64,000 bases of DNA, from assembly GCA_949289845.1 (NCBI GenBank), contig CASEPN010000002.1, positions 248,001 to 312,000 of the forward strand, read 5' to 3'. Shown here piece by piece: positions 1 through 64,000 of this stretch (position 1 is its first letter; each line of letters opens with the position of its first letter). The DNA comes from an uncultured Bacillota bacterium (GTDB taxonomy: Bacteria; Bacillota_I; Bacilli_A; RFN20; CAG-826). Below the pieces are notes generated by a model. It did not search any database. It was given only the letters and a program-made list of their open reading frames with translations, and was not told the origin of the DNA. The position numbers and the translations under genes are program-made.

Positions 1-134
1 GCGAGGACTTGCCCTTCCTTCCCCTTGTGGGGGAGGAGGCTGCCGTCGAGGGGCTCTTCGTTGAGTTGGATGATCTGACGGGATGTCCTCTTTATCTTGA
101 GGACGTGAAAGCGAGGTGCCGTATCGATGGCTGA
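1..134 (+). CDS. 3' end of an unidentified protein (partial)
   Basis: An open frame enters the window in frame 3 and runs about 43 codons to a TGA at 132-134, overlapping the miaB start by 8 nt. The visible C-terminus is acidic and hydrophobic (contains LPFLPLVGEEAAVEGLFVEL and later GCPLYLEDVKARC). I do not recognise the family. The overlap suggests it is the previous gene of the miaB operon. Confidence 0.5.
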   Translation, partial: EDLPFLPLVGEEAAVEGLFVELDDLTGCPLYLEDVKARCRIDG

Positions 135-1872
135 AAGAGACAAGGACATTCATGCGAGCTTCGCGGAAGGCGCGAAGAGGAAGGCCCCGGAGAGGGTCCT
201 TCTCCCTCAGGAAGTGGACAAGGGCCTGAAGGCTCGGCTGGAAGGTCGGCATTTCTTCATCCGAACCTTCGGCTGCCAGGCGAACATCAGGGACGAGGAG
301 GTCATGGCAGGCCTCCTTACCCGTGCGGGAATGACGAGGACTGAGAATCCCGAGGAGGCGGATGTCGCCATCATCAACACTTGCGCGGTGCGTGAGAACG
401 CGGTCGACAAGGTTTATGGGGAAATCGGAGAATTCAAGGCGGTTTCGCAAAGTAATCACGACTTTGTCCTCATCCTTTCTGGGTGTGCGATGGAGGCAGA
501 GGGACTCGCTGAGAGGCTTATGGGAACCTACCCTTGGGTACGTCTTGCAATTGGGACTCATGAGGTTCCTTATCTCCTGGAGCACTTGAAGGACGCCCTT
601 TTCCTGGGGCGCCAGCTCGTCCGGGTCCGTTCCTCTTCCGGAGACGTCGTTGAGGGTCTTCCCTGCCTCCGGAAGAACGACTATTCGGCCTTTGTTAACA
701 TCTCCTATGGATGCGACAAGTTCTGCACCTACTGCATCGTTCCCTACACCAGGGGAAGGGAACGCTCCCGCCGGAAGGGGGACATCCTGGCCGAGTGCAG
801 GCGTCTCGTCGAGGACGGCTTCCAGGAAATCGTTCTTCTCGGACAGAACGTCAATTCCTATGGGTTGGACCTCGGGGAGGAGGATGCCTTCCCGGAACTT
901 CTCTCTGCGGTCGCGGACCTTGGCATCCCTCGCCTTCGGTTCATCACCTCGTACCCCAGCCAGTTCACGGATCGAATGATCGATGCGATGGCATCGCGCC
1001 CCAACATCCTTCCGTGGCTTCATTTCCCCGTTCAGTCTGGCTCGGACAAGGTGCTGAGGAAGATGGGGAGGCGTTATGGGAGGGAGGAATACCTCAACCT
1101 TGTACGCCGGCTGTACGAGAAGATTCCGGACCTGGCGATTACCACGGACATCATCGTCAGCTTCCCGGGCGAGACGGAGGAGGACTTCCAGGAAACCCTC
1201 TCCCTTTGCCGAGAGGCTCGTTTCTCCAGCGCCTTCACTTTCATCTATTCCCCGAGGCCCGGGACTCCTGCCGCGAAGATGGAACAGGTTCCTGCCGAGG
1301 TCTCCCACGACCGCTTCGGCAGGCTCAAGTCGTTGATCGACGAGCTGACGGCCGCCCACTCGCAGCGGATGGTGGGCAAGACCTTCCCCATCCTCGTGGA
1401 CGGGCCTTCCAAGAGGAGGGAGGACATCCTCTCGGGGTACGCTCCGAACGGGAAACTAGTTAACTTCCCAGGGCCTTCCTATCTCAAAGGAACCATCGTC
1501 CAGGTGAAGATCCTGGAGAGCCACGCCTATAGCCTCGTTGGCGAGCTTGCGGAGGACCCTGTGCTTGCCCTTGCCAAGGAACTAGCCCGGCTCCTTCGTC
1601 TTGATCCTGCATTGGGGGAGTACCGACTTCTCCTAGAAGCAATCCGTAATGAGGGAAGGCTTCAGGAGGCGATGTCTTCCCTTCCGAGGCTGAAGAAAGA
1701 GCTGGCCCTTTCCATGGGGGATGAGGCTAGGCACGAGGAGGCGCTGAGGCGCTATAGGGCGGCCAGCGATATCGTCGAGGGATCGCTTCTCCTCAAGAAC
1801 GCGGATTCCCTTTCCGACCGCGTTGAATCGGAGCTTGCGCTTATCGCCAATGTTCTGGGAGGCAAGGAATGA
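127..1872 (+). CDS. miaB: tRNA-2-methylthio-N6-dimethylallyladenosine synthase MiaB with C-terminal YmcA/RicA-like domain
   Basis: Radical-SAM methylthiotransferase that converts i6A37 to ms2i6A37 in tRNAs reading UNN codons. The N-terminal UPF0004 domain has the three cluster cysteines C50 (FGCQANIRDEE), C86 (NTCAVREN) and C120. The radical-SAM triad is C196, C200 and C203 (YGCDKFCTYC). A TRAM-like segment follows at about residues 395-465. At 581 aa it is longer than usual MiaB. Residues about 479-581 are an extra helical region (LALAKELARLL, then EAIRNEGRLQEA) that by eye resembles the YlbF/YmcA (Com_YlbF) family. In Bacillus subtilis ymcA lies directly downstream of miaB, so this looks like a fusion of neighbours. 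The stop overlaps miaA by 4 nt. MiaB is certain; the added domain is my inference. Confidence 0.95.
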   Translation: MAERDKDIHASFAEGAKRKAPERVLLPQEVDKGLKARLEGRHFFIRTFGCQANIRDEEVMAGLLTRAGMTRTENPEEADVAIINTCAVRENAVDKVYGEIGEFKAVSQSNHDFVLILSGCAMEAEGLAERLMGTYPWVRLAIGTHEVPYLLEHLKDALFLGRQLVRVRSSSGDVVEGLPCLRKNDYSAFVNISYGCDKFCTYCIVPYTRGRERSRRKGDILAECRRLVEDGFQEIVLLGQNVNSYGLDLGEEDAFPELLSAVADLGIPRLRFITSYPSQFTDRMIDAMASRPNILPWLHFPVQSGSDKVLRKMGRRYGREEYLNLVRRLYEKIPDLAITTDIIVSFPGETEEDFQETLSLCREARFSSAFTFIYSPRPGTPAAKMEQVPAEVSHDRFGRLKSLIDELTAAHSQRMVGKTFPILVDGPSKRREDILSGYAPNGKLVNFPGPSYLKGTIVQVKILESHAYSLVGELAEDPVLALAKELARLLRLDPALGEYRLLLEAIRNEGRLQEAMSSLPRLKKELALSMGDEARHEEALRRYRAASDIVEGSLLLKNADSLSDRVESELALIANVLGGKE

Positions 1873-2711
1873 TTGTCGCCTTCCTGGGACCGACCGCTTC
1901 GGGGAAGAGCGAGGCCGCTCTTTCCTTCGCCTTGGGAAACAACGGGGAAGTAATCAACTGCGACGCCCTTCAGGTGTATTGCGGGACGGAACTCCTTACG
2001 TGCGCTCCTTTTGAAAGGCAAATGAAAGGCATTCCTCACCACCTATACTCATTCCTGGACGTAGACAAGCCATTCGACGTTAGGACGTACCAGTCCTTTG
2101 CTCGGGAAAAGACGAAAGAGGTTTTGGCCCGCGGGAAGACGCCTGTCTTTGTCGGAGGGACGGGGCTCTATCTAAAGGCCGCCTTATATGACTACCGGTT
2201 CGAAGAGGAGACGGAAGTAGATCTCTCGGAGTTTGAAGGACTCACTAATGAGGAGCTCCACAAGAGACTCAAGGAAGTGGATCCTGCGGAAGCGGAGGCG
2301 ATTCATCCCAATAACCGCAGGAGGGCGCTGAGGGCGCTGGCCATTTATCTTTCCCGAGGAAAGCCCAAGAGTAGGCAGTACCAAGGAAAGGACGTTCCGA
2401 TGTTCGAAGACATACGGCTTTACGGACTAGGATTGGACCGAGAACAGGTTTATTCGAACATTGAGGTTAGAACTAGAAGGATTTTTGAAGATAGTCGGCT
2501 TGAGAAGGAGATATTCCCGCTGCTGCTTTCCCATGGGGACGAGGAACCAGGGATGAAGGCGATCGGCATTTCCGAATCACGTCTTTTGATGGAGGGCAAG
2601 ATCGATAGGGATGAGACGATCGCCCGGGTCATCCGCAAGACCAAGCAGTATGCGAAGAGGCAACTGACCTTTTTCCGCCACCAGTTCAAGGAGGTCGAAT
2701 GGATACGCTAG
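1869..2711 (+). CDS. miaA: tRNA dimethylallyltransferase MiaA
   Basis: Transfers a dimethylallyl group from DMAPP to N6 of A37, producing the substrate of MiaB encoded just upstream. The P-loop GPTASGKS is at residues 7-14. It is followed by NCDALQVY (family usually has DSxQVY) and by the FVGGTGLYLKA segment typical of MiaA. At 280 aa it is slightly shorter than most homologues (about 300-315). The start overlaps the miaB stop (ATGA) and its 3' end overlaps tcdA by 13 nt, so the genes are translationally coupled. Confidence 0.95.
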   Translation: MIVAFLGPTASGKSEAALSFALGNNGEVINCDALQVYCGTELLTCAPFERQMKGIPHHLYSFLDVDKPFDVRTYQSFAREKTKEVLARGKTPVFVGGTGLYLKAALYDYRFEEETEVDLSEFEGLTNEELHKRLKEVDPAEAEAIHPNNRRRALRALAIYLSRGKPKSRQYQGKDVPMFEDIRLYGLGLDREQVYSNIEVRTRRIFEDSRLEKEIFPLLLSHGDEEPGMKAIGISESRLLMEGKIDRDETIARVIRKTKQYAKRQLTFFRHQFKEVEWIR

Positions 2712-3397
2712 AAAGCATCGACGAACGGACGGAGGCTCTCCTGGGGAAGGAGGCGTTGGAACTCCTTCGTTCGAAGAAAGTCGCTATCTTTGGGATAGGA
2801 GGGGTAGGCGGGTTTCTTTTCGAAGCGCTTGTCCGAACCGGCGTCGGCGAGATCCATGTTTATGACTGCGATACGGTTGAGGAGTCGAACCTGAACCGCC
2901 AGATACTTTTCCTTCGGAGCGATATTGGGCGGAGGAAGGTCGATGTCGCCGTGGAGAGGGTTTCCCTGATCCGGAACGATGTCCATGTTGTCCCTCATTT
3001 CCTGAGGGTCGGTACCGAGACGGAAGATAGCGTGGCAGAGGAGAAATTCGACCTTCTTCTCGACGCGATAGACGATGTCGAAGGGAAGCTTTCCCTCATG
3101 GAAGTCGCGGAGAAGACGTCTGCGCCGGTCATCTCATGCCTTGGAACTGCCAGAAGACTTGATCCGCGGCTCCTTCGCCTAGCCCCTCTTTCCAAGACCG
3201 CAGGGGATCCCCTCGCCAAGAAGGTTAGGCATCTCGCGCGAGAGCGTTCCCTCGACCTTTCCCGTGTCCTTTGCGTCTATAGCGAGGAGCCTGCCCTGGA
3301 CACAGGCCCCTCGCTTGGTTCTTCCATGCCGGTCCCTGGTTCCGCTGGACTTCTTATGGCCTCCGCGGCCTTAAGGACGCTTCTAGGTCTATACTGA
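2699..3397 (+). CDS. tcdA: tRNA threonylcarbamoyladenosine dehydratase (TcdA/YgdL, ThiF/MoeB-like E1 fold)
   Basis: ATP-dependent enzyme that cyclises t6A37 to ct6A37 in ANN-decoding tRNAs. The adenylating Rossmann motif FGIGGVGGFLFEAL is at about residues 31-44. The following VYDCDTVEESNLNRQILF is the nucleotide-binding and Arg-finger region of ThiF/MoeB proteins. At 232 aa it is a little short for the family (about 250-270). I prefer TcdA over ThiF or MoeB because no sulfur-carrier partner is nearby and the operon already holds two other position-37 genes. The start lies within the end of miaA. Confidence 0.85.
   Translation: MDTLESIDERTEALLGKEALELLRSKKVAIFGIGGVGGFLFEALVRTGVGEIHVYDCDTVEESNLNRQILFLRSDIGRRKVDVAVERVSLIRNDVHVVPHFLRVGTETEDSVAEEKFDLLLDAIDDVEGKLSLMEVAEKTSAPVISCLGTARRLDPRLLRLAPLSKTAGDPLAKKVRHLARERSLDLSRVLCVYSEEPALDTGPSLGSSMPVPGSAGLLMASAALRTLLGLY
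3390..3395 (+). promoter_or_regulatory. -10-like TATACT five bases before the fhs start
   Basis: TATACT overlaps the tcdA stop codon and lies 5 nt before the fhs ATG. No clear -35 is visible. If used, it would give a leaderless fhs mRNA, as seen at several other genes of this window. Confidence 0.4.
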
Positions 3398-3400
3398 GGC

Positions 3401-4999
3401 ATGCACATTTTGCCGATCGACGAAGTCGCGGGGAAGCTGGGCCTAGGGCCTTCTGATTTCATGCCCTATACGAGAGAGATGGCGAAGCTAACGCCTGATT
3501 TCGTCAGGTCGCATTCCAATGGGGATGGGAAGGTAGTGCTCGTCACCGCGATGACTCCCACCAAGTACGGGGAGGGCAAGACCCTGACCTCGATCGCCCT
3601 TCAGGAAGCGCTGTGGTCGTTGGGAATCCATTCCCTGCTCGCCCTACGCGAACCGGCGATCGGGCCGGTGTTTGGGATCAAAGGAGGTGCTACCGGGTCG
3701 GGGAAGGCAACCATCGAGCCGAGCCAAAGGATCAACCTTCACTTCACCGGGGACATCCATGCGCTCACCGCGGCGAACAACCTGATCTCGGCAGTGATCG
3801 ACAACTCCATCTTCCAAGGGAACCCTCTCGAGATCGACCCTGAGCATGTCCTTTGGAAACGTGCCCTGGACATGAACGACAGAGCCCTCCGGAACGTTGA
3901 GATCGCAAGAGGGGGGAAGATCGGCATACCGAGGCGTGAGGAGTTCGTGATAACTGTGGCCTCGGAACTGATGGCGATCCTTTGCCTTGCCCTCGACCGC
4001 GAAGATTTCTACAGGAGGCTCGGGGACATCGCTGTGGCAAAGGGACTGGATGGAAGGGCCATCCACCTCAAGGAACTGGGAATCCGTCATGCCCTCATGG
4101 AACTTATGGAGGATGCGCTCCTCCCGAATCTAGTCCAGACGCAGGACGGGGCTCCCGTCCTCGTCCATGGGGGTCCCTTCGCGAACATTGCCCACGGGGC
4201 GAATTCCATCATCGCCACTCGCCTAGCGCGTTCTCTGGCTTCCCTCGTCATCACTGAAGCTGGCTTCGGCGCGGACCTAGGCGCAGAGAAGTTCCTGGAC
4301 ATCGTCTGTCCCACGGGAGGAATTTCTCCTTCCTGCGTGGTTCTCGTCGCCACCTTGAAGGCTCTCAAGCTTCATGGGGGAGTGCCTGACGCCAGCCTTG
4401 GAGAAGAGAACCCCCAGGCTGTCAGGAGGGGGATCGCCAACGTTGAGAGACATTACGATAACCTGCGTTCGTTCGGCGTGCCGGTCGTGATCTCTCTCAA
4501 TCGTTTCGATCAGGATCACATGAGCGAGATCAAGGAGTTCTCCGTCTGGGCGGAGGAAAGGCGGATTCCTATTGTTCTCACAGAGGGCTATCAGAAGGGC
4601 GCAGTGGGCGCCCAGGAGCTTGCCAGGGCCGTTCTAGGCTTGGTGGACACCCCATCGAACTACCATCCCCTATATAAGAAGAGTGAGCCTTTATTTAAAA
4701 AAGTAGAGCGAATCTGCACGGAAATCTATCGTTGTAATGTCTCCTATTCAGAATCCGCTCTCGCTGATATCAAGGAATACGAGAAGATGCACGGCGACTA
4801 TTTCGTCTGCATGGCGAAGACGCCAAACAGCTTCACCGACGATCCGAAGAAGAAGGGCGCGCCTGACGGCGAGACGGTTCACGTTAGGGACGTTCGCCTG
4901 TATGAGGGCGCCCGCTTCCTCGTGCCGCTGCTAGGAAACATCATGACGATGCCCGGGCTTCCGAAAGTGCCTGCCGCCGTGATGATGGGGGACGAATGA
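3401..4999 (+). CDS. fhs: Formate-tetrahydrofolate ligase
   Basis: Cytosolic one-carbon enzyme that makes 10-formyl-THF from formate, THF and ATP. The nucleotide-binding segment TPTKYGEGKT is at residues 52-61, and GPVFGIKGGATG and HFTGDIHALTAANNL are highly characteristic of FTHFS. At 532 aa it is about 25 residues shorter than typical, mainly at the N-terminus. The ATG at 3401 is the first in frame, 3 nt after the tcdA stop. No Shine-Dalgarno is visible at a normal distance, and a TATACT box sits just upstream. Confidence 0.95.
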   Translation: MHILPIDEVAGKLGLGPSDFMPYTREMAKLTPDFVRSHSNGDGKVVLVTAMTPTKYGEGKTLTSIALQEALWSLGIHSLLALREPAIGPVFGIKGGATGSGKATIEPSQRINLHFTGDIHALTAANNLISAVIDNSIFQGNPLEIDPEHVLWKRALDMNDRALRNVEIARGGKIGIPRREEFVITVASELMAILCLALDREDFYRRLGDIAVAKGLDGRAIHLKELGIRHALMELMEDALLPNLVQTQDGAPVLVHGGPFANIAHGANSIIATRLARSLASLVITEAGFGADLGAEKFLDIVCPTGGISPSCVVLVATLKALKLHGGVPDASLGEENPQAVRRGIANVERHYDNLRSFGVPVVISLNRFDQDHMSEIKEFSVWAEERRIPIVLTEGYQKGAVGAQELARAVLGLVDTPSNYHPLYKKSEPLFKKVERICTEIYRCNVSYSESALADIKEYEKMHGDYFVCMAKTPNSFTDDPKKKGAPDGETVHVRDVRLYEGARFLVPLLGNIMTMPGLPKVPAAVMMGDE

Positions 5000-5223
5000 T
5001 GTTCACTGCCTACTCCCTGTACGACATCGTCGAAATGAAGAAGCCCCACCCCTGCAAAGGCAGGACGAAGCGTTTTCAAATCGTAATGGTCGGGGCAGAC
5101 ATCAAGATCCGCTGCCTTGGATGCGGGAACTTGATCCTCATGTCACGCGCGGATTTCAACGAGAGGGTCCGCCGGGTCATCGAGTCGCCCGGAGCGCTCG
5201 TTCCCTTTTCCGGGACAAATTGA
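4996..5223 (+). CDS. DUF951 family small protein (YyzM-like)
   Basis: Small basic cytosolic protein of about 75 aa. The family signature DIVEMKKPHPCKG is followed by two further cysteines in IRCLGCGN, giving a probable three-Cys site. DUF951 proteins are common in Bacilli; the function is not established. The start is ATG 4996 or the adjacent ATG 4999, which overlaps the fhs TGA by one base; a G-rich stretch (GGGGGA) inside the end of fhs can serve as ribosome site. Confidence 0.85.
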   Translation: MMFTAYSLYDIVEMKKPHPCKGRTKRFQIVMVGADIKIRCLGCGNLILMSRADFNERVRRVIESPGALVPFSGTN

Positions 5224-5258
5224 TTGAAACCCTCCCTATAACCCTGTTGGAGGGCTAG

Positions 5259-7286
5259 GTGAGGGCGGAAGGAATTAACTTAAGGTTCGGGGATAGGGTC
5301 CTGTTCGAGGATCTCTCGATCGATTTCGGAGACCGTGGGATTTTTGCCATCCTTGGCAGAAGCGGATGCGGCAAGAGTACCCTCCTGTCCATTCTTTCAG
5401 GAAACCTGAGGCCCGAGTCAGGACGAGTGTATCTTAAAGAGACCGACATCCTTGGCCTCCCTAGGGAGAAGGCCGAGGAAGTACTGAGACATTCCTTCTC
5501 CTTTCTCTATCAGAGCCATAACCTCCTTGAGGACTTGACCGTCTACGAAAACTGCGCGGTCTCGCTTCGCATCCAGGGCGTGCCCGAACATTCGCTTAGG
5601 GACCGGATCGAACCTTTGTTAACAAGACTGGGTTTAGATGGCCTTAAGGACAAAAGGGCATGTCTCTTGTCCGGAGGGGAGAAGGCAAGGGTCGCCTTGG
5701 CCAGGGCGCTCGCCCGCCAGCCTGAGGTCCTTTTCTCTGACGAACCGACTGGGTCCTTGGACAAGGCGACGGGCCGACTCGTGATGGAGGTCCTGAAGGA
5801 GGAATCCAAGAGACGCCTCGTCATCCTCGTTACGCATGACAAGTCGTTCGCCAAGGAGTTCGCGGACGTCATCTATCCCTTGGATGGAGGAGCGATAGAG
5901 GGGAAGAGGCTCTCACGCATAGGTGGGCAGGAACCACGAGACGTGAAGACTCCTCGGGGACGTTGGTTCCTTCCTCTCCTCAAAGGAGAACGGCTTGTCG
6001 GGAAGGAAACCGCGGTTATGTTCTTTGCCTCTTTGGTCAGCTATCTATCGCTCGCCATGGCGGTGTCCTTCCATGATTCGTCCCAGAGAATCTTCGAGGT
6101 TGAGAGCAGGAACACGATTACTTACTCCCTCGGCTCCTTGACCGAGGAACGGATGGTCTCCTTACCTGATAGCCCGTTGTCTCTTGTCCAAAGCCAGCGT
6201 CCCCCAAGGAAGGAGGCGGAGCGTTTCGTCGGGGAAGGCATCGAGGTGCTTCCGGACCTTTCCTATTTCCTTCCGGAGGGGAGCGGCTTCAAGGTAAACG
6301 GCTTCCCGAAGGAAGGGGCCTCCTTCTTGCCTGTAGGAGACCTTAGTCTCCGCGATGGTTTCCTCCCTCTTCTTAAGGAAGGGGAGGCGCCTGAGAAGGA
6401 GACGTTCGACTACTTGCTGGTGAACGAGGACATGGCAGACATCCTTCCCGGCGAGCCTCTGGAGGCAAGGATCGAAGTCACCGTCTCTTTCGAGATGGAA
6501 TGGGAAGGGGCGGTCGATAAGGTGGAGAGGAAGCATATCTTTCGTGTCGCAGGGATCGTCCAGGAGTTCCCTTTCCTTGGGACCCCTAGGTGCTACTACA
6601 GCCATGAGGCGTTCGTTTCTTTTCTGGAAGGCATCCGGCTCCCGAACATAAGCGAGGCCCGGGGCGAGGACGTCTCACCCATAAGTCTCCTGGAGGTGTT
6701 GCCAAAGGATTCTCCCTACCATTCCTACTCGTGGCTGCTTTATGCAAGCGGGGAGGAGAACCGACGTAAGTTGGAGGCTCTTTGCGAGACCGAGGGCGAG
6801 TTCTCCGTCTCCTCGGAGTCCCATGAGATGAGGGAGGGATTCCTCAGCCTTTCCGAATCTTTCGTCACCTTGTCCTGGCCCTTTCTTCTGGCTGAGGCGG
6901 TTGCCACAGCGTTCATCGTGGCCTCCCTCCTCCTCGCTGCATTCCTTAGGAGGAGGAAGGAAGCCGCCATCCTCCGCGGGGAAGGGGCTTCCATGAGATC
7001 TCTCCTCTTGCTCTATGGCGCTCCAGGAGTCCTGGCTTCCTTTCTTGCCGGGCTCTCAACTATTATCCTTTCTATTCCTTTGGGTTACCTTATTTCTGCA
7101 ATACTCCGACCAAGTTTGGGGATTTCCAATCTTGTGAGAGTCCCCCTCCTTTCCTTCGAAGGGATTCCCCTCCTCCTGCCTCTTCTTCTGATCGTTGTGT
7201 CGATCCTTATTCCTTGCCTGGGGGCGTTCCTTCCCTTGAGGGCCAGCCTTTCCTCTGATTTGAGCGAGGAGCTTCGCGAAGAATGA
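5259..7286 (+). CDS. ABC transporter ATPase-permease fusion (MacB/FtsX-type), first of a pair
   Basis: 675-aa fusion. Residues 1-225 are an ABC ATPase of the LolD/MacB type: Walker A GRSGCGKS (33-40), signature LSGGEKARVALARA from 137, Walker B VLFSDEPTGS. A permease follows with one membrane helix (about 247-272), a large extracytoplasmic domain (about 273-545) and three C-terminal helices. This is the MacB-like four-helix layout with the ATPase at the N-terminus. Family members export peptides or lipoproteins or act as mechanotransducers; the substrate here is unknown. The start is GTG with GGAGG 5 nt upstream (5249-5253). The stop overlaps the next gene by 4 nt. Confidence 0.85.
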   Translation: MRAEGINLRFGDRVLFEDLSIDFGDRGIFAILGRSGCGKSTLLSILSGNLRPESGRVYLKETDILGLPREKAEEVLRHSFSFLYQSHNLLEDLTVYENCAVSLRIQGVPEHSLRDRIEPLLTRLGLDGLKDKRACLLSGGEKARVALARALARQPEVLFSDEPTGSLDKATGRLVMEVLKEESKRRLVILVTHDKSFAKEFADVIYPLDGGAIEGKRLSRIGGQEPRDVKTPRGRWFLPLLKGERLVGKETAVMFFASLVSYLSLAMAVSFHDSSQRIFEVESRNTITYSLGSLTEERMVSLPDSPLSLVQSQRPPRKEAERFVGEGIEVLPDLSYFLPEGSGFKVNGFPKEGASFLPVGDLSLRDGFLPLLKEGEAPEKETFDYLLVNEDMADILPGEPLEARIEVTVSFEMEWEGAVDKVERKHIFRVAGIVQEFPFLGTPRCYYSHEAFVSFLEGIRLPNISEARGEDVSPISLLEVLPKDSPYHSYSWLLYASGEENRRKLEALCETEGEFSVSSESHEMREGFLSLSESFVTLSWPFLLAEAVATAFIVASLLLAAFLRRRKEAAILRGEGASMRSLLLLYGAPGVLASFLAGLSTIILSIPLGYLISAILRPSLGISNLVRVPLLSFEGIPLLLPLLLIVVSILIPCLGAFLPLRASLSSDLSEELREE

Positions 7287-10042
7287 ACGGAGTGGAGATC
7301 GTAGGCCTCAGGAAGGAGTTTCCCGGGAGAGTGATCTTCCAGGACGCAAGCCTCCTCCTGCCTGAGAAAGGCCTTGTCGTCCTTCTCGGGAAGTCTGGGA
7401 CAGGCAAGAGCACCCTCCTTTCCATGGTGGGGATGCTCGATTCCTCCTATAGCGGCACCATCCGCGTGCTTGGTGCTGATCCCCAGTCCTTGAGCGAGAA
7501 GGAGCGGGGGGACTTCCGTCTTCGAAACATAGGGATGATCCGCCAGGAGAACGATACGCTTGACCTGGAGGACTCCTTGACGAACGTTCTCTTCCCTTCC
7601 TTTGGTTCCCGTGCAGAGAAAAAGAAGGCCCTGCGGAGGGCGAGCGACCTCTTGAAAGCAGTAGGCCTTGAGGGGAAGGAACGCCAAAGGGCGAACACAT
7701 TGTCCGGCGGGGAACGGGCGAGGCTTTCCTTGGCACGGGCGCTTGTGAACGACCCCCGCATCGTCCTTGCCGACGAGCCGACGGGCGCCTTGGATGAGAA
7801 GGCGGGGGAGGAAGTGTTCTCCCTCCTTTCCTCCGTCGCGAAGGACAGGCTCGTGCTTGTCGTAACCCATGACGAAAGGCTGGCGAGACGCCACGGCCAG
7901 ATGATCCTCCGTCTGGAGGAATGCAAGTTCCATATCGAGGAAACGGGGATACCCCCGGGGGAGACTCTCCTTGTCGCCGACGGACAAAGGGGGTGGCGTC
8001 GCCCCCTCCCATCCGCGAGCCTCCTCCTCCATGGGTTCCACGTCGCCAGGGAGAAGAAGTGGCGGGCCCTTCTTTTCACCACACTGATGTCCTTGTCTAT
8101 CCTCCTTCTCGGGACATCCCTATTTCTTTCCCGGGAACTGGAAAGGACGGTGGGTTCCTCGCTTTCCGGCCTAGCGGGGGAAAGGGAGGTCGTCCTCATG
8201 GACAAGGGGGCGGAGCCAAGCCTCGAGCCTGCATCCGAGGGACAAGTGGAATCTCTCCTATATAAGCTGAGGGGAGCCGCAGATAGCAGCGGACTCGGCT
8301 ACCCGATCGACTTCGCCTCCTTCTTTCCGGACGAGCTCACTGCAAGCCTTCCTCTGGGCGAGCTCAAGGAGCACGTGTTCCCGAACCTGGACGTCTCCTC
8401 CGTGGATGAGTACCGCTGGCTTGAGGATTACGAATCCAGTTCCTTCCATCCAGGCATCCCCGAGGTGATGGAGATGGAGCACGTGGTTATCGCCCTTCCT
8501 TTCCCGATGATGAGCTCCCTATGCAGCGCGCTTTCAATCGAAAGGAGCTATCGCTCTCTTGGGCACTACCTCGAGACGCAAGGGATGGAGATCTATCTCC
8601 GGATGAGGAACGACTCCTGGGCCTACCATGATGAGCAGGTACTTGTGGTTCGGGCGGTGATGGAGACGGAAGGGGATCCCTTCTTCCTCCATAGCGACCA
8701 CTTTTGGAACGAGTGGATGTACGAGTTCAAGATGAGGCTTCCCCTAAGGGAGTCTCCGGAGCAAGAGGAGCCTTGGCTCTTGGAGAAGATTCCCTACCTG
8801 CATCTCCGGGCAACAGAAGAGGAGGCGATTTCCATGCTCCGGGGGCTAGGGCTTGAAGAGGATTTCATTTTGGTTCCTCCTAACGCGGAAACCGGGGACG
8901 AGGACGTCGAGTTCGGAGCTGGGCGTCTTTATGCCTTCTCTAGGGAAGGAGGCGCCTCCTATGAGGGGGTGCTCGAGTCCGCATCAAGGATCGAGGGGGT
9001 GACAGGCCATCGTTTCCTAAGCGGCGGATACTCCTCTTTTCCTTCCTCATACGCAGAGGGATTTCTTAAGCCCTTCTTCCTTGCCGGGACGGAAGAGGCG
9101 GCGGACCTCATCGAAGACTCCGCTTCTAAGGTGGAGGGTCTTGAAGATCCTCTTTTGCTTTCCCTTCCGGATTGTTCCGCATCTGGCTCCTATCTGCTCC
9201 CCGCCGGGAAAGGAATCAGAATCTCCGCAAATCTTGATGGGTTGATAGGAAAAACACCTTCATCCGTCGAAGAGGTTGCGTTAGGGGAAGCCCTCTGGCA
9301 TCAGCTTGGAAGACCTGGGAGGATTATCGCCCTGACGCCTTCCACCGTGCGGGAGGAGGGGGACGGGTACCGCTATGAGTACCGGAGGATACCTCTATAC
9401 GTGACCGGCTATATCACAGCAGGAGGAATGACAATCCATCAGGGTCCCTGCTGGGCGGAAGATTTCTTTCTAATCCTTGCCCGAAGCTTGGTGGAGGATT
9501 CGTTTACAGAAGGGATCGCCCTTTCCATAGATGAGGATTGGCCCCTCCAGCCCTTCGTGGACTACTTCGCAGGGAACTTTCCGGAGTTCTCCGTTGCCTC
9601 GCCTGCCCTCGCCATAAGCGAAAGCCTTGCTGAGATGGAGGGGTATCTCTCCCTGATGCTCCTGGCCCTGACGATCGGCTCGGTCGCGCTTTCCTGCTTC
9701 CTTCTTTTCACCGTGTCCCGGCTCTTCGCCGAGGAGGGGAAGCGCGAGGGGAGGATGCTCCATTACCTCGGGTTCTCCAGGGAGGAAGTGGCAAGGAACG
9801 AAAGCGCGCCGCTCCTCATCCTTCTTTCCTTCTCCGCCTTGAGCTCGATGCTCGGGATTTTCGGGATGGAATGGCTGATCCATGGCTTCATGGCGGAGTC
9901 CATCGGCGGGGGAGCCTCCTTTTCGATTGATCCCCTCCCTTTGTTCATCCCGTTCATCGCCTCCTTCCTCGCCTACTTGATTTCTTACTTCATCGGGCTT
10001 CGTCAGAGCAATCGCCGGAACTTTTTGAAAGAAGGGCGTTGA
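7283..10042 (+). CDS. ABC transporter ATPase-permease fusion (MacB/FtsX-type), second of a pair
   Basis: 919 aa. ABC ATPase at residues 1-225 (Walker A GKSGTGKS 36-43, signature [14 protein letters not shown] from 140, Walker [12 protein letters not shown]), then a permease with one helix near 260-280, a very large extracytoplasmic region of more than 450 residues, and three helices near the C-terminus. It has the same architecture as the upstream 675-aa protein but a much longer outer domain. The ATGA overlap and shared layout suggest that the two form a heterodimeric transporter; the transported substrate cannot be told from sequence. Confidence 0.85.
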
Positions 10043-10045
10043 ATG

Positions 10046-10076
10046 TTGCACACATCGTCTTTGTCAAGCGTATATT
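10046..10076 (+). promoter_or_regulatory. Candidate promoter of the cold-shock gene
   Basis: TTGCAC (10046-10051) and TATATT (10071-10076) are separated by 19 nt just after the ABC gene. This would leave a 5' UTR of about 40 nt before csp, common for cold-shock genes. Confidence 0.35.
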
Positions 10077-10122
10077 TTCCGTCGGGCCGACTCGATTGCA
10101 GCGGCTTGGAAAGGATGGTTCG

Positions 10123-10320
10123 ATGAAAGGCACCGTCAAGATGTTCAACCAGGAGAAGGGCTTCGGCTTCATCACTGGCGAGGACGGGAAGGATTACTTC
10201 TTCCACTACAGCGCGATCGCCATGGATTCCTACAAGACCGCTGAAAAGGGCGAGTCCGTGGAGTTCGAGGCGACCGAGGGCGCCCGCGGTCTCCGCGCGG
10301 AACACGTCCAGAAGCTCTAA
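10123..10320 (+). CDS. csp: Cold-shock domain protein (CspA family)
   Basis: 65-aa single-stranded nucleic acid chaperone. Both RNA-binding motifs are visible: KGFGFITG (RNP1, usual KGFGFI) and DYFFHYSAI (RNP2, usual VFVHFSAI). An in-frame codon exists further upstream, but the ATG at 10123 begins the canonical MKGTVKMFN start of the family and has AAGGA at 10110-10114. A rho-independent terminator follows at once, so the gene is probably monocistronic. Confidence 0.95.
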
Positions 10321-10338
10321 TCAGGGGTTTCTACGCGA

Positions 10339-10366
10339 AAGGCTCTCCGCAAGGGAGCCTTTTTCC
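10339..10366 (+). terminator. Rho-independent terminator after csp
   Basis: AAGGCTCTC (10339-10347) pairs with GGGAGCCTT (10354-10362) with one imperfect pair, followed by a T run. Confidence 0.8.
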
Positions 10367-10378
10367 TTCCCTCCCTTG

Positions 10379-10384
10379 TAGAAT
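10379..10384 (+). promoter_or_regulatory. -10 box six bases before ATG (leaderless start)
   Basis: TAGAAT followed by TGGGCC and the ATG at 10391, with no Shine-Dalgarno. The 20 nt 10374-10393 match 19525-19544, ahead of the DUF4417 gene, at 18 of 20 positions. Confidence 0.5.
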
Positions 10385-10390
10385 TGGGCC

Positions 10391-10969
10391 ATGTCGTTCG
10401 CGAGGAGCAAGGGAGGAGTGGTCGTTGCGTCCATCACCGTATGGATCCTGCAGGTCGTCCTGCCTGTTCTCTCGATTCTGATCGTCTTCGTGGCGACCCT
10501 TCCGAAGGACCCGCCGGTGGAGAGCACGCCTTCCTTCGTCCTCGGGACGTACCGTCTCGATGCGGAAGATGGGAGCGGCTACTATGGCTACCTGAAGCTG
10601 AAGGACTACGACCCGGCGGAGGCCGGGGAATCCTTCCGCGACTATGGTAGGGCCGAGGATAGCCAGGACGGCGGATTCATCAACGTGGAGATGGCCGTCT
10701 ACGACGAGGAGTATGTTCTCGAGGACATCCTCCTCCGCAGGGCGGGGTACCATTACGAGGCCGTGGGAACGGAGTTCCTTCGGATTACATACGACTTCTA
10801 CGTCCGGATCGGCTCGACATGGGGGAAGTCTGTGTTCTTAATCCTCGAGGGATCCGTGGAGAACCCGGACTTCCGTGTGAAGTTAAGCGGCACCCCGTTC
10901 CTCCAGGAAATCGTTGCGGACCCCGTCTATGTGGGAGGGCAGGGCCTCGATTTCGATGAAATCAATTAA
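10391..10969 (+). CDS. Membrane-anchored hypothetical protein
   Basis: 192 aa. One N-terminal membrane helix (about residues 9-38, rich in V, I and L) is followed by an extracytoplasmic domain starting FVLGTYRLDAEDG that looks all-beta, lipocalin-like or similar. I do not recognise a named family. A related but broken gene lies at 60869-61477 on the minus strand (same helix plus a GTY...ATLVL start of the outer domain). Its neighbour downstream is a two-helix peptide 15 nt away. Confidence 0.7.
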   Translation: MSFARSKGGVVVASITVWILQVVLPVLSILIVFVATLPKDPPVESTPSFVLGTYRLDAEDGSGYYGYLKLKDYDPAEAGESFRDYGRAEDSQDGGFINVEMAVYDEEYVLEDILLRRAGYHYEAVGTEFLRITYDFYVRIGSTWGKSVFLILEGSVENPDFRVKLSGTPFLQEIVADPVYVGGQGLDFDEIN

Positions 10970-10984
10970 TAAGGAGAGATAGCT

Positions 10985-11194
10985 ATGTCGGCAGAGCAGT
11001 ACAAGAAGGAACAGAACAAGGTCATCTGGGCGGTCGTCGGGGTGGCCATCGCCGAGGTCGTCCTCGGGATTCTCTTTTTCTTCCTCCAGATGTTCTTCTT
11101 CGGGATGATCAGCGCGGTCATCTGGGGAGGCGCGCATCCTGGCGGGACCCTCTACCCTCTCTTCCTATCTATCGCGGGCCTCGCTGGTCTATAA
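10985..11194 (+). CDS. Small two-helix membrane protein
   Basis: 69 aa. Short charged N-terminus (MSAEQYKKEQNK), then a helix at about 13-38 and a second hydrophobic stretch near 50-69. A good ribosome site AAGGAG lies at 10970-10975. Probably co-transcribed with the preceding membrane-anchored protein. No family recognised. Confidence 0.6.
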   Translation: MSAEQYKKEQNKVIWAVVGVAIAEVVLGILFFFLQMFFFGMISAVIWGGAHPGGTLYPLFLSIAGLAGL

Positions 11195-11195
11195 T
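11190..11195 (+). promoter_or_regulatory. -10-like TATAAT ahead of ychF
   Basis: A perfect TATAAT overlaps the stop of the small membrane protein, 29 nt before the ychF ATG. No good -35 at 17 nt. Confidence 0.4.
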
Positions 11196-11224
11196 CCGCT
11201 AGCCTTCTGGGGGAACCATCGGGA

Positions 11225-12340
11225 ATGTCACTGAAAGCCGGTATCGTCGGGCTCCCGAACGTCGGGAAGTCGACTCTTTTCAACGCGATCACCAACTCGC
11301 ATGCCCTTGCGGAGAACTATCCCTTCGCCACGATCAATCCGAACACAGGGGTCGTCCAGGTCCCCGACAAGAGGCTGGATGTCCTCAGCGCGATGTTCGA
11401 GCCCAAGAAGACCATCCCCGCGACCTTCGAGTTCTACGATATCGCCGGGCTCGTCAAAGGGGCCTCTAAGGGAGAGGGACTCGGGAACCAGTTCCTTGCC
11501 GCCATCCGGGAGTGCGACGCGATCGTCGAGGTGGTGCGCTGCTTCGAGTCGAGCGACGTCGTCCACGTGGAGAACTCCGTCGATCCTAGGCGGGACATCG
11601 AGATCATCGACCTCGAGCTCGCGATGGCGGACCTCGACTCCGTGAACAACCGCATCGGGAAGCAGGAGGTCAAGGCGAGGGTCGCTCACGACAAGGTCGC
11701 CTCCTACGAGATGCCGATCCTCCTCGCCCTCAAGTCCGTCCTGGAGCAGGGGCTCCCCGGCAGGCTTGCCGAAGGTCTCAGCGAGGAGCAGATGGCCTAC
11801 GCGAGGAAGAACTTTTTCCTCCTGACCCTGAAGCCGATCCTCTACGTCGCCAACGTCGCGGACACCGACTACATGGACCTTGGCTCCTGCGTCCATTACC
11901 AGACTGTCCTCTCGATCGCCAGGGAGAGGAAGTCCGACGTGATCCCGGTCTCCTGCGCGATCGAAAGCGAGATCGCCTCCCTTCCCCCTCAGGAAAGGAA
12001 GGAGTTCCTCGAGACGCTCGGGACGGAGGAATCGGGGCTTGACAAGCTCGTCAGGGCCTCCTACCACCTCCTTGACCTCGCGACCTTCTTCACGGTCGGG
12101 AAGGACGAGTGCAGGGCGTGGACCTTCCACGTAGGGATGAAGGCCCCCGAGTGCGCGGGCATCATCCATAGCGACTTCGAGAAAGGCTTCATCAAAGCAG
12201 AGGTGTACTCCTACGAGGACATCGTCAGGCTTGGGAGCGAGCTCGCCGTTCGCGAGGCGGGGAAGTTGCGCCAGGAAGGAAAGGAATACCGGATGGAGGA
12301 CGGTGATATCGTCTTCTTCCGGTTCAACGTCGCCAGATGA
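11225..12340 (+). CDS. ychF: Ribosome-binding ATPase YchF (Obg family)
   Basis: 371-aa universally conserved P-loop ATPase that binds the ribosome and is linked to stress responses. Walker A GLPNVGKS is at residues 9-16, switch region [12 protein letters not shown] follows, then [22 protein letters not shown]. The C-terminal TGS domain ([21 protein letters not shown], then [15 protein letters not shown]) is complete. Overlaps ispF by 4 nt. Confidence 0.97.
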
Positions 12341-12810
12341 TGAGGATCGGCTACGGAGAGGACATCCACTCCCTTGTCCCTGGGGAAGGGCTGAAGGTAC
12401 TTGGGATCTCGATCCCGTTCCCGATGCGCCCCCTCGCCCATAGCGACGGGGACTTCGCCTTCCATGCGGTCGCGGACGCCATCCTGGGGGCCCTCGCCCT
12501 CGGGGACATCGGGAAGCTCTTCCCGGACAGCGATCCCAAGACGGAAGGGCTCGACTCGACGATCATCGTCAAGGCTGTCGCCCGGAAGATGATGGAGAAG
12601 GGGTTCCATATCGGAAACATCGACGTCCTTCTCGTCGCGGAAAAGCCGAAATTCTCGACTTACATAGAGGAAATGCGGGGAAATCTGGCGAAACTCCTTC
12701 ACTGCGACGTCGACTGCGTCTCCGTGAAGGCGATGAGCGAGGAAGGGCTTGGGCCCGTTGGGGAAGGAAAGGCCATGCGCGCCAGCTGCGTGGTTCTCTT
12801 GGAGGACTAG
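12337..12810 (+). CDS. ispF: 2-C-methyl-D-erythritol 2,4-cyclodiphosphate synthase IspF
   Basis: MEP isoprenoid pathway enzyme converting CDP-ME-2-phosphate to the cyclic diphosphate. Zinc ligands D9 and H11 (GYGEDIHSL) and H43 are visible; AHSDGD and ALGDIGKLFPDSDP are family motifs. Length 157 aa is typical. Start at ATG 12337 or the next ATG 12340; both overlap the ychF stop. Supplies isoprenoid precursors, including the DMAPP used by MiaA. Confidence 0.95.
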   Translation: MMRIGYGEDIHSLVPGEGLKVLGISIPFPMRPLAHSDGDFAFHAVADAILGALALGDIGKLFPDSDPKTEGLDSTIIVKAVARKMMEKGFHIGNIDVLLVAEKPKFSTYIEEMRGNLAKLLHCDVDCVSVKAMSEEGLGPVGEGKAMRASCVVLLED

Positions 12811-12811
12811 G

Positions 12812-14440
12812 ATGAGTAACGAAGAACTGATTCAAAACGCCCTCAGCAAGGCCGCGAGGGAACTTGGAAAGGAAATCGACCCGGCGTCGATCCACGTGGA
12901 GAGAAGCCGCGGGGAGGGCCACGGGGACTACGCGAGCAACTTCGCCCTGAAGTCCGCCCGCGAGTTCTCCATGAACCCGAGGGAGCTCGCCATGAAGGTC
13001 GCCGCCCTCGCCACCGGGGAAGGCATCGCCAAGATCGAGGTCGCAGGGCCCGGCTTCCTGAACTTCTTCCTGAGAAGCGAGTCCCTGGGCTCGATCCTCG
13101 ACGAGATCCTTCTCAAGGGTAGCCATTTCGGGGACGGGGAGAAGAACGGCGTCAAGGTTGACGTGGAGTACGTGTCGGCAAACCCGACAGGGGACCTCCA
13201 TCTCGGGCACACCAGGGGCGCCGCCCTCGGGGATGCGGTGAGCAACCTGTACCGGAAGGCCGGCTACGAGGTCACCCGCGAGTACTACGTGAACGACTGC
13301 GGCAACCAGGTCCGTCATCTCGGGCTTTCCCTCAGGGCCCGCTACCACGAGCTCTTCGGGGAGCCTCTCGTCCTAGGGGAGGACGACTACCACGGGAACG
13401 ACCTCGTCGCCATCGCCGAGGACATCCGGAAGGAATATGGCGACCGCTGGCTCAAGGACGACGAGGAAAGCGAGCGCTTTTTCGTCCGCTACGGGATTGA
13501 CCATGAGCTTGCAAAGATCAGGAAGGACCTTTCCGACTTCGGAGTGGAGTTCGACGTCTTCACCTACGAAAGCGACATCCGCCGGGCGGGGAAGGTCGAG
13601 GAAGCCCTCTCCTACCTTGAGGAGAAGGGCTACGTCTACGAGTCGGAGGGGGCGAAGTTCCTGAAGACCTCCTCCTTCCTCGACGACAAGGACCGTCCCG
13701 TGGTGAAGAAGGACGGGAACTACACTTACTTCCTTCCGGACATCGCCTACCACTACGACAAGCTGGACCGCGGGTTCGACCTGCTCGTCGACATGCTGGG
13801 CGCCGACCATCACGGCTATGTGCCCCGCATGAAGAGCGCCCTCATGATGCGCGGGGTGCCCGCGGAGAGGCTCGACTGCGAGATCTACCAGATCGTCCGC
13901 GTCTACAAGGACGGGGAGGAGGTCCGCATGAGCAAGAGGACCGGGAAGGCCATCACCCATCGCGACCTCGTGGAGATGGTGGGCAAGGACGCCGTCCGCT
14001 ACTTCTTCGCCGAGCGCGCCTCGGGGACCCACCTCGACTTCAACCTGAACCTCGCCTTGGAGAAGAGCAAGGAGAACCCCGTCTACTACGCCCAGTACGC
14101 CCACGCCCGCTGCTGCTCCCTCCGGAAGCTGGGGGAGGAGTTCGCCCTCAACGGGGACAGCTCGCTTCTTTCCCTTCCTGTGGAAGGGACCATCCTCAAG
14201 CAGCTCGCCCGTTTTCCGAGTATGATTCAGACAGCGGCCAAGGCCCGGGCGCCCTACAAGGTCGCCGGCTACTGCCAGGAGCTCGCGGCGGACATCCACG
14301 AGTACTACCAGGCCGTGCGCATCATCGACAGGGAGAATCCCGCCCTCACCGGGGCGAGGCTCCGGCTCATCGAGGGATGCCGCATCGTGATGAAGGAGGG
14401 CCTCGCCCTGCTCGGCGTCGGCGCTCCTGAAAGAATGTGA
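12812..14440 (+). CDS. argS: Arginyl-tRNA synthetase
   Basis: 542-aa class I aminoacyl-tRNA synthetase. The HIGH-type signature is HLGH at residues 130-133 (NPTGDLHLGHTRGAALGD) and the KMSKS-like loop is MSK at 373-375 (RMSKRTGKAIT). The N-terminal Arg-tRNA recognition domain and C-terminal DALR domain are present. The frame is open upstream into ispF, but ATG 12812, one base after the ispF stop with GGAGGA directly upstream, gives the expected N-terminus. Confidence 0.97.
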   Translation: MSNEELIQNALSKAARELGKEIDPASIHVERSRGEGHGDYASNFALKSAREFSMNPRELAMKVAALATGEGIAKIEVAGPGFLNFFLRSESLGSILDEILLKGSHFGDGEKNGVKVDVEYVSANPTGDLHLGHTRGAALGDAVSNLYRKAGYEVTREYYVNDCGNQVRHLGLSLRARYHELFGEPLVLGEDDYHGNDLVAIAEDIRKEYGDRWLKDDEESERFFVRYGIDHELAKIRKDLSDFGVEFDVFTYESDIRRAGKVEEALSYLEEKGYVYESEGAKFLKTSSFLDDKDRPVVKKDGNYTYFLPDIAYHYDKLDRGFDLLVDMLGADHHGYVPRMKSALMMRGVPAERLDCEIYQIVRVYKDGEEVRMSKRTGKAITHRDLVEMVGKDAVRYFFAERASGTHLDFNLNLALEKSKENPVYYAQYAHARCCSLRKLGEEFALNGDSSLLSLPVEGTILKQLARFPSMIQTAAKARAPYKVAGYCQELAADIHEYYQAVRIIDRENPALTGARLRLIEGCRIVMKEGLALLGVGAPERM

Positions 14441-14462
14441 AGAGAAGGAAGGAGAACCATCC

Positions 14463-14885
14463 ATGAAATTCGACAAGAGCATGATCGACGTCGCCGAGGA
14501 GGCGCTCAAGGAGGAAGGCTCCGCCCTCCTCTTCCACGAGCTCTTCCAGAAGGTCGCCGAGAGACTCGAGATGAGCGATCAGGACAAGGCGGAGAGGATC
14601 GGCCGCTTCTATAGCGACCTCACCATCGACGCCCGCTTCGTCGGTCTTCCCGACAACGTCTGGGACCTCCGCGTCCGCCACACCTTCGAGAAGTCGCGCC
14701 TCGACCTCAAGAACGCCTACAGCGACGAGCCTCTCTCCGAGTCCGAGATCGATCCGGACGACAAGAGGGACGAGGAGGAGTACGACGCGGCGATGCAGGG
14801 GAAGACCATCTCCCACGAAAGCGAGGACGGGACCGAGGAAAGCGAACGCCGTCCGGACGAGGACATCGCCTCGCTCGTCGGCTGA
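14463..14885 (+). CDS. rpoE: DNA-directed RNA polymerase delta subunit
   Basis: 140 aa. N-terminal HARE-HTH domain (about 1-80) with [10 protein letters not shown], followed by a short acidic tail ([17 protein letters not shown] and later [14 protein letters not shown]). Delta is found in Bacilli and relatives and promotes RNA polymerase recycling and initiation selectivity. The acidic tail is shorter than in Bacillus subtilis. A ribosome site AGGAGAA precedes ATG 14463; the gene follows argS by 22 nt. Confidence 0.9.
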
Positions 14886-14888
14886 TTC

Positions 14889-14913
14889 TTGGAAGCGCTT
14901 CCTGTGGTATAAC
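14889..14913 (+). promoter_or_regulatory. CcpA/LacI-like palindrome and -10 box ahead of fba
   Basis: A perfect 12-nt palindrome GGAAGCGCTTCC (14891-14902) with flanking T and G bases resembles a catabolite-responsive element (central CG). It lies 5 nt upstream of a -10-like TATAAC (14908-14913), in the spacer or -35 region, where a bound LacI-family protein would affect initiation. A similar core occurs before the ABC operon at 41143-41154. Confidence 0.5.
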
Positions 14914-14943
14914 TACAGCGCCAAATTGAAGGAGATAGAAACA

Positions 14944-15801
14944 ATGGCTCTCGAGAACATGGTCGGGATGCTCGGCAAGGCCCAGGAAGGGCGCTACGCT
15001 GTCGGGCAGTTCAACATCAACAACGTCGAGTGGGTCGGGGCGATCCTCGACAAGGCGGAGGAACTCAAGACCCCCGTCATCCTCGGCGTCAGCGAAGGCG
15101 CGATGCGCTACATGGGCGGCTGGCACACGGTCGTCGGCATGGTGAAGGGCTACATCCAGGACAAGAACATCACCGTCCCGGTGGCCATCCACCTCGACCA
15201 CGGCTCGTCCTTCGAAAGCTGCAAGGCCGCGATCGACGCCGGCTTCACCAGCGTCATGATCGACGGGAGCCACTATCCCCTCGAGGAGAACATCGCGCTC
15301 GTCAAGAAGGTCGTCGAGTACGCCCATCCTCGCGGAGTCTCCGTCGAGGCGGAGCTCGGCAAGGTCGGGGGACAGGAGGACGACGTGGTCGCCGAGACCA
15401 TGTACGCCGACCCCGACGAGTGCGTCCGCATGGTGAAGGAGACGGGCATCGACTGCCTCGCCCCCGCCCTTGGCTCCGTCCACGGCCCCTACCACGGGGA
15501 GCCGAAACTCGGCTTCAAGGAGATGGAGGTCATCCACAACCTCGTGAAGCTGCCCCTGGTCCTCCATGGAGGCTCGGGCATCCCCAAGGAGCAAATCCAG
15601 CGCGCGATTTCCCTTGGCACCTGCAAAATCAACGTCAACACCGAGTGCCAGCAGTACTGGGCCAGGATCGTCCGCGAGGTGATCGCCAAGGACCAGAAGG
15701 TCTACGATCCCCGCAAGATCATCGGCCCCGGCAAGAAGGGCATCCAGGAGACGATGACCGAGCACTGCGAGTGGTTCGGCTGCATCGGCAAGGCCGACTA
15801 A
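14944..15801 (+). CDS. fba: Class II fructose-1,6-bisphosphate aldolase
   Basis: 285-aa zinc-dependent aldolase of glycolysis. The metal-binding [11 protein letters not shown] and EAELGKVGG motifs and the phosphate-binding [14 protein letters not shown] are present. I use ATG 14944 with AAGGAG at 14929-14934; an ATG at 14926 would include the ribosome site. It has its own upstream regulatory region and a terminator after the stop, so it is probably monocistronic. Confidence 0.96.
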
Positions 15802-15819
15802 GGAACGGACGCTTTGGGG

Positions 15820-15845
15820 AGGGACCTTCGGGTCCCTTTCCTTTC
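15820..15845 (+). terminator. Rho-independent terminator after fba
   Basis: AGGGACC (15820-15826), TTCG tetraloop, GGTCCCT (15831-15837), then a pyrimidine-rich T stretch. Confidence 0.85.
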
Positions 15846-15859
15846 CATGGAGGGAAGAG

Positions 15860-16651
15860 ATGGATCGGAAGAAGCTTCTTGAGGAGATGATGCTCGCCAT
15901 CCGCGGCGCGGAGAAAGGGATCCTCGAGGTGTACGGGACGGACTTCGCCGTCGAGACAAAGGAGGACGATAGCCCCGTCACCGCGGCTGACAAGGGCGCG
16001 GATTGCTACCTCAGGGAAAGGCTGGGGGCCTTGTACCCTGAGGCCGCCTTCCTCACCGAGGAGCATAAGGATGATCTTTCGCGTCTCTCGGCAAGTTCTC
16101 TTTTCATCATCGACCCCGTGGACGGGACGAGCGACTTCGTCTCGAGGACCGGGGAGTTCACGACCAATCTCGCCTACGCAGAAGGGAAGGAAGTGACGAT
16201 CGGCCTCATCAACTGGGTCGCCGGCCCCTATGTCTACTGGGCCATCAGGGGGGAAGGGGCCTGGCGGCGGGACAAGCTCACGGGAGAGGACGAAAGGATC
16301 CATGTCTCTTCGAGGAGAAAGGATCTGCGCGTCCTCGTGAGCAGGAGCCATCTCCAGGAAGAGGAGAAGGAAGCCCTCGAGAGGAACAAGGGCCTGATCG
16401 CCTCTGTTGAAGAGAAAGGCGCCGCCCTCAAGCTATGCATGATCGCTGAGGGGAGCGCCGACCTCACGTGGCGTTACTCCGCCGGGACCAAGGAATGGGA
16501 CACCGCCCCCGGGGAGCTTCTCGTCGAGGAGGCCGGAGGCGTCTTCCTGAAGCCGGACGGGACGCACTACCTCCATAATCGCAAGGACGTCCATAACCGC
16601 GAGGGGTATATCGCTGCGAATTCCCTTGAAGTCTTCCGAAATGTCCGCTGA
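15860..16651 (+). CDS. cysQ: Inositol-monophosphatase-family phosphatase, CysQ-like (3'(2'),5'-bisphosphate nucleotidase)
   Basis: 263 aa. The lithium-sensitive phosphatase metal motifs are visible: DDSPVTAADKGAD, EEH near 67-69, DPVDGTSDF at 85-93 and EWDTAPGELLVEEAGG near the C-terminus. The last motif and the DKGAD segment fit CysQ (dephosphorylates pAp) better than inositol monophosphatase, but substrate cannot be fixed from sequence. ATG 15860 is preceded by GGAGGGAAGAG. Confidence 0.8.
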   Translation: MDRKKLLEEMMLAIRGAEKGILEVYGTDFAVETKEDDSPVTAADKGADCYLRERLGALYPEAAFLTEEHKDDLSRLSASSLFIIDPVDGTSDFVSRTGEFTTNLAYAEGKEVTIGLINWVAGPYVYWAIRGEGAWRRDKLTGEDERIHVSSRRKDLRVLVSRSHLQEEEKEALERNKGLIASVEEKGAALKLCMIAEGSADLTWRYSAGTKEWDTAPGELLVEEAGGVFLKPDGTHYLHNRKDVHNREGYIAANSLEVFRNVR

Positions 16652-16653
16652 AT

Positions 16654-16683
16654 AGGGCGATATCCCTCTGGAAGGTCTATACT
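16654..16683 (+). promoter_or_regulatory. Shared motif and -10 box ahead of small membrane proteins
   Basis: AGGGCGATATCCCTC (16654-16668) recurs exactly at 32415-32429. TATACT (16678-16683) follows, about 26 nt before the next ATG. The motif is close to a palindrome around GATATC. Confidence 0.4.
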
Positions 16684-16709
16684 CGCCTCATAGAAAGGAG
16701 CTTATTGAT

Positions 16710-16943
16710 ATGCTCAAGTGGTGGAACAAGACCAGCCGCCTGGTCAAGCTCATCCTCCTCATCATCCCGGTCGTCAACTGGTGGGTGGTCCTCTTCGTCA
16801 GGTTCGCCGCCTTCCTCAACCATCCCAGCCCCCTGAGGCTCATCGTCCTCATCGCCTACCTCCTCCTCGGCTGGGCCTGGGGCTTCATCGACTTCGTGTG
16901 GGTGCTTCTCTTCAATCACCTCACCTTCGCCAAGACGATGTAA
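16710..16943 (+). CDS. Small two-helix membrane protein
   Basis: 77 aa, with helices at about 11-35 and 42-66 and several Trp residues (VNWWVVLF, GWAWGFIDFVW). AAAGGAGC lies at 16695-16702 upstream. Its architecture matches the next gene, 9 nt downstream (both have a polar N-terminus, two helices and Trp-rich joints). No named family. Confidence 0.6.
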   Translation: MLKWWNKTSRLVKLILLIIPVVNWWVVLFVRFAAFLNHPSPLRLIVLIAYLLLGWAWGFIDFVWVLLFNHLTFAKTM

Positions 16944-16952
16944 GAGAGCTTC

Positions 16953-17195
16953 GTGAAAGAGTTCATTTCTTCCGTTGACGCGCTCCCCGCCTGGGCGAAG
17001 CTCGTCCTCATGATCCCTTTCCTGGACATCTTTTGGTGGATCTACCGGATTATCCGTTCCATCGATAGCGGGAACGCGCTCTGCCTCGTGCTCGGCATCG
17101 TTCTCCTCATCGTAGGTATCCCCTTCTGGTGGCTGGTGGACATCGTCTACTTTCTTCTCAAGGGGAAGGTTCTCGTCTTCGAGGATCTCCTCTAG
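16953..17195 (+). CDS. Small two-helix membrane protein (paralogue-like)
   Basis: 80 aa from a GTG start at 16953. Helices about 15-35 and 44-70, with FLDIFWWIYRII and IPFWWLVDIVYF resembling the Trp-rich segments of the gene before it. Function unknown. A strong terminator follows. Confidence 0.55.
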   Translation: MKEFISSVDALPAWAKLVLMIPFLDIFWWIYRIIRSIDSGNALCLVLGIVLLIVGIPFWWLVDIVYFLLKGKVLVFEDLL

Positions 17196-17211
17196 CGCCT
17201 CGCCGAAAAAG

Positions 17212-17238
17212 GAGGCCGGGAGACCGGCCTCTTTTCTC
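17212..17238 (+). terminator. Terminator between convergent genes
   Basis: GAGGCCGG (17212-17219), GAGA loop, CCGGCCTC (17224-17231), then T-rich. The A run upstream (17206-17210) could make it bidirectional for the minus-strand nifU-like gene. Confidence 0.8.
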
Positions 17239-17275
17239 TTTATCCTTGCAGAATGCGGTTTCTTTTAAGGAAATC

Positions 17276-17581
17276 CTATTTGGATTCCTCTTGTCTTTTC
17301 TTTGCTTCTTCCTTGCGGGCGAGATATTGGTCCATGACGTCGGTCGGGACGTTCATCGACCCGTCGCAACGGATCACCCCCGGGACTTCCTCCATGAGGA
17401 TGATCTCCACGCCCGCGGAAATGTCCTCGTCCACGTAGGCGCAGCCTTCGCACGCCCCTACCATCCGGACGTAGACGACCCCGTCCTTGAAACCGACGTA
17501 CTCTATGTCGCCGCCTTCCCTCCGGAGGAAGGGGCGGATCTTGTCCAGGACCGCCTCTATCTTCTCCTCGATCGCTTCCAT
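17276..17581 (-). CDS. NifU C-terminal domain Fe-S scaffold protein
   Basis: 101 aa. The CxxC pair C44/C47 (GACEGCAYV) followed by AGVEIILMEEVPGV is the classic NifU-like [Fe-S] carrier domain. It may deliver clusters to proteins such as MiaB or NifJ. A GTG start 18 nt further upstream is possible, but ATG 17581 has GAGGGTG at proper spacing. Divergent from pepF; AT-rich TAATATA between them may hold both -10 boxes. Confidence 0.85.
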   Translation of the reverse strand: MEAIEEKIEAVLDKIRPFLRREGGDIEYVGFKDGVVYVRMVGACEGCAYVDEDISAGVEIILMEEVPGVIRCDGSMNVPTDVMDQYLARKEEAKKRQEESK

Positions 17582-17679
17582 CCCATCACCCTCGAGCACT
17601 ATTTCCCTGCGCGTGGCGTAATATAGCGCGGAACGGATGGCCGCGCATTCCTGACGGCATCCGGAAGCGAGGTAACGAT

Positions 17680-19383
17680 ATGAAGAAAGAACTAGCGAAG
17701 TTCGAGGACTGGCCCTTCCGCGTCCCGAACTGGAGGAAGGTCGGGGAGAAGATCGACAGCCTGACCGACCAATTCGTCGGGGCCAAGGATGAGAAGGGCG
17801 CGCTCAAGGCGTTCAAGGCGATGAGCCGCTATATGGAGAAGGTGGAGGACCAGCTGACCCACATCTCCGTCCTCTTCACCCTCGACACGAGGAACCTGAA
17901 GTACGTGAAGGCGAACGCGGAGATGGACGAGAACTCGCCCGTGCTCGCCGCGAAGAACCTCCGGTTCGCGAAGGCCCTCCTAGAGAGCCCCTACCGCCCC
18001 TTCCTTGAGAAGAAGCTCGGCTCCTTCCTCTTCCAGATGTACGAGTACTCCCTCAAGGGCTTCGACGAGAGGATCGTCGAGGACTCCGTCGAGGAAAATC
18101 GCCTCACGAGCGAGTACGGCTCCACCATCGCACACGCCGAGGTGCCCTTCCGCGGCGAGGTCTACAACCTCCCCCAGATGGGCAAGTTCATGGTCGACCA
18201 GGACCGGGAGACGAGGAAGGAAGCCTCCGAGGCCTACTACGCCTACCTCTCGACCATCCGTCCGAAGCTCGAGGACATCTACGACCGCCTCGTCCATGTC
18301 CGCGACCGCATGGCGAAGAAGCTCGGCTACAAGAGCTACGTCGAGCTCGCCTACGTCAAGATGAACCGCTTCGACTACACGCCGGAGGAGGTCGCGGCCT
18401 ATCGCGAGAGCATCCATGACTACGTCACTCCTCTCGCGGAAAAGCTCTTCCGCGCCCAGGCGAAGAGGATCGGCATCCGGAACATGCGCGTGTACGACCT
18501 GAACGTCCAGTTCCCGGACGGGAACCCCCTGCCCCGCGGGACGACCGAGGAGAAGGTGGAGGCCGCCAAGGTCATGTACAAGGCCCTCTCGCCGGAGACG
18601 GACCACTACTTCAACTTCATGGTTGACCACCACTTGCTCTTCCTCGACGCGAAGCCGGGGAAGCAGTCGGGCGGCTACATGACCTACTTCCCGGTGGAGA
18701 AGACCCCGATCATCTTCAGCAACTTCAATGGGACCTCCGGGGACGTCGACGTCCTCACCCACGAGTTCGGCCATAGCTTCCAGGCCTATCTCGCCGGGGA
18801 CATCAAGATCCCCGAGTACCGGATGCCGACGATGGAGTCCTGCGAGATCGACTCCATGTCCATGGAGTTCTTCGCCGAACCCTACATGGACCTCTTCTTC
18901 GACGAGCCCGTCAAGTACCGCTACCTCCACCTCGCGGACAGCATCTCCTTCCTGCCCTACGGGGTCACCGTCGACGAGTTCCAGCACTGGGTGTACGAGA
19001 ACCCGGATGCGACGAAGGAGGAGAGGAACGCCAAGTGGCATGAGCTCGAGCTCAAGTACACGCCGTGGAAGGTGAAGGCCTACGAGGGCTGCCCCTACAT
19101 GATGGAGGGCGGGCGCTGGCTCACCCAGTCCCACATCTTCAACTCGCCCTTCTACTACATCGACTACACCCTCGCCCAGGTCATCGCCTTCCAGTTCTTC
19201 AACCTCGACCGGAAGGATCACGAGAAGGCGTGGAAGAAGTACCTCCGCCTTTGCAAGATGGGCGGGAAATACCCGTTCCGCACCCTCCTCAGGAAGGCGG
19301 GCCTCAAGGATCCCTTCGTCGACGGGACTCTGAAGAGGACCATCCAGCCCCTCAAGAAGGTGCTCAAGGACTACGGCATCTAG
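17680..19383 (+). CDS. pepF: M3-family oligoendopeptidase (PepF-like)
   Basis: 567-aa cytosolic zinc metallopeptidase that degrades oligopeptides. The active-site HEFGH has H361, E362 and H365, with the third ligand in MESCEIDSMSMEFF downstream. The N-terminal helical region, including FEDWPFRVPNW, is typical of M3 oligoendopeptidases. Length is normal. It is preceded by the divergent nifU-like gene and followed by a terminator, so likely a single-gene unit. Confidence 0.9.
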   Translation: MKKELAKFEDWPFRVPNWRKVGEKIDSLTDQFVGAKDEKGALKAFKAMSRYMEKVEDQLTHISVLFTLDTRNLKYVKANAEMDENSPVLAAKNLRFAKALLESPYRPFLEKKLGSFLFQMYEYSLKGFDERIVEDSVEENRLTSEYGSTIAHAEVPFRGEVYNLPQMGKFMVDQDRETRKEASEAYYAYLSTIRPKLEDIYDRLVHVRDRMAKKLGYKSYVELAYVKMNRFDYTPEEVAAYRESIHDYVTPLAEKLFRAQAKRIGIRNMRVYDLNVQFPDGNPLPRGTTEEKVEAAKVMYKALSPETDHYFNFMVDHHLLFLDAKPGKQSGGYMTYFPVEKTPIIFSNFNGTSGDVDVLTHEFGHSFQAYLAGDIKIPEYRMPTMESCEIDSMSMEFFAEPYMDLFFDEPVKYRYLHLADSISFLPYGVTVDEFQHWVYENPDATKEERNAKWHELELKYTPWKVKAYEGCPYMMEGGRWLTQSHIFNSPFYYIDYTLAQVIAFQFFNLDRKDHEKAWKKYLRLCKMGGKYPFRTLLRKAGLKDPFVDGTLKRTIQPLKKVLKDYGI

Positions 19384-19408
19384 CGAAGGGACCTTCTCAG
19401 GAACCACG

Positions 19409-19432
19409 GCCACCCGCGAGGGTGGCTTTTTC
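19409..19432 (+). terminator. Terminator after pepF
   Basis: GCCACCC (19409-19415), GCGA loop, GGGTGGC (19420-19426), T run. Confidence 0.85.
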
Positions 19433-19541
19433 TATCGGATGGTTTCTTTTCTAGAAAACATACGAAAACAGAAGAATTCCTAGGACAAAAACCATATGGA
19501 AACATACTTTTTCCAGTCTCTTTCCCTTGGAAAATTGGGCC

Positions 19542-20213
19542 ATGAAAAAGACATGCTGCGATCGCGAGACTTTGTCCCGCCTGCTCCGGGGTTCCAGGAA
19601 CCCCGAGCCCACCATGGGGATCCCGTCCCTCAAGGGCTGGTTCTCCTGCCTCCCCTCGGGAAAGCTCGTTCGTTACGAGGAAAGGAGAAAGGCCACAAAG
19701 AAGGACCTTATCCATTTCTATACTGCCGATCGGAAGTTTCTCTCGTTCCTCGAGCATCCAGGGCGGCGGGCGGACGAGCTAAGGGGTGCCGCGGGGATCA
19801 TCGGCCCTGACCCGACGATCCTGGCCTACGAGCCTCTCGCCCTTCAGATAGAGGGAATCTTCTGGTCGCGCGCGGTTTCCGCCTACTGCGAGTCCCTCGG
19901 GATTCCCGTCGTCCCGAACATCCGCTGGGGCGACAGGGAGAGTTTCCCGTATGTTTTCGCCGGGATACCTGTTGGTTCCCTGGTGGCCATCGGGACGCTT
20001 GGGCTCATGAGGAAGAAGAAGGGGATGGATGGCATGGCGCGCCTTCTTTTCAAGGAAGGCCTGAAGCAGATGGTCGAAAGGATCAGGCCGAAGGCAATCC
20101 TTGTCTACGGGCCTGCCCCGGAAGACATATTCGGGCCCTATCGGGATGTCGTTCCCATTCACCGCTATCCAAGCCAGATCGAGATCGTCCATTCCCGAAA
20201 GGAGGAAAACTGA
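19542..20213 (+). CDS. DUF4417 family protein
   Basis: 223 aa. The segments GIPSLKGWFSCLPSGKLVRYEE, IIGPDPTILAYEPLALQ and PNIRWGDRESFPYVFAGIP are typical of DUF4417, a family of unknown function often found in accessory or phage-like regions. ATG 19542 is preceded by a GAAAAT box six bases upstream and no clear Shine-Dalgarno, and the preceding 20 nt match those before the gene at 10391. First gene of a four-gene accessory run with 1-13 nt spacings or a 4-nt overlap. Confidence 0.75.
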   Translation: MKKTCCDRETLSRLLRGSRNPEPTMGIPSLKGWFSCLPSGKLVRYEERRKATKKDLIHFYTADRKFLSFLEHPGRRADELRGAAGIIGPDPTILAYEPLALQIEGIFWSRAVSAYCESLGIPVVPNIRWGDRESFPYVFAGIPVGSLVAIGTLGLMRKKKGMDGMARLLFKEGLKQMVERIRPKAILVYGPAPEDIFGPYRDVVPIHRYPSQIEIVHSRKEEN

Positions 20214-20214
20214 T

Positions 20215-20622
20215 ATGGGCGGGGGAGTCTTCAAGAATGAATTCACGAACCACCCGGACCTTGCCGAGGACGCGGGGGACTATGCTGACCGTCATAAGGG
20301 GGCGAAGGAAGCGCTTGAGGAGGCGAAGGACTCCAACAACAAGACGGGAACCCTTGAGGCTGAGGATCCCAATTCCGCGACCAAGGAGCTGCTGGACCTT
20401 GCCCGTCATGCGAAGACCATTACCCAAGAGAATGGTATGGTAAAGGCGGTATATGAGTCCGGGGCGACCCTTGTCGCAAGGGACAAGACCTCGACTCCCG
20501 GAAGCGCGGCGATCGATATCCGTTATATAGGGCCATCCGGAGAGAGAACGCGAATGAAATGGCATTTGAGGGAACACGCGAATGAATACCGGACCAAGTC
20601 CGGAAGGAGGAAGAAGAAATGA
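20215..20622 (+). CDS. Hypothetical protein, highly charged
   Basis: 135 aa, with AAAGGAGGA immediately upstream, one base after the DUF4417 stop. N-terminus MGGGVFKNEF, a charged helical middle part (HKGAKEALEEAKD), a possible beta region (MVKAVYESGATLVARDK) and a very basic C-terminus (KSGRRKKK). The layout recalls small DUF4417-associated proteins, possibly toxin- or nucleic-acid-related, but I cannot name a family. Confidence 0.55.
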   Translation: MGGGVFKNEFTNHPDLAEDAGDYADRHKGAKEALEEAKDSNNKTGTLEAEDPNSATKELLDLARHAKTITQENGMVKAVYESGATLVARDKTSTPGSAAIDIRYIGPSGERTRMKWHLREHANEYRTKSGRRKKK

Positions 20623-21344
20623 AATTCTTCGGGATTGGCAAGAGGGAGCTCGGAATCCTTAATTCGTTGATCGGCGAAAGGGTCGAGCGCGTTGAGATGG
20701 AAAATTGGATCGATGAGCTGAGACCATATTCCTGCAGCGCTTCGCTCATCACCACGAAAGGGAAGGTATGGATGTGGCCGGAGCTGAAAGACCTCTATAT
20801 CCGCGACCATGACGAATATAGCAAAGGGATCTATCGCCTGAGTAAGAAAGGAAACGGGGCCCTTTTCAAGTACCATGACTATTCCCTGATCCCTTTTCCA
20901 GCTGGAAAAATCGTTGGCATTGGAAGAATTCAGACGGAGATGGACGTGGACAATCGCAGGCTGGGAAACTGGATTCGCTGGGACTGCGGGCTTTTCCTGG
21001 TTACCGATAAAGCCTCCCTTCTTCTTGCCGTCTCCCTCGATGTGATCAATTGGCGCATTGACCTTCGCGAGATGAAGAATTTCGAGATGCACAACCATTG
21101 GAGCGCCAAGGAGGATCAGGAATTCACGATGTTCTGCAAGGACATTTCCACGGGGGAGGAGGACATGATCGGGCGCTACGTCATCAGGTATTCGGAGCAA
21201 CCTGCATCGAAGCTCGGCTCCACGGCAAGCTTCCGCGAGCTATGGGACGAGCACATGCAGCAGCTTGGCGCCACGCCCGAGGAACTCCTCGAGCGGGGGA
21301 CTTTGTTATCGGAAATCGCGGAAAGGATGCGTCGCAGGGGCTAG
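20619..21344 (+). CDS. Hypothetical protein, unknown family
   Basis: 241 aa, overlapping the previous gene by 4 nt (ATGA). No signal peptide or membrane helix. Predicted mixed alpha/beta with several Trp-containing segments (GNWIRWDCGLFLVTDK, HNHWSAKEDQEF). Its C-terminal helix is Arg-rich. The opening ELGILNSLIGERVERV and the GLFLVTDKASLLLAVSL segment show faint similarity in order to the next gene, so they may be diverged paralogues. Confidence 0.55.
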   Translation: MKFFGIGKRELGILNSLIGERVERVEMENWIDELRPYSCSASLITTKGKVWMWPELKDLYIRDHDEYSKGIYRLSKKGNGALFKYHDYSLIPFPAGKIVGIGRIQTEMDVDNRRLGNWIRWDCGLFLVTDKASLLLAVSLDVINWRIDLREMKNFEMHNHWSAKEDQEFTMFCKDISTGEEDMIGRYVIRYSEQPASKLGSTASFRELWDEHMQQLGATPEELLERGTLLSEIAERMRRRG

Positions 21345-21357
21345 CCGCTTCGCTTGG

Positions 21358-22014
21358 ATGAAGGAGTTCAGGGTATCCGATCCGGAAATACGCCTTCTCG
21401 ATGGACTGGAAGGGAAGCGGATTCCTTTGGTACTCGGGAAGGGGAAGCGCGCCTTCGGTTACCAAAGGATTTTGCTAAGAACGGCGCAAGGAAGGGGAGT
21501 CGTCTTTCGGTGCGAACCCTTGGTCGGCTCGGCCCCAGGGAAGGCTTTTCGCCTAGTGGCGGAAGAATGGAACCGAAAGCGCGATCCGGTTTCCGGGTAT
21601 TTTGCTCTCGATGCGGAGTACTTGGATGTAGTCTTCGGCATCGTCCAATACACGTGGGACGATGATCTGCACATTGACGAAGGCTTTTTCCTAGCGGAAA
21701 GAAAAGCAAAGAGACGCAGGATCTACCTCATGCCCTGCGGCCCGCTGGTCGTTGCGTTTTCCCATGACATTCAGACGAATGAAGATTCCCCGTGGATATC
21801 GCACGGCAATGAGCTAGGGGATCATAGGGCGACGGTGCGCTTGGCCACCCTGGACAATGCCTTGAGCGTGCCGATTGCCAGCTATTCCGTTTCGATGGCG
21901 CCGGACCAGCCTTTCCAAGGCGCGTTTCCTCCCGGAAGGACCGTGACGATGCTGGACGACCCTTCCGTGGGGTGGCGATTTGGACAGTTTCTGTCGGATC
22001 TGGCAAGGCGCTAG
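21358..22014 (+). CDS. Hypothetical protein, possible paralogue of upstream gene
   Basis: 218 aa from ATG 21358; the frame is open upstream but that would overlap the previous gene by about 80 nt. It begins MKEFRVSDPEIRLLDGLEGKRI and contains VVFGIVQYTWDDD and DEGFFLAERK, which align loosely with the preceding protein. No membrane helix. Its 3' end overlaps the end of the convergent XRE gene by 4 nt. Confidence 0.5.
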   Translation: MKEFRVSDPEIRLLDGLEGKRIPLVLGKGKRAFGYQRILLRTAQGRGVVFRCEPLVGSAPGKAFRLVAEEWNRKRDPVSGYFALDAEYLDVVFGIVQYTWDDDLHIDEGFFLAERKAKRRRIYLMPCGPLVVAFSHDIQTNEDSPWISHGNELGDHRATVRLATLDNALSVPIASYSVSMAPDQPFQGAFPPGRTVTMLDDPSVGWRFGQFLSDLARR

Positions 22015-22619
22015 TCGTCTGAGCCTTCTTCTATTCGCTTCGCTACATGGTAGAACGCACCCCAAAGGGCCTTTTCTTCTTGGCTCGCGGACACTGCCTT
22101 TTCCATGCTGCCGCCGGGCTTCTTCTTCAGCAGGTTGAGTGAACCTAGCTCGTCCCTATAGATTTTTATCAGTTCCTTTGGGTCCTTCGGGTGGAATGTG
22201 GCCAGATTCATCCATAAATGGATGTAATTGCGGAGGAACTGGGACAGGGGATAGGCGATGCCTAGTTTCATCTCTTTGTTAAACAAGAACCCTCCGGTCC
22301 GCAGAAGGAGCCTTGTGGCATGGAGCATCGCGATCGTCTCGTCCTGCTCACCCGACATTTCCTTTTCCAGCTCATTGCCGAACATCAGAAAATCGCAGGA
22401 CACTTCGAGCTCCCTTGCGATCTTCGCCAGGACGTCCGCTCTCGGGCTCGCTTCCCCCGACTCGTATTTCGCAAGGGTCTGGGACTGGACGCCTATTCTT
22501 TTCGCAAGCGTGACCCTTTTGATTCCTTGGGCCTTCCGCTCATTCAGAATTCTTTGCCCAAGGAGCGCTCCGAACCTGTCCTCATCAAAAAACTCCGGAA
22601 GGATGGGCGTTTTCTTCAT
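22011..22619 (-). CDS. XRE-family transcriptional regulator
   Basis: 202 aa. A Cro/CI-type helix-turn-helix lies at about residues 17-75 (LGQRILNERKAQGIKRVTLA, then IGVQSQTLAKYESGEASPRA, then LAKIARELEVSCDFLMFG). The remaining 130 residues are helical and not recognised; they may sense a ligand. It overlaps the cyclophilin-like gene by 4 nt and is the last gene of a minus-strand trio. Confidence 0.85.
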   Translation of the reverse strand: MKKTPILPEFFDEDRFGALLGQRILNERKAQGIKRVTLAKRIGVQSQTLAKYESGEASPRADVLAKIARELEVSCDFLMFGNELEKEMSGEQDETIAMLHATRLLLRTGGFLFNKEMKLGIAYPLSQFLRNYIHLWMNLATFHPKDPKELIKIYRDELGSLNLLKKKPGGSMEKAVSASQEEKALWGAFYHVAKRIEEGSDD

Positions 22620-23602
22620 GAGAGGGGCTCTCCTTCATACAAGATTTCATAGGTTGTCATTAGGACTCCGTCCTGGGTCGTTATCGCGTCAAGATAGCGG
22701 TATGGCCGGTTGAGGAGCGTGGCCGCGCACTTCTTGCCCTTCCCCGCAGGAAGGGCGAGGAGGCCCGTCTTTATCTTGATCCCGTAGTTCAGATAGCCCT
22801 CGAAGGCGAGCTGTTCCTGCAAGGGGATCACCCCGTGGAGATATACCTTCTCCACCCCTAAAAGGAGCTTCGCGAATTCGAACGTCAGAAGGCAGTCGCC
22901 ATCCCTCCAGGGAAGCGTTTCTTCGCTCATTCGTTTCTCCCAAGGGAGGACAGGCACCAGAGCATCGCCGAACCGTTCCTTCAGGCCTTCCCACTCCTCC
23001 GCGGCCAGTTTCTTCTTCCAGTCGAGCACCAGGAGCCTGGCGCCCATGAGCTCTTGTTTCTTTGGAGCTCCTCCCAGGAGCCGGTCGTTCATGAGCCATT
23101 CCCGGGCCTCGTCCCATCCGACGAGCAAGGCGGACCCTTCCGTCAGGAGGGGAGCGATCGCCCTGTCGACGCCTTCTTTGCCTTTGAGGGCTCTTTCCGG
23201 AAGGATGGAAAGTTCGTTTCCCAGTCCGTCTTCCAAGGAAATCGACCGCAATTCTGGTATCTTTCTTTCCTTTTCGAAAGCGATGTTGAACTCCTGGCCC
23301 TGAAGGGAACCTAGTTGATCCGCTTCCTCGACCCTTCCGATCGCCGTGTACCGGCGATGGTCCTCCATGTCCTCCATGACGATGAGGAGGGTGTCGTCCC
23401 CGAAGAGCAATATGTCGCCCTTTTTGAGTTGCCTCACCACTTCCTCGTCCTTCGGAATGATCCCCGGAGGAAGGTCCGCCCATAGCTGCGCCCCGATCCT
23501 CGTGGCCTTCCCCTTGAGGGGGAGGAGCGAGGAGAAGGCTTCCGCGGAAGGGATCTCATAGAGGTTCGCGCAATACGTTTTCCTGCCGATCTTGATCTTC
23601 AT
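22616..23602 (-). CDS. Cyclophilin-like-fold protein with unknown C-terminal domain
   Basis: 328 aa from ATG 23602; a longer frame continues upstream but crosses the YjbR-like gene. Residues 1-118 look like the cyclophilin_like family (MKIKIGRKTYCANL, KKGDILLFGDDTLLI, YTAIGRVEEADQL). Residues about 120-328 match nothing I know (contains LLVGWDEAREWLMNDRLLGG and LLNRPYRYLDAITTQDG). Genes encoding this fold are frequently near flavodoxins, as here. Starts 2 nt after the YjbR-like stop. Confidence 0.65.
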   Translation of the reverse strand: MKIKIGRKTYCANLYEIPSAEAFSSLLPLKGKATRIGAQLWADLPPGIIPKDEEVVRQLKKGDILLFGDDTLLIVMEDMEDHRRYTAIGRVEEADQLGSLQGQEFNIAFEKERKIPELRSISLEDGLGNELSILPERALKGKEGVDRAIAPLLTEGSALLVGWDEAREWLMNDRLLGGAPKKQELMGARLLVLDWKKKLAAEEWEGLKERFGDALVPVLPWEKRMSEETLPWRDGDCLLTFEFAKLLLGVEKVYLHGVIPLQEQLAFEGYLNYGIKIKTGLLALPAGKGKKCAATLLNRPYRYLDAITTQDGVLMTTYEILYEGEPLS

Positions 23603-23604
23603 CC

Positions 23605-24261
23605 TTAGCCGAGCCTTTCCTTTTTCCTGACTTCCGCGCGCGAACGTTCGATCGCCTCGATCAATGTTTCCTTTGAGGAGTCCCTGACGGAGTAGCTGAG
23701 CCACTGGGCCTTGTTCATGTGATAGGCGGGGAGGGCCTCGCCTTTCCTCACGATCTCCTCGTGGAGGGGTTCCGGGCATTTCACGTTCAAAAGCGGGACC
23801 TCGCCTTCCATGCCTTCCTTGAGGTATCGGGCTGGTCCCATCAGAAAAAGCGCGTACCAGCTCCCCTTGGGGCCCGTCCTCAGGACGAGGGACTCCCCGT
23901 CCTGGAAAGGCCGCTCGGCCTTCTCCCCGTACTTCTCCTCGAAGTGGCGGATCGCCTCTTCCCCGTTCCTGAGGAAGGGGGAGAGGGGATAGCCGATCTC
24001 CCAGAGGACCTTCTCCATCAGGGCGTCGTGCCTTCTCCTCACGTCCTCGACGAACTCGCCCCTTGCCGCGGGAACTCCCAGAAGGAGATAGGGAAGCCCT
24101 GTGTCCACCTCGATGGTCTCTTCCTCGATCTCCCCGTCCGCCTTCACCTTGAGGCGGAGGAAGAAGCCTCCTCCCGGATAGGGAATGTCCTTGGAAAAGA
24201 CGCCGTCTATCTCCAAAAAGCCGTGCTCCAGGAGAACTTTCCTGTCGAGAATCTCTTCCAT
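23605..24261 (-). CDS. MmcQ/YjbR-family protein
   Basis: 218 aa. The C-terminal half carries the YjbR pattern: LNVKCPEPLHEEIVRKGEAL, then PAYHMNKAQWLSY and TLIEAIERSRAEV. The N-terminal about 95 residues are an extension seen in some homologues. YjbR folds resemble DNA-binding CyaY-like domains, but the role is unknown. The ATG is preceded by TAGGAT six bases upstream and no Shine-Dalgarno, suggesting a leaderless transcript. Confidence 0.75.
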   Translation of the reverse strand: MEEILDRKVLLEHGFLEIDGVFSKDIPYPGGGFFLRLKVKADGEIEEETIEVDTGLPYLLLGVPAARGEFVEDVRRRHDALMEKVLWEIGYPLSPFLRNGEEAIRHFEEKYGEKAERPFQDGESLVLRTGPKGSWYALFLMGPARYLKEGMEGEVPLLNVKCPEPLHEEIVRKGEALPAYHMNKAQWLSYSVRDSSKETLIEAIERSRAEVRKKERLG

Positions 24262-24267
24262 GGGGAA

Positions 24268-24273
24268 ATCCTA
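24268..24273 (-). promoter_or_regulatory. -10 box for leaderless YjbR-like gene
   Basis: TAGGAT on the minus strand, six bases before the ATG. The arrangement TAGGAT-N2-CCCC-ATG is repeated at the 60810 lipoprotein gene. Confidence 0.45.
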
Positions 24274-24322
24274 ACCCATCCCGTTGACGGGAGTGATACC
24301 TTGAGAGAAGGAGGATGGAAGC

Positions 24323-24946
24323 ATGAAGGTTCTCTTGGTGAATGGAAGCCCGCGCCAGCACGGCTGCACGCACCGTGCCCTCGAGGAAGTGAAGGCGACC
24401 TTGGAAAAGGAAGGCATAGAGACGGAGCTCCTCTGGATCGGGACGAAGCCGATCGGAGGATGCCTCGCCTGCAGGGCCTGCCACAAAACGGGGAAGGGGT
24501 GCGTCCAGAAGGACATCGTATCGGAGACCGGGGAACGTCTCGAGGAGTTCGACGGCTTCGTCTTCGGAAGCCCGGTCTACTACGCGGGCCCGACCGGTCA
24601 GCTGCAGTGCTTCCTGGACAGGCTCTTCTTCGCCTATGGGAAGAAGATGGAGGGGAAGCCCGGCGCCTCGGTCGTCTCCTGCCGGAGAGGCGGCGCGAGC
24701 GTCTCCTATGACAGGATCAACCGCTACTTCGGGATCAACCGGATGCCAATCGTCTCCTCCACCTACTGGAACCAGGTGCATGGCAGTTCCCCCGAGGAGG
24801 TCGAGCAGGACCTGGAAGGCCTCCAGACGATGCGCATCCTCGCACGAGAGATGGCAAGGCTCCTCAGGGCCATCGACCTTGCGAAGAAGGAAGGACGCTA
24901 CTCCTTCGAGGAAGAGGAAATCGTCCGGACGAACTTCATACGTTGA
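24323..24946 (+). CDS. NAD(P)H-dependent flavin oxidoreductase (FMN-reductase/flavodoxin-like)
   Basis: 207 aa. Opens with the FMN-phosphate-binding LVNGSPRQHGCTHRALEEV. The Cys-rich GGCLACRACHKTGKGC after the second strand is shared with iron-sulfur flavoproteins and related FMN reductases. GSPVYYAGPTGQLQCFLDR is the isoalloxazine-binding stretch. ATG 24323 has GAAGGAGG upstream. Divergent from the YjbR-like gene; next to a flavodoxin. Confidence 0.85.
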   Translation: MKVLLVNGSPRQHGCTHRALEEVKATLEKEGIETELLWIGTKPIGGCLACRACHKTGKGCVQKDIVSETGERLEEFDGFVFGSPVYYAGPTGQLQCFLDRLFFAYGKKMEGKPGASVVSCRRGGASVSYDRINRYFGINRMPIVSSTYWNQVHGSSPEEVEQDLEGLQTMRILAREMARLLRAIDLAKKEGRYSFEEEEIVRTNFIR

Positions 24947-24997
24947 AAAAAAGCCAAGCAAACCAAAGCGAAATCTAATAAATTGAAGGAGAACTGC

Positions 24998-25462
24998 ATG
25001 AAAATCGCTATCGCCTATTTCTCTCCCCAGGGCAGGACCGCCAAGGTCGCGCGCCTCATCCACGAGGCCGTGGGAGGAAAGATTGTGGAGATCGAACCCA
25101 AGGAACCTTACTCCATGAAGGACCTCGACTGGAACGACAAGGAGAGCAGGAGCTCGAAGGAGATGAGGAACGAGTTCGCGCGTCCCGAGCTTAACGAGTT
25201 GCCGGATCTCGAGAGTCCGGATGTCCTTTTCCTCGGCTTCCCCATCTGGTGGTACGTCGCTCCCCGTCCCGTGGATACCTTCCTCGACGGCGAGCCCCTG
25301 GAAGGGGTGAGGATCATTCCTTTCGCCACCTCTGGGAGCAGCCCCATCGAAGGAGCCGTCCGCCGGCTCAGGGCAACCTATCCCGGTCTTCACTTCGAGG
25401 AAGGCGCCCTCCTCAACGACATCGACCCCGCCTCCTGGGCGAGGAAGGTGCTCGGGAAATAA
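24998..25462 (+). CDS. Flavodoxin
   Basis: 154 aa flavodoxin_4-type protein. FMN-phosphate loop near the N-terminus (AYFSPQGRTAKVARLIHEAV), then FLGFPIWWYVAPRPVDTFLD and a FATSGSSPIEGAVRRL segment that binds flavin. ATG 24998 has GAAGGAGA upstream. It may be an electron carrier or a partner of the neighbouring reductase, or of NifJ. Confidence 0.85.
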   Translation: MKIAIAYFSPQGRTAKVARLIHEAVGGKIVEIEPKEPYSMKDLDWNDKESRSSKEMRNEFARPELNELPDLESPDVLFLGFPIWWYVAPRPVDTFLDGEPLEGVRIIPFATSGSSPIEGAVRRLRATYPGLHFEEGALLNDIDPASWARKVLGK

Positions 25463-25534
25463 TCTCTGGATACCTTCCTTGCACGCCTGCGTTCTCCCTT
25501 ATTAAAGGGGTCTATTTCCTAGTCCCCATCGGCT

Positions 25535-25546
25535 TTGGTTAACCAA
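25535..25546 (+). promoter_or_regulatory. Palindrome upstream of the glycerol operon
   Basis: Perfect 12-nt palindrome TTGGTTAACCAA in an AT-rich 180-nt gap. A TATTAA box (25561-25566) follows, with the left half TTGGTT possible as -35 (20 nt). A second pair GAAAGCC/GGCTTTC is at 25573-25579 and 25602-25608. Likely operator region; regulator unknown. Confidence 0.4.
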
Positions 25547-25643
25547 CGAATTGTTTTCGGTATTAAATACTGAAAGCCCTTTCATTTCCCCATTGCCAAA
25601 GGCTTTCCTCTCCTTCATCATAGGGGCACAAGTGGAGGCTCAC

Positions 25644-27080
25644 ATGGGTCACGACATCATCGTAATAGGCGCCGGTATCGTCGGTTGCTCTTTGGCAAGG
25701 GAACTATCGCGCTACGAGGTCTCCGTGCTGGTGGTCGACAAGGAGGACGACGTCTCCTGCGGGACCAGCAAGGCGAACTCCGGGATCGCGCACGCGGGCT
25801 TCGACGCCGAGCCCGGGACGCTCAAGGCGAAGTTCAACGTCGAAGGAAACCGTCTCATCAAGAAGCTGGCGAAGGAGCTGGATTTCCCCATGAAGGAGAA
25901 CGGCGCCCTCGTTCTTGGCTTCGACGAGGAATCGCTCCCGAAGATCGAGGAGCTCTACGAAAGGGGCGTCAAGAACGGCGTCCCCGATCTCCGCATCATC
26001 CATACGGAGGAGATCCTGAAGCTGGAACCCGGGATCAACCCGGAGGTGAAGCACGCCCTCTACGCGCCCTCCTCCGCGCTCGTCTCTCCCTACGAGATGA
26101 CGATCGCCTACGCGGAGAATGCCGCCCATAACGGCGTCGAGTTCGCCCTCGGGAAGGAAGTCCGCTCCATCTGGAAGGAGGGGGATAAGTTCGTCCTCGA
26201 GTTCACGGACGGCACCCACGAGGAATGCCGGACCCTCGTCAACTGCGCCGGCGTCCACGCCGACCAGATCCACATGATGGTCGCGGGCGGGGATTCCCCC
26301 TACCACATCGTCCCGCGGAAAGGCGAGTACGTCCTCCTCGACAAGATGTACGGGGGCATGGCCTCCCGCACGCTCTTCCAGACCCCCACGAAGATGGGGA
26401 AGGGCATCCTCGTCGCCCCCACCACTCACGGAAACCTCCTGGTGGGTCCCAACGCGCACGACCAGGGGGACAAGGAGGACACCGACACTTCCGTCGAAGG
26501 GCTCGACGAGATCTGGAAGAAGGCGCTCCTCACGATGCCTTCGCTCCCGAAGAGGGGGATCATCACCCAGTTCGCCGGGCTCAGGGCGCACGCGAGGGAA
26601 ACGGACGACTTCATTGTCGGCTACGACGGGAAGGTCGAGGGGCTCTACGAAATCGCCGCGATCGAGTCCCCGGGACTGACCTCCGCCCCGGCCATCGCCG
26701 TCCATGCTTCCTCCGAGATCGCGGGGAAGATGGGCCTCAAGGAAAAGAAGGGCTTCGACCCGATCCGGAAGGCGATCCCGCGGATCGCGGAGCTTACCAA
26801 CGAGGAACGGGAATCCCTTATCAAGGAGAATCCCCTCTACGGGCACATCATCTGCCGCTGCGAGGTGGTGAGCGAGGGCGAGATCGTCGAGGCCATCCGT
26901 CGGGTGCCCGGGGCCAGGGACCTCGACGGCATCAAGCGGAGGACCCGCGCCGGGATGGGCAGGTGCCAGATGGGCTTCTGCACCCCCAAGGCGATGGAGA
27001 TCCTCGCCCGCGAGCTGAAGGAAGACATCACCGACGTCACCAAGAAAGGACGCTCGTCCTTCCTGGCGCGGAAGAGGTAA
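25644..27080 (+). CDS. FAD-dependent glycerol-3-phosphate dehydrogenase-type oxidoreductase (GlpA-like) with BFD [2Fe-2S] domain
   Basis: 478 aa. FAD-binding IGAGIVGCSLARELSRY at residues 8-24 and a DAO fold through about 370. The C-terminus has a four-cysteine BFD/Fer2-like domain (ICRCEVVSEGEIVEAI, then GRCQMGFC). In the glpK context it most likely oxidises glycerol-3-phosphate to DHAP. I use ATG 25644 with GTGGAGG upstream. First gene of a five-gene operon with short spacings. Confidence 0.8.
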   Translation: MGHDIIVIGAGIVGCSLARELSRYEVSVLVVDKEDDVSCGTSKANSGIAHAGFDAEPGTLKAKFNVEGNRLIKKLAKELDFPMKENGALVLGFDEESLPKIEELYERGVKNGVPDLRIIHTEEILKLEPGINPEVKHALYAPSSALVSPYEMTIAYAENAAHNGVEFALGKEVRSIWKEGDKFVLEFTDGTHEECRTLVNCAGVHADQIHMMVAGGDSPYHIVPRKGEYVLLDKMYGGMASRTLFQTPTKMGKGILVAPTTHGNLLVGPNAHDQGDKEDTDTSVEGLDEIWKKALLTMPSLPKRGIITQFAGLRAHARETDDFIVGYDGKVEGLYEIAAIESPGLTSAPAIAVHASSEIAGKMGLKEKKGFDPIRKAIPRIAELTNEERESLIKENPLYGHIICRCEVVSEGEIVEAIRRVPGARDLDGIKRRTRAGMGRCQMGFCTPKAMEILARELKEDITDVTKKGRSSFLARKR

Positions 27081-27084
27081 CCAT

Positions 27085-28350
27085 ATGATCCATCATGAGC
27101 TAGTGATCGTCGGCGGGGGCCCCGCGGGGCTTGCCGCCGCCCTGGGGGCCTACGAGGAAGGCCTCCGGGACATCCTCATCCTCGAGCGCGAGGACCAGCT
27201 GGGCGGGATCCTGAACCAGTGCATCCATAACGGCTTCGGGCTCCACACGTTCAAGGAAGAGCTGACCGGCCCCGAGTACGCCTCGCGCTTCATCCACGAG
27301 GTCCTCGAGCGGAAGATTCCCTACAAGCTCGGCGCGACCGTCATCGACGTGAGCAAGGACAAGGTCGTCACTGCCGTCAGCCAGGAGGACGGGCTCCTCC
27401 TCATTAAGGCCGACGCGATCGTCCTCGCCTGCGGCTGCCGCGAGCGCCCCCGGGGCGCGATCAACATCGCCGGGAGCCGCTGCGCCGGCATCTACTCGGC
27501 CGGGACCGCCCAGAAGCTCGTCAACATCGACGGGCTCAAGGTCGGGAAGGAAGTCGTCATCCTCGGCTCGGGAGACATCGGCCTCATCATGGCAAGGCGC
27601 ATGACCTTTGAAGGGGCCAAGGTCAAGGCCGCCCTCGAGCTCATGCCCTATAGCTCGGGGCTGAACCGCAACATCGTCCAGTGCCTCAATGACTTCGACA
27701 TCCCCCTCTATTTCTCCCACACGGTCGTGAGGATCAAGGGCAAGGACCGGGTCGAGAGCGTCACCGTCGCCAAGGTCGACGAGCATCTCTCGCCCATGAT
27801 GGACACCGCCTTCGAGATTCCCTGCGACACCCTCCTCCTTTCCGTCGGCCTTCTTCCGGAGAACGAGCTGGCCAGGGGCTGCGGGGTCGAACTTTCCAGG
27901 GTCACGAGCGGCGCCATCGTCGACGAGAACATGATGACGAACCTCGAGGGTGTCTTCGAATGCGGGAACGTCCTCCACGTCCACGACCTCGTCGACTTCG
28001 TCTCGGAGGAAGCGCGGAACGCCGGGCGCTCCGCCGCGAGGTACCTCCATAAGGAAATCTCCTCCGGAGAAGAGGCGATTGAGATCAAGACGAGCGGGGG
28101 CGTCCGCTACAGCGTCCCCCAGAAGATCCTCCGGAACGGCGACTTCTCGCCCATCCAGTTCAAGATGAGGGTCAATAACGTCTACAAGAACGTCGAGATC
28201 GCCCTCCTCGTCGACGGGGAGACGGTCGCGAGGAAGATCAAGCAGATCGTCACCCCGGGCGAGATGGAGACCCTCCTCGCCAAGGAGGACGTCGTCCGGA
28301 AGATCAAGGAAGGCAAGGAAGTCGAGATTGCCTTGCGGAGGAGGGGATAG
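27085..28350 (+). CDS. NAD(P)/FAD-dependent oxidoreductase (GlpB-like partner)
   Basis: 421 aa. Dinucleotide-binding VGGGPAGLAAALGAYEEG near the N-terminus and a second one at ILGSGDIGLIMARRM. CGCRERPRGAINIAGSRCAG is the typical signature of this family found between GlpA-like and DUF1667 genes. It probably passes electrons from the dehydrogenase to an acceptor. Starts 4 nt after the previous stop. Confidence 0.85.
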   Translation: MIHHELVIVGGGPAGLAAALGAYEEGLRDILILEREDQLGGILNQCIHNGFGLHTFKEELTGPEYASRFIHEVLERKIPYKLGATVIDVSKDKVVTAVSQEDGLLLIKADAIVLACGCRERPRGAINIAGSRCAGIYSAGTAQKLVNIDGLKVGKEVVILGSGDIGLIMARRMTFEGAKVKAALELMPYSSGLNRNIVQCLNDFDIPLYFSHTVVRIKGKDRVESVTVAKVDEHLSPMMDTAFEIPCDTLLLSVGLLPENELARGCGVELSRVTSGAIVDENMMTNLEGVFECGNVLHVHDLVDFVSEEARNAGRSAARYLHKEISSGEEAIEIKTSGGVRYSVPQKILRNGDFSPIQFKMRVNNVYKNVEIALLVDGETVARKIKQIVTPGEMETLLAKEDVVRKIKEGKEVEIALRRRG

Positions 28351-28352
28351 CC

Positions 28353-28713
28353 ATGCGCGAGCTCATCTGCATCTGCTGCCCGCTGGGCTGCCACATCACG
28401 GTGGATGACAGCGACATGAACGACCTCAAGGTCACGGGGAACACCTGCCCCAGGGGCGCCAAGTACGCCAGGGACGAGGTCACCTGCCCCAAGCGCGTCG
28501 TCACCTCCATCTGCCCCGTCGAGGGCGGGGAGATCGCGATGGTCTCCTGCAAGACGAAGGACTCCGTCGAGAAGAGGCTCATTTTCGAGGTCCTCAAGGA
28601 AATCCGGGCGAAGAAGGTCGTGGCCCCCGTCCACGAGGGCGACGTCCTCGTCCATAACGTCATGGGGACCGGGGTCGACGTCGTCGCGACCAAGACCGTC
28701 CTAAGGAGGCATG

Positions 28714-28721
<8 letters not shown>
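28353..28721 (+). CDS. DUF1667 protein (glycerol oxidation cluster)
   Basis: 122 aa. Cys-rich N-terminal half ([33 protein letters not shown]) likely binds an Fe-S cluster. DUF1667 genes commonly sit with GlpA-like and FAD-oxidoreductase genes, exactly as here. Ends inside the first codons of glpK. Confidence 0.85.
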
Positions 28722-30207
<1,486 letters not shown>

Positions 30208-30262
30208 GAAGGCATCCTATCTTCGACCACATCGAGCAAAAGAAAGGAAGAAAGCAAGAATC

Positions 30263-32326
30263 ATGCTGATGAACTACTTCAAAGAGCACAAGAAAAGCCT
30301 GATCTGCCTCGTGATCGGCCTCCTTGCGATCCTGATCAGCTCCTTCTGCGGCTCCCTCGTCCAGACGGCAGGCTATAGCCTCTCCGTCACGGACCTCAGG
30401 GACGCGACGAACGAAGGCGTCATGACCTCGATCGTCGTCGACGCGGAAGGGAACGAGACCGAGAAGGAGACCGAGATCGCCGGCAAGGTCGTCTCCGGCC
30501 TCCTCTTCAAGCCCAACTCCGCGAGCGCCGAGAACCCGCTCCCTGGAGTTGTGCTGACCCACGGCTACCTCAACAACCGCGAGCTCCAGCTCCCCTTCGC
30601 GATCGAGCTTGCCCGCCGCGGCTTCGTCGTCCTCGCCGTCGACCGCGAGGGCCACGGGAACTACGAGAACTCCGGGAACACCGGCGCCATGATGGCCACC
30701 AACGGCCTTTATGACTCCGCCAAGTACCTCTATAACCTCGACTACGTCGACAAGGACAAGATCGGCATCTCCGGCCACTCGATGGGCGGCTTCACGACCG
30801 CGATGACCCTCATGTCGGACGCCTCCGTCGGCATTATCTCCGCCGGCCTCATGCAGGGCTGGTCCAGCTTCATGGGCGCGGGGGCGGACGTCGACGTCGG
30901 CTTCCTCAAAGCGAACGACGACGAGTTCTTCTTCTCGGGCGTGGACGCCTCGGGGAACCCGACCATCTCCCGCGAGTTCCTCCATAGCACGACCGCCGCG
31001 AACTTCGTCGGCCTCGCCTATGAGGAAGGCGGCGAGATCAACGTTGAGAACTGCGCCTACTACGTGAACGGGGAAGTGGTCGAGCGCACCCTCGGGACCG
31101 CGATCGACGAGCCCTTCCGCGTCATCTACGAGGCGGACGAGATCCACCCGCTCAACCACTGGTCCATCCCCTCGACGGCGAACCTCGTCGACTTCTTCTA
31201 CACCGCCTTCGGGACCCCGAACGGCTACTCCGTCATCGACACCTATAACCAGGTCTGGTGGCTGAAGGAAGCCTTCGCTCTCATCGGCCTCATCGCCATC
31301 TTCTTCCTCATCTTCCCGCTCGTCTCCCTCGCCCTCACGATCCCCTTCTTCCAGTCGCTCAGGACCAGGAGGGTCAAGGCGGAGCTCGCCCTCGCTCCTT
31401 CCGGGAACGGAGGCGAAGGCCCCAGAGACGTCGCCATCGCCTATCGCGATGTGCCGGTGACGGAGGAAACGATCAAGAAGGAGGAGAAGCCCCTCAAGGG
31501 ACCCTTCGACTGGGTGTTCTACTTCCTTCCGGCCGTGGCATGCACCATCTTCGCCGGCTTCTCGATCCAGAGCTTCGTCAACGAGTGGGGCGACAGGTGG
31601 TTCCCCAACACCCAGCTCTATCCCCAGGATACGACCAACTGGGTCGCCCTCTGGTCGGTCGCCTGCGGCCTCTTCGCCTGCGGCATGGTGCTCCTCTTCT
31701 ATCTGGTCCGCTACTTCATGAACAAGTGGAAGTACCGGAACAACCCCGGCGAGCTCGTGCCCGTCGACAACCCCTTCTCGACCGCGAAGATCAGCGGGAC
31801 GAACCTCATGAAGACGGTCGTCCTCGCCTTCGGGATCGTCGTCGTCCTCTACCTCATCCTCTTCATCAACTGGGGCATCTGGAAGACCGACTTCCGCATC
31901 TGGACGTTCGCCATGAAGGTGTTCAACGTCCCGGAGATGGTGCCGACCGCGATGCGCTACCTCCTCTTCTTCGGCCTCTTCTACCTCCTCAACGGCATCG
32001 CGAACCAGACCTACCGGACCTCGACCATGCCGGAGTGGGCGACGATCGCTATCAACGCCTTCTTCAACGTCTTCGGTATCTTCCTCGTCATCATGATCCA
32101 GTACGGCACCTTCAAGAGCACCGGGGTCCTCTGGCAGGGCGACATGGCCCTTGGCTACATCGTACTCTTCCCGATCATCCCGATCCTTGTGATCGCCACG
32201 ATCATCTCCCGCCTCCTCTACAAGAAGACGGGGAACGTCTGGCTCGGCTCCCTCATCAACGCGATCCTCTTCACGATGATCACCGTCAGCGGCACCGCCG
32301 CCTCCTTCTCCTACGTGATGGGCTAG
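30263..32326 (+). CDS. Membrane-bound alpha/beta hydrolase
   Basis: 687 aa. N-terminal helix (about 12-32), then an alpha/beta hydrolase domain whose nucleophile elbow GHSMGG puts Ser173 as catalytic; PGVVLTHGY and DREGHGNYENSG are before it. From about residue 335 there are at least seven membrane helices with a cytosolic loop. The hydrolase domain is probably outside the cell. It is 55 nt after glpK with no terminator between; release of glycerol from lipids is a plausible but unproven role. Start may also be ATG 30269. Confidence 0.75.
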   Translation: MLMNYFKEHKKSLICLVIGLLAILISSFCGSLVQTAGYSLSVTDLRDATNEGVMTSIVVDAEGNETEKETEIAGKVVSGLLFKPNSASAENPLPGVVLTHGYLNNRELQLPFAIELARRGFVVLAVDREGHGNYENSGNTGAMMATNGLYDSAKYLYNLDYVDKDKIGISGHSMGGFTTAMTLMSDASVGIISAGLMQGWSSFMGAGADVDVGFLKANDDEFFFSGVDASGNPTISREFLHSTTAANFVGLAYEEGGEINVENCAYYVNGEVVERTLGTAIDEPFRVIYEADEIHPLNHWSIPSTANLVDFFYTAFGTPNGYSVIDTYNQVWWLKEAFALIGLIAIFFLIFPLVSLALTIPFFQSLRTRRVKAELALAPSGNGGEGPRDVAIAYRDVPVTEETIKKEEKPLKGPFDWVFYFLPAVACTIFAGFSIQSFVNEWGDRWFPNTQLYPQDTTNWVALWSVACGLFACGMVLLFYLVRYFMNKWKYRNNPGELVPVDNPFSTAKISGTNLMKTVVLAFGIVVVLYLILFINWGIWKTDFRIWTFAMKVFNVPEMVPTAMRYLLFFGLFYLLNGIANQTYRTSTMPEWATIAINAFFNVFGIFLVIMIQYGTFKSTGVLWQGDMALGYIVLFPIIPILVIATIISRLLYKKTGNVWLGSLINAILFTMITVSGTAASFSYVMG

Positions 32327-32345
32327 GGCCTGGCCCATCCCCATG

Positions 32346-32369
32346 GGCGCCCCTCCGGGGGCGCCTTTT
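32346..32369 (+). terminator. Terminator of the glycerol operon
   Basis: GGCGCCCC (32346-32353), TCCG loop, GGGGCGCC (32358-32365), TTTT. Confidence 0.85.
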
Positions 32370-32414
32370 CCTTGTCCTGGGGCTATGGGAAAGGGAAGAG
32401 GTCCACAAGGGGGG

Positions 32415-32429
32415 AGGGCGATATCCCTC
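32415..32429 (+). promoter_or_regulatory. Second copy of the AGGGCGATATCCCTC motif
   Basis: Exact 15-nt match to 16654-16668, followed by CTATAG. Both copies lie in intergenic DNA before a transcription unit. Confidence 0.35.
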
Positions 32430-32469
32430 CTATAGGCACCTCCTTTCTGTGATTTCCCCAATCCCTCGC

Positions 32470-32648
32470 CGTTTGTTGCCTCTTTCCTGCGAATTAGGGC
32501 TACATGCTCAAAATCGACGGCAGAACCCTTCTGAAGCGAATGGAAATGCACTGCTCGGCGGGCGATCCTCTACTTCCGTTCCCGCAAGAAGAAGGCCTAG
32601 CCTTCCCTTGCTCGGGGAGGGGCCGCCTCCCGGGCGGCCCTTTCCTTA
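32470..32648 (+). ncRNA. Candidate structured RNA upstream of rpsL
   Basis: The gene-free stretch 32327-32685 holds, after one terminator, a second terminator with no gene to end. GCCTCTTTCCTGCG (32478-32491) can pair with CGCAAGAAGAAGGC (32583-32596) in 12 of 14 positions. The same right arm can instead form a hairpin with 32600-32616 (CCCG-CAAG-GAAGGC stem). A small CAGAA-CCC-TTCTG hairpin lies inside. It could be a small RNA or an attenuator. I see no 6S, SRP, tmRNA or RNase P signature. No CDS is convincing here. Confidence 0.35.
32620..32648 (+). terminator. Orphan terminator before the rpsL promoter
   Basis: GGGCCGCC (32620-32627), 5-nt loop, GGCGGCCC (32633-32640), then TTTCCTT. Confidence 0.65.
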
Positions 32649-32685
32649 TGTCCCTGGCACATCCCGAATCCTTGTGAACTCGCCC

Positions 32686-32760
32686 TTGCCCCAACCTTCT
32701 CATGCGCGTATAGTCCGCCTTGGCCGCTCGCTTTGACACGCACGGAAATGTGTGTATCCG
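32686..32760 (+). promoter_or_regulatory. Promoters of the rpsL-rpsG-fusA operon
   Basis: First candidate: TTGCCC (32686-32691), 17-nt spacer, TATAGT (32709-32714). Second candidate: TTGACA (32733-32738), 16-nt spacer, TATCCG (32755-32760). Both face rpsL. Confidence 0.6.
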
Positions 32761-32809
32761 AGGAGCGGATTCCAGAGACGAATAGGAAAGAAGAAAAGGA
32801 GAAAGAGCC

Positions 32810-33226
32810 ATGCCGACAATCAACCAGCTCGTCAAGAGCGGCCGCCATGCCGCCCGGACGAAGAGCAAGGCGCCGGCCCTTGGCAAGAGGTGGAACAGCC
32901 TCACCAAGCGCCAGGGCAACCAGGCGAGCGCCCAGAAGAGGGGCGTCTGCACCCGCGTGGGCACCATGACCCCGAAGAAGCCGAACTCGGCGATGCGGAA
33001 GTACGCCCGCGTCCGCCTCTCGAACGGCTTCGAGGTGACCGCCTACATCGGCGGGGAGGGGCATAACCTGCAGGAGCACAGCACCGTGCTCATCCGCGGA
33101 GGCCGCGTGAAGGACCTCCCGGGCGTCCGCTACCACATCATCCGCGGATGCCTCGACTGCGCGGGCATCGAGGCCCGCCGCCAGGGACGCTCCCTCTACG
33201 GGACGAAGCGTCCGGAGAAGAAGTAG
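32810..33226 (+). CDS. rpsL: 30S ribosomal protein S12
   Basis: 138 aa. Decoding-centre protein of the small subunit. [12 protein letters not shown] start and [20 protein letters not shown] with the streptomycin-site lysines. Long leader with AAAAGGAG upstream. First gene of the str operon. Confidence 0.98.
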
Positions 33227-33237
33227 GAGGAGACCAT

Positions 33238-33708
33238 ATGTCGCGCAAAGGAAAGATCGCGAAGCGGGACGTCCTCCCCGATCCCGTCTACAACAGCAAG
33301 CTCGTGACCCGCCTCATCAACCGGGTCATGTACGACGGGAAGAGGGGCACGGCCCAGCAGATCATCTACGGCTCCTTCAAGATCATCGAGGAGCGCACCA
33401 AGAAGCCGGCGATCGACGTGTTCGCCACGGCGATCAACAACATCATGCCCGGCGTCGAGCTCAAGGCCCGCCGCATGGGCGGGGCCAACTACCAGGTCCC
33501 GACCGAGGTCAGCCCCGAGAGGAAGCAGACCCTCGGCCTCCGCTGGCTCGTCACCTTCGCCCGCCTCCGGAACGAGAAGACGATGGAGGAGAAGCTCGCC
33601 GCCGAGATCATCGACGCGGCCAACGGGACCGGCGCTTCCGTCAAGAAGAAGGAAGACGTCCACCGCATGGCCGAGGCGAACAAAGCCTACGCCCACTACC
33701 GCTGGTAA
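33238..33708 (+). CDS. rpsG: 30S ribosomal protein S7
   Basis: 156 aa. Primary 16S rRNA-binding protein of the head domain. [20 protein letters not shown] and VGGANY-like [12 protein letters not shown] segment are typical. ATG 33238 follows rpsL by 11 nt with AGGAGGAGA upstream. Confidence 0.98.
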
Positions 33709-33717
33709 GGAGAAGAC

Positions 33718-35820
33718 ATGGCCAACGACGAGAACCTGATCAAGGAGGAGGGCTACGACCTCCCCCACACCCGGAACATCGGGATCATGGCCCACATCGA
33801 CGCGGGCAAGACCACGACGACCGAGCGCATCCTCTACTACACCGGGCGCACCCATAAGATCGGCGAGGTCCACGAAGGCACCGCCGTCATGGACTGGATG
33901 GAGGAGGAGCAGGAGAGGGGCATCACAATCACCAGCTCCGCCACCACCTGCTTCTGGAAGGGCCACCGCATCAACATCATCGACACCCCGGGGCATGTCG
34001 ACTTCACCGTCGAGGTCGAGCGCTCCCTCCGCGTCCTCGACGGCGCGGTGACGGTCCTCGACTCCAAGAACGGCGTCGAGCCCCAGACGGAGACCGTCTG
34101 GCGCCAGGCCGACAAGTACAACGTCCCCCGCCTCGTCTTCTGCAACAAGATGGACGCGATCGGCGCGGACTTCGAGATGTGCCTCGACACGATCAAGGAG
34201 CGCCTCGGCGTCGACTACGCGGCGATCCAGCTCCCGGTCGGGCGCGAGTCGGGCTTCATCGGCGAGATCGACCTCGTCACGATGAGGGCCTACATCTACA
34301 ACAAGGACAACAAGGACGACGCGCCCGTCGAGCAGGAGATCCCCTCCGAGCTCAAGGAGAAGGCGGAGCGCTACCACGCGACCCTCCTCGAGAAGCTCGC
34401 CGGCCACGACGACGAGCTCATGATGAAGGTCCTCGAGGGCGAGGAGCCCACGGTCGAGGAAATCAAGGCCGTCATCCGCAAGGCCGTCATCACCGGGAAG
34501 TTCTTCCCCGTCCTCTGCGGCACCGCGTTCAAGAACAAGGGCGTCCAGCTCCTCCTCGACGCGGTCGTCGACTACCTCCCCTCCCCGCTCGACATCCCGG
34601 GCGAGAAGGGCGAGCTGAAGGGCGAGGAGTACTCCTGCAAGACCACGGACGATGCCCCCTTCGTCGGCCTCGCCTTCAAGATTGCGACCGACCCCTTCAT
34701 CGGGCGCCTTGCCTACGTCCGCGTCTACCAGGGCGTGCTCAAGAGCGGCTCCTACATCCTGAACTCCTCCAAGGGGAGCCAGGAGAGGATCTCGCGCCTC
34801 GTCCTCATGCACGCGAACAAGCGCCAGGAGGTGAGCTGCCTCCACGCCGGCGAGATCGGCGCGGTCGTCGGGCTCAAGAACACCACCACCGGCGACACCC
34901 TCACCGACCCGAACGAGCCCGTGGTCCTCGAGCGCCTCGAGTTCCCCGAGCCCGTCCTCGAGGAAGCGGTCGAGCCCAAGACCAAGGCGGACATGGAGAA
35001 GATGTCCATCGCCCTCCAGAAGCTCGCCGAGGAAGACCCGACCTTCCGCGTCCACACGAACGCGGAGACCGGCCAGACCATCATCGGCGGCGTGGGCGAG
35101 CTCCAGCTCGACGTCCTCGTCGAGCGCATGAAGCGCGAGTTCGGGGTCGTCGTCAACGTCGGCGCCCCGCAGGTCAACTACCGCGAGACGATCCGCAAGA
35201 CCGGCGAGGCCCAGGGCCGCTACGTCAAGCAGACCGGCGGCCACGGCCAGTACGGCGACGTCTGGATCCGCTTCGAGCCGAACCCCGGCAAGGGCTTCGA
35301 GTTCGTGGACGCCATCGTCGGCGGCGCCGTCCCGAAGGAGTTCATCAAGCCGACCCAGCAGGGGCTTGAGGAAGCCATGCAGAGGGGGCTCGTCGCCGGC
35401 TACCCCGCCATCGACATCAAGGCCACCCTCTTCGACGGCAGCTACCACGACGTCGACTCCTCGGAAGCCGCCTACAAGATCGCGGCCTCCCTCGCCCTCA
35501 AGGCGGCCGCCGGCAAGTGCGACCCCGTCATCCTCGAGCCGATCATGAAGGTCGACATCACCGTCCCCGACCAGTACTACGGCGACGTCATCGGCGACGT
35601 CTCCCGGAGGAGGGGCACCGTCGAGGAGGAGAGCCAGCGCGGGAACGCCAAGGTCGTCACCTGCTCCGTCCCTCTCGCCGAGATGTTCGGCTACGTCACC
35701 GACCTCCGCTCGATGACCCAGGGTCGCGGCACCTTCACGATGACCTTCGACCGCTACGGCGAGACCCCCCGCTACATCCAGGACGAGATCATCAAGAAGA
35801 GCCAGGGGACGGGCCGCTAG
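33718..35820 (+). CDS. fusA: Elongation factor G
   Basis: 700-aa translational GTPase driving translocation. G1 [16 protein letters not shown]3 DTPGHVDF, G4 NKMD, and the domain IV stretch [17 protein letters not shown] are complete. Preceded by AAGGAGA. Follows rpsG by 9 nt. Confidence 0.98.
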
Positions 35821-35841
35821 GCCCTATCCCCGCGCTCCTCG

Positions 35842-35870
35842 TTGCCTTCCGTAGGAAGGTGCGCTAATAT
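35842..35870 (+). promoter_or_regulatory. Promoter of tuf with internal inverted repeat
   Basis: TTGCCT (35842-35847), 17-nt spacer, TAATAT (35865-35870). CCTTCC-GTA-GGAAGG (35845-35859) overlaps the -35 and the spacer. Confidence 0.65.
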
Positions 35871-35915
35871 CCACGAGCGCCAAAAAATCTGAAAGCCAAT
35901 ATTGGAGGAACAGCA

Positions 35916-37109
<1,194 letters not shown>

Positions 37110-37123
37110 GAGGGATGCCCAGG

Positions 37124-37152
37124 GGGCCGCGGGAGACCGCGGCCCTTTTCTC
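37124..37152 (+). terminator. Terminator after tuf
   Basis: GGGCCGCGG (37124-37132), GAGA loop, CCGCGGCCC (37137-37145), TTTT. Confidence 0.9.
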
Positions 37153-37179
37153 TTGCCCACACGCGCGCGGGATGTGCCT

Positions 37180-37185
37180 TATAAT
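37180..37185 (+). promoter_or_regulatory. TATAAT seven bases before ATG (leaderless RDD gene)
   Basis: Perfect -10 with only CCAACCC between it and ATG 37193. A TTGCCC lies 21 nt upstream of it, wider than ideal. Confidence 0.5.
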
Positions 37186-37192
37186 CCAACCC

Positions 37193-38854
37193 ATGGACTC
37201 CAAGCTGAAGCAAGCGGGCTACTGGAGGAGGACCTTCGCCTTCCTCATCGACGCCCTTTTCCTCATCCTCTGCACCGTCATCGTCTACGCGAACCTCACC
37301 TCGACCTACCTTATCTCCGCGATGGGCGGGGACAAGGCGAACGAGGAGATGCTCCAGTACGCCTACGATACCGGGCTCTACAACATGGAGGAGACCGAGG
37401 AGGGAGGCTACCGCTTCAAGGACGGGAACGGGTATCTCAGCTACGCGGCCGAGCCCCAGTCCACGACGACTTCGGATTCCGAAGGGAAGGAGGAGACGGT
37501 CGTGACCCAGGAGAAGAGGGGCTACCTCCTTTACTGGGACGCGATGTGGTCCTACTGGACCGGCTTCTTCCTCGAGGACGAGCGCGCGGTCCCCTTGAGC
37601 GAGATGGACGCGGAAGGAAACGAGATCGAGCTCCCGCGCCCGACGGGGACGGACGATCCGAACTTCGCCTCCTACGGGCGCTACTTCAGCCAGGAGTTCA
37701 TGGGGCTCCCCGAGCTCAGCGAGGTCGAGGAGGCGACGAACTGGAAGGAATACGCGGAAACGCACGAGGACTGGGAGCGGAACCTTTCCGACGGGGGCAT
37801 GGGCCAGGGGAAGGTCGGCTACTACCGCTATTCCCTGAACGAGGAGGGATTCGTGGACTACTCGCTCCCGCCCGTCCTCACGAGCGCCTCGGAGGAGGGG
37901 CTTTCCTCCCCGCAGACGAGCGCCCAGTGGTCGAGCGCGCTCCTCGGCCATTTCTACGACCCCGACGTGGGGGAAGGCTGCTACTTCGACCTCGCCGACT
38001 GGGCGATCGGCTGGGGGGACAGCCCCCAGTCCTACTACCGGGAGCGCTATGACGCGATCAACGACTACGCCTCCTATGCGCTCGACGTCGCCTACGCGCC
38101 CTTCCTGTTCCTCTTCTTCTACCTCATCCCCGCCCTCATGCGGGACGGGAAGACGCTAGGGAAGGCGATCCTCCGCATCGCCGTGGTGAAGCGCGAGGGG
38201 ACGAGGATCGGGCCCAAGGAGAGGCTCCTCCGGCCGCTCGTGGTCATGGCGATGCTTTCCCTCATCTTCATCCCGAACCTCTGGCTCTCCCTCATGTTCC
38301 TGATGCTCGTCGTCCTCCTGGACTTCATGCTCATGATCCTTCACAAGTCCCACCTCACCGTGGAGGACATGATCTTCGGCACCATCGTCATCGACGCGAG
38401 GGAGTCCCTCTGGTTCCGGAGCGAGGAGGAGAAGGAACGCTACCTCGCCGCCCACCCGGAGCGGAGCAAGTCCGCCCCCAAGACCCCGGAGGAGGAGCAG
38501 CTGGAGAAAGAGCTCCAGATCCTCGATCTCTCGACGATCGACGCGCGGAGGGAGGAGGCGAGGAGGATGACCTCCTTCGACGCGTTCGAGGAGGAGCAGG
38601 ACCGCCTCCACAAGGAGAGGATCGAGTCGATCCGCGCGGGGACGCTCCCCAGGAAGGAAGAGGTTCCTTCTGGGGAAGAGGAAGGAACGGGGGATATTCC
38701 CGCGGAATCCGCGAAAACTTCGCAGAATCCCTCCGAAAGCGAGAATTATTCCAGAATCCAGGAGGAAGGGGCCCCTTCTGCGGAGGTTTCGGAGGACAAG
38801 GACGAGGATTCCTCCCCGGAATCGGATTTCGCCGACGAAGGCGGGGACGAATAG
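37193..38854 (+). CDS. RDD-family membrane protein with large extracytoplasmic insertion (1 of 3)
   Basis: 553 aa. The RDD helix GYWRRTFAFLIDALFLILC is at about residues 9-27. Then about 250 residues, acidic and Tyr/Trp-rich, interrupt the domain before the other helices (FLFLFFYLIPALMRDGKTLG and following to about 395). The C-terminal about 130 residues are charged and probably cytosolic. RDD proteins are proposed transporters or ion exchangers. The frame continues upstream, but the TATAAT box would lie within it, so ATG 37193 is preferred. Confidence 0.7.
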   Translation: MDSKLKQAGYWRRTFAFLIDALFLILCTVIVYANLTSTYLISAMGGDKANEEMLQYAYDTGLYNMEETEEGGYRFKDGNGYLSYAAEPQSTTTSDSEGKEETVVTQEKRGYLLYWDAMWSYWTGFFLEDERAVPLSEMDAEGNEIELPRPTGTDDPNFASYGRYFSQEFMGLPELSEVEEATNWKEYAETHEDWERNLSDGGMGQGKVGYYRYSLNEEGFVDYSLPPVLTSASEEGLSSPQTSAQWSSALLGHFYDPDVGEGCYFDLADWAIGWGDSPQSYYRERYDAINDYASYALDVAYAPFLFLFFYLIPALMRDGKTLGKAILRIAVVKREGTRIGPKERLLRPLVVMAMLSLIFIPNLWLSLMFLMLVVLLDFMLMILHKSHLTVEDMIFGTIVIDARESLWFRSEEEKERYLAAHPERSKSAPKTPEEEQLEKELQILDLSTIDARREEARRMTSFDAFEEEQDRLHKERIESIRAGTLPRKEEVPSGEEEGTGDIPAESAKTSQNPSESENYSRIQEEGAPSAEVSEDKDEDSSPESDFADEGGDE

Positions 38855-38857
38855 GGA

Positions 38858-39946
38858 ATGGCCCGGGAAGACGACTACGCGGAGGAGGGGTATCCCCTCG
38901 CTCCGCTCCTCCTGAGGATCAGCGCCGCGGCGCTGGACGCGGCCTTTGCCTCCGCGCTCTTCTTCCTTCTCGCCGTCTTCCTATATCCGCATGGCGGCTT
39001 CCCTACCTTGGGGAAGGCGATCGGGATGGAGGAGGACTGGGCGACGATCGAGCGCTACCTCGCCGCCTCCGGACTCATGGAGACGGAGGAGGCGGACGGG
39101 ATCCTCGTCCCCACCCAGGACATCGTCTCCGACGACTGGGAGGACTACGAGAGGAGCATCCGTTACTACTATTTCGACTACCAGCTTCTCGAGGACCCTT
39201 CCCTGAACCCGAACCCGCATCCGGAATGGGCGAGGGAGCGATGGTACAACGTGAACGTCCTCGGGCTTCCGGAAAGCGAGTCCGCGGTGAACGAATCCCC
39301 CTTGTTTTCCTTCGGCAGGGACGAGGAAGGGAACGCGGACCTCGACGTCCCCGCGGAACTGAGGCCCGGGCTTTTCGAGGAAGGGGAGGGGGGAGAGCCC
39401 GTCCTTGGGGAAGAGGCCGAGAAGGACCTTCTTTCCTTCTACCAGGAGCAGTACCGGATCGCCCAGGACAGAATCGTCGCCGAGGAGTTCTACCAGGCGC
39501 CCTATTCCCGTTATGAGACGGGGCATTTCCTGACTCTCGGGATCGCTCTTTCCATTCCTGTGCTCGTCTTCTATCTCGCGGTGCCCCTCCTTTCCCGGAA
39601 CGGGGCGACGTTCGGGAAGATGATCTTCCGCCTGGGGCTCCTTCGCTACGACGGGATGCCCTTGCCGCGCCTCCTCATCGTCCCTCGGGCGATCCCCCTT
39701 CTCTTCAGCCTTCTGGGGGCGCTTCTTGCCAACGAAGTCATCGTCTCCGGCTCGATCCTCCTCCTCGTCTTCCTCATCAGCCTGACCACCGGGCTCCTTA
39801 CCCCCAAGAGGAGGGCCCTCCACGACTACTGCGCGATGTCCGTCGTGACGAGGGCCTGGGCCAGCGAAAGGGCCCATGAGCCGGACTTCCTCGACATCGT
39901 CCGGAACGGACCTCCTGGGAAGGAGGATGAGGAAGATGGAAGGTAG
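38858..39946 (+). CDS. RDD-family membrane protein with large insertion (2 of 3)
   Basis: 362 aa. First helix about 15-42 (LLLRISAAALDAAFASALFF, a degenerate RDD motif), then an outer region of about 180 residues with RWYNVNVLGLPES. Further helices follow, with SRNGATFGKMIFRLGLLRYD and a C-terminal RRALHDYCAM that is typical of RDD proteins. Starts 4 nt after the previous gene and overlaps the next by 11 nt. Confidence 0.7.
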   Translation: MAREDDYAEEGYPLAPLLLRISAAALDAAFASALFFLLAVFLYPHGGFPTLGKAIGMEEDWATIERYLAASGLMETEEADGILVPTQDIVSDDWEDYERSIRYYYFDYQLLEDPSLNPNPHPEWARERWYNVNVLGLPESESAVNESPLFSFGRDEEGNADLDVPAELRPGLFEEGEGGEPVLGEEAEKDLLSFYQEQYRIAQDRIVAEEFYQAPYSRYETGHFLTLGIALSIPVLVFYLAVPLLSRNGATFGKMIFRLGLLRYDGMPLPRLLIVPRAIPLLFSLLGALLANEVIVSGSILLLVFLISLTTGLLTPKRRALHDYCAMSVVTRAWASERAHEPDFLDIVRNGPPGKEDEEDGR

Positions 39947-41111
39947 GAAGTACGTCGAGGCGCCTCTCCACAGGCGCTTCCTGGCCTCCCTCGCCGACCT
40001 CGCCCTCTTCCTTTTCGTCTTCCTCGGGATCTTCGCGATCTTCGAGGCGGCCTTCTCCGCGAGCGACTGGTACAAGGGGGCGCACCAAAGGACGGAGGCG
40101 CTCCTTTCCGAGTCTCTTCTCTTCGTCCAGGGCGAGGACGGGGAATGGGGCGCCCCGACGGGGGCCAAGGACTACCTCGCCTACCAGGACCTCCTCCTTT
40201 CCTACTATGAGGAAGGCATCCACGAGACCGTGCCCGAGGAAGCCCCCGACCTCAAGGGGAGAAGCCTCGCCTACTGGTACAACGTCAACGTCATCGGCCT
40301 CGAGGACATCGACCGCGTCTATGGTTACCTGGAGCTTTCTTCTCCTGCGAAGGAAAAGGGGAAGGAGCTCTTCCAGTGGCCCCTCCTTCCGGACGGGACG
40401 GTGGACAAGGGCGGCCTCGCCGTGCCCGCGGACAAGCTTTTCCAGAGCGGCTCGGCCTACGACGAGGAAGGGAACGCGCGCCCTCTCGCGAACCTGACGG
40501 AAGAGGGAAGGGAGGACCTCCTCCTCTTCTTCTATGACGAAAGCGGGGCTTCCCCTTCCGTCTACTACAACGTCGCGGAATCCTTCTTCTCCTCCTCCCC
40601 CTACCAGTCGCTCCTCAACGAGGAGAAGGCGATCCGCAGGGCCTATCCGATGGCGATCGGGCTCGCCATCGCCTTCCCCCTCGTCTACCTCCTGCCGGCG
40701 CTTCTTTTCCGGAATGGGGAGACTATCGGCAAGAAGGCCCTGAGGATCGGCCTCGTCAACACGCTCGGCTACCAGGTGACGAGGCCGCAGATGTGCCTCC
40801 GGACGCTTCCTTCCTACTTCTTCGGGGCGATCATCCTTCTCTTCGTCCCCCAGGAGACGGCCGCCCTCGCGATCCTTCTCGGCGTGCTCCTTCTTTCCTA
40901 CCTCCTCTCCCTCTTCACGAACGGCCACCGGGCGATCCACGACTACATCGGGGCGACGATCGCCGTCGACATGCGCTCGAGCTCGGTCTATCGCTCGCGG
41001 GCGGAGGAGGAGGCGGCCGAGGAACTCATCCGCAAGGCGGGCGAGGAGGGCGAGCGCCTCCTGGAGGCTGGCGAGAAGGCACTTGAAGAGGAGAGGAAGG
41101 AAGAGGGATAA
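39936..41111 (+). CDS. RDD-family membrane protein with large insertion (3 of 3)
   Basis: 391 aa from ATG 39936, 9 nt after AAGGAGG. HRRFLASLADLALFLFVFLG is the first RDD helix. The outer loop (about 200 residues) shares YWYNVNVIGLEDI with the second paralogue. The returning helices carry FRNGETIGKKALRIGLVN and GHRAIHDYIGATI, classic RDD features. The C-terminal tail is charged. All three genes form one operon. No terminator is visible before the ABC operon promoter. Confidence 0.75.
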   Translation: MEGRKYVEAPLHRRFLASLADLALFLFVFLGIFAIFEAAFSASDWYKGAHQRTEALLSESLLFVQGEDGEWGAPTGAKDYLAYQDLLLSYYEEGIHETVPEEAPDLKGRSLAYWYNVNVIGLEDIDRVYGYLELSSPAKEKGKELFQWPLLPDGTVDKGGLAVPADKLFQSGSAYDEEGNARPLANLTEEGREDLLLFFYDESGASPSVYYNVAESFFSSSPYQSLLNEEKAIRRAYPMAIGLAIAFPLVYLLPALLFRNGETIGKKALRIGLVNTLGYQVTRPQMCLRTLPSYFFGAIILLFVPQETAALAILLGVLLLSYLLSLFTNGHRAIHDYIGATIAVDMRSSSVYRSRAEEEAAEELIRKAGEEGERLLEAGEKALEEERKEEG

Positions 41112-41142
41112 TTCCGATTACATCTTAAAGAATCGCGCGCGT

Positions 41143-41202
41143 GGAAAGCGCTTCACGAGCAAGAGGGGGCTTGTTGTCGCACCCTCTCTCCCGTGCTATC
41201 CT
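41143..41202 (+). promoter_or_regulatory. CcpA/LacI-like operator and promoter of the ABC-nuclease operon
   Basis: GGAAAGCGCTTC (41143-41154) shares its core with the fba palindrome at 14891. Downstream TTGTCG (41174-41179), 17-nt spacer, TATCCT (41197-41202). The operator would sit 20 nt upstream of the -35. Confidence 0.45.
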
Positions 41203-41241
41203 CGCTCTGACTGAAGAGGTCGCGATTCCAGGAGGAACAGG

Positions 41242-43203
41242 ATGGAAGTCAAGATCGAAGAGCTCTCCAAGGTCTTCCGGAGCCACAAGGGCTCTCACAT
41301 GACCGCGGTCGACCGCATGTCGTTTACGATTCCGGACGGCAAGCTGGTCGGTCTCCTCGGCCCCTCGGGATGCGGCAAGTCCACGACGCTCTACATGATC
41401 GCCGGACTTCATAAGCCGACCGGGGGGCATATTTATTTCGGGGAGGAGGAAGTCACCAACGTCCCGCCGGAGAACCGCGGGATCGGCCTCGTCTTCCAGA
41501 ACTACGCCCTCTACCCTCACTTCACCGTCCAGCAGAACATCACCTTCCCGCTCGACAACGTCCGCCTTCCCGGCGCCTACGGGAACGAGCAGGACGCCGT
41601 GAGGAGCGCGAAGGACGCCCTTTCCGAGCTTTCCCTCAAGATCAGGAGGGACAGGATGGCCCTGGGGAAGTACGAGAAGATGGAAGGGGAAGGGACCCTC
41701 GCCACCGAGGAAGAGATCGAGTCCCTCAGGAATGACCTCGAGAGCAAGAAGGCCGCGCTCGATGAGGAGCGGGACGTCTACTCCATCAAGGCCAAGGCCG
41801 CCTCGGAACGGAGGAGGGAGCGCCTTCACCGGAAGCACGTCGCTTCCGCGGAAAAGGACGTCCTCCGCGGGGAGAAGACGCTCCTCGTCCTTGAGAAGGA
41901 GCATGCCGACGAGCGCGACATCGAGCTCACGAAGGAAGATAACGCCAGACGCCAGGCCGCCCTCGACAAGGTGCGCTCGGAGCACGAGGCGCTCGAAAGG
42001 AATGCCCAGGAGGCCGAGAACGCCTATGCCGAGCTGAAGGCCCGCAGCCCCGAGCAGGCCTCGGGGAAGGCATACCGCCTCGCCCTCAAGGCGTTCAAGG
42101 AAGCCGGGAAGAAGCTCCGGTCCAGGGAGCGTCCCGTCCGCGAGCTCGCCCGCATCCGCGAGGAAGCGCCTCTCGACGAGGAGAGGAAGACCGAGCTCGA
42201 GGCCCGGCTCCACGAGGCCGAGGAGGCGCTCGAGGCCGCCAAGGCCGCCTTCGAGGAACTGAAGAAGAGCAACCCGCGCCAGGCGAAGATCGCCAACAAG
42301 AAGCGCCTCTCCCAGAGCGAGAAGACGGCGATCGCCCACGAGATGGCGAAGATCGTCGACATCGAGCCCTACCTCGCGCGGAAGCCGAAGGAGCTCTCCG
42401 GCGGCCAGCAGCAGCGCGTCGCCATCGCCCGTGCCCTCGCGAAGAAGCCGTCCGTGCTCCTCCTCGACGAGCCGCTCTCGAACCTCGACGCCCGCCTCCG
42501 CCTCCAGACGAGGGAGGAGATCAAGCGCATCCAGCGCTCGACGGGCATCACCACCGTCTTCGTCACCCACGACCAGGAGGAGGCGATGTCGATCAGCGAC
42601 GTCATCGTCGTCATGAAGCTCGGCATCATCCAGCAGATCGGGAAGCCCCAGGACGTCTACGACGAGCCGGCGAACCTCTTCGTCGCGAAGTTCCTCGGCT
42701 CGCCTGCGATCAATGTCTTCGACGGCGAGATCAAGGACGGGAAGCTTTACCTGAACGGCGTCCTCTTCGACGAGGACGAGTGCTACGGGAAGCCTTACCG
42801 CAAGACCGTCTACGACGGGAAGGCGCTCACCCTCGACGACGTCGCCGAGAAGAACGTCGACGCCGGGGTCGACATCGAGGAGAACCCCGAGGTCGCCCTC
42901 CAGACCGTCCCGAGCCACGTCGAGGAGGTCCATGACCGTCCCGTCAAGATCGCCGTCCGCCCCGAGGCCTTCGGGCTCGCCGCCCCCGCCGCCAAGCGCG
43001 GGGTCGTCCCCGTCGCCGTCGAGATGATCCAGCACATCGGGCGCGACATCTCGATCGTCGGCGAGGTCAAGGAGCAGCCGGGGAACGGCGTCAAGGTCAT
43101 CATCCCGAGCGAGCTCCGCGAGAAGGTCGGCGGCAAGGAGGAGATCCGCCTCCTTGCCAAGCGCTTCTACGTCTTCGAGGAAGAGGGGGAGAGGATCAAG
43201 TGA
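41242..43203 (+). CDS. ABC transporter ATPase (MsmX/UgpC/MalK type) with long coiled-coil insertion
   Basis: 653 aa, nearly twice the usual about 370. Walker A GPSGCGKS at 40-47 and Q-loop [12 protein letters not shown] near 85-96. The signature LSGGQQQR does not come until 385. In between, about residues 108-355 form a Lys/Glu/Ala-rich coiled coil (heptad-like runs such as [16 protein letters not shown]). Walker [12 protein letters not shown] and the MalK-type regulatory domain are normal. Mycoplasma transporter ATPases carry similar insertions. GGAGGAACAG precedes the ATG. It probably energises the two downstream permeases. Confidence 0.9.
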
Positions 43204-44276
43204 GCCTAGCTGCCAGCCCCCGGGCGAATCTCAAGGAGAACATCCGCTACGCCTTCAGCCGGCCGACGCCGGCGATGGAGCGCGAGCATGAGGAGATGGT
43301 CCTCCGCTCCACCCTTTCGGTGAAGCGCGCCTCGCGCCTGAGGATCGGAGAGGCGGGGAAGGCGTGGATCGCCCTCATCCCTGCGCTCATCTTCCTCACC
43401 TTCTTCATGATTTACCCGATCATCAACTCCTTCCTCATGTCCTTCTTCGAGAAGTTCACCTTCGTCGGAGGGACGAACACCTCCTTCGTCATCACCAACG
43501 TCATCGCCGCGCTCCAGAACTCGCGCGTGAAGGACCCGGTCTTCGGCTTCGGGAACTACGTCAACGTCCTGAACGACAACCTCTTCACCAAGGCGCTCGG
43601 GAACACGGCGCTCATGGTCGTCTTCAGCGTGCCCCTGACGATCATCATCGGGCTTCTCATCGCCGTCGCCCTTTATTCCATCAAGCCTTTGCAGGGATTC
43701 TTCCAGACGGTTTTCTTCCTTCCCTACGTGACGAACACGATCGCCCTGGGCATGGTGTTCCAGACGATTTTCTCCAGGGGCGGCCTCTTCAACGCGATGT
43801 TCGGCCTCGGGGACGTGGCGTGGATCGACGTGACCGCCAACCGCTGGTCGATGTTCTTCGTCCTCGTCGTCTACGCCATCTGGAACGGCCTCGCCTTCAA
43901 GATCCTCGTCTTCATGTCGGGGCTCGCCTCGATCGACCGCCAGTACTACGACGCGGCCAGGATCGACGGGGCGAAGCGCTCCACCATCCTCCGCCGCATC
44001 ACCATCCCCCTCCTCAGCCCGCAGATCCTCTACATCACGATCACGAGCTTCATCGGCGCCTTCAAGGCTTACACCGAGGTCATGTCGATCTTCGGCGGGA
44101 ACAACGACTTCGGCGGCACGACCAAGCAGGAATGGATCACCGTCGTCGGCTACATCTACACTTACATCGACAGCGCCCCCGACCGCGCGGCGGCCGGGTC
44201 GATGGTGCTCCTCGTCATCATCCTCCTCATCACCCTCGTCCAGATGGTGGTGAGCAAGAAGAGGGTCCACTACTAG
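43200..44276 (+). CDS. ABC transporter permease (MalF/UgpA type)
   Basis: 358 aa. Start GTG overlaps the ATPase stop (GTGA) with GGGGGAGAGG upstream. A cytosolic N-terminal region of about 50 residues precedes six helices. The EAA-like loop is [20 protein letters not shown]. It pairs with the next permease and the tandem lipoprotein receptors. Confidence 0.9.
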
Positions 44277-44287
44277 GAGGGAACGAG

Positions 44288-45271
44288 ATGGCAGCGCACG
44301 AGACCTACTTCGCCACGACGAAGCAGCTGCGGCTATACAAGGCCAAGCAGATCCTCCACAACGTCCTCGTATACGGCTTCCTTACGCTCGTGGGAATCTT
44401 CATCGTCATCCCCTTCCTCTACATGATCATCGCGAGCTTCCGGAACCCGACCGCCTTCGACCAGGAGGACGCCTTCCACATGTTCGTCCTCTTCCCGAAC
44501 TGGTGGAACGACAGCCTCCTCCAGCCCAACTACACGCTGGACAACTACATCACCGTCTTCACTTACCGCGGCGCGAGCGGCCATTCGATCAACTTCGGGC
44601 TCTACTACGCGAACACCCTCTTCGTCTCTGCCGTCTCGACGATCTTCACCATCGCGACCTCGGTCCTCGCCGCCTTTGCCTTCGCGCGCTGCGAGTTCAA
44701 GGGGAAGAACCTTCTCTTCACCATCCTCCTGGCCACGATGATGATCCCGGGCGAGATGATGGTCATCACCAACTACCAGACGGTCAAGATCATCGGCTGG
44801 GAGAACACGTATAGCGCCCTGATATTCGTCCACGGCGTCTCCGTCTTCTACATCTTCTACCTCCGCCAGACCTTCCAGCAGATCCCCAACGAGCTCTTCC
44901 TCGCCGCGAAGGTGGACGGCTACGGCCACTTCCGCTATCTCTGGAGGGTCATGATCCCCATCGCCTCCCCGACGATCCTGACGATCGCCATCCTCTCCCT
45001 CATGGGCGCCTGGAACGCCTACGTGTGGCCGAACCTCGTCGCCTCCGGCACCTACAAGAACGCCTGGATGTTCGGGATGAAGGAGGGCTGGTCGATGTGG
45101 CTGGTGTCCAACGGCCTCATGAACCTCTTCTCCAACACCGACACGGGCCTCGACCACCAGACGGTCCGCATCGCCGGCTCCGTCATCGTCACCGCGCCCC
45201 TCTTCCTCTTCTTCCTCATCTTCCGGAAGTACATCATGCGCGGCATCTCGCGCTCGGGCATCAAGGGATAG
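44288..45271 (+). CDS. ABC transporter permease (MalG/UgpE type)
   Basis: 327 aa, ATG 44288 with GGAGGGAACG upstream. Six helices; first at about 28-50 (VLVYGFLTLVGIFIVIPFLY). EAA loop ELFLAAKVDGYGHFRYLWRV. Includes a long outer loop after the first helix (about 55-105). Forms the second half of the membrane channel. Confidence 0.9.
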   Translation: MAAHETYFATTKQLRLYKAKQILHNVLVYGFLTLVGIFIVIPFLYMIIASFRNPTAFDQEDAFHMFVLFPNWWNDSLLQPNYTLDNYITVFTYRGASGHSINFGLYYANTLFVSAVSTIFTIATSVLAAFAFARCEFKGKNLLFTILLATMMIPGEMMVITNYQTVKIIGWENTYSALIFVHGVSVFYIFYLRQTFQQIPNELFLAAKVDGYGHFRYLWRVMIPIASPTILTIAILSLMGAWNAYVWPNLVASGTYKNAWMFGMKEGWSMWLVSNGLMNLFSNTDTGLDHQTVRIAGSVIVTAPLFLFFLIFRKYIMRGISRSGIKG

Positions 45272-45335
45272 CCCGAAGAACTTGGCCAAACGGGACATCG
45301 GAGTCCCGCGGCAATATCTAGAAAGGACAAGAAAC

Positions 45336-46970
45336 ATGCAGAAGAAAGCCTTCTCTCTTCTCGCCTTCTCCGCCATCGCCATCGCGGCCGGGGCCGGGCT
45401 GAGCTCCTGCGGAGCCCCATCCACGGGCGCCGACTACGTCCCGGACATGGGCGTGGACACCCGCGGGGTCGAGATCACCTTCTGGACCGGCTTCGGGGAC
45501 ACCGTCTCCGGGCAGCTCAACCAGGTGATCGAGGACTTCGAGGAAGCCACGGGGATCGTCGTGAACCACGAGTCCATCCAGGGCGGCTACGACGGGCTCG
45601 CCAAGCAGATCAACCTGAGCGCCTCCAGCGACACCTACCCGAACGTCGCCGTCGGCTACCCTGACCACATGGCCTCCTATCGCGACTCCGACATCATCAT
45701 GAGGCTCGACCAGTTCATCGAGCATGACGGGGAGATCCCGGCTTCCAGGAGCGGCACCGCCGCGGACCCGAACGCCGAGGGCACCTTCGAGGAGCTTCCG
45801 GCCTTCGACTACGACGACTTCTTCCAGGACTACAAGATCGAGAACGAGTCCCTCGAGTACAAGGAGGACGGGACGGGCTACATCCTCGGCGTCCCCTTCA
45901 ACAAGTCGACCGAGGTCATGGTGTATAACGCCACCTTCTTCGAGAACCCCCTCATCGTCGAGGCCGGCATCAAGCTCCCCGAGACCTGGGACGAGGTCCT
46001 GACCGAGGGGAAGGAGATCATCTCGTGGATCAAGGGCAAGGACGGCTTCGGCAAGATCATCATGGCCGACGGCACCGTCTATGAGGACATGAAGGATGTC
46101 CCGACCCACGAGGACCCCACCCATCCCGGCACCATGCTGACCGACCCGATCCTCCTCAACCTCGACAACGTCGCCGAGGATAGCTTCTACCCCCTCTCCT
46201 ACGACTCCCAGGCGAACTTCTTCATCACCGCGGTCCGCCAGTGGGGCGGGGCCTACACCGAGGTCGACCCCGTCACCCTCGAGGGCAAGATCGTCTTCGA
46301 TAACGACGGGACGAAGGCCGCCCTCACCAAGCTCAACGAGCTTTACGAGGCCCACGTCCTCGGCATCCCGGCGAGCTTCGGCGAGAGCAGCTACTGCAGC
46401 GCCCACTACAAGGTCAACGAGTCGCTCATGAACGTCGGCAGCTCCGCCGGCGTCAACAACTGCGCCGCCGCCCCGGCCTTCGACAGCAAGATCGCCCCGG
46501 TGCCCTATAACAGCGCCGACAGCAAGTTCGTCATCTCGCAGGGGACGAACCTCATCCTCTTCAAGGCCCACTCCGGCGACGAGGAGCTGAACGACAAGCA
46601 GCTGGTCGCCTCCTGGAAGCTCCTCAAGTACCTTTCCCAGGTGGGGAACGGCAAGTTCGCGATGCTCTCCGGCTACTTCCCGACCTGCGAGACCGCGCAG
46701 CAGGACGATGGCTACCAGGAGTTCATGAACGCCGAGCCGGGCAAGGGCGAGACCGAGGCCTACACCCTCCAGCGCTACGCCGCCCAGGTGAACAACAACG
46801 TCTACATGGACGAGGACGAGGCCTGGACGAAGTTCGTCGACCCGGGCTTCAGCGGCTCCTCCTTCATCCGCCAGAGGGTGGACACCATCACCGGGCAGGT
46901 CTTCATCGACGGCAAGAGCCCCGATGAGGTCATCCGCACGATCTACAACGACCTCCGCGACTACCAGTGA
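45336..46970 (+). CDS. Extracellular substrate-binding lipoprotein (1 of 2)
   Basis: 544 aa from ATG 45336 (AAAGGAC upstream). Lipobox GLSSC with Cys25. The start of the mature domain ITFWTGFGDTVSGQLNQ is of the cluster-B solute-binding family; GVPFNKSTEVMVYNATFF is the ligand-cleft hinge region often seen in sugar-type receptors. It is a tandem paralogue of the next gene. The bound ligand is not clear. Confidence 0.85.
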   Translation: MQKKAFSLLAFSAIAIAAGAGLSSCGAPSTGADYVPDMGVDTRGVEITFWTGFGDTVSGQLNQVIEDFEEATGIVVNHESIQGGYDGLAKQINLSASSDTYPNVAVGYPDHMASYRDSDIIMRLDQFIEHDGEIPASRSGTAADPNAEGTFEELPAFDYDDFFQDYKIENESLEYKEDGTGYILGVPFNKSTEVMVYNATFFENPLIVEAGIKLPETWDEVLTEGKEIISWIKGKDGFGKIIMADGTVYEDMKDVPTHEDPTHPGTMLTDPILLNLDNVAEDSFYPLSYDSQANFFITAVRQWGGAYTEVDPVTLEGKIVFDNDGTKAALTKLNELYEAHVLGIPASFGESSYCSAHYKVNESLMNVGSSAGVNNCAAAPAFDSKIAPVPYNSADSKFVISQGTNLILFKAHSGDEELNDKQLVASWKLLKYLSQVGNGKFAMLSGYFPTCETAQQDDGYQEFMNAEPGKGETEAYTLQRYAAQVNNNVYMDEDEAWTKFVDPGFSGSSFIRQRVDTITGQVFIDGKSPDEVIRTIYNDLRDYQ

Positions 46971-46978
46971 GGAAACGA

Positions 46979-48544
46979 ATGAACAAGAAGAAACTCACCC
47001 TGGCGCTCCCGCTCCTCCTCACCGCCTCGATCGCCGGAGGCTCCCTTTCCTCCTGCTCCCTCGGGGACGGGGTCGACCCCTACTCCGTCGACGTGAACAT
47101 GGAGATTCCGGAAGGGACCACCATCCAGTTCTGGACCGGCTTCGGCGACGACATCAGCGGTCCTCTCCAGGAGCTCCTCGCCCAGTTCACCGACGAGACG
47201 GGGATCGTGGTCGAGTACGAGAGCAAGAGCGGCTACGACAGCCTCAAGCAGAACATCGGCCTTTCCGCCTCCTCGAGGAGCTACCCGCACCTCGCGCTCG
47301 CCTACCCCGACCACATGGCCGACTACGTGATGCGCGACATCATCGTCCGGCTCGACTACTACGTGGAGACCGACGAGGGAGAGGACAAGATCACCCCGGA
47401 CGACTTCTACGAGGACTACATGGTCGAGAACTACGAGGTCGAGTTCGACGAGGAGGGTGAGCCCTACCTCATGGGCATCCCCTTCAACAAGTCGACCGAG
47501 GCGATGACCTACAACAAGACCTTCTTCGAGTGGGCCGCCAGGCTCGACCCCTCGATCCACGTCCCCGCGACCTGGGACGAGGTCCGCTCCGTGGGGCACG
47601 CGATCAACGACCTTCTTGAGAAGGGGACCGCCGCCTCGGGGAACAGCACCTACTTCGGCAAGATCGCCGGGCCGGAGGGAGAGACGTACAGCACGTGGGA
47701 GGAGGTGAACGCCGCCGGCCTCGCGCAGGGCGACGTCCTCGACTTCCGCCTCGTGACCGCCGAGCTCTTCCATCCCCTCGGCTACGACTCCGGCGCGAAC
47801 TTCTTCATCACCATGGTCCGCCAGTGGGGCGGGGAGTACACGGGCATCGACGAGGAGACCCGCGAGGGCTACGTCGCCTTCGACTCCGACGTCGTGAAGG
47901 AGGCCCTCGCCTACTTCAAGACGCTCCACGAGGAGGACGTCGTCGCGATCCCCGCCGACTTCGGCGAGACTTCCTACTGCTCCGGCCCCTTCACCGAGCT
48001 CCAGTCGGTCATGAACATCGGCTCGACCGCCGGGACCGCCCATAGCGTCCCCGCGGCCGCCCGCTTCGTCACGGACGTCGCCCCGGTCCCCTACAAGGAC
48101 GCGGAGCGCATGTACGTCATCTCCCAGGGGACGAACCTCGTCCTTCTCGACAAGGGGACGGAGGAAGAGCGCGCGGCCGCCTGGAAGCTCCTCAAATGGC
48201 TGACCAAGTGGCATAACGGCGAGTTCTGCGCCGAGACGGGCTACTTCCCGAGCTGCGAGTACAGTGAGAATTCCGCGGCCTACCAGGAGTTCCTGACCAG
48301 GGAACCCCAGAACTACGCCGACTACGTCGCCCAGTCGACCTCCCTCGTGAACAGCGAGCACTACATCAACCCGGAGAAGGGCTGGACGAAGTTCGTCGAC
48401 ACCCCCTTCGTCGGAAGCTCGATCGTCCGCGATTCGGTCGACGCCATCATGCAGATGCTCTTCTTCGGCGAGGGGGCGACCCCGGAGTCGGTCATCCAGG
48501 ACCGCTACCAGGACATCCGCGCCGCCGGCATCGAAACGAGGTGA
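46979..48544 (+). CDS. Extracellular substrate-binding lipoprotein (2 of 2)
   Basis: 521 aa from ATG 46979, 8 nt after the first receptor. Lipobox SLSSC with Cys26. IQFWTGFGDDISGPL, AYPDHMADY and GIPFNKSTEAMTYNKTFFE match the first receptor closely. Two receptors for one permease pair may widen substrate range. Confidence 0.85.
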   Translation: MNKKKLTLALPLLLTASIAGGSLSSCSLGDGVDPYSVDVNMEIPEGTTIQFWTGFGDDISGPLQELLAQFTDETGIVVEYESKSGYDSLKQNIGLSASSRSYPHLALAYPDHMADYVMRDIIVRLDYYVETDEGEDKITPDDFYEDYMVENYEVEFDEEGEPYLMGIPFNKSTEAMTYNKTFFEWAARLDPSIHVPATWDEVRSVGHAINDLLEKGTAASGNSTYFGKIAGPEGETYSTWEEVNAAGLAQGDVLDFRLVTAELFHPLGYDSGANFFITMVRQWGGEYTGIDEETREGYVAFDSDVVKEALAYFKTLHEEDVVAIPADFGETSYCSGPFTELQSVMNIGSTAGTAHSVPAAARFVTDVAPVPYKDAERMYVISQGTNLVLLDKGTEEERAAAWKLLKWLTKWHNGEFCAETGYFPSCEYSENSAAYQEFLTREPQNYADYVAQSTSLVNSEHYINPEKGWTKFVDTPFVGSSIVRDSVDAIMQMLFFGEGATPESVIQDRYQDIRAAGIETR

Positions 48545-48548
48545 GAAC

Positions 48549-50078
48549 ATGAAAAAGGCATACCGCATCCTCTCCTTCCTCTTCGCGCTCGGGGCCTTCG
48601 GGAGCGTCCTCGCCTCCTGCGACCAGGGGACCACTTCCTACAGCACCCTCCCCGAGGGCCACGAGAACGATCTTGTCGAAACTCCGATCACGGACGCCCT
48701 CGAGTTCGAGTTCGCCGACGACGTCGCCAACTACAACTTCAAGGAGGAGGCCGATTCCGGCAAGACCGGCGTCATCTACGGCCTCATCCACCTCATGGGC
48801 GTGACCGACGGGGACACCATCTCCTGGAAGGGCGAGCTCGGGACGGGCGAGGCCTCCAGCTCCCTCCGCATGCTCGGCATCGACACCCCCGAGTCGACCG
48901 CCAACGTCGACCCCTGGGGCGTGAAGGCGAGCAAGTTCGCCTCGAGCGTCCTCGAGGGCTGCTACCGCTACGCCCTCGTCAACGACATCAAGACCACCAC
49001 GGGCGACCAGTCGGGCTACGACAAGATGGACAGCAACGGCACCCGCTACATGGGCTTCCTCTGGTACCAGAAGACCGAGGACTCCGCCTGGCGCTGCTAC
49101 AACCTCGAGTGCATCGAGCAGGGCTATAGCGAGAACGGCCTCTTCAACGACAGCGACCTCGGCTATCTCCAGAGCTTCATCGACGCGGGCGAGAAGGCCA
49201 AGGCCATGAAGCTCCGCGTCCCGGGCAAGGTGAAGGACCCCGACTACGACTACAGCGACAACGTCGTCGAGACCACCATCTGGTACATCCGCGACCACTA
49301 TGACGAGATCGGCATCAACATGGAGGCCGGCACCTCCGGCAAGCGCCTCCGCGTCACCGGGCTCGTCGTCGGCATGATCGGCGACAACCTCGTCCTCCGC
49401 GACATTGTCCGGAGCGACTCCGACGGGGACGGGGAGAGCGATCAGGACGGGGAGTACCGCTCGATCTACGCCTACGCCGGCTACGGCTCCTCCCTCGGCT
49501 CGATGGTCGGGGTCGGCGACATCGTCCGCTTCTACTGCCGCGCGACGAAGTTCCCCAAGGACAGCGACACCATCCAGCTTTCCGACATGGAGACGGCCTC
49601 CTACGGCGACTACAAGTTCGAGGTGATGGCGACCTACGGATCGCCCGAATGGCAGGAGCTCGCCGGCGAGGGGAACTCCATCGATCCCGTCGTCCCCGAG
49701 AGGATCCCGGAGACGAAGGAGGAGCTGGGCGCCCTCGCGGGCCTCTACGTCACCCTCCCCGTCCAGATCCGCGTCGCCCAGGGCGGCGAGTACGACGAGG
49801 ACGGGAACTGGATCGAGTCCGGCATCAACTCCTACTACAACAAGGGCAAGAGCGGCACGACCATCTACGCCTACCTCGACGGGACGAGGATTGTCTGCAA
49901 CCTCCGCATCGACCACGAGTCCTACCCGCGCCTAAGCGAGAACGACTTCGCCGAGGGCCAGAGGTGGGAGGTGACCGCCTACCTCAACCCCTACTTCGAC
50001 AACTACCAGCTCGCTCTCCTCAACTACACGCCCACCAACTGCCATCTCATCGAGACCTCCTCCGAGGCCGCCCTCTAA
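48549..50078 (+). CDS. Lipoprotein thermonuclease (SNase family) with C-terminal OB-like region
   Basis: 509 aa. Lipobox VLASC (Cys24), then an SNase domain: TDGDT with D89, LRMLGIDTPES with R107, D112, T113 and E115, and GTRYMGFLWY with R166. These line up with staphylococcal nuclease D21, R35, D40, T41, E43 and R87, so it should be catalytic. Residues about 265-505 look like OB-fold repeats (GKRLRVTGLVVGMIGDNLVL, GDIVRFYCRATKF). Surface Ca-dependent nuclease cutting DNA/RNA next to the importer. Starts 4 nt after the second receptor. Confidence 0.85.
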   Translation: MKKAYRILSFLFALGAFGSVLASCDQGTTSYSTLPEGHENDLVETPITDALEFEFADDVANYNFKEEADSGKTGVIYGLIHLMGVTDGDTISWKGELGTGEASSSLRMLGIDTPESTANVDPWGVKASKFASSVLEGCYRYALVNDIKTTTGDQSGYDKMDSNGTRYMGFLWYQKTEDSAWRCYNLECIEQGYSENGLFNDSDLGYLQSFIDAGEKAKAMKLRVPGKVKDPDYDYSDNVVETTIWYIRDHYDEIGINMEAGTSGKRLRVTGLVVGMIGDNLVLRDIVRSDSDGDGESDQDGEYRSIYAYAGYGSSLGSMVGVGDIVRFYCRATKFPKDSDTIQLSDMETASYGDYKFEVMATYGSPEWQELAGEGNSIDPVVPERIPETKEELGALAGLYVTLPVQIRVAQGGEYDEDGNWIESGINSYYNKGKSGTTIYAYLDGTRIVCNLRIDHESYPRLSENDFAEGQRWEVTAYLNPYFDNYQLALLNYTPTNCHLIETSSEAAL

Positions 50079-50103
50079 AGGAATAGGAAAGGACTAGCAA
50101 TCC

Positions 50104-51204
50104 ATGAACAAGAAGAGCCTCCTTCTCGCCCTCCCCGTCCTCCTTCTCGCCTCCTGCGGGAACGGGAATCCCGACGGGCTTCCCGCCACCAACCAGGAGC
50201 TCGTCGACTACGTCGCCGGAAGAAGCGGCCTCGCGATCCTCGACAACGGCCAGCACCTCCGCTATGGGGACGAGGGGAACCACCTTCCCTCCGGCTCCGT
50301 CGTGAACCTCGTCCCGAGCGTGAACGCGAAGATCTGGGACGGGGCCGCCGCCCAGACCATCGCCGTCCCCATTGAGTGGACGGTGGACAAGGAGGACTCC
50401 TGGACGATCGACGAGCAGGACGACGTCGTCGTCTGCACGCCGGAGACCCCCCTCTACGGGGAGCCCGACCTCGAGAGCACCTTCACGGGCGCCATCACCT
50501 GGGGGGACGCCAGCGCCTCCATCACCGTCAAGGTGACGATCCAGGCCATCCAGGAGCCGCCCGTCGAATACACCTCGATCGGAGAGCTCTGGAACGACTT
50601 CTTCGTGGACAAGACCATCACCACCGGGACCTACGTCACCGTCACGGGCTACGTGACCGGCGTCAACAAGAGCCGCCAGAACGTCTACATCCAGACCGAC
50701 GAGTACGCGGTCCAGCTCTACAAGGCCGACGCCTATAGCGCCCTCTTCACCGAGGGGAACCTCATCACCGCGACCGGCTCCATCACCAACTACTACGGCC
50801 TCGAGCTCGAGGACATCAGCTCCGTCGTCGCCTCCGATGCGGAGGGAATCCCCGAAGCCGTCGCCACGCCCCTCACGAAGGAGATCATCGACTCGGTCAC
50901 GGCCAACGGCACTAAGTGGGACAACTCCATGGTGAAGGCCACGGCGACTCTCGTCGAGGACCAGACCGCGGAGGATAGCGACGAAGGCACCTACCTCATG
51001 CGCCTTGAGGACGGCGGGGAGTTCTACCTCTTCACCAAGCACACGATCGACGAGGCGTGGAAGGCGGAGTACGACGCGCTTCTCCAGGATCCCGCGAACA
51101 TCGGCAAGACGTTCGAGATCAAGGGGCTCGTCTCCTTCTACTCGAAGACCTCGATGTTCGAAGTCATCCCCTTCAACGACAACTGGGTCGCCCTCGCCGA
51201 GTAG
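50104..51204 (+). CDS. OB-fold-like surface lipoprotein
   Basis: 366 aa. Lipobox LLASC with Cys18. Residues about 155-255 look like an OB fold (GTYVTVTGYVTGVNKSRQNV, YIQTDEYAVQLY, GNLITATGSITNYYGLEL) and a second one near 265-365. OB folds often bind single-stranded nucleic acid or oligosaccharide. Last gene of the ABC-nuclease operon, before a terminator; a role in holding nucleic acid for the nuclease is inference. Confidence 0.7.
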   Translation: MNKKSLLLALPVLLLASCGNGNPDGLPATNQELVDYVAGRSGLAILDNGQHLRYGDEGNHLPSGSVVNLVPSVNAKIWDGAAAQTIAVPIEWTVDKEDSWTIDEQDDVVVCTPETPLYGEPDLESTFTGAITWGDASASITVKVTIQAIQEPPVEYTSIGELWNDFFVDKTITTGTYVTVTGYVTGVNKSRQNVYIQTDEYAVQLYKADAYSALFTEGNLITATGSITNYYGLELEDISSVVASDAEGIPEAVATPLTKEIIDSVTANGTKWDNSMVKATATLVEDQTAEDSDEGTYLMRLEDGGEFYLFTKHTIDEAWKAEYDALLQDPANIGKTFEIKGLVSFYSKTSMFEVIPFNDNWVALAE

Positions 51205-51224
51205 GCGGAGGAGGCTTCCGGAAG

Positions 51225-51250
51225 GCGGGCCGATGCGCCCGCTTTTCTCT
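51225..51250 (+). terminator. Terminator of the ABC-nuclease operon
   Basis: GCGGGC (51225-51230), loop, GCCCGC (51237-51242), TTTT. Confidence 0.75.
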
Positions 51251-51265
51251 TTGGGCAATTAAGTG

Positions 51266-51294
51266 TTGACGGGGCGCCTTCCGGGAGGTTTAAT
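51266..51294 (+). promoter_or_regulatory. Promoter of tRNA-Lys
   Basis: TTGACG (51266-51271), 17-nt spacer, TTTAAT (51289-51294), 10 nt before the mature tRNA. The spacer has CCTTCC-G-GGAGG. Confidence 0.7.
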
Positions 51295-51304
51295 CTCGTC
51301 CGCT

Positions 51305-51380
<76 letters not shown>

Positions 51381-51389
51381 AGCGCATGG

Positions 51390-51415
51390 AACGCCCTTCG
51401 GGGCGTTTTCTCTTT
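51390..51415 (+). terminator. Terminator after tRNA-Lys
   Basis: AACGCCC (51390-51396), TTCG, GGGCGTT (51401-51407), T-rich tail. Confidence 0.85.
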
Positions 51416-51473
51416 ATCTCGCCCCCTGACTTCGTTAGACTAGCCGTGCGATAAGCGAAGGAGAACAAGATTC

Positions 51474-53162
51474 ATGAAGCGCAAGTTCGCAGCGATCCCC
51501 CTTCTCGTCCTCGCCGGCGGAGCGTTGGTCCTCGCCGGGTGCGACGACAAGCCCACCATCTCGGTGCCCAGCAGCACCGAGCCCACGAGCTCCTCCACCT
51601 CGGAGGGCCCCGCGATCGTCGACCCGGATCCCTCCACCCCGTGGATGGACGAGATCGAGGAAGGCACCTACCGGCTCGGCCTCTACCAGAGCACCCTTGA
51701 GAAGTACCTCTGGCTGACCGGGGACATGGACGGCTTCTACCTCGCCTCAACCGAGGATTATTCCGAGGCCGCGGACGTCGTCGTCGCTGCCTCTGGGGAC
51801 GGCTGGACCCTCAGCCCGACTGCCGGCGAAGGCAAGGGCAAGTACATCGGCGGCGAGCACGCCACTGGTTCCGACGGGAAGGAGCATGACAACATCCTCT
51901 TCCAGGCCGATCCCTTCGTCTGGAAGTGGAACTCCGAGGTCGGGTATTTCTATGCGACCGTCGGGGAGAACGACCTCTACATCGGGAACTACCAGTCCTA
52001 CACGACCTTCAGCCTGAGCAACGTCAAGTACGCCACGAGTGAGGGCAACAACCACGCCCGCCTCTTCCTCGAGGAGGTCAAGGTCGAGGTCGAGCCTGAC
52101 CCCATCGCGACCTACGTCGAGACCCCGGTCAGCGGGAAAACCTACGCGATCGGGATGTACAACCCCCTTATGACCCGCCAGTACTACCTGCTCGGCGAGA
52201 TGTCGGGCCACTACGGCGCCTCCACGGGGGACATCGAGGAAGCCGACGGCATCCTCATCACCGAGGGCGAGCACGGCTGGACCCTCCAGATGACCTCCGG
52301 GGAGGAGAACGGGAAATACATCGCCGTCGTCATTAGCGGCACCTTCACCAACTTCGCCTTCCAGGAGAACCCCTTCTACTGGGAGTGGAACGAGGAGCAC
52401 AAGACCTTCCTCGGGAGCCCGGCCGGTTCCGAGGCGCTCTACTTCATGGGCACGACCGGGGAGTACAACACCTTCAACGTCGTCGCAAACGAGAAGCTGA
52501 TGGACGAGACCGCCTCGATCGCCCACCTCTACGAGGGTGGGAAGACCGAGACTCCGGAAGAGCCTGAGGAGCCCGTCGTCCTCGAGGGGGAGACCCATCT
52601 CGCCCTGAGCTTCGATAGCGCCTTCGGGAACACCGACGGGGAGACCGGCGGCCTCACCAACTCCTACCTCAAGCCTTGGTCGACCGACGTGACCGACGAG
52701 GGCGGCGCGATCGCCAGCTACAATATGAGCGGCTGGGGACTGGCCAAGCAGAAGGACTACCTCCGCCTCGGCGGGAAGGCGGTCCACGCTGACGCCACCG
52801 GGGACGAGGCCGGCTACGGCTACTTCCAGATCGACACCGCGACCACTTCCGCGATCGCCGGCATCAACATCGATGTGAAGAACACGCACTCTACCTTCAC
52901 CGCCCTCCACGTCCTCGTGGACGACGCCGCCTTCCCGGCCGTCCCTGCGGACGATGCGGGCACGACCAGCCTTCCCGAGGGCCTCGTTGACCATGTCGAG
53001 GTGACCTCCCTCCCCGCGGGCTCGACCATCGCGATCGTCCCGAGCGAGGGCGTCGCCTGGGCCGCCGGGAGCTACTTCCGCATTTACGTCGAGAAGGCCG
53101 ACGGCTCCAATAACGGCGGCGTGGACTTCACCGAGCTCCGCCTCGTCGAGGCCGCTGCCTAA
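51474..53162 (+). CDS. Large surface lipoprotein with two tandem repeats
   Basis: 562 aa. Lipobox VLAGC (Cys23), followed by a Ser/Thr/Glu linker. Two repeats at about 60-195 and 210-355 share TYRLGLYQ/TYAIGMYN, GDMDGFYLAST/GEMSGHYGAST, DGWTLSPTAGEGKGKYI/HGWTLQMTSGEENGKYI and TTFSLSNV/NTFNVVAN. The C-terminal about 190 residues look like a beta-sandwich. AAGGAGAAC precedes the ATG. Function unknown; likely surface display or binding. Confidence 0.75.
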   Translation: MKRKFAAIPLLVLAGGALVLAGCDDKPTISVPSSTEPTSSSTSEGPAIVDPDPSTPWMDEIEEGTYRLGLYQSTLEKYLWLTGDMDGFYLASTEDYSEAADVVVAASGDGWTLSPTAGEGKGKYIGGEHATGSDGKEHDNILFQADPFVWKWNSEVGYFYATVGENDLYIGNYQSYTTFSLSNVKYATSEGNNHARLFLEEVKVEVEPDPIATYVETPVSGKTYAIGMYNPLMTRQYYLLGEMSGHYGASTGDIEEADGILITEGEHGWTLQMTSGEENGKYIAVVISGTFTNFAFQENPFYWEWNEEHKTFLGSPAGSEALYFMGTTGEYNTFNVVANEKLMDETASIAHLYEGGKTETPEEPEEPVVLEGETHLALSFDSAFGNTDGETGGLTNSYLKPWSTDVTDEGGAIASYNMSGWGLAKQKDYLRLGGKAVHADATGDEAGYGYFQIDTATTSAIAGINIDVKNTHSTFTALHVLVDDAAFPAVPADDAGTTSLPEGLVDHVEVTSLPAGSTIAIVPSEGVAWAAGSYFRIYVEKADGSNNGGVDFTELRLVEAAA

Positions 53163-53186
53163 GGTTCCTTTCCAAGGACAGGGAAG

Positions 53187-53216
53187 AGGGGCCCGCTCTG
53201 GCGGGCCCCTTTCCTG
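53187..53216 (+). terminator. Terminator after the 562-aa lipoprotein
   Basis: AGGGGCCCGC (53187-53196), TCTG loop, GCGGGCCCCT (53201-53210), then TT. The rest of 53217-53400 holds AT-richer DNA with no clear -35/-10 pair and no gene. Confidence 0.85.
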
Positions 53217-53400
53217 TTCTCCTTGCCGACGTCCGAAACTGGGCGATGCCAAGGCGTTCTTCCGGGTTGGAATACCAGATTACTCCCTTTCTCCTTCCCT
53301 TTCGACATGAAAGCGGATTTCATGAAGTCAAGAGAAAAGTCCCGTATTCCACCGGAAAACTTCCTGCTAAAGTTGGCTCGTAATAGAAGGAAGGAGATCT

Positions 53401-56121
53401 ATGAAGAAAGTCGTTCTATTACCAGTCCTCGTCCTCGCATCGGCGATGGTCCTCGCCGGATGCGACACCAGCACGACGTCCACTGCCTCCGAGAGCGGTT
53501 CCGAGACCGCGTCCTCCTCCGTCAGCGAGGGGAGCGACAGCGCCTCCGCCTCCGCTTCCGAAAGCGAACCCGAGCCCGAGCCTGCGGACTACACCAAGCT
53601 CGCCGACATCGAGGTCTCCTCGGAAGTCACTTCCCGCGGCGTCTACATGGGCAAGACCGACCTCGTCCGGAGCGACAAAGGGGCTTACAACTACCTCTGG
53701 CTCGCCGACGGGGATGCGGCAGGCGTCGTCTACACGGTCAAGGAAGACCTCTTCGATTCCTCCTGGGTCGCAGGCCAGACCGTCCTTGAGGTGACTGGCA
53801 AGGTCGCCGAGTACAACGAGTTCCTCCAGTTCTCCAACATCACCGCCCTCGAAGCCGTCGAGGATGCCTCCGTCACTTCCGGGAAGGCGATCGAGCTCAC
53901 CGGCCAGGAAGTGACGATCGAGGACGTCCACCACCTCTATTCCATCAAGGACGCCGAGGTCGCCTCGATCGCTGGCTCCGGCGAGTTCAAGATCACCCTC
54001 GGCGGGACGAGCTACAACGTCCGCCTGGACAACCGCGACATCGCCGACGGCCCCATCTGGGACGTCAAGGTCGGGGACAAGGTCACGATGACCTCCTTCC
54101 TCAGTGCCTATAAGGGCACCATGCAGTTCATCACCGCCACCGACGTCACCGTCACCCCGGGGGAGGAGGAAGAGCCCGATCCCGAACCGGAAGAGGTGAA
54201 GTATCTCGATGAGATCCTGACCCTTGCCCAGGGCGATACCTACACCGGGCGCGCCGTGTACATGGGTTCCAGCACCCTTGCCAACGACAGGGGCTATAGG
54301 AACGCGACCTTCGTCGCCGACGGGGACGACTGGTACCAGCTCTATCAGATCGACACCGAGCTCTACGATGCCCTCGGGACCCTCGTCCCGGGAGAGACCG
54401 TCCTCGAGTGGAAGGGCACCATCTCCGACTATGGGGCGACCAAGGAATCCAAGGTAAGCGCAATCTCCGTCGTCACCGACGCTGAGGTGACCGCGGGGTC
54501 TTGGACGCCGCTCGCGGAGGGATACGTTCCCAACCTGGCCGACGTCAACAAGGGCTTCCAGGTGACCGACGCGACCATCGCCCAGCTGTCGAGCGACAAG
54601 CAGAACATCTCCTTCACCCTCGGAGACAACGCAACCGAGTACGACATCTATCTCAACAAGTACAACACCGATCTCACCGTCGACGCGATCGCGAACCTCG
54701 AGGTCGGGGACAAGCTCACCTTCAAGACTTTCGGCGGCGACAACTACGACAGCAAGCACCAGACGAGCGAGTTCCGATTCATCTATATGATCGACCCGGT
54801 CCGCACTCCTGGCGAGGGCGGCGAGGATCCCGAACCCGAGCCCACCGGCACGACGATCGCCGATCTCTATGAGATGGAGATCGACACCGATGCCACCGTC
54901 AGCGGCGTCATCGTGGGCATCTGGAAGCAGGGCATCGTGATCGACGACAACACCGGCACCATCTACCGTTATGACAACCAGTCCGAAACCCTCGGCTTCG
55001 AGGTCGGGGACTACGTGACCGTCTCCGGCGCCATCGGCGAATTCAACGGAATTAGGCAGTTCAACTACTCGAGCGACATCGCTGCTGCCGAAGGGACCGC
55101 CCCGATCCTCACCACCACGACCCCGACCGAATGGACCGCCGCGGACATGGATGCGTTCGTCCCCTCCAGCCGCTCGCCGCTCGTGAAGATCGCCGGCAAC
55201 GTCGATTCCCTCGGGCAGTACAACAACGTCACCGTCCCGGGCGCCGAGAAGACGCTGAGCCTCTTCCTTTCCGAATCCATCTCCGCCACCCTCGAGGTCG
55301 GCAAGTCCTATGATTTCACCGGCTACGCGCTCTACATCTCCAGCGGCAAGTACGTCAACGTCCTCATCACCTCCGCGACTGAGATCCAGCCTTCCGCTCC
55401 GACGGCCATCGAGATCTCGAGCCCTGTCACCGAGATCATGGTCGGCAGGACTGTGGAGCTTTCCGTGAGCTATGAGCCCGCCATTTCCGAAAAGGGCGTC
55501 TCCTGGGCCTCCAGCAGCGATGAGGTCGCCACCGTCGACGACAACGGCGTCGTGACCGCCATCGCCGAGGGCGAGGTCACCATCACCGCCACCTCCACCG
55601 CCGACGAGTCCGTCAAGGACGAAATCGCCCTGACTGTCATCGCCGCTCCCGAGACCACCCTTGCGGGCACCATCGATTTCAGCAGCCTGACTGGGAAGGG
55701 CACCAAGTATGGCAATGCGGCTGACCTTCAGTCGGACCTGAGCGCTTGCATGGACAGCGAGAATGGTCTTTCCATCACCGTTTCCGCGGTCACGAATGTG
55801 TACGATGGAAATGGAGCTGGCGGTTACTTGGCGAATACGCCCGGACTTATCAAGACGGGCAAAAGCGGGGAAGGCAGTTCCATCACCGCCACCATCAGCG
55901 CTTCCGTCGTCCGCATCGAAATGGACTGCGCCAAGTGGAACGATAGCGCGAGCGATACCATCTCCCTGAACGGCGTCACCTACGCCGCCCCTGCCTATGA
56001 CAGCGAAACTGCCGAGTGGGGGACCCTTGCCTGGGATTTCGCCGAGGGAACCACTGACTTCAACGTCGAGACGAACGATTGCGTCTTCATCAAGGCGATC
56101 CGCTTCTACGTCGCTGCCTAG
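53401..56121 (+). CDS. Giant surface lipoprotein with OB-fold repeats and a bacterial Ig-like (BIG2) domain
   Basis: 906 aa. Lipobox VLAGC (Cys21), then a low-complexity Ser/Glu/Pro linker to about residue 62. About five or six OB-like repeats fill residues 65-660 (for example GRAVYMGSSTLANDRGY, GETVLEWKGTISDYG, GVIVGIWKQGIVIDDNTG, GDYVTVSGAIGEFNG, each unit ending in a short linker). A BIG2 domain lies at about 668-745 (VSWASSSDEVATVDDNGVVT). The C-terminal 160 residues look like a beta-sandwich. AAGGAGATCT precedes the ATG. Related in style to the 50104 protein; probably a nucleic-acid or glycan-binding adhesin. Confidence 0.75.
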   Translation: MKKVVLLPVLVLASAMVLAGCDTSTTSTASESGSETASSSVSEGSDSASASASESEPEPEPADYTKLADIEVSSEVTSRGVYMGKTDLVRSDKGAYNYLWLADGDAAGVVYTVKEDLFDSSWVAGQTVLEVTGKVAEYNEFLQFSNITALEAVEDASVTSGKAIELTGQEVTIEDVHHLYSIKDAEVASIAGSGEFKITLGGTSYNVRLDNRDIADGPIWDVKVGDKVTMTSFLSAYKGTMQFITATDVTVTPGEEEEPDPEPEEVKYLDEILTLAQGDTYTGRAVYMGSSTLANDRGYRNATFVADGDDWYQLYQIDTELYDALGTLVPGETVLEWKGTISDYGATKESKVSAISVVTDAEVTAGSWTPLAEGYVPNLADVNKGFQVTDATIAQLSSDKQNISFTLGDNATEYDIYLNKYNTDLTVDAIANLEVGDKLTFKTFGGDNYDSKHQTSEFRFIYMIDPVRTPGEGGEDPEPEPTGTTIADLYEMEIDTDATVSGVIVGIWKQGIVIDDNTGTIYRYDNQSETLGFEVGDYVTVSGAIGEFNGIRQFNYSSDIAAAEGTAPILTTTTPTEWTAADMDAFVPSSRSPLVKIAGNVDSLGQYNNVTVPGAEKTLSLFLSESISATLEVGKSYDFTGYALYISSGKYVNVLITSATEIQPSAPTAIEISSPVTEIMVGRTVELSVSYEPAISEKGVSWASSSDEVATVDDNGVVTAIAEGEVTITATSTADESVKDEIALTVIAAPETTLAGTIDFSSLTGKGTKYGNAADLQSDLSACMDSENGLSITVSAVTNVYDGNGAGGYLANTPGLIKTGKSGEGSSITATISASVVRIEMDCAKWNDSASDTISLNGVTYAAPAYDSETAEWGTLAWDFAEGTTDFNVETNDCVFIKAIRFYVAA

Positions 56122-56138
56122 TACCTTGTAGGCGCATA

Positions 56139-56160
56139 GGACCCCTCCGGGGGTCCTTTT
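56139..56160 (+). terminator. Terminator after the 906-aa lipoprotein
   Basis: GGACCCC (56139-56145), TCCG loop region, GGGGTCC (56150-56156), TTTT. A second hairpin without T tail follows at 56172-56195 (GGGAGCCCCC/GGGGGCTCTC). Confidence 0.8.
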
Positions 56161-56199
56161 CTTGTCCTGAAGGGAGCCCCCATAAGGGGGCTCTCCCCA

Positions 56200-56228
56200 T
56201 TGTGTCCCCCTATCCGGGGTCCTATACT
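56200..56228 (+). promoter_or_regulatory. Promoter of nifJ
   Basis: TTGTGT (56200-56205), 17-nt spacer, TATACT (56223-56228). The spacer has CCCC-N5-CGGGG. Confidence 0.55.
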
Positions 56229-56260
56229 TCCAAAGAACACAGGAGAACGAATAGACAACA

Positions 56261-59200
56261 ATGCCTGACATCAAGAAGTCGTTCATGTCCGTGGACGGGA
56301 ACACCGCCGCGGCCATCGAGAGCTACTACTTCAGCGAAGTGGCGGCCATCTACCCGATCACTCCCTCCTCCCCGATGGCGGAGTACGTCGACGTCCTCGC
56401 CAGCAAGGGGGAGAAGAACTTCTTCGACTCCCCGGTGAAGGTCGTCGAGATGCAGTCGGAGGCCGGCGCCTCGGGCGCGGTCCACGGCGCCCTCCAGGGC
56501 GGGGCCCTCGCCACCACCTACACCGCCTCCCAGGGCCTCCTCCTCATGATCCCGAACCTCTACAAGTGGGTCGGCGAGGAGCTTCCCGCGGTGCTCCACG
56601 TCTCCGCGCGCTCCCTTGCGACGAGAGCCCTTTCGATCTTCGGCGACCAGGCCGACATCTACGCCTGCCGCCAGACCGGCGCGACGATGATCGCGAGCAA
56701 CTCCGTCCAGGAGATCGCCGACCTCGCGCCGATCGCGCACCTCGTCGCGATCGAGAGCTCCGTCCCCGTCCTCCACTTCTTCGACGGCTTCCGCACCTCC
56801 CACGAGGTCCAGCGCGTCGAGTTCGTCGACAAGGCCGAATGGAGGAAGCTCCTCCCGATGGAGAAGGTCGAGGAGTTCCGCAAGAGGGCCCTCAACCCCC
56901 ACACCCACCCCGTGACCCGGGGCGGCGCGGAGAACGACGACATCTACTTCCAGGCGAGGGAGGCCCAGAACAGCCACTTCGCGAAGGTCGTCGCGGTCGC
57001 CGAGAAGTACTTCGCCGAGGCCACCAGGCTCACCGGCAGGACCTACGCCCCCTTCGTCTACTACGGGGCGAAGGACGCGGAGAAGGTCATCGTCGCGATG
57101 GGCTCCGTCTGCGAGACCGCGGAGGAGGTCGTCGATGAGCTCCTGAAGCGCGGGGAGAAGGTCGGCCTCGTCAAGGTCCACCTCTACCGCCCCTTCAGCG
57201 CCTCCCTCCTTTCCAAGGCCATCCCTTCCTCGGTCAAGAAGATCGCCGTCCTCGACCGCACCAAGGAGAACGGCTCCGAAGGGGAGCCGCTCTACCTCGA
57301 CGTCGCCGTCGCCCTCATGAACGAGGGGCGGAAGTTCGAGAAGATCCTCGGGGGCCGCTACGGGCTCTCCAGCAAGGACACCCAGCCCAAGGACGTGAAG
57401 GCCGTCTACGACTTCCTCGACAGGGAGGACGCCTGGAACGGCTTCACCATCGGGATCGAGGACGACGTCACGCACCTTTCGATTCCCAGCGACCCGAAGT
57501 TCGTCATCCCCCACGCCTACACGAGCTGCCTCTTCTACGGCCTTGGCTCGGACGGGACGGTCTCGGCGAACAAGAGCTCCGTTAAGATCATCGGGGATGC
57601 CACCGGGCAGTACGCCCAGGCCTACTTCCAGTACGACTCCAGAAAGGCCGGCGGCACCACGAGGAGCCACCTCCGCTTCGGGAAGGAGCCCATCAAGAGC
57701 GAGTACTACGTCAAGAACGCGGACTTCATCTCCTGCTCGCTCGACACCTACATCCTCCGCTTCGACATCCTCCAGAACCTGAAGGAGGGCGGCACCTTCC
57801 TCCTCAACACCGACATGTCGGACGAGGAGCTTGAGAAGGCGATGCCCAACCGCATGAAGCACCTCCTCGCCGAGAAGCACGCCCGCCTCTATGTCATCGA
57901 CGCGAACCGCATCGCCCGCGAGATCGGGATGGGCCGGCACACGAACACCATCCTCCAGGCCTCCTTCTTCTACCTGAACCCGCAAATCATGCCCTACGAA
58001 GAGGCGAAGGCGTGGATGAAGAAGTTCGCCGAGAAGAGCTACGCCAAGAAGGGCCAGAAGGTCGTCGAGCTCAACTGGCGCGCGATCGACGCCGGGACCG
58101 AGGGCCTCCGCGAGGTCAAGGTGAAGCCCGAGTGGATCGATTGCCCCGTCCTCAAGGTCGTGCCCACTGGCGAGGACGAGTACTTCGACTCCTACGTCGA
58201 GACCATCGACCGCCTCGACGGGGACGAGCTCCCGACCTCCGCCTTCCTCAAGAGCGAGCTCGAGGATGGCACGATGGAGCCCAACATCACCTTCCGCCAG
58301 AAGAGGGCGATCGCCGACATGGTCCCCCAGTGGAACCCGGCCTACTGCATCCAGTGCAACCAGTGCGCCTTCGTCTGCCCCCATGCGACCATCCGCCCCT
58401 TCCTCCTCGACGAGAAGGAGCTTGAGAACGCCCCCGAGGTCGTGAAGAACGGGGTTAAGGACGCGATGGGCCCGACCGCGAAGGGCCTCAAGTACCGCAT
58501 CCAGGTGTCGACGATGAACTGCGTCGGCTGCGGGCTCTGCGTCTCCGAGTGCATGGCCAACCAGACCGCGAAGAGGCTCGGGAACGACCACTTCGCCCTG
58601 AAGATGGTCGAGGCCAAGAGCCAGTTCGCCGAGCAGGAGGGCGCCGACTACCTGTACAAGCACGTCGCCTACAAGGCCGACAAGTACCCCCTGACCAACC
58701 CCAAGGGCGTGGGCTTCCTCATGCCCTACATGGAGGTCTCGGGCGCCTGCGCCGGCTGCGGCGAGGCCCCCTACTACCGACTCGTGACCCAGCTCTTCGG
58801 GAAGGACATGCTCGTGGCCAACGCGACCGGATGCAGCTCCATCTACTGCGGCTCGACGCCCCTCACCCCCTTCGTCACCGACAAGGACGGCCAGGGCCCG
58901 GCCTGGGCGAACTCCCTCTTCGAGGATAACGCCGAGTACGGCTTCGGCATGAGGATCGCCACCGACTACAAGCTCAGCCAGATCGTCCGCATCCTCAAGG
59001 ACATGATCGCCTCCGGGAAGGGCGAGGAGACGCTCGTCAAGGCCGCGGAGGACTATCTCGCCCACATCAAGGACAAGAGCTACGTCCGCTCCCTCGTCCC
59101 GACCCTCATGGAGGAGGTCGAGAAGAGCGCCTACGAGCCGGTCAAGGAGCTCCGCGAGTACTACCGCGACCTCATCGACAAGTCGGTTTGGATCGTCGGC

Positions 59201-59830
59201 GGCGACGGCTGGAGCTACGACATCGGCTACGGTGGCCTCGACCACGTCCTCGCCAACGAAGCGGACGTGAACGTCCTCGTCCTCGACACGGAGGTCTACT
59301 CCAACACCGGCGGCCAGGCCTCGAAGAGCAGCCAGACCGGGTCCATCAACAAGTTCACCGCCTCCGGCAAGAAGGAGGCGAAGAAGAACCTCGCCCTCAT
59401 GGCGATGGCCTACGGGCACGTCTACGTCGCCCAGATCGCCCTCGGCGCGAACCCGATGGCGGCCATCAAGGCCCTCAAGGAGGCGGAAAGCTACGACGGG
59501 CCCTCGCTCGTGATCTGCTACTGCCCCTGCGTCAACCAGGGCATCAAGGGCGGCCTCGTGAACTCCATCCGCGAGGAGAAGGACGCCGTCGAGTGCGGCT
59601 ACTTCACCTGCTTCCGCTACGACCCGAGGAGGGTTGCCGAAGGCAAGCCCGGCCTTGAGATCGACAACCCCAAGGAGCCCGACTTCACGAAGTTCCGCGA
59701 CTTCGTCATGAAGGAGACGCGCTTCAGCCAGCTCCCGGTCGTGAACCCGGAGCACGCCGAGGAGCTCCTCAAGAAGAGCGAGGCCTACGCCATCAAGAGG
59801 TGGGAGGCCATCAAGAAGTTCGGCCTCTAG
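56261..59830 (+). CDS. nifJ: Pyruvate:ferredoxin (flavodoxin) oxidoreductase
   Basis: 1189-aa single-chain PFOR that turns pyruvate and CoA into acetyl-CoA, CO2 and reduced carrier. N-terminal pyruvate domain AAIYPITPSSPMAEYVD; two [4Fe-4S] sites (CIQCNQCAFVCP and CVGCGLCVSEC); the TPP site GDGWSYDIGYGGLDHVLA; plus the CAGCGEAPY cluster near 830. Marks anaerobic pyruvate metabolism. The two flavodoxin-type proteins in the window could be its partners. Ribosome site AGGAGA is 14 nt upstream. Confidence 0.97.
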   Translation: MPDIKKSFMSVDGNTAAAIESYYFSEVAAIYPITPSSPMAEYVDVLASKGEKNFFDSPVKVVEMQSEAGASGAVHGALQGGALATTYTASQGLLLMIPNLYKWVGEELPAVLHVSARSLATRALSIFGDQADIYACRQTGATMIASNSVQEIADLAPIAHLVAIESSVPVLHFFDGFRTSHEVQRVEFVDKAEWRKLLPMEKVEEFRKRALNPHTHPVTRGGAENDDIYFQAREAQNSHFAKVVAVAEKYFAEATRLTGRTYAPFVYYGAKDAEKVIVAMGSVCETAEEVVDELLKRGEKVGLVKVHLYRPFSASLLSKAIPSSVKKIAVLDRTKENGSEGEPLYLDVAVALMNEGRKFEKILGGRYGLSSKDTQPKDVKAVYDFLDREDAWNGFTIGIEDDVTHLSIPSDPKFVIPHAYTSCLFYGLGSDGTVSANKSSVKIIGDATGQYAQAYFQYDSRKAGGTTRSHLRFGKEPIKSEYYVKNADFISCSLDTYILRFDILQNLKEGGTFLLNTDMSDEELEKAMPNRMKHLLAEKHARLYVIDANRIAREIGMGRHTNTILQASFFYLNPQIMPYEEAKAWMKKFAEKSYAKKGQKVVELNWRAIDAGTEGLREVKVKPEWIDCPVLKVVPTGEDEYFDSYVETIDRLDGDELPTSAFLKSELEDGTMEPNITFRQKRAIADMVPQWNPAYCIQCNQCAFVCPHATIRPFLLDEKELENAPEVVKNGVKDAMGPTAKGLKYRIQVSTMNCVGCGLCVSECMANQTAKRLGNDHFALKMVEAKSQFAEQEGADYLYKHVAYKADKYPLTNPKGVGFLMPYMEVSGACAGCGEAPYYRLVTQLFGKDMLVANATGCSSIYCGSTPLTPFVTDKDGQGPAWANSLFEDNAEYGFGMRIATDYKLSQIVRILKDMIASGKGEETLVKAAEDYLAHIKDKSYVRSLVPTLMEEVEKSAYEPVKELREYYRDLIDKSVWIVGGDGWSYDIGYGGLDHVLANEADVNVLVLDTEVYSNTGGQASKSSQTGSINKFTASGKKEAKKNLALMAMAYGHVYVAQIALGANPMAAIKALKEAESYDGPSLVICYCPCVNQGIKGGLVNSIREEKDAVECGYFTCFRYDPRRVAEGKPGLEIDNPKEPDFTKFRDFVMKETRFSQLPVVNPEHAEELLKKSEAYAIKRWEAIKKFGL

Positions 59831-59831
59831 G

Positions 59832-59845
59832 CCATGACGTCATGG
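59832..59845. repeat. Perfect 14-nt palindrome after nifJ
   Basis: CCATGACGTCATGG starts two bases after the nifJ stop codon and abuts the terminator stem. Confidence 0.6.
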
Positions 59846-59873
59846 GGAGGGCCCGGAAGGGCCCTCCTTTTCT
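59846..59873 (+). terminator. Terminator after nifJ
   Basis: GGAGGGCCC (59846-59854), GGAA loop, GGGCCCTCC (59859-59867), TTTTC. Confidence 0.9.
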
Positions 59874-59895
59874 TATGTCCCCGCGCTCCCTCTCT

Positions 59896-59962
59896 TGCGC
59901 CAAAGATTAGGGAAATCGACTGCCAAAAATACCAGAAATAGACTGCCAAAGATTCCAGTTTG
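59896..59962. repeat. Three imperfect tandem repeats, about 23 nt each
   Basis: Units begin at 59896, 59918 and 59941. Units two and three start GACTGCCAAA and carry ACCAG/TCCAG; unit one has GCGCCAAAGATTAGG. The stretch 59963-60150 between these repeats and the minus-strand terminator holds no convincing gene. Confidence 0.5.
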
Positions 59963-60150
59963 CTTGTATTTGCTCGCATATGATGGAATTCACCATGTCG
60001 ATGTCAGTAGGCTCTCGCGCTTATTTGGCAGGCGATTCCTCCCGCCTTTCGCGCAAGGGCAAGCCTGGGCCGCTGTCCGCTCCGTATCTCCTGGAAAACC
60101 TTGGTTTTTCGGCGGGCTGGACGGGAATATGGCGAAGGTCGGCACCGAAT

Positions 60151-60174
60151 CAAAAAGGCCGCTTTCCGCGGCCT
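60151..60174 (-). terminator. Terminator after tRNA-Pro
   Basis: On the minus strand GGCCGC/GCGGCC (60157-60162 and 60168-60173) is followed by a T run. Confidence 0.8.
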
Positions 60175-60184
60175 CTTCTTCATC

Positions 60185-60261
60185 TGGTCGGAACGACGAG
60201 ATTTGAACTCGCGACCCCTACCACCCCAAGGTAGTGCACTACCAAGCTGTGCTACGTCCCG
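60185..60261 (-). tRNA. tRNA-Pro (GGG)
   Basis: 77 nt on the minus strand. Acceptor CGGGACG/CGTTCCG, anticodon stem CTACC/GGTAG with loop TTGGGGT, giving anticodon GGG; T loop TTCAAAT. Encoded CCA. A TATAGT box lies on the minus strand upstream at 60272-60277. Confidence 0.93.
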
Positions 60262-60297
60262 GACGCGTGGTTACTATACTCGCTTTCCTAAGGATAT

Positions 60298-60810
60298 CTA
60301 CTCCGACTTGGCCTCGGGGATGGAGGAGGAGAGGGCTTCCCCTTCGCTTGCGGAGGTCGACGAGGGAAGAAGGGCCTCGCTTGTGACCGCGACGCCTCCC
60401 TTGGTGAAGACGAAGAGCGGTTCCGACCCCGCGGAGGGGCCCATGAACGAAATGGCGTCCACCCCGTTATAGGTAAGGAGGGCGACGCTCGTGCGGTAGC
60501 GGCTTTCCCCGATCGTCAGGAGTCCCTGCATCGTCCCGGAAAGGAAGCCGTCCAGGGAACAGGGAAGAGCGGTCTCCCTCTGGTCGACGAGAGAAAGCTC
60601 GAGAAGATAGTAGGAGCCGTTCCAGTTCAGGAAGTTCCCGTTCTCCTCGTCGCTCAGGCTTACCTTGAGCGTGCCTTCGAACTCGTCCTTCATCGTCCCG
60701 ATCCCGGATTCCGGAATCGTCCAAGTGCCTAGGAGGATGTCGGGCTTCTCCACGCAGGAGGCAAGGGGGAGGGACAGGAGGAGGGGGACGAGGAAGGCCG
60801 CTTTCTTCAT
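60298..60810 (-). CDS. Small hypothetical lipoprotein
   Basis: 170 aa. Lipobox PLASC (Cys19) then a beta-rich domain starting LLGTWTIPESGIG, of lipocalin-like type, ending in a Ser/Glu-rich tail. The ATG has TAGGAT six bases upstream and CCCC just before, the same as the YjbR-like gene; no Shine-Dalgarno. tRNA-Pro is 36 nt downstream on the same strand. Confidence 0.7.
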   Translation of the reverse strand: MKKAAFLVPLLLSLPLASCVEKPDILLGTWTIPESGIGTMKDEFEGTLKVSLSDEENGNFLNWNGSYYLLELSLVDQRETALPCSLDGFLSGTMQGLLTIGESRYRTSVALLTYNGVDAISFMGPSAGSEPLFVFTKGGVAVTSEALLPSSTSASEGEALSSSIPEAKSE

Positions 60811-60816
60811 GGGGCT

Positions 60817-60822
60817 ATCCTA
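60817..60822 (-). promoter_or_regulatory. -10 box for leaderless lipoprotein gene
   Basis: TAGGAT on the minus strand, six bases before the ATG at 60810. Confidence 0.45.
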
Positions 60823-60868
60823 TCGCACCTAGGCGCGGCAGGCATTCATTTCCCAAAAGGGAACGAGG

Positions 60869-61477
60869 TCAGTAGGCAAACTCGAAGGAAAGCGATCCGA
60901 GGCCCTCCGGTTCCAGGAACGCCATCACTAGGATTCCCTTCTCGGTGAATTTCAAGCTGTGACCGAAGCCCGGATTATAGTAGTCCTTGAGTTCTTCCTC
61001 GGGAACGCTCTTTAGAGATCCGGAAGGATAGGCACTTCTGCTGAGGATAAGGTTCCAGTTCGCCTCGGGGAACCTATGGCACTTGGTGTAAAGCACGTCG
61101 AACGACCGGCCGTCCTTTTCCACGGTCAGGGAGAAGGAGTAGTTTCCTCCCTGGAAGGAGAAGGCATTCACGAGGCATTTCTCTTATTCCCGGAGATACT
61201 GATCATCGGAAGGCACGACGTAATCCACTTTCCTTTGGAAGCCCGCCAAATCTTCCTCTTCGCGGAGCACTAGCGTGGCGGTCGCCCCTTCGTCCTGGGT
61301 AACATACGTCCCGGGGACAGGGCGGTGGGTGTTCATATCTTCGATGACAGCCATGGTGACGGGAATGGCGATCGCGATGGCCGTAATGAGCACGAGGAAG
61401 CTCGAAAGGAAAATGATCACAGCCTTCTTGCCTGTGGAGAGGTTAATCCACCAGAGTTTCAGACGAAGTGCTGCCAT
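60869..61477 (-). pseudogene. Membrane-anchored protein gene broken by an in-frame TAA
   Basis: Read from ATG 61477, the frame gives an N-terminal membrane helix and GTYVTQDEGATATLVLREEE. A single TAA (61184-61186) interrupts it; the same frame continues to a TGA at 60869. The total of 202 codons matches the intact relative at 10391-10969. Restart at GTG 61171 lacks a good ribosome site. Most likely a recent nonsense mutation, but two short proteins cannot be excluded. Confidence 0.6.
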
Positions 61478-61482
61478 ATCTT

Positions 61483-61488
61483 ATTTTA
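61483..61488 (-). promoter_or_regulatory. -10 box five bases before the broken gene
   Basis: TAAAAT on the minus strand followed by AAGAT and the ATG. Confidence 0.4.
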
Positions 61489-61644
61489 GTAAACATCCAT
61501 ATTGTCCGCGTTGAGGAAGGTCATTATTCGTGTTTCCGAAATTAGAAGGGAGATTTACAAGGTTATCATAATAGATCAGCGGGACATAATTCGTTCAGGG
61601 CCGCGATGCGCAGGGGAATTGCCCGGCAGGTTGCTCCGCTCTGG

Positions 61645-61668
61645 GCCCTACCTTGCCCAAGGTAGGGC
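61645..61668. other. Strong orphan hairpin
   Basis: GCCCTACCTT, GCCC loop, AAGGTAGGGC: ten perfect pairs, with no T run on either side, in the 286-nt gap between the broken gene and uvrA. The rest of the gap shows no convincing gene. Confidence 0.6.
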
Positions 61669-61748
61669 GGCTCCGGGGCGGTAACCGGTTTCCTGAGCCA
61701 CACATTTTCTTCCTGAGCAAGCCTCCGGAATATAGGTTGGCGTCCCGC

Positions 61749-61754
61749 TATAAT
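61749..61754 (+). promoter_or_regulatory. TATAAT nine bases before uvrA
   Basis: Perfect -10; nine bases separate it from ATG 61764, with no Shine-Dalgarno. No clear -35. Confidence 0.5.
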
Positions 61755-61763
61755 CTCCGGGCA

Positions 61764-64000
61764 ATGGAACAAGATAGCCGCAAGTACATCCTTGTCTCGG
61801 GCGCGAGGGAGAACAACCTGAAGGACATCTCTCTTTCGATTCCCAAGGAAACCCTGACCGTCTTCACCGGGCTTTCCGGCTCCGGGAAGAGCACCCTCGC
61901 CTTCGACACCATCTACGCGGAAGGCCAGAGAAGGTACGTGGAGTCCCTTTCTCCCTACGCCCGCCAGTTCCTCGGAGGGATGGAGAAGCCGGACGTCGAC
62001 TCCATCGAAGGGCTTTCCCCGGCCATATCGATCGACCAGAAGACGACCTCCCATAACCCTCGTTCCACGGTAGGGACGGTAACGGAAATCTACGACTTCC
62101 TCCGCCTCCTCTACGCGAGGATCGGCGTCCCCTACTGCCCCGAGCACGGCATTCCCATCGTCTCCCAGACCCCCGTCGCGATGACCGACCTCATCCTCCA
62201 GTACCCCATGGGCACGAAGGTGGTGCTCCTTGCCCCCGTGGTCCGCCACGAGAAGGGAAGGCAGGAGGAAGAGCTCGAGAGGATCCGTCGCGCGGGCTTC
62301 GAGAGGGTGCGCGTGGATGGGGAGATGTCCCTTATCTCCGAGCTTCCCCAGCTGGACAAGAACAAGCGGCACGACATCGACGTCGTCGTCGATCGCCTCA
62401 TCCTCAAGGAAGGGGTCCGCTCGCGCCTGGCGGGGGACGTCGAGCTCGCGCTTGACCTCGGGCATGGCTATCTCCGGATCATCGCCGGGGAGGAGGAGCG
62501 CCTTCTTTCAAGCAACCACACCTGCCCCCAGTGCGGCTTCTCCGTCCCGAAGCTCGAGCCGCGGCTCTTCTCGTTCAACGCCCCTCTTGGCTACTGCCCT
62601 TCCTGCAAGGGGCTCGGAGTGTCCCGCACCGTCAGCCTTTCCCTCCTCGTTCCCGACCCTACGAAGACCATCCGCGAGGGGGCGATCCGCTACTACAAGA
62701 ACACCGTCGGCACCGCCAATCTCGAATGGCAGGAGTTCCAGACGCTCCTCGACCACTATTCCATTCCCATGGACGTGCCCTTCCAGGACCTGACCAAGGA
62801 GCAAAGGGACATCGTCCTCCACGGGTCCAAGGAGCCGATCGAAAGGAAGCTCGTCTCCGTGAACGGGAACGTCATGAGGCGCTCGACGAGGATCGAGGGA
62901 GTGCAGGACAAGATCGAAAGGCTTTATTCCGAGACTACTTCGAAATGGATGCTCCCCTACTACGAGAGCTTCATGCACGACGAGGAATGCCGGAGCTGCC
63001 ACGGGGCGAGGCTTTCCCACGAGGCCCTCTCGGTCAAGGTGAACGGCCTCAGCATCTACGAGTGCACCTGCCTCCCGATCGGAAAGTTCCTCTCCTGGCT
63101 CGGGGAGCTTGAGGACTCCCTCAAGGAGAACGAAAGGCACATCGCCGGGCTCCTCATCAAGGAAATCCGCTCGAGGGCGGAGTTCCTCCTGAACGTCGGG
63201 CTCGACTACCTCACCCTTTCCCGGATGGCGATGACCCTTTCCGGGGGAGAGAGCCAGCGCATCCGCCTCGCCACCCAGATCGGGAGCCGCCTCTCCGGCG
63301 TCCTCTACGTCCTCGACGAGCCCTCGATCGGCCTCCACCAGCGGGACGGGGAGAAGCTCATCGGGACCCTCCGCGAGATGCGGGACCTCGGGAACACCCT
63401 CATCGTCGTCGAGCACGACGAGGAAACCATCAGGAGCGCCGACTGGATCGTCGACATCGGCCCCGGGGCCGGCATCCACGGGGGCCAGGTCGTCGCGGAA
63501 GGGACGCTCGAGGACATCGAGCGCTGCCCTGAGTCCATCACCGGGGCCTATCTTTCCGGGAGGATGAAGATCGACATTCCGGAGGAGAGGAGGAAGGGGA
63601 ACGGGAAGAAGCTCGTGCTCAAGGGCGCCTCCTGCCATAACCTCAAGGACATTGACGTAACCTTCCCCCTCGGGAAGTTCATCGCAGTGACCGGCGTCTC
63701 CGGCTCGGGGAAGAGCAGCCTCGTCAACGAGACCCTCGGGAAGATCCTGGCGAGCCGCCTCAACGGGGCGGACGAGACCCCGGGCCCCTACCGCTCGATC
63801 CAGGGCCTCCAGAACCTCGACCGCGTCATCCGCGTCTCCCAGGACCCGATCGGAAGGACCCCCAGGAGCAACCCCGCGACCTACATCAAGCTCTTCGACG
63901 ACATCCGCGCCCTCTTCGCCGAGACCCCCGAGGCCAGGGCGAGGGGATATGAGAAGGGGCGCTTCTCCTTCAACGTGCCCGGGGGGCGCTGCGAGAAGTG
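61764..64000 (+). CDS. uvrA: Excinuclease ABC subunit A (5' part)
   Basis: 745 complete codons; runs off the window. Damage-recognition ATPase of nucleotide excision repair. Walker A GLSGSGKSTLAFDTIYAEGQ near residue 36, zinc cysteines CPQCGF and CPSC, the first signature LSGGESQRIRLATQIG and LYVLDEPSIGLH, and the second Walker A GVSGSGKSSLVNET are all present. The last visible codons (VPGGRCEKC) are the start of the C-terminal zinc site. Leaderless start likely. Confidence 0.97.
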   Translation, partial: MEQDSRKYILVSGARENNLKDISLSIPKETLTVFTGLSGSGKSTLAFDTIYAEGQRRYVESLSPYARQFLGGMEKPDVDSIEGLSPAISIDQKTTSHNPRSTVGTVTEIYDFLRLLYARIGVPYCPEHGIPIVSQTPVAMTDLILQYPMGTKVVLLAPVVRHEKGRQEEELERIRRAGFERVRVDGEMSLISELPQLDKNKRHDIDVVVDRLILKEGVRSRLAGDVELALDLGHGYLRIIAGEEERLLSSNHTCPQCGFSVPKLEPRLFSFNAPLGYCPSCKGLGVSRTVSLSLLVPDPTKTIREGAIRYYKNTVGTANLEWQEFQTLLDHYSIPMDVPFQDLTKEQRDIVLHGSKEPIERKLVSVNGNVMRRSTRIEGVQDKIERLYSETTSKWMLPYYESFMHDEECRSCHGARLSHEALSVKVNGLSIYECTCLPIGKFLSWLGELEDSLKENERHIAGLLIKEIRSRAEFLLNVGLDYLTLSRMAMTLSGGESQRIRLATQIGSRLSGVLYVLDEPSIGLHQRDGEKLIGTLREMRDLGNTLIVVEHDEETIRSADWIVDIGPGAGIHGGQVVAEGTLEDIERCPESITGAYLSGRMKIDIPEERRKGNGKKLVLKGASCHNLKDIDVTFPLGKFIAVTGVSGSGKSSLVNETLGKILASRLNGADETPGPYRSIQGLQNLDRVIRVSQDPIGRTPRSNPATYIKLFDDIRALFAETPEARARGYEKGRFSFNVPGGRCEK

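Follow-up and report, generated by a model that had tools for sequence, protein, structure and literature searches.

Leaderless genes are patchily distributed among the Firmicutes, in which a computational survey found them in 56 of 209 genomes, at an average of 4.2% (range 2.4-16.6%) and mainly in the Lactobacillales and Mycoplasma (Zheng et al. 2011, PMC3160421). Leaderless transcripts make up 8.6-9% of the mRNAs of streptococci such as Streptococcus pyogenes (PMC6431027), the figure for Mycoplasma pneumoniae is 16% (PMC10568206), and in B. methanolicus six transcripts (<0.5%) have a 5'-UTR under 10 nt, none of them being strictly leaderless (PMC4342826). The present analysis, which is based on comparison of genome sequences, concerns a genus of uncultured gut Bacilli in which a sizeable minority of transcription units very probably carry a sigma-70/sigma-A -10 box at the ATG and are expressed as leaderless mRNAs, the rest being led by Shine-Dalgarno (SD) sites.

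The window, which is the whole 64-kb stretch of DNA analysed (61% GC), is part of a 1.298-Mb genome (G000; 4 contigs, ~98% complete) and was compared with 36 congeneric species, among them T19_L4_323323 bin.173 (G018) and E20 bin183 (G026), and with families f2-f8 of the same order. The Fhs protein encoded in the window finds its best matches in uncultured Bacilli/Firmicutes MAGs (86-89%), followed by rumen and gut Bacilli/Erysipelotrichaceae MAGs (~55%). Members of the genus (G000-G036) range from ~37% to 61% GC, as seen at the loci around uvrA (L100-L129), and from 0.8 to 1.9 Mb in genome size.

Start contexts of eight genes in the window

A preliminary description of the window had listed eight genes as leaderless, each with a -10 box shortly before the ATG and no SD. 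All eight quoted upstream sequences are present in the DNA, their spacers measuring 5-9 nt, and comparison with orthologues supports the leaderless reading for seven of the genes, the exception being the gene at 19542. The features are as follows, together with one leadered gene that serves as a contrast.

3390..3395, + strand: fhs -10 box TATACT, 5 nt before ATG 3401
3401..4999, + strand: fhs, formate-tetrahydrofolate ligase, predicted leaderless (PF01268 over residues 3-529)
10379..10384, + strand: -10 box TAGAAT, 6 nt before ATG 10391
10391..10969, + strand: gene of 192 aa, function unassigned, predicted leaderless from comparison with G018
16678..16683, + strand: TATACT of a leadered SD gene, ~26 nt before ATG 16710, with AAGGAG between
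19530..19535, + strand: GAAAAT before ATG 19542 (DUF4417 gene), unsupported, no match to TANNNT
23605..24261, - strand: YjbR-domain protein, 218 aa, predicted leaderless (PF04237)
24268..24273, - strand: -10 box TAGGAT, 6 nt before ATG 24261, kept in G018 and G026
37180..37185, + strand: -10 box TATAAT, 7 nt before ATG 37193
37193..38854, + strand: RDD-family membrane protein, 553 aa, predicted leaderless (PF06271)
60298..60810, - strand: protein of 170 aa without Pfam match, predicted leaderless
60817..60822, - strand: -10 box TAGGAT, 6 nt before ATG 60810, unchanged in G018
61184..61477, - strand: protein of 97 aa without Pfam match, predicted leaderless
61483..61488, - strand: -10 box TAAAAT, 5 nt before ATG 61477
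61749..61754, + strand: uvrA -10 box TATAAT, 9 nt before ATG 61764
61764..64000, + strand: uvrA, predicted leaderless, running past the window end (PF17760, PF17755)

The fhs box and its spacing are the same in G018, G026, G011 and G022, and the RDD gene has TATAAT at a spacing of 6-7 nt in these same four genomes, most of its other orthologues examined in the genus showing -10-like boxes without an SD. A -10-like box lies close before the start of uvrA in nearly all genus members with readable upstream sequence (GC 0.37-0.61). A second UvrA-like protein, which shares ~35% identity with the main one, is encoded at G000:C1:670923-673397 and occurs also in several genus members. In uvrA, the RDD gene and the genes at 24261 and 61477, the box distance has been kept in orthologues although the flanks diverged, as illustrated by 61477, where the flank has diverged in G018, yet the orthologue carries TATAAT 6 nt before the equivalent ATG. 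The TAGGAT boxes include AGGA, and an individual one might act as a weak SD; at 24261, the orthologue in G011 (40% identity) has TATAAT with a 6-nt spacer, so that TAGGAT is here better read as a -10 box. At 19542, GAAAAT is without the initial TA of a -10 box, and the gene caller prefers a start at 19614, leaving the start uncertain.

The boxes might be real and translation nevertheless begin further downstream, at a codon preceded by an SD, in which case the mRNAs would have short leaders. The gene at 10391, whose start was misplaced by the motif-free gene caller, offers such a codon, a GTG at 10418 with GGGAGGA before it. In G018, however, the box and the ATG of this gene are unchanged and the codon at 10418 is GTC, which is not a start codon. 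Furthermore, codon-like substitutions between G000 and G018 begin right after the ATG, with changes falling mostly on the third codon position (0.28 versus 0.05 and 0.03 at the other two), which identifies the ATG as the true start. In the same comparison, which rests on only seven or eight leaderless genes, positions -15 to -7 changed at 1 of 63 sites, the spacer at 6 of 42 and the sequence upstream at 10-16%. Pfam models likewise begin at the proposed N-terminus (RuvA_N at residue 1, PGM at 3, a glycosyltransferase at 4 and a PlsX-type protein at 5), and general use of downstream starts is most improbable.

Box enrichment, spacing and Shine-Dalgarno use in the genome

Genes were called from coding statistics only, with upstream signals unused, giving 338 genes in 421 kb drawn from all contigs, of which 329 had enough upstream sequence to be scored; gene-level counts consequently cover 421 of the 1298 kb of G000, and pattern counts cover whole genomes. 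The box pattern, TANNNT ending 5-9 nt 5' of the start codon, was found at 48 of the 329 genes, compared with 27 of 3360 internal ATGs (Fisher p 3e-33), and the enrichment check that the preliminary description had proposed was thereby borne out. Dinucleotide shuffles yielded 12.6 +/- 3.7 box genes, with a maximum of 24 in 200 shuffles. The excess at starts is 4-fold, rising to 7-fold among non-SD genes, and with chance subtracted, ~36 genes in the 421 kb would be leaderless, roughly 11%, or about one gene in nine. An annotation-free test, in which TATAAT-N5-9-ATG (near) is set against TATAAT-N12-16-ATG (far), gave 51 near and 4 far sites in the whole genome (p 1e-11) and none for a reversed-pattern control.

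The spacer is sharply peaked at 6 nt (22 genes), with 6 genes at 5 nt, 9 at 7 nt, 9 at 8 nt and 4 at 9 nt, relative to ~2.4 at each of the other positions. By the established sigma-70 geometry, transcription from a box with a 6-nt spacer would start at the A of the ATG, and the sharpness of the peak thus places the predicted start on this nucleotide; spacers of 8-9 nt would permit leaders of 1-3 nt. The start codon is ATG in 46 of the 48 box genes. Genes that are divergently transcribed or have a distant neighbour carry the box more often (27 of 138 versus 18 of 176, p 0.02), the figure for divergently transcribed genes being 16 of 50. By Pfam, predicted leaderless housekeeping genes include those for FtsK, RuvA, SmpB, RecG, a PlsX-type fatty acid synthesis protein, signal peptidase, phosphoglucomutase/phosphomannomutase, GdpP, UvrA and Fhs. 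The Wadjet defence protein JetA (PF18982) is matched by another predicted leaderless gene (L003 4205-5575).

It might be argued that the boxes are not promoters at all and merely mark A+T-rich, unstructured start contexts of leadered genes that initiate without an SD. Such genes are thought to be common in some bacteria (PMC3160421), and the two closest genomes show only a weak -35 region, which counts against the promoter reading. The signal is, however, a specific hexamer, the freely varying interior of which reads T.54 A.61 A.66 (i.e. TATAAT) at one spacing; perfect TATAAT sites are concentrated in the near position across the genome, and composition alone explains just the 12.6 box genes of the shuffles. 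We therefore consider an A+T-rich context very unlikely to be the explanation, and these comparisons give good support to a promoter for the housekeeping polymerase that is fused to the start codon.

Of the genes in the G000 sample, 56% have an SD-like site, whereas among the 48 box genes just 5 do (odds ratio 0.067, p 4e-12), and several of these five have TAGGAT boxes, themselves containing AGGA. This mutual exclusion, together with leadered promoters such as that of 16710, indicates that two modes of initiation coexist, as the preliminary description had held. With the promoter fused to the start codon, RNA polymerase would be directed by the housekeeping -10 box to start at the A of the ATG or at most a few nt away from it, and the resulting mRNA would consequently have neither a leader nor an SD. 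The 5'-terminal AUG would presumably be translated by the 70S/initiator-tRNA route described in other bacteria (PMC10568206; PMC6431027), and the other genes would use ordinary SD sites and an intact anti-SD.

Distribution in the genus and order, and the translation machinery

The near/far excess of TATAAT is significant in 35 of the 37 species of the genus (median ratio 2.55), including members with AT-rich loci (G011, G022 and G028), and is not significant in G013 and G015. Chance matches picked by eye in one window can consequently be dismissed: 19542 is a weak case among the eight listed, and chance would supply about a quarter of the 48 box genes, but the comparison with internal ATGs, the near/far test and its recurrence across species refute chance as a general account, and its likelihood is negligible. 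In the 24 outgroup genomes, drawn from seven other families of the same order, the excess is significant in none (median ratio 0.92), although these outgroups are mostly AT-rich, and 100-300 or more chance matches could mask a few dozen true sites; the lower-background outgroups G052 and G057 are likewise negative. In one f2 genome (G044), the sampled genes gave a weakly positive signal (TATAAT 12 versus 6.0), but the whole-genome near/far ratio is 0.89, chance matches being dominant at 28% GC. The leaderless start thus seems, from these pattern counts, to be a trait of nearly the whole genus that is undetected in the seven sister families sampled.

Individual genes appear to have changed mode within the genus. 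At fhs (L210-L239), the leaderless TATACT-ATG arrangement is seen in G000, G018, G026, G011 and G022, and most other members have an SD-led gene. It is about an even chance that the genus acquired, or greatly enlarged, its leaderless expression in a single event at its root and kept it over ~37-61% GC, with fhs-like genes switching mode; if it did, the genus would be a natural experiment on the interconversion of two initiation modes. Because it combines this span of GC content with genes that switch mode, the genus lends itself to tests of how a promoter comes to be joined to a start codon. In practical terms, gene finders built on the expectation of an SD may place starts wrongly in the genus, and constructs meant to express such genes have to retain the native start context.

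Three candidate causes in the translation machinery were considered. An altered or lost anti-SD is ruled out, since the 16S 3' end is intact (GGATCACCTCCTTTCT, exact at G000:C2:325716) and retains CCTCC. Loss of ribosomal protein S1 is rejected as a genus-specific cause because the rpsA cut-off is missed throughout the order; this cut-off is a strict one, passed by 2 of 14 control genomes only. A classical multi-domain S1 was not found in any genome of the order sampled. This apparent order-wide absence may have eased a shift to leaderless genes, and is not specific to the genus. G000 has only two S1-domain proteins, PNPase and one small protein (G000:C1:308974-309225, C1:22743-22982), most other families having 3-7. 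Loss of IF3 is also rejected, IF3 being present in 58 of 61 genomes.

Comparison with known leaderless systems

The frequency of leaderless genes had been called unusual for a Bacilli-type genome, which holds true relative to Bacillus, where they are rare, and to the rest of the order, where the signal is not detected in the families sampled, but not in view of the streptococci, Mycoplasma and the other Firmicutes in which such genes are known. The estimate for G000 falls near the top of the published Firmicutes range. In the part of the literature covered by our search, no report of leaderless mRNA in this genus or lineage was found.

As in Lactococcus/Streptococcus, Oenococcus/Leuconostoc and Mycoplasma, a Pribnow box lies just before the start of a minority of genes, and SD genes coexist. 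Unlike in those Firmicutes, the arrangement is genus-wide in uncultured gut Bacilli that reach 61% GC and is undetected in seven sister families, and SD use is far more extensive than in M. pneumoniae, with its 8.1% SD genes. The genus appears to fall outside the Lactobacillales and Mycoplasma clades, its nearest named relatives by Fhs being the uncultured Bacilli/Erysipelotrichaceae MAGs. Outside the phylum, the closest likeness is to the -10-motif genes of Deinococcus-Thermus, in which TANNNT lies a few bp before the ORF in high-GC genomes and coexists with an RBS motif; there, ~30% of ORFs are concerned, compared with ~11% here, and the promoter role, here deduced from sequence, has been proven by experiment (PMC12340547). 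In the mycobacterial/actinobacterial transcriptome, leaderless and SD-led genes also coexist, leaderless transcription being extensive and its start sites mapped by RNA-seq (PMC3898074). Since leaderless genes are known elsewhere, the genus is another case of an established phenomenon: a further Firmicutes lineage with leaderless genes, whose anatomy is not new, and one that adds uncultured gut bacteria to a patchy list.
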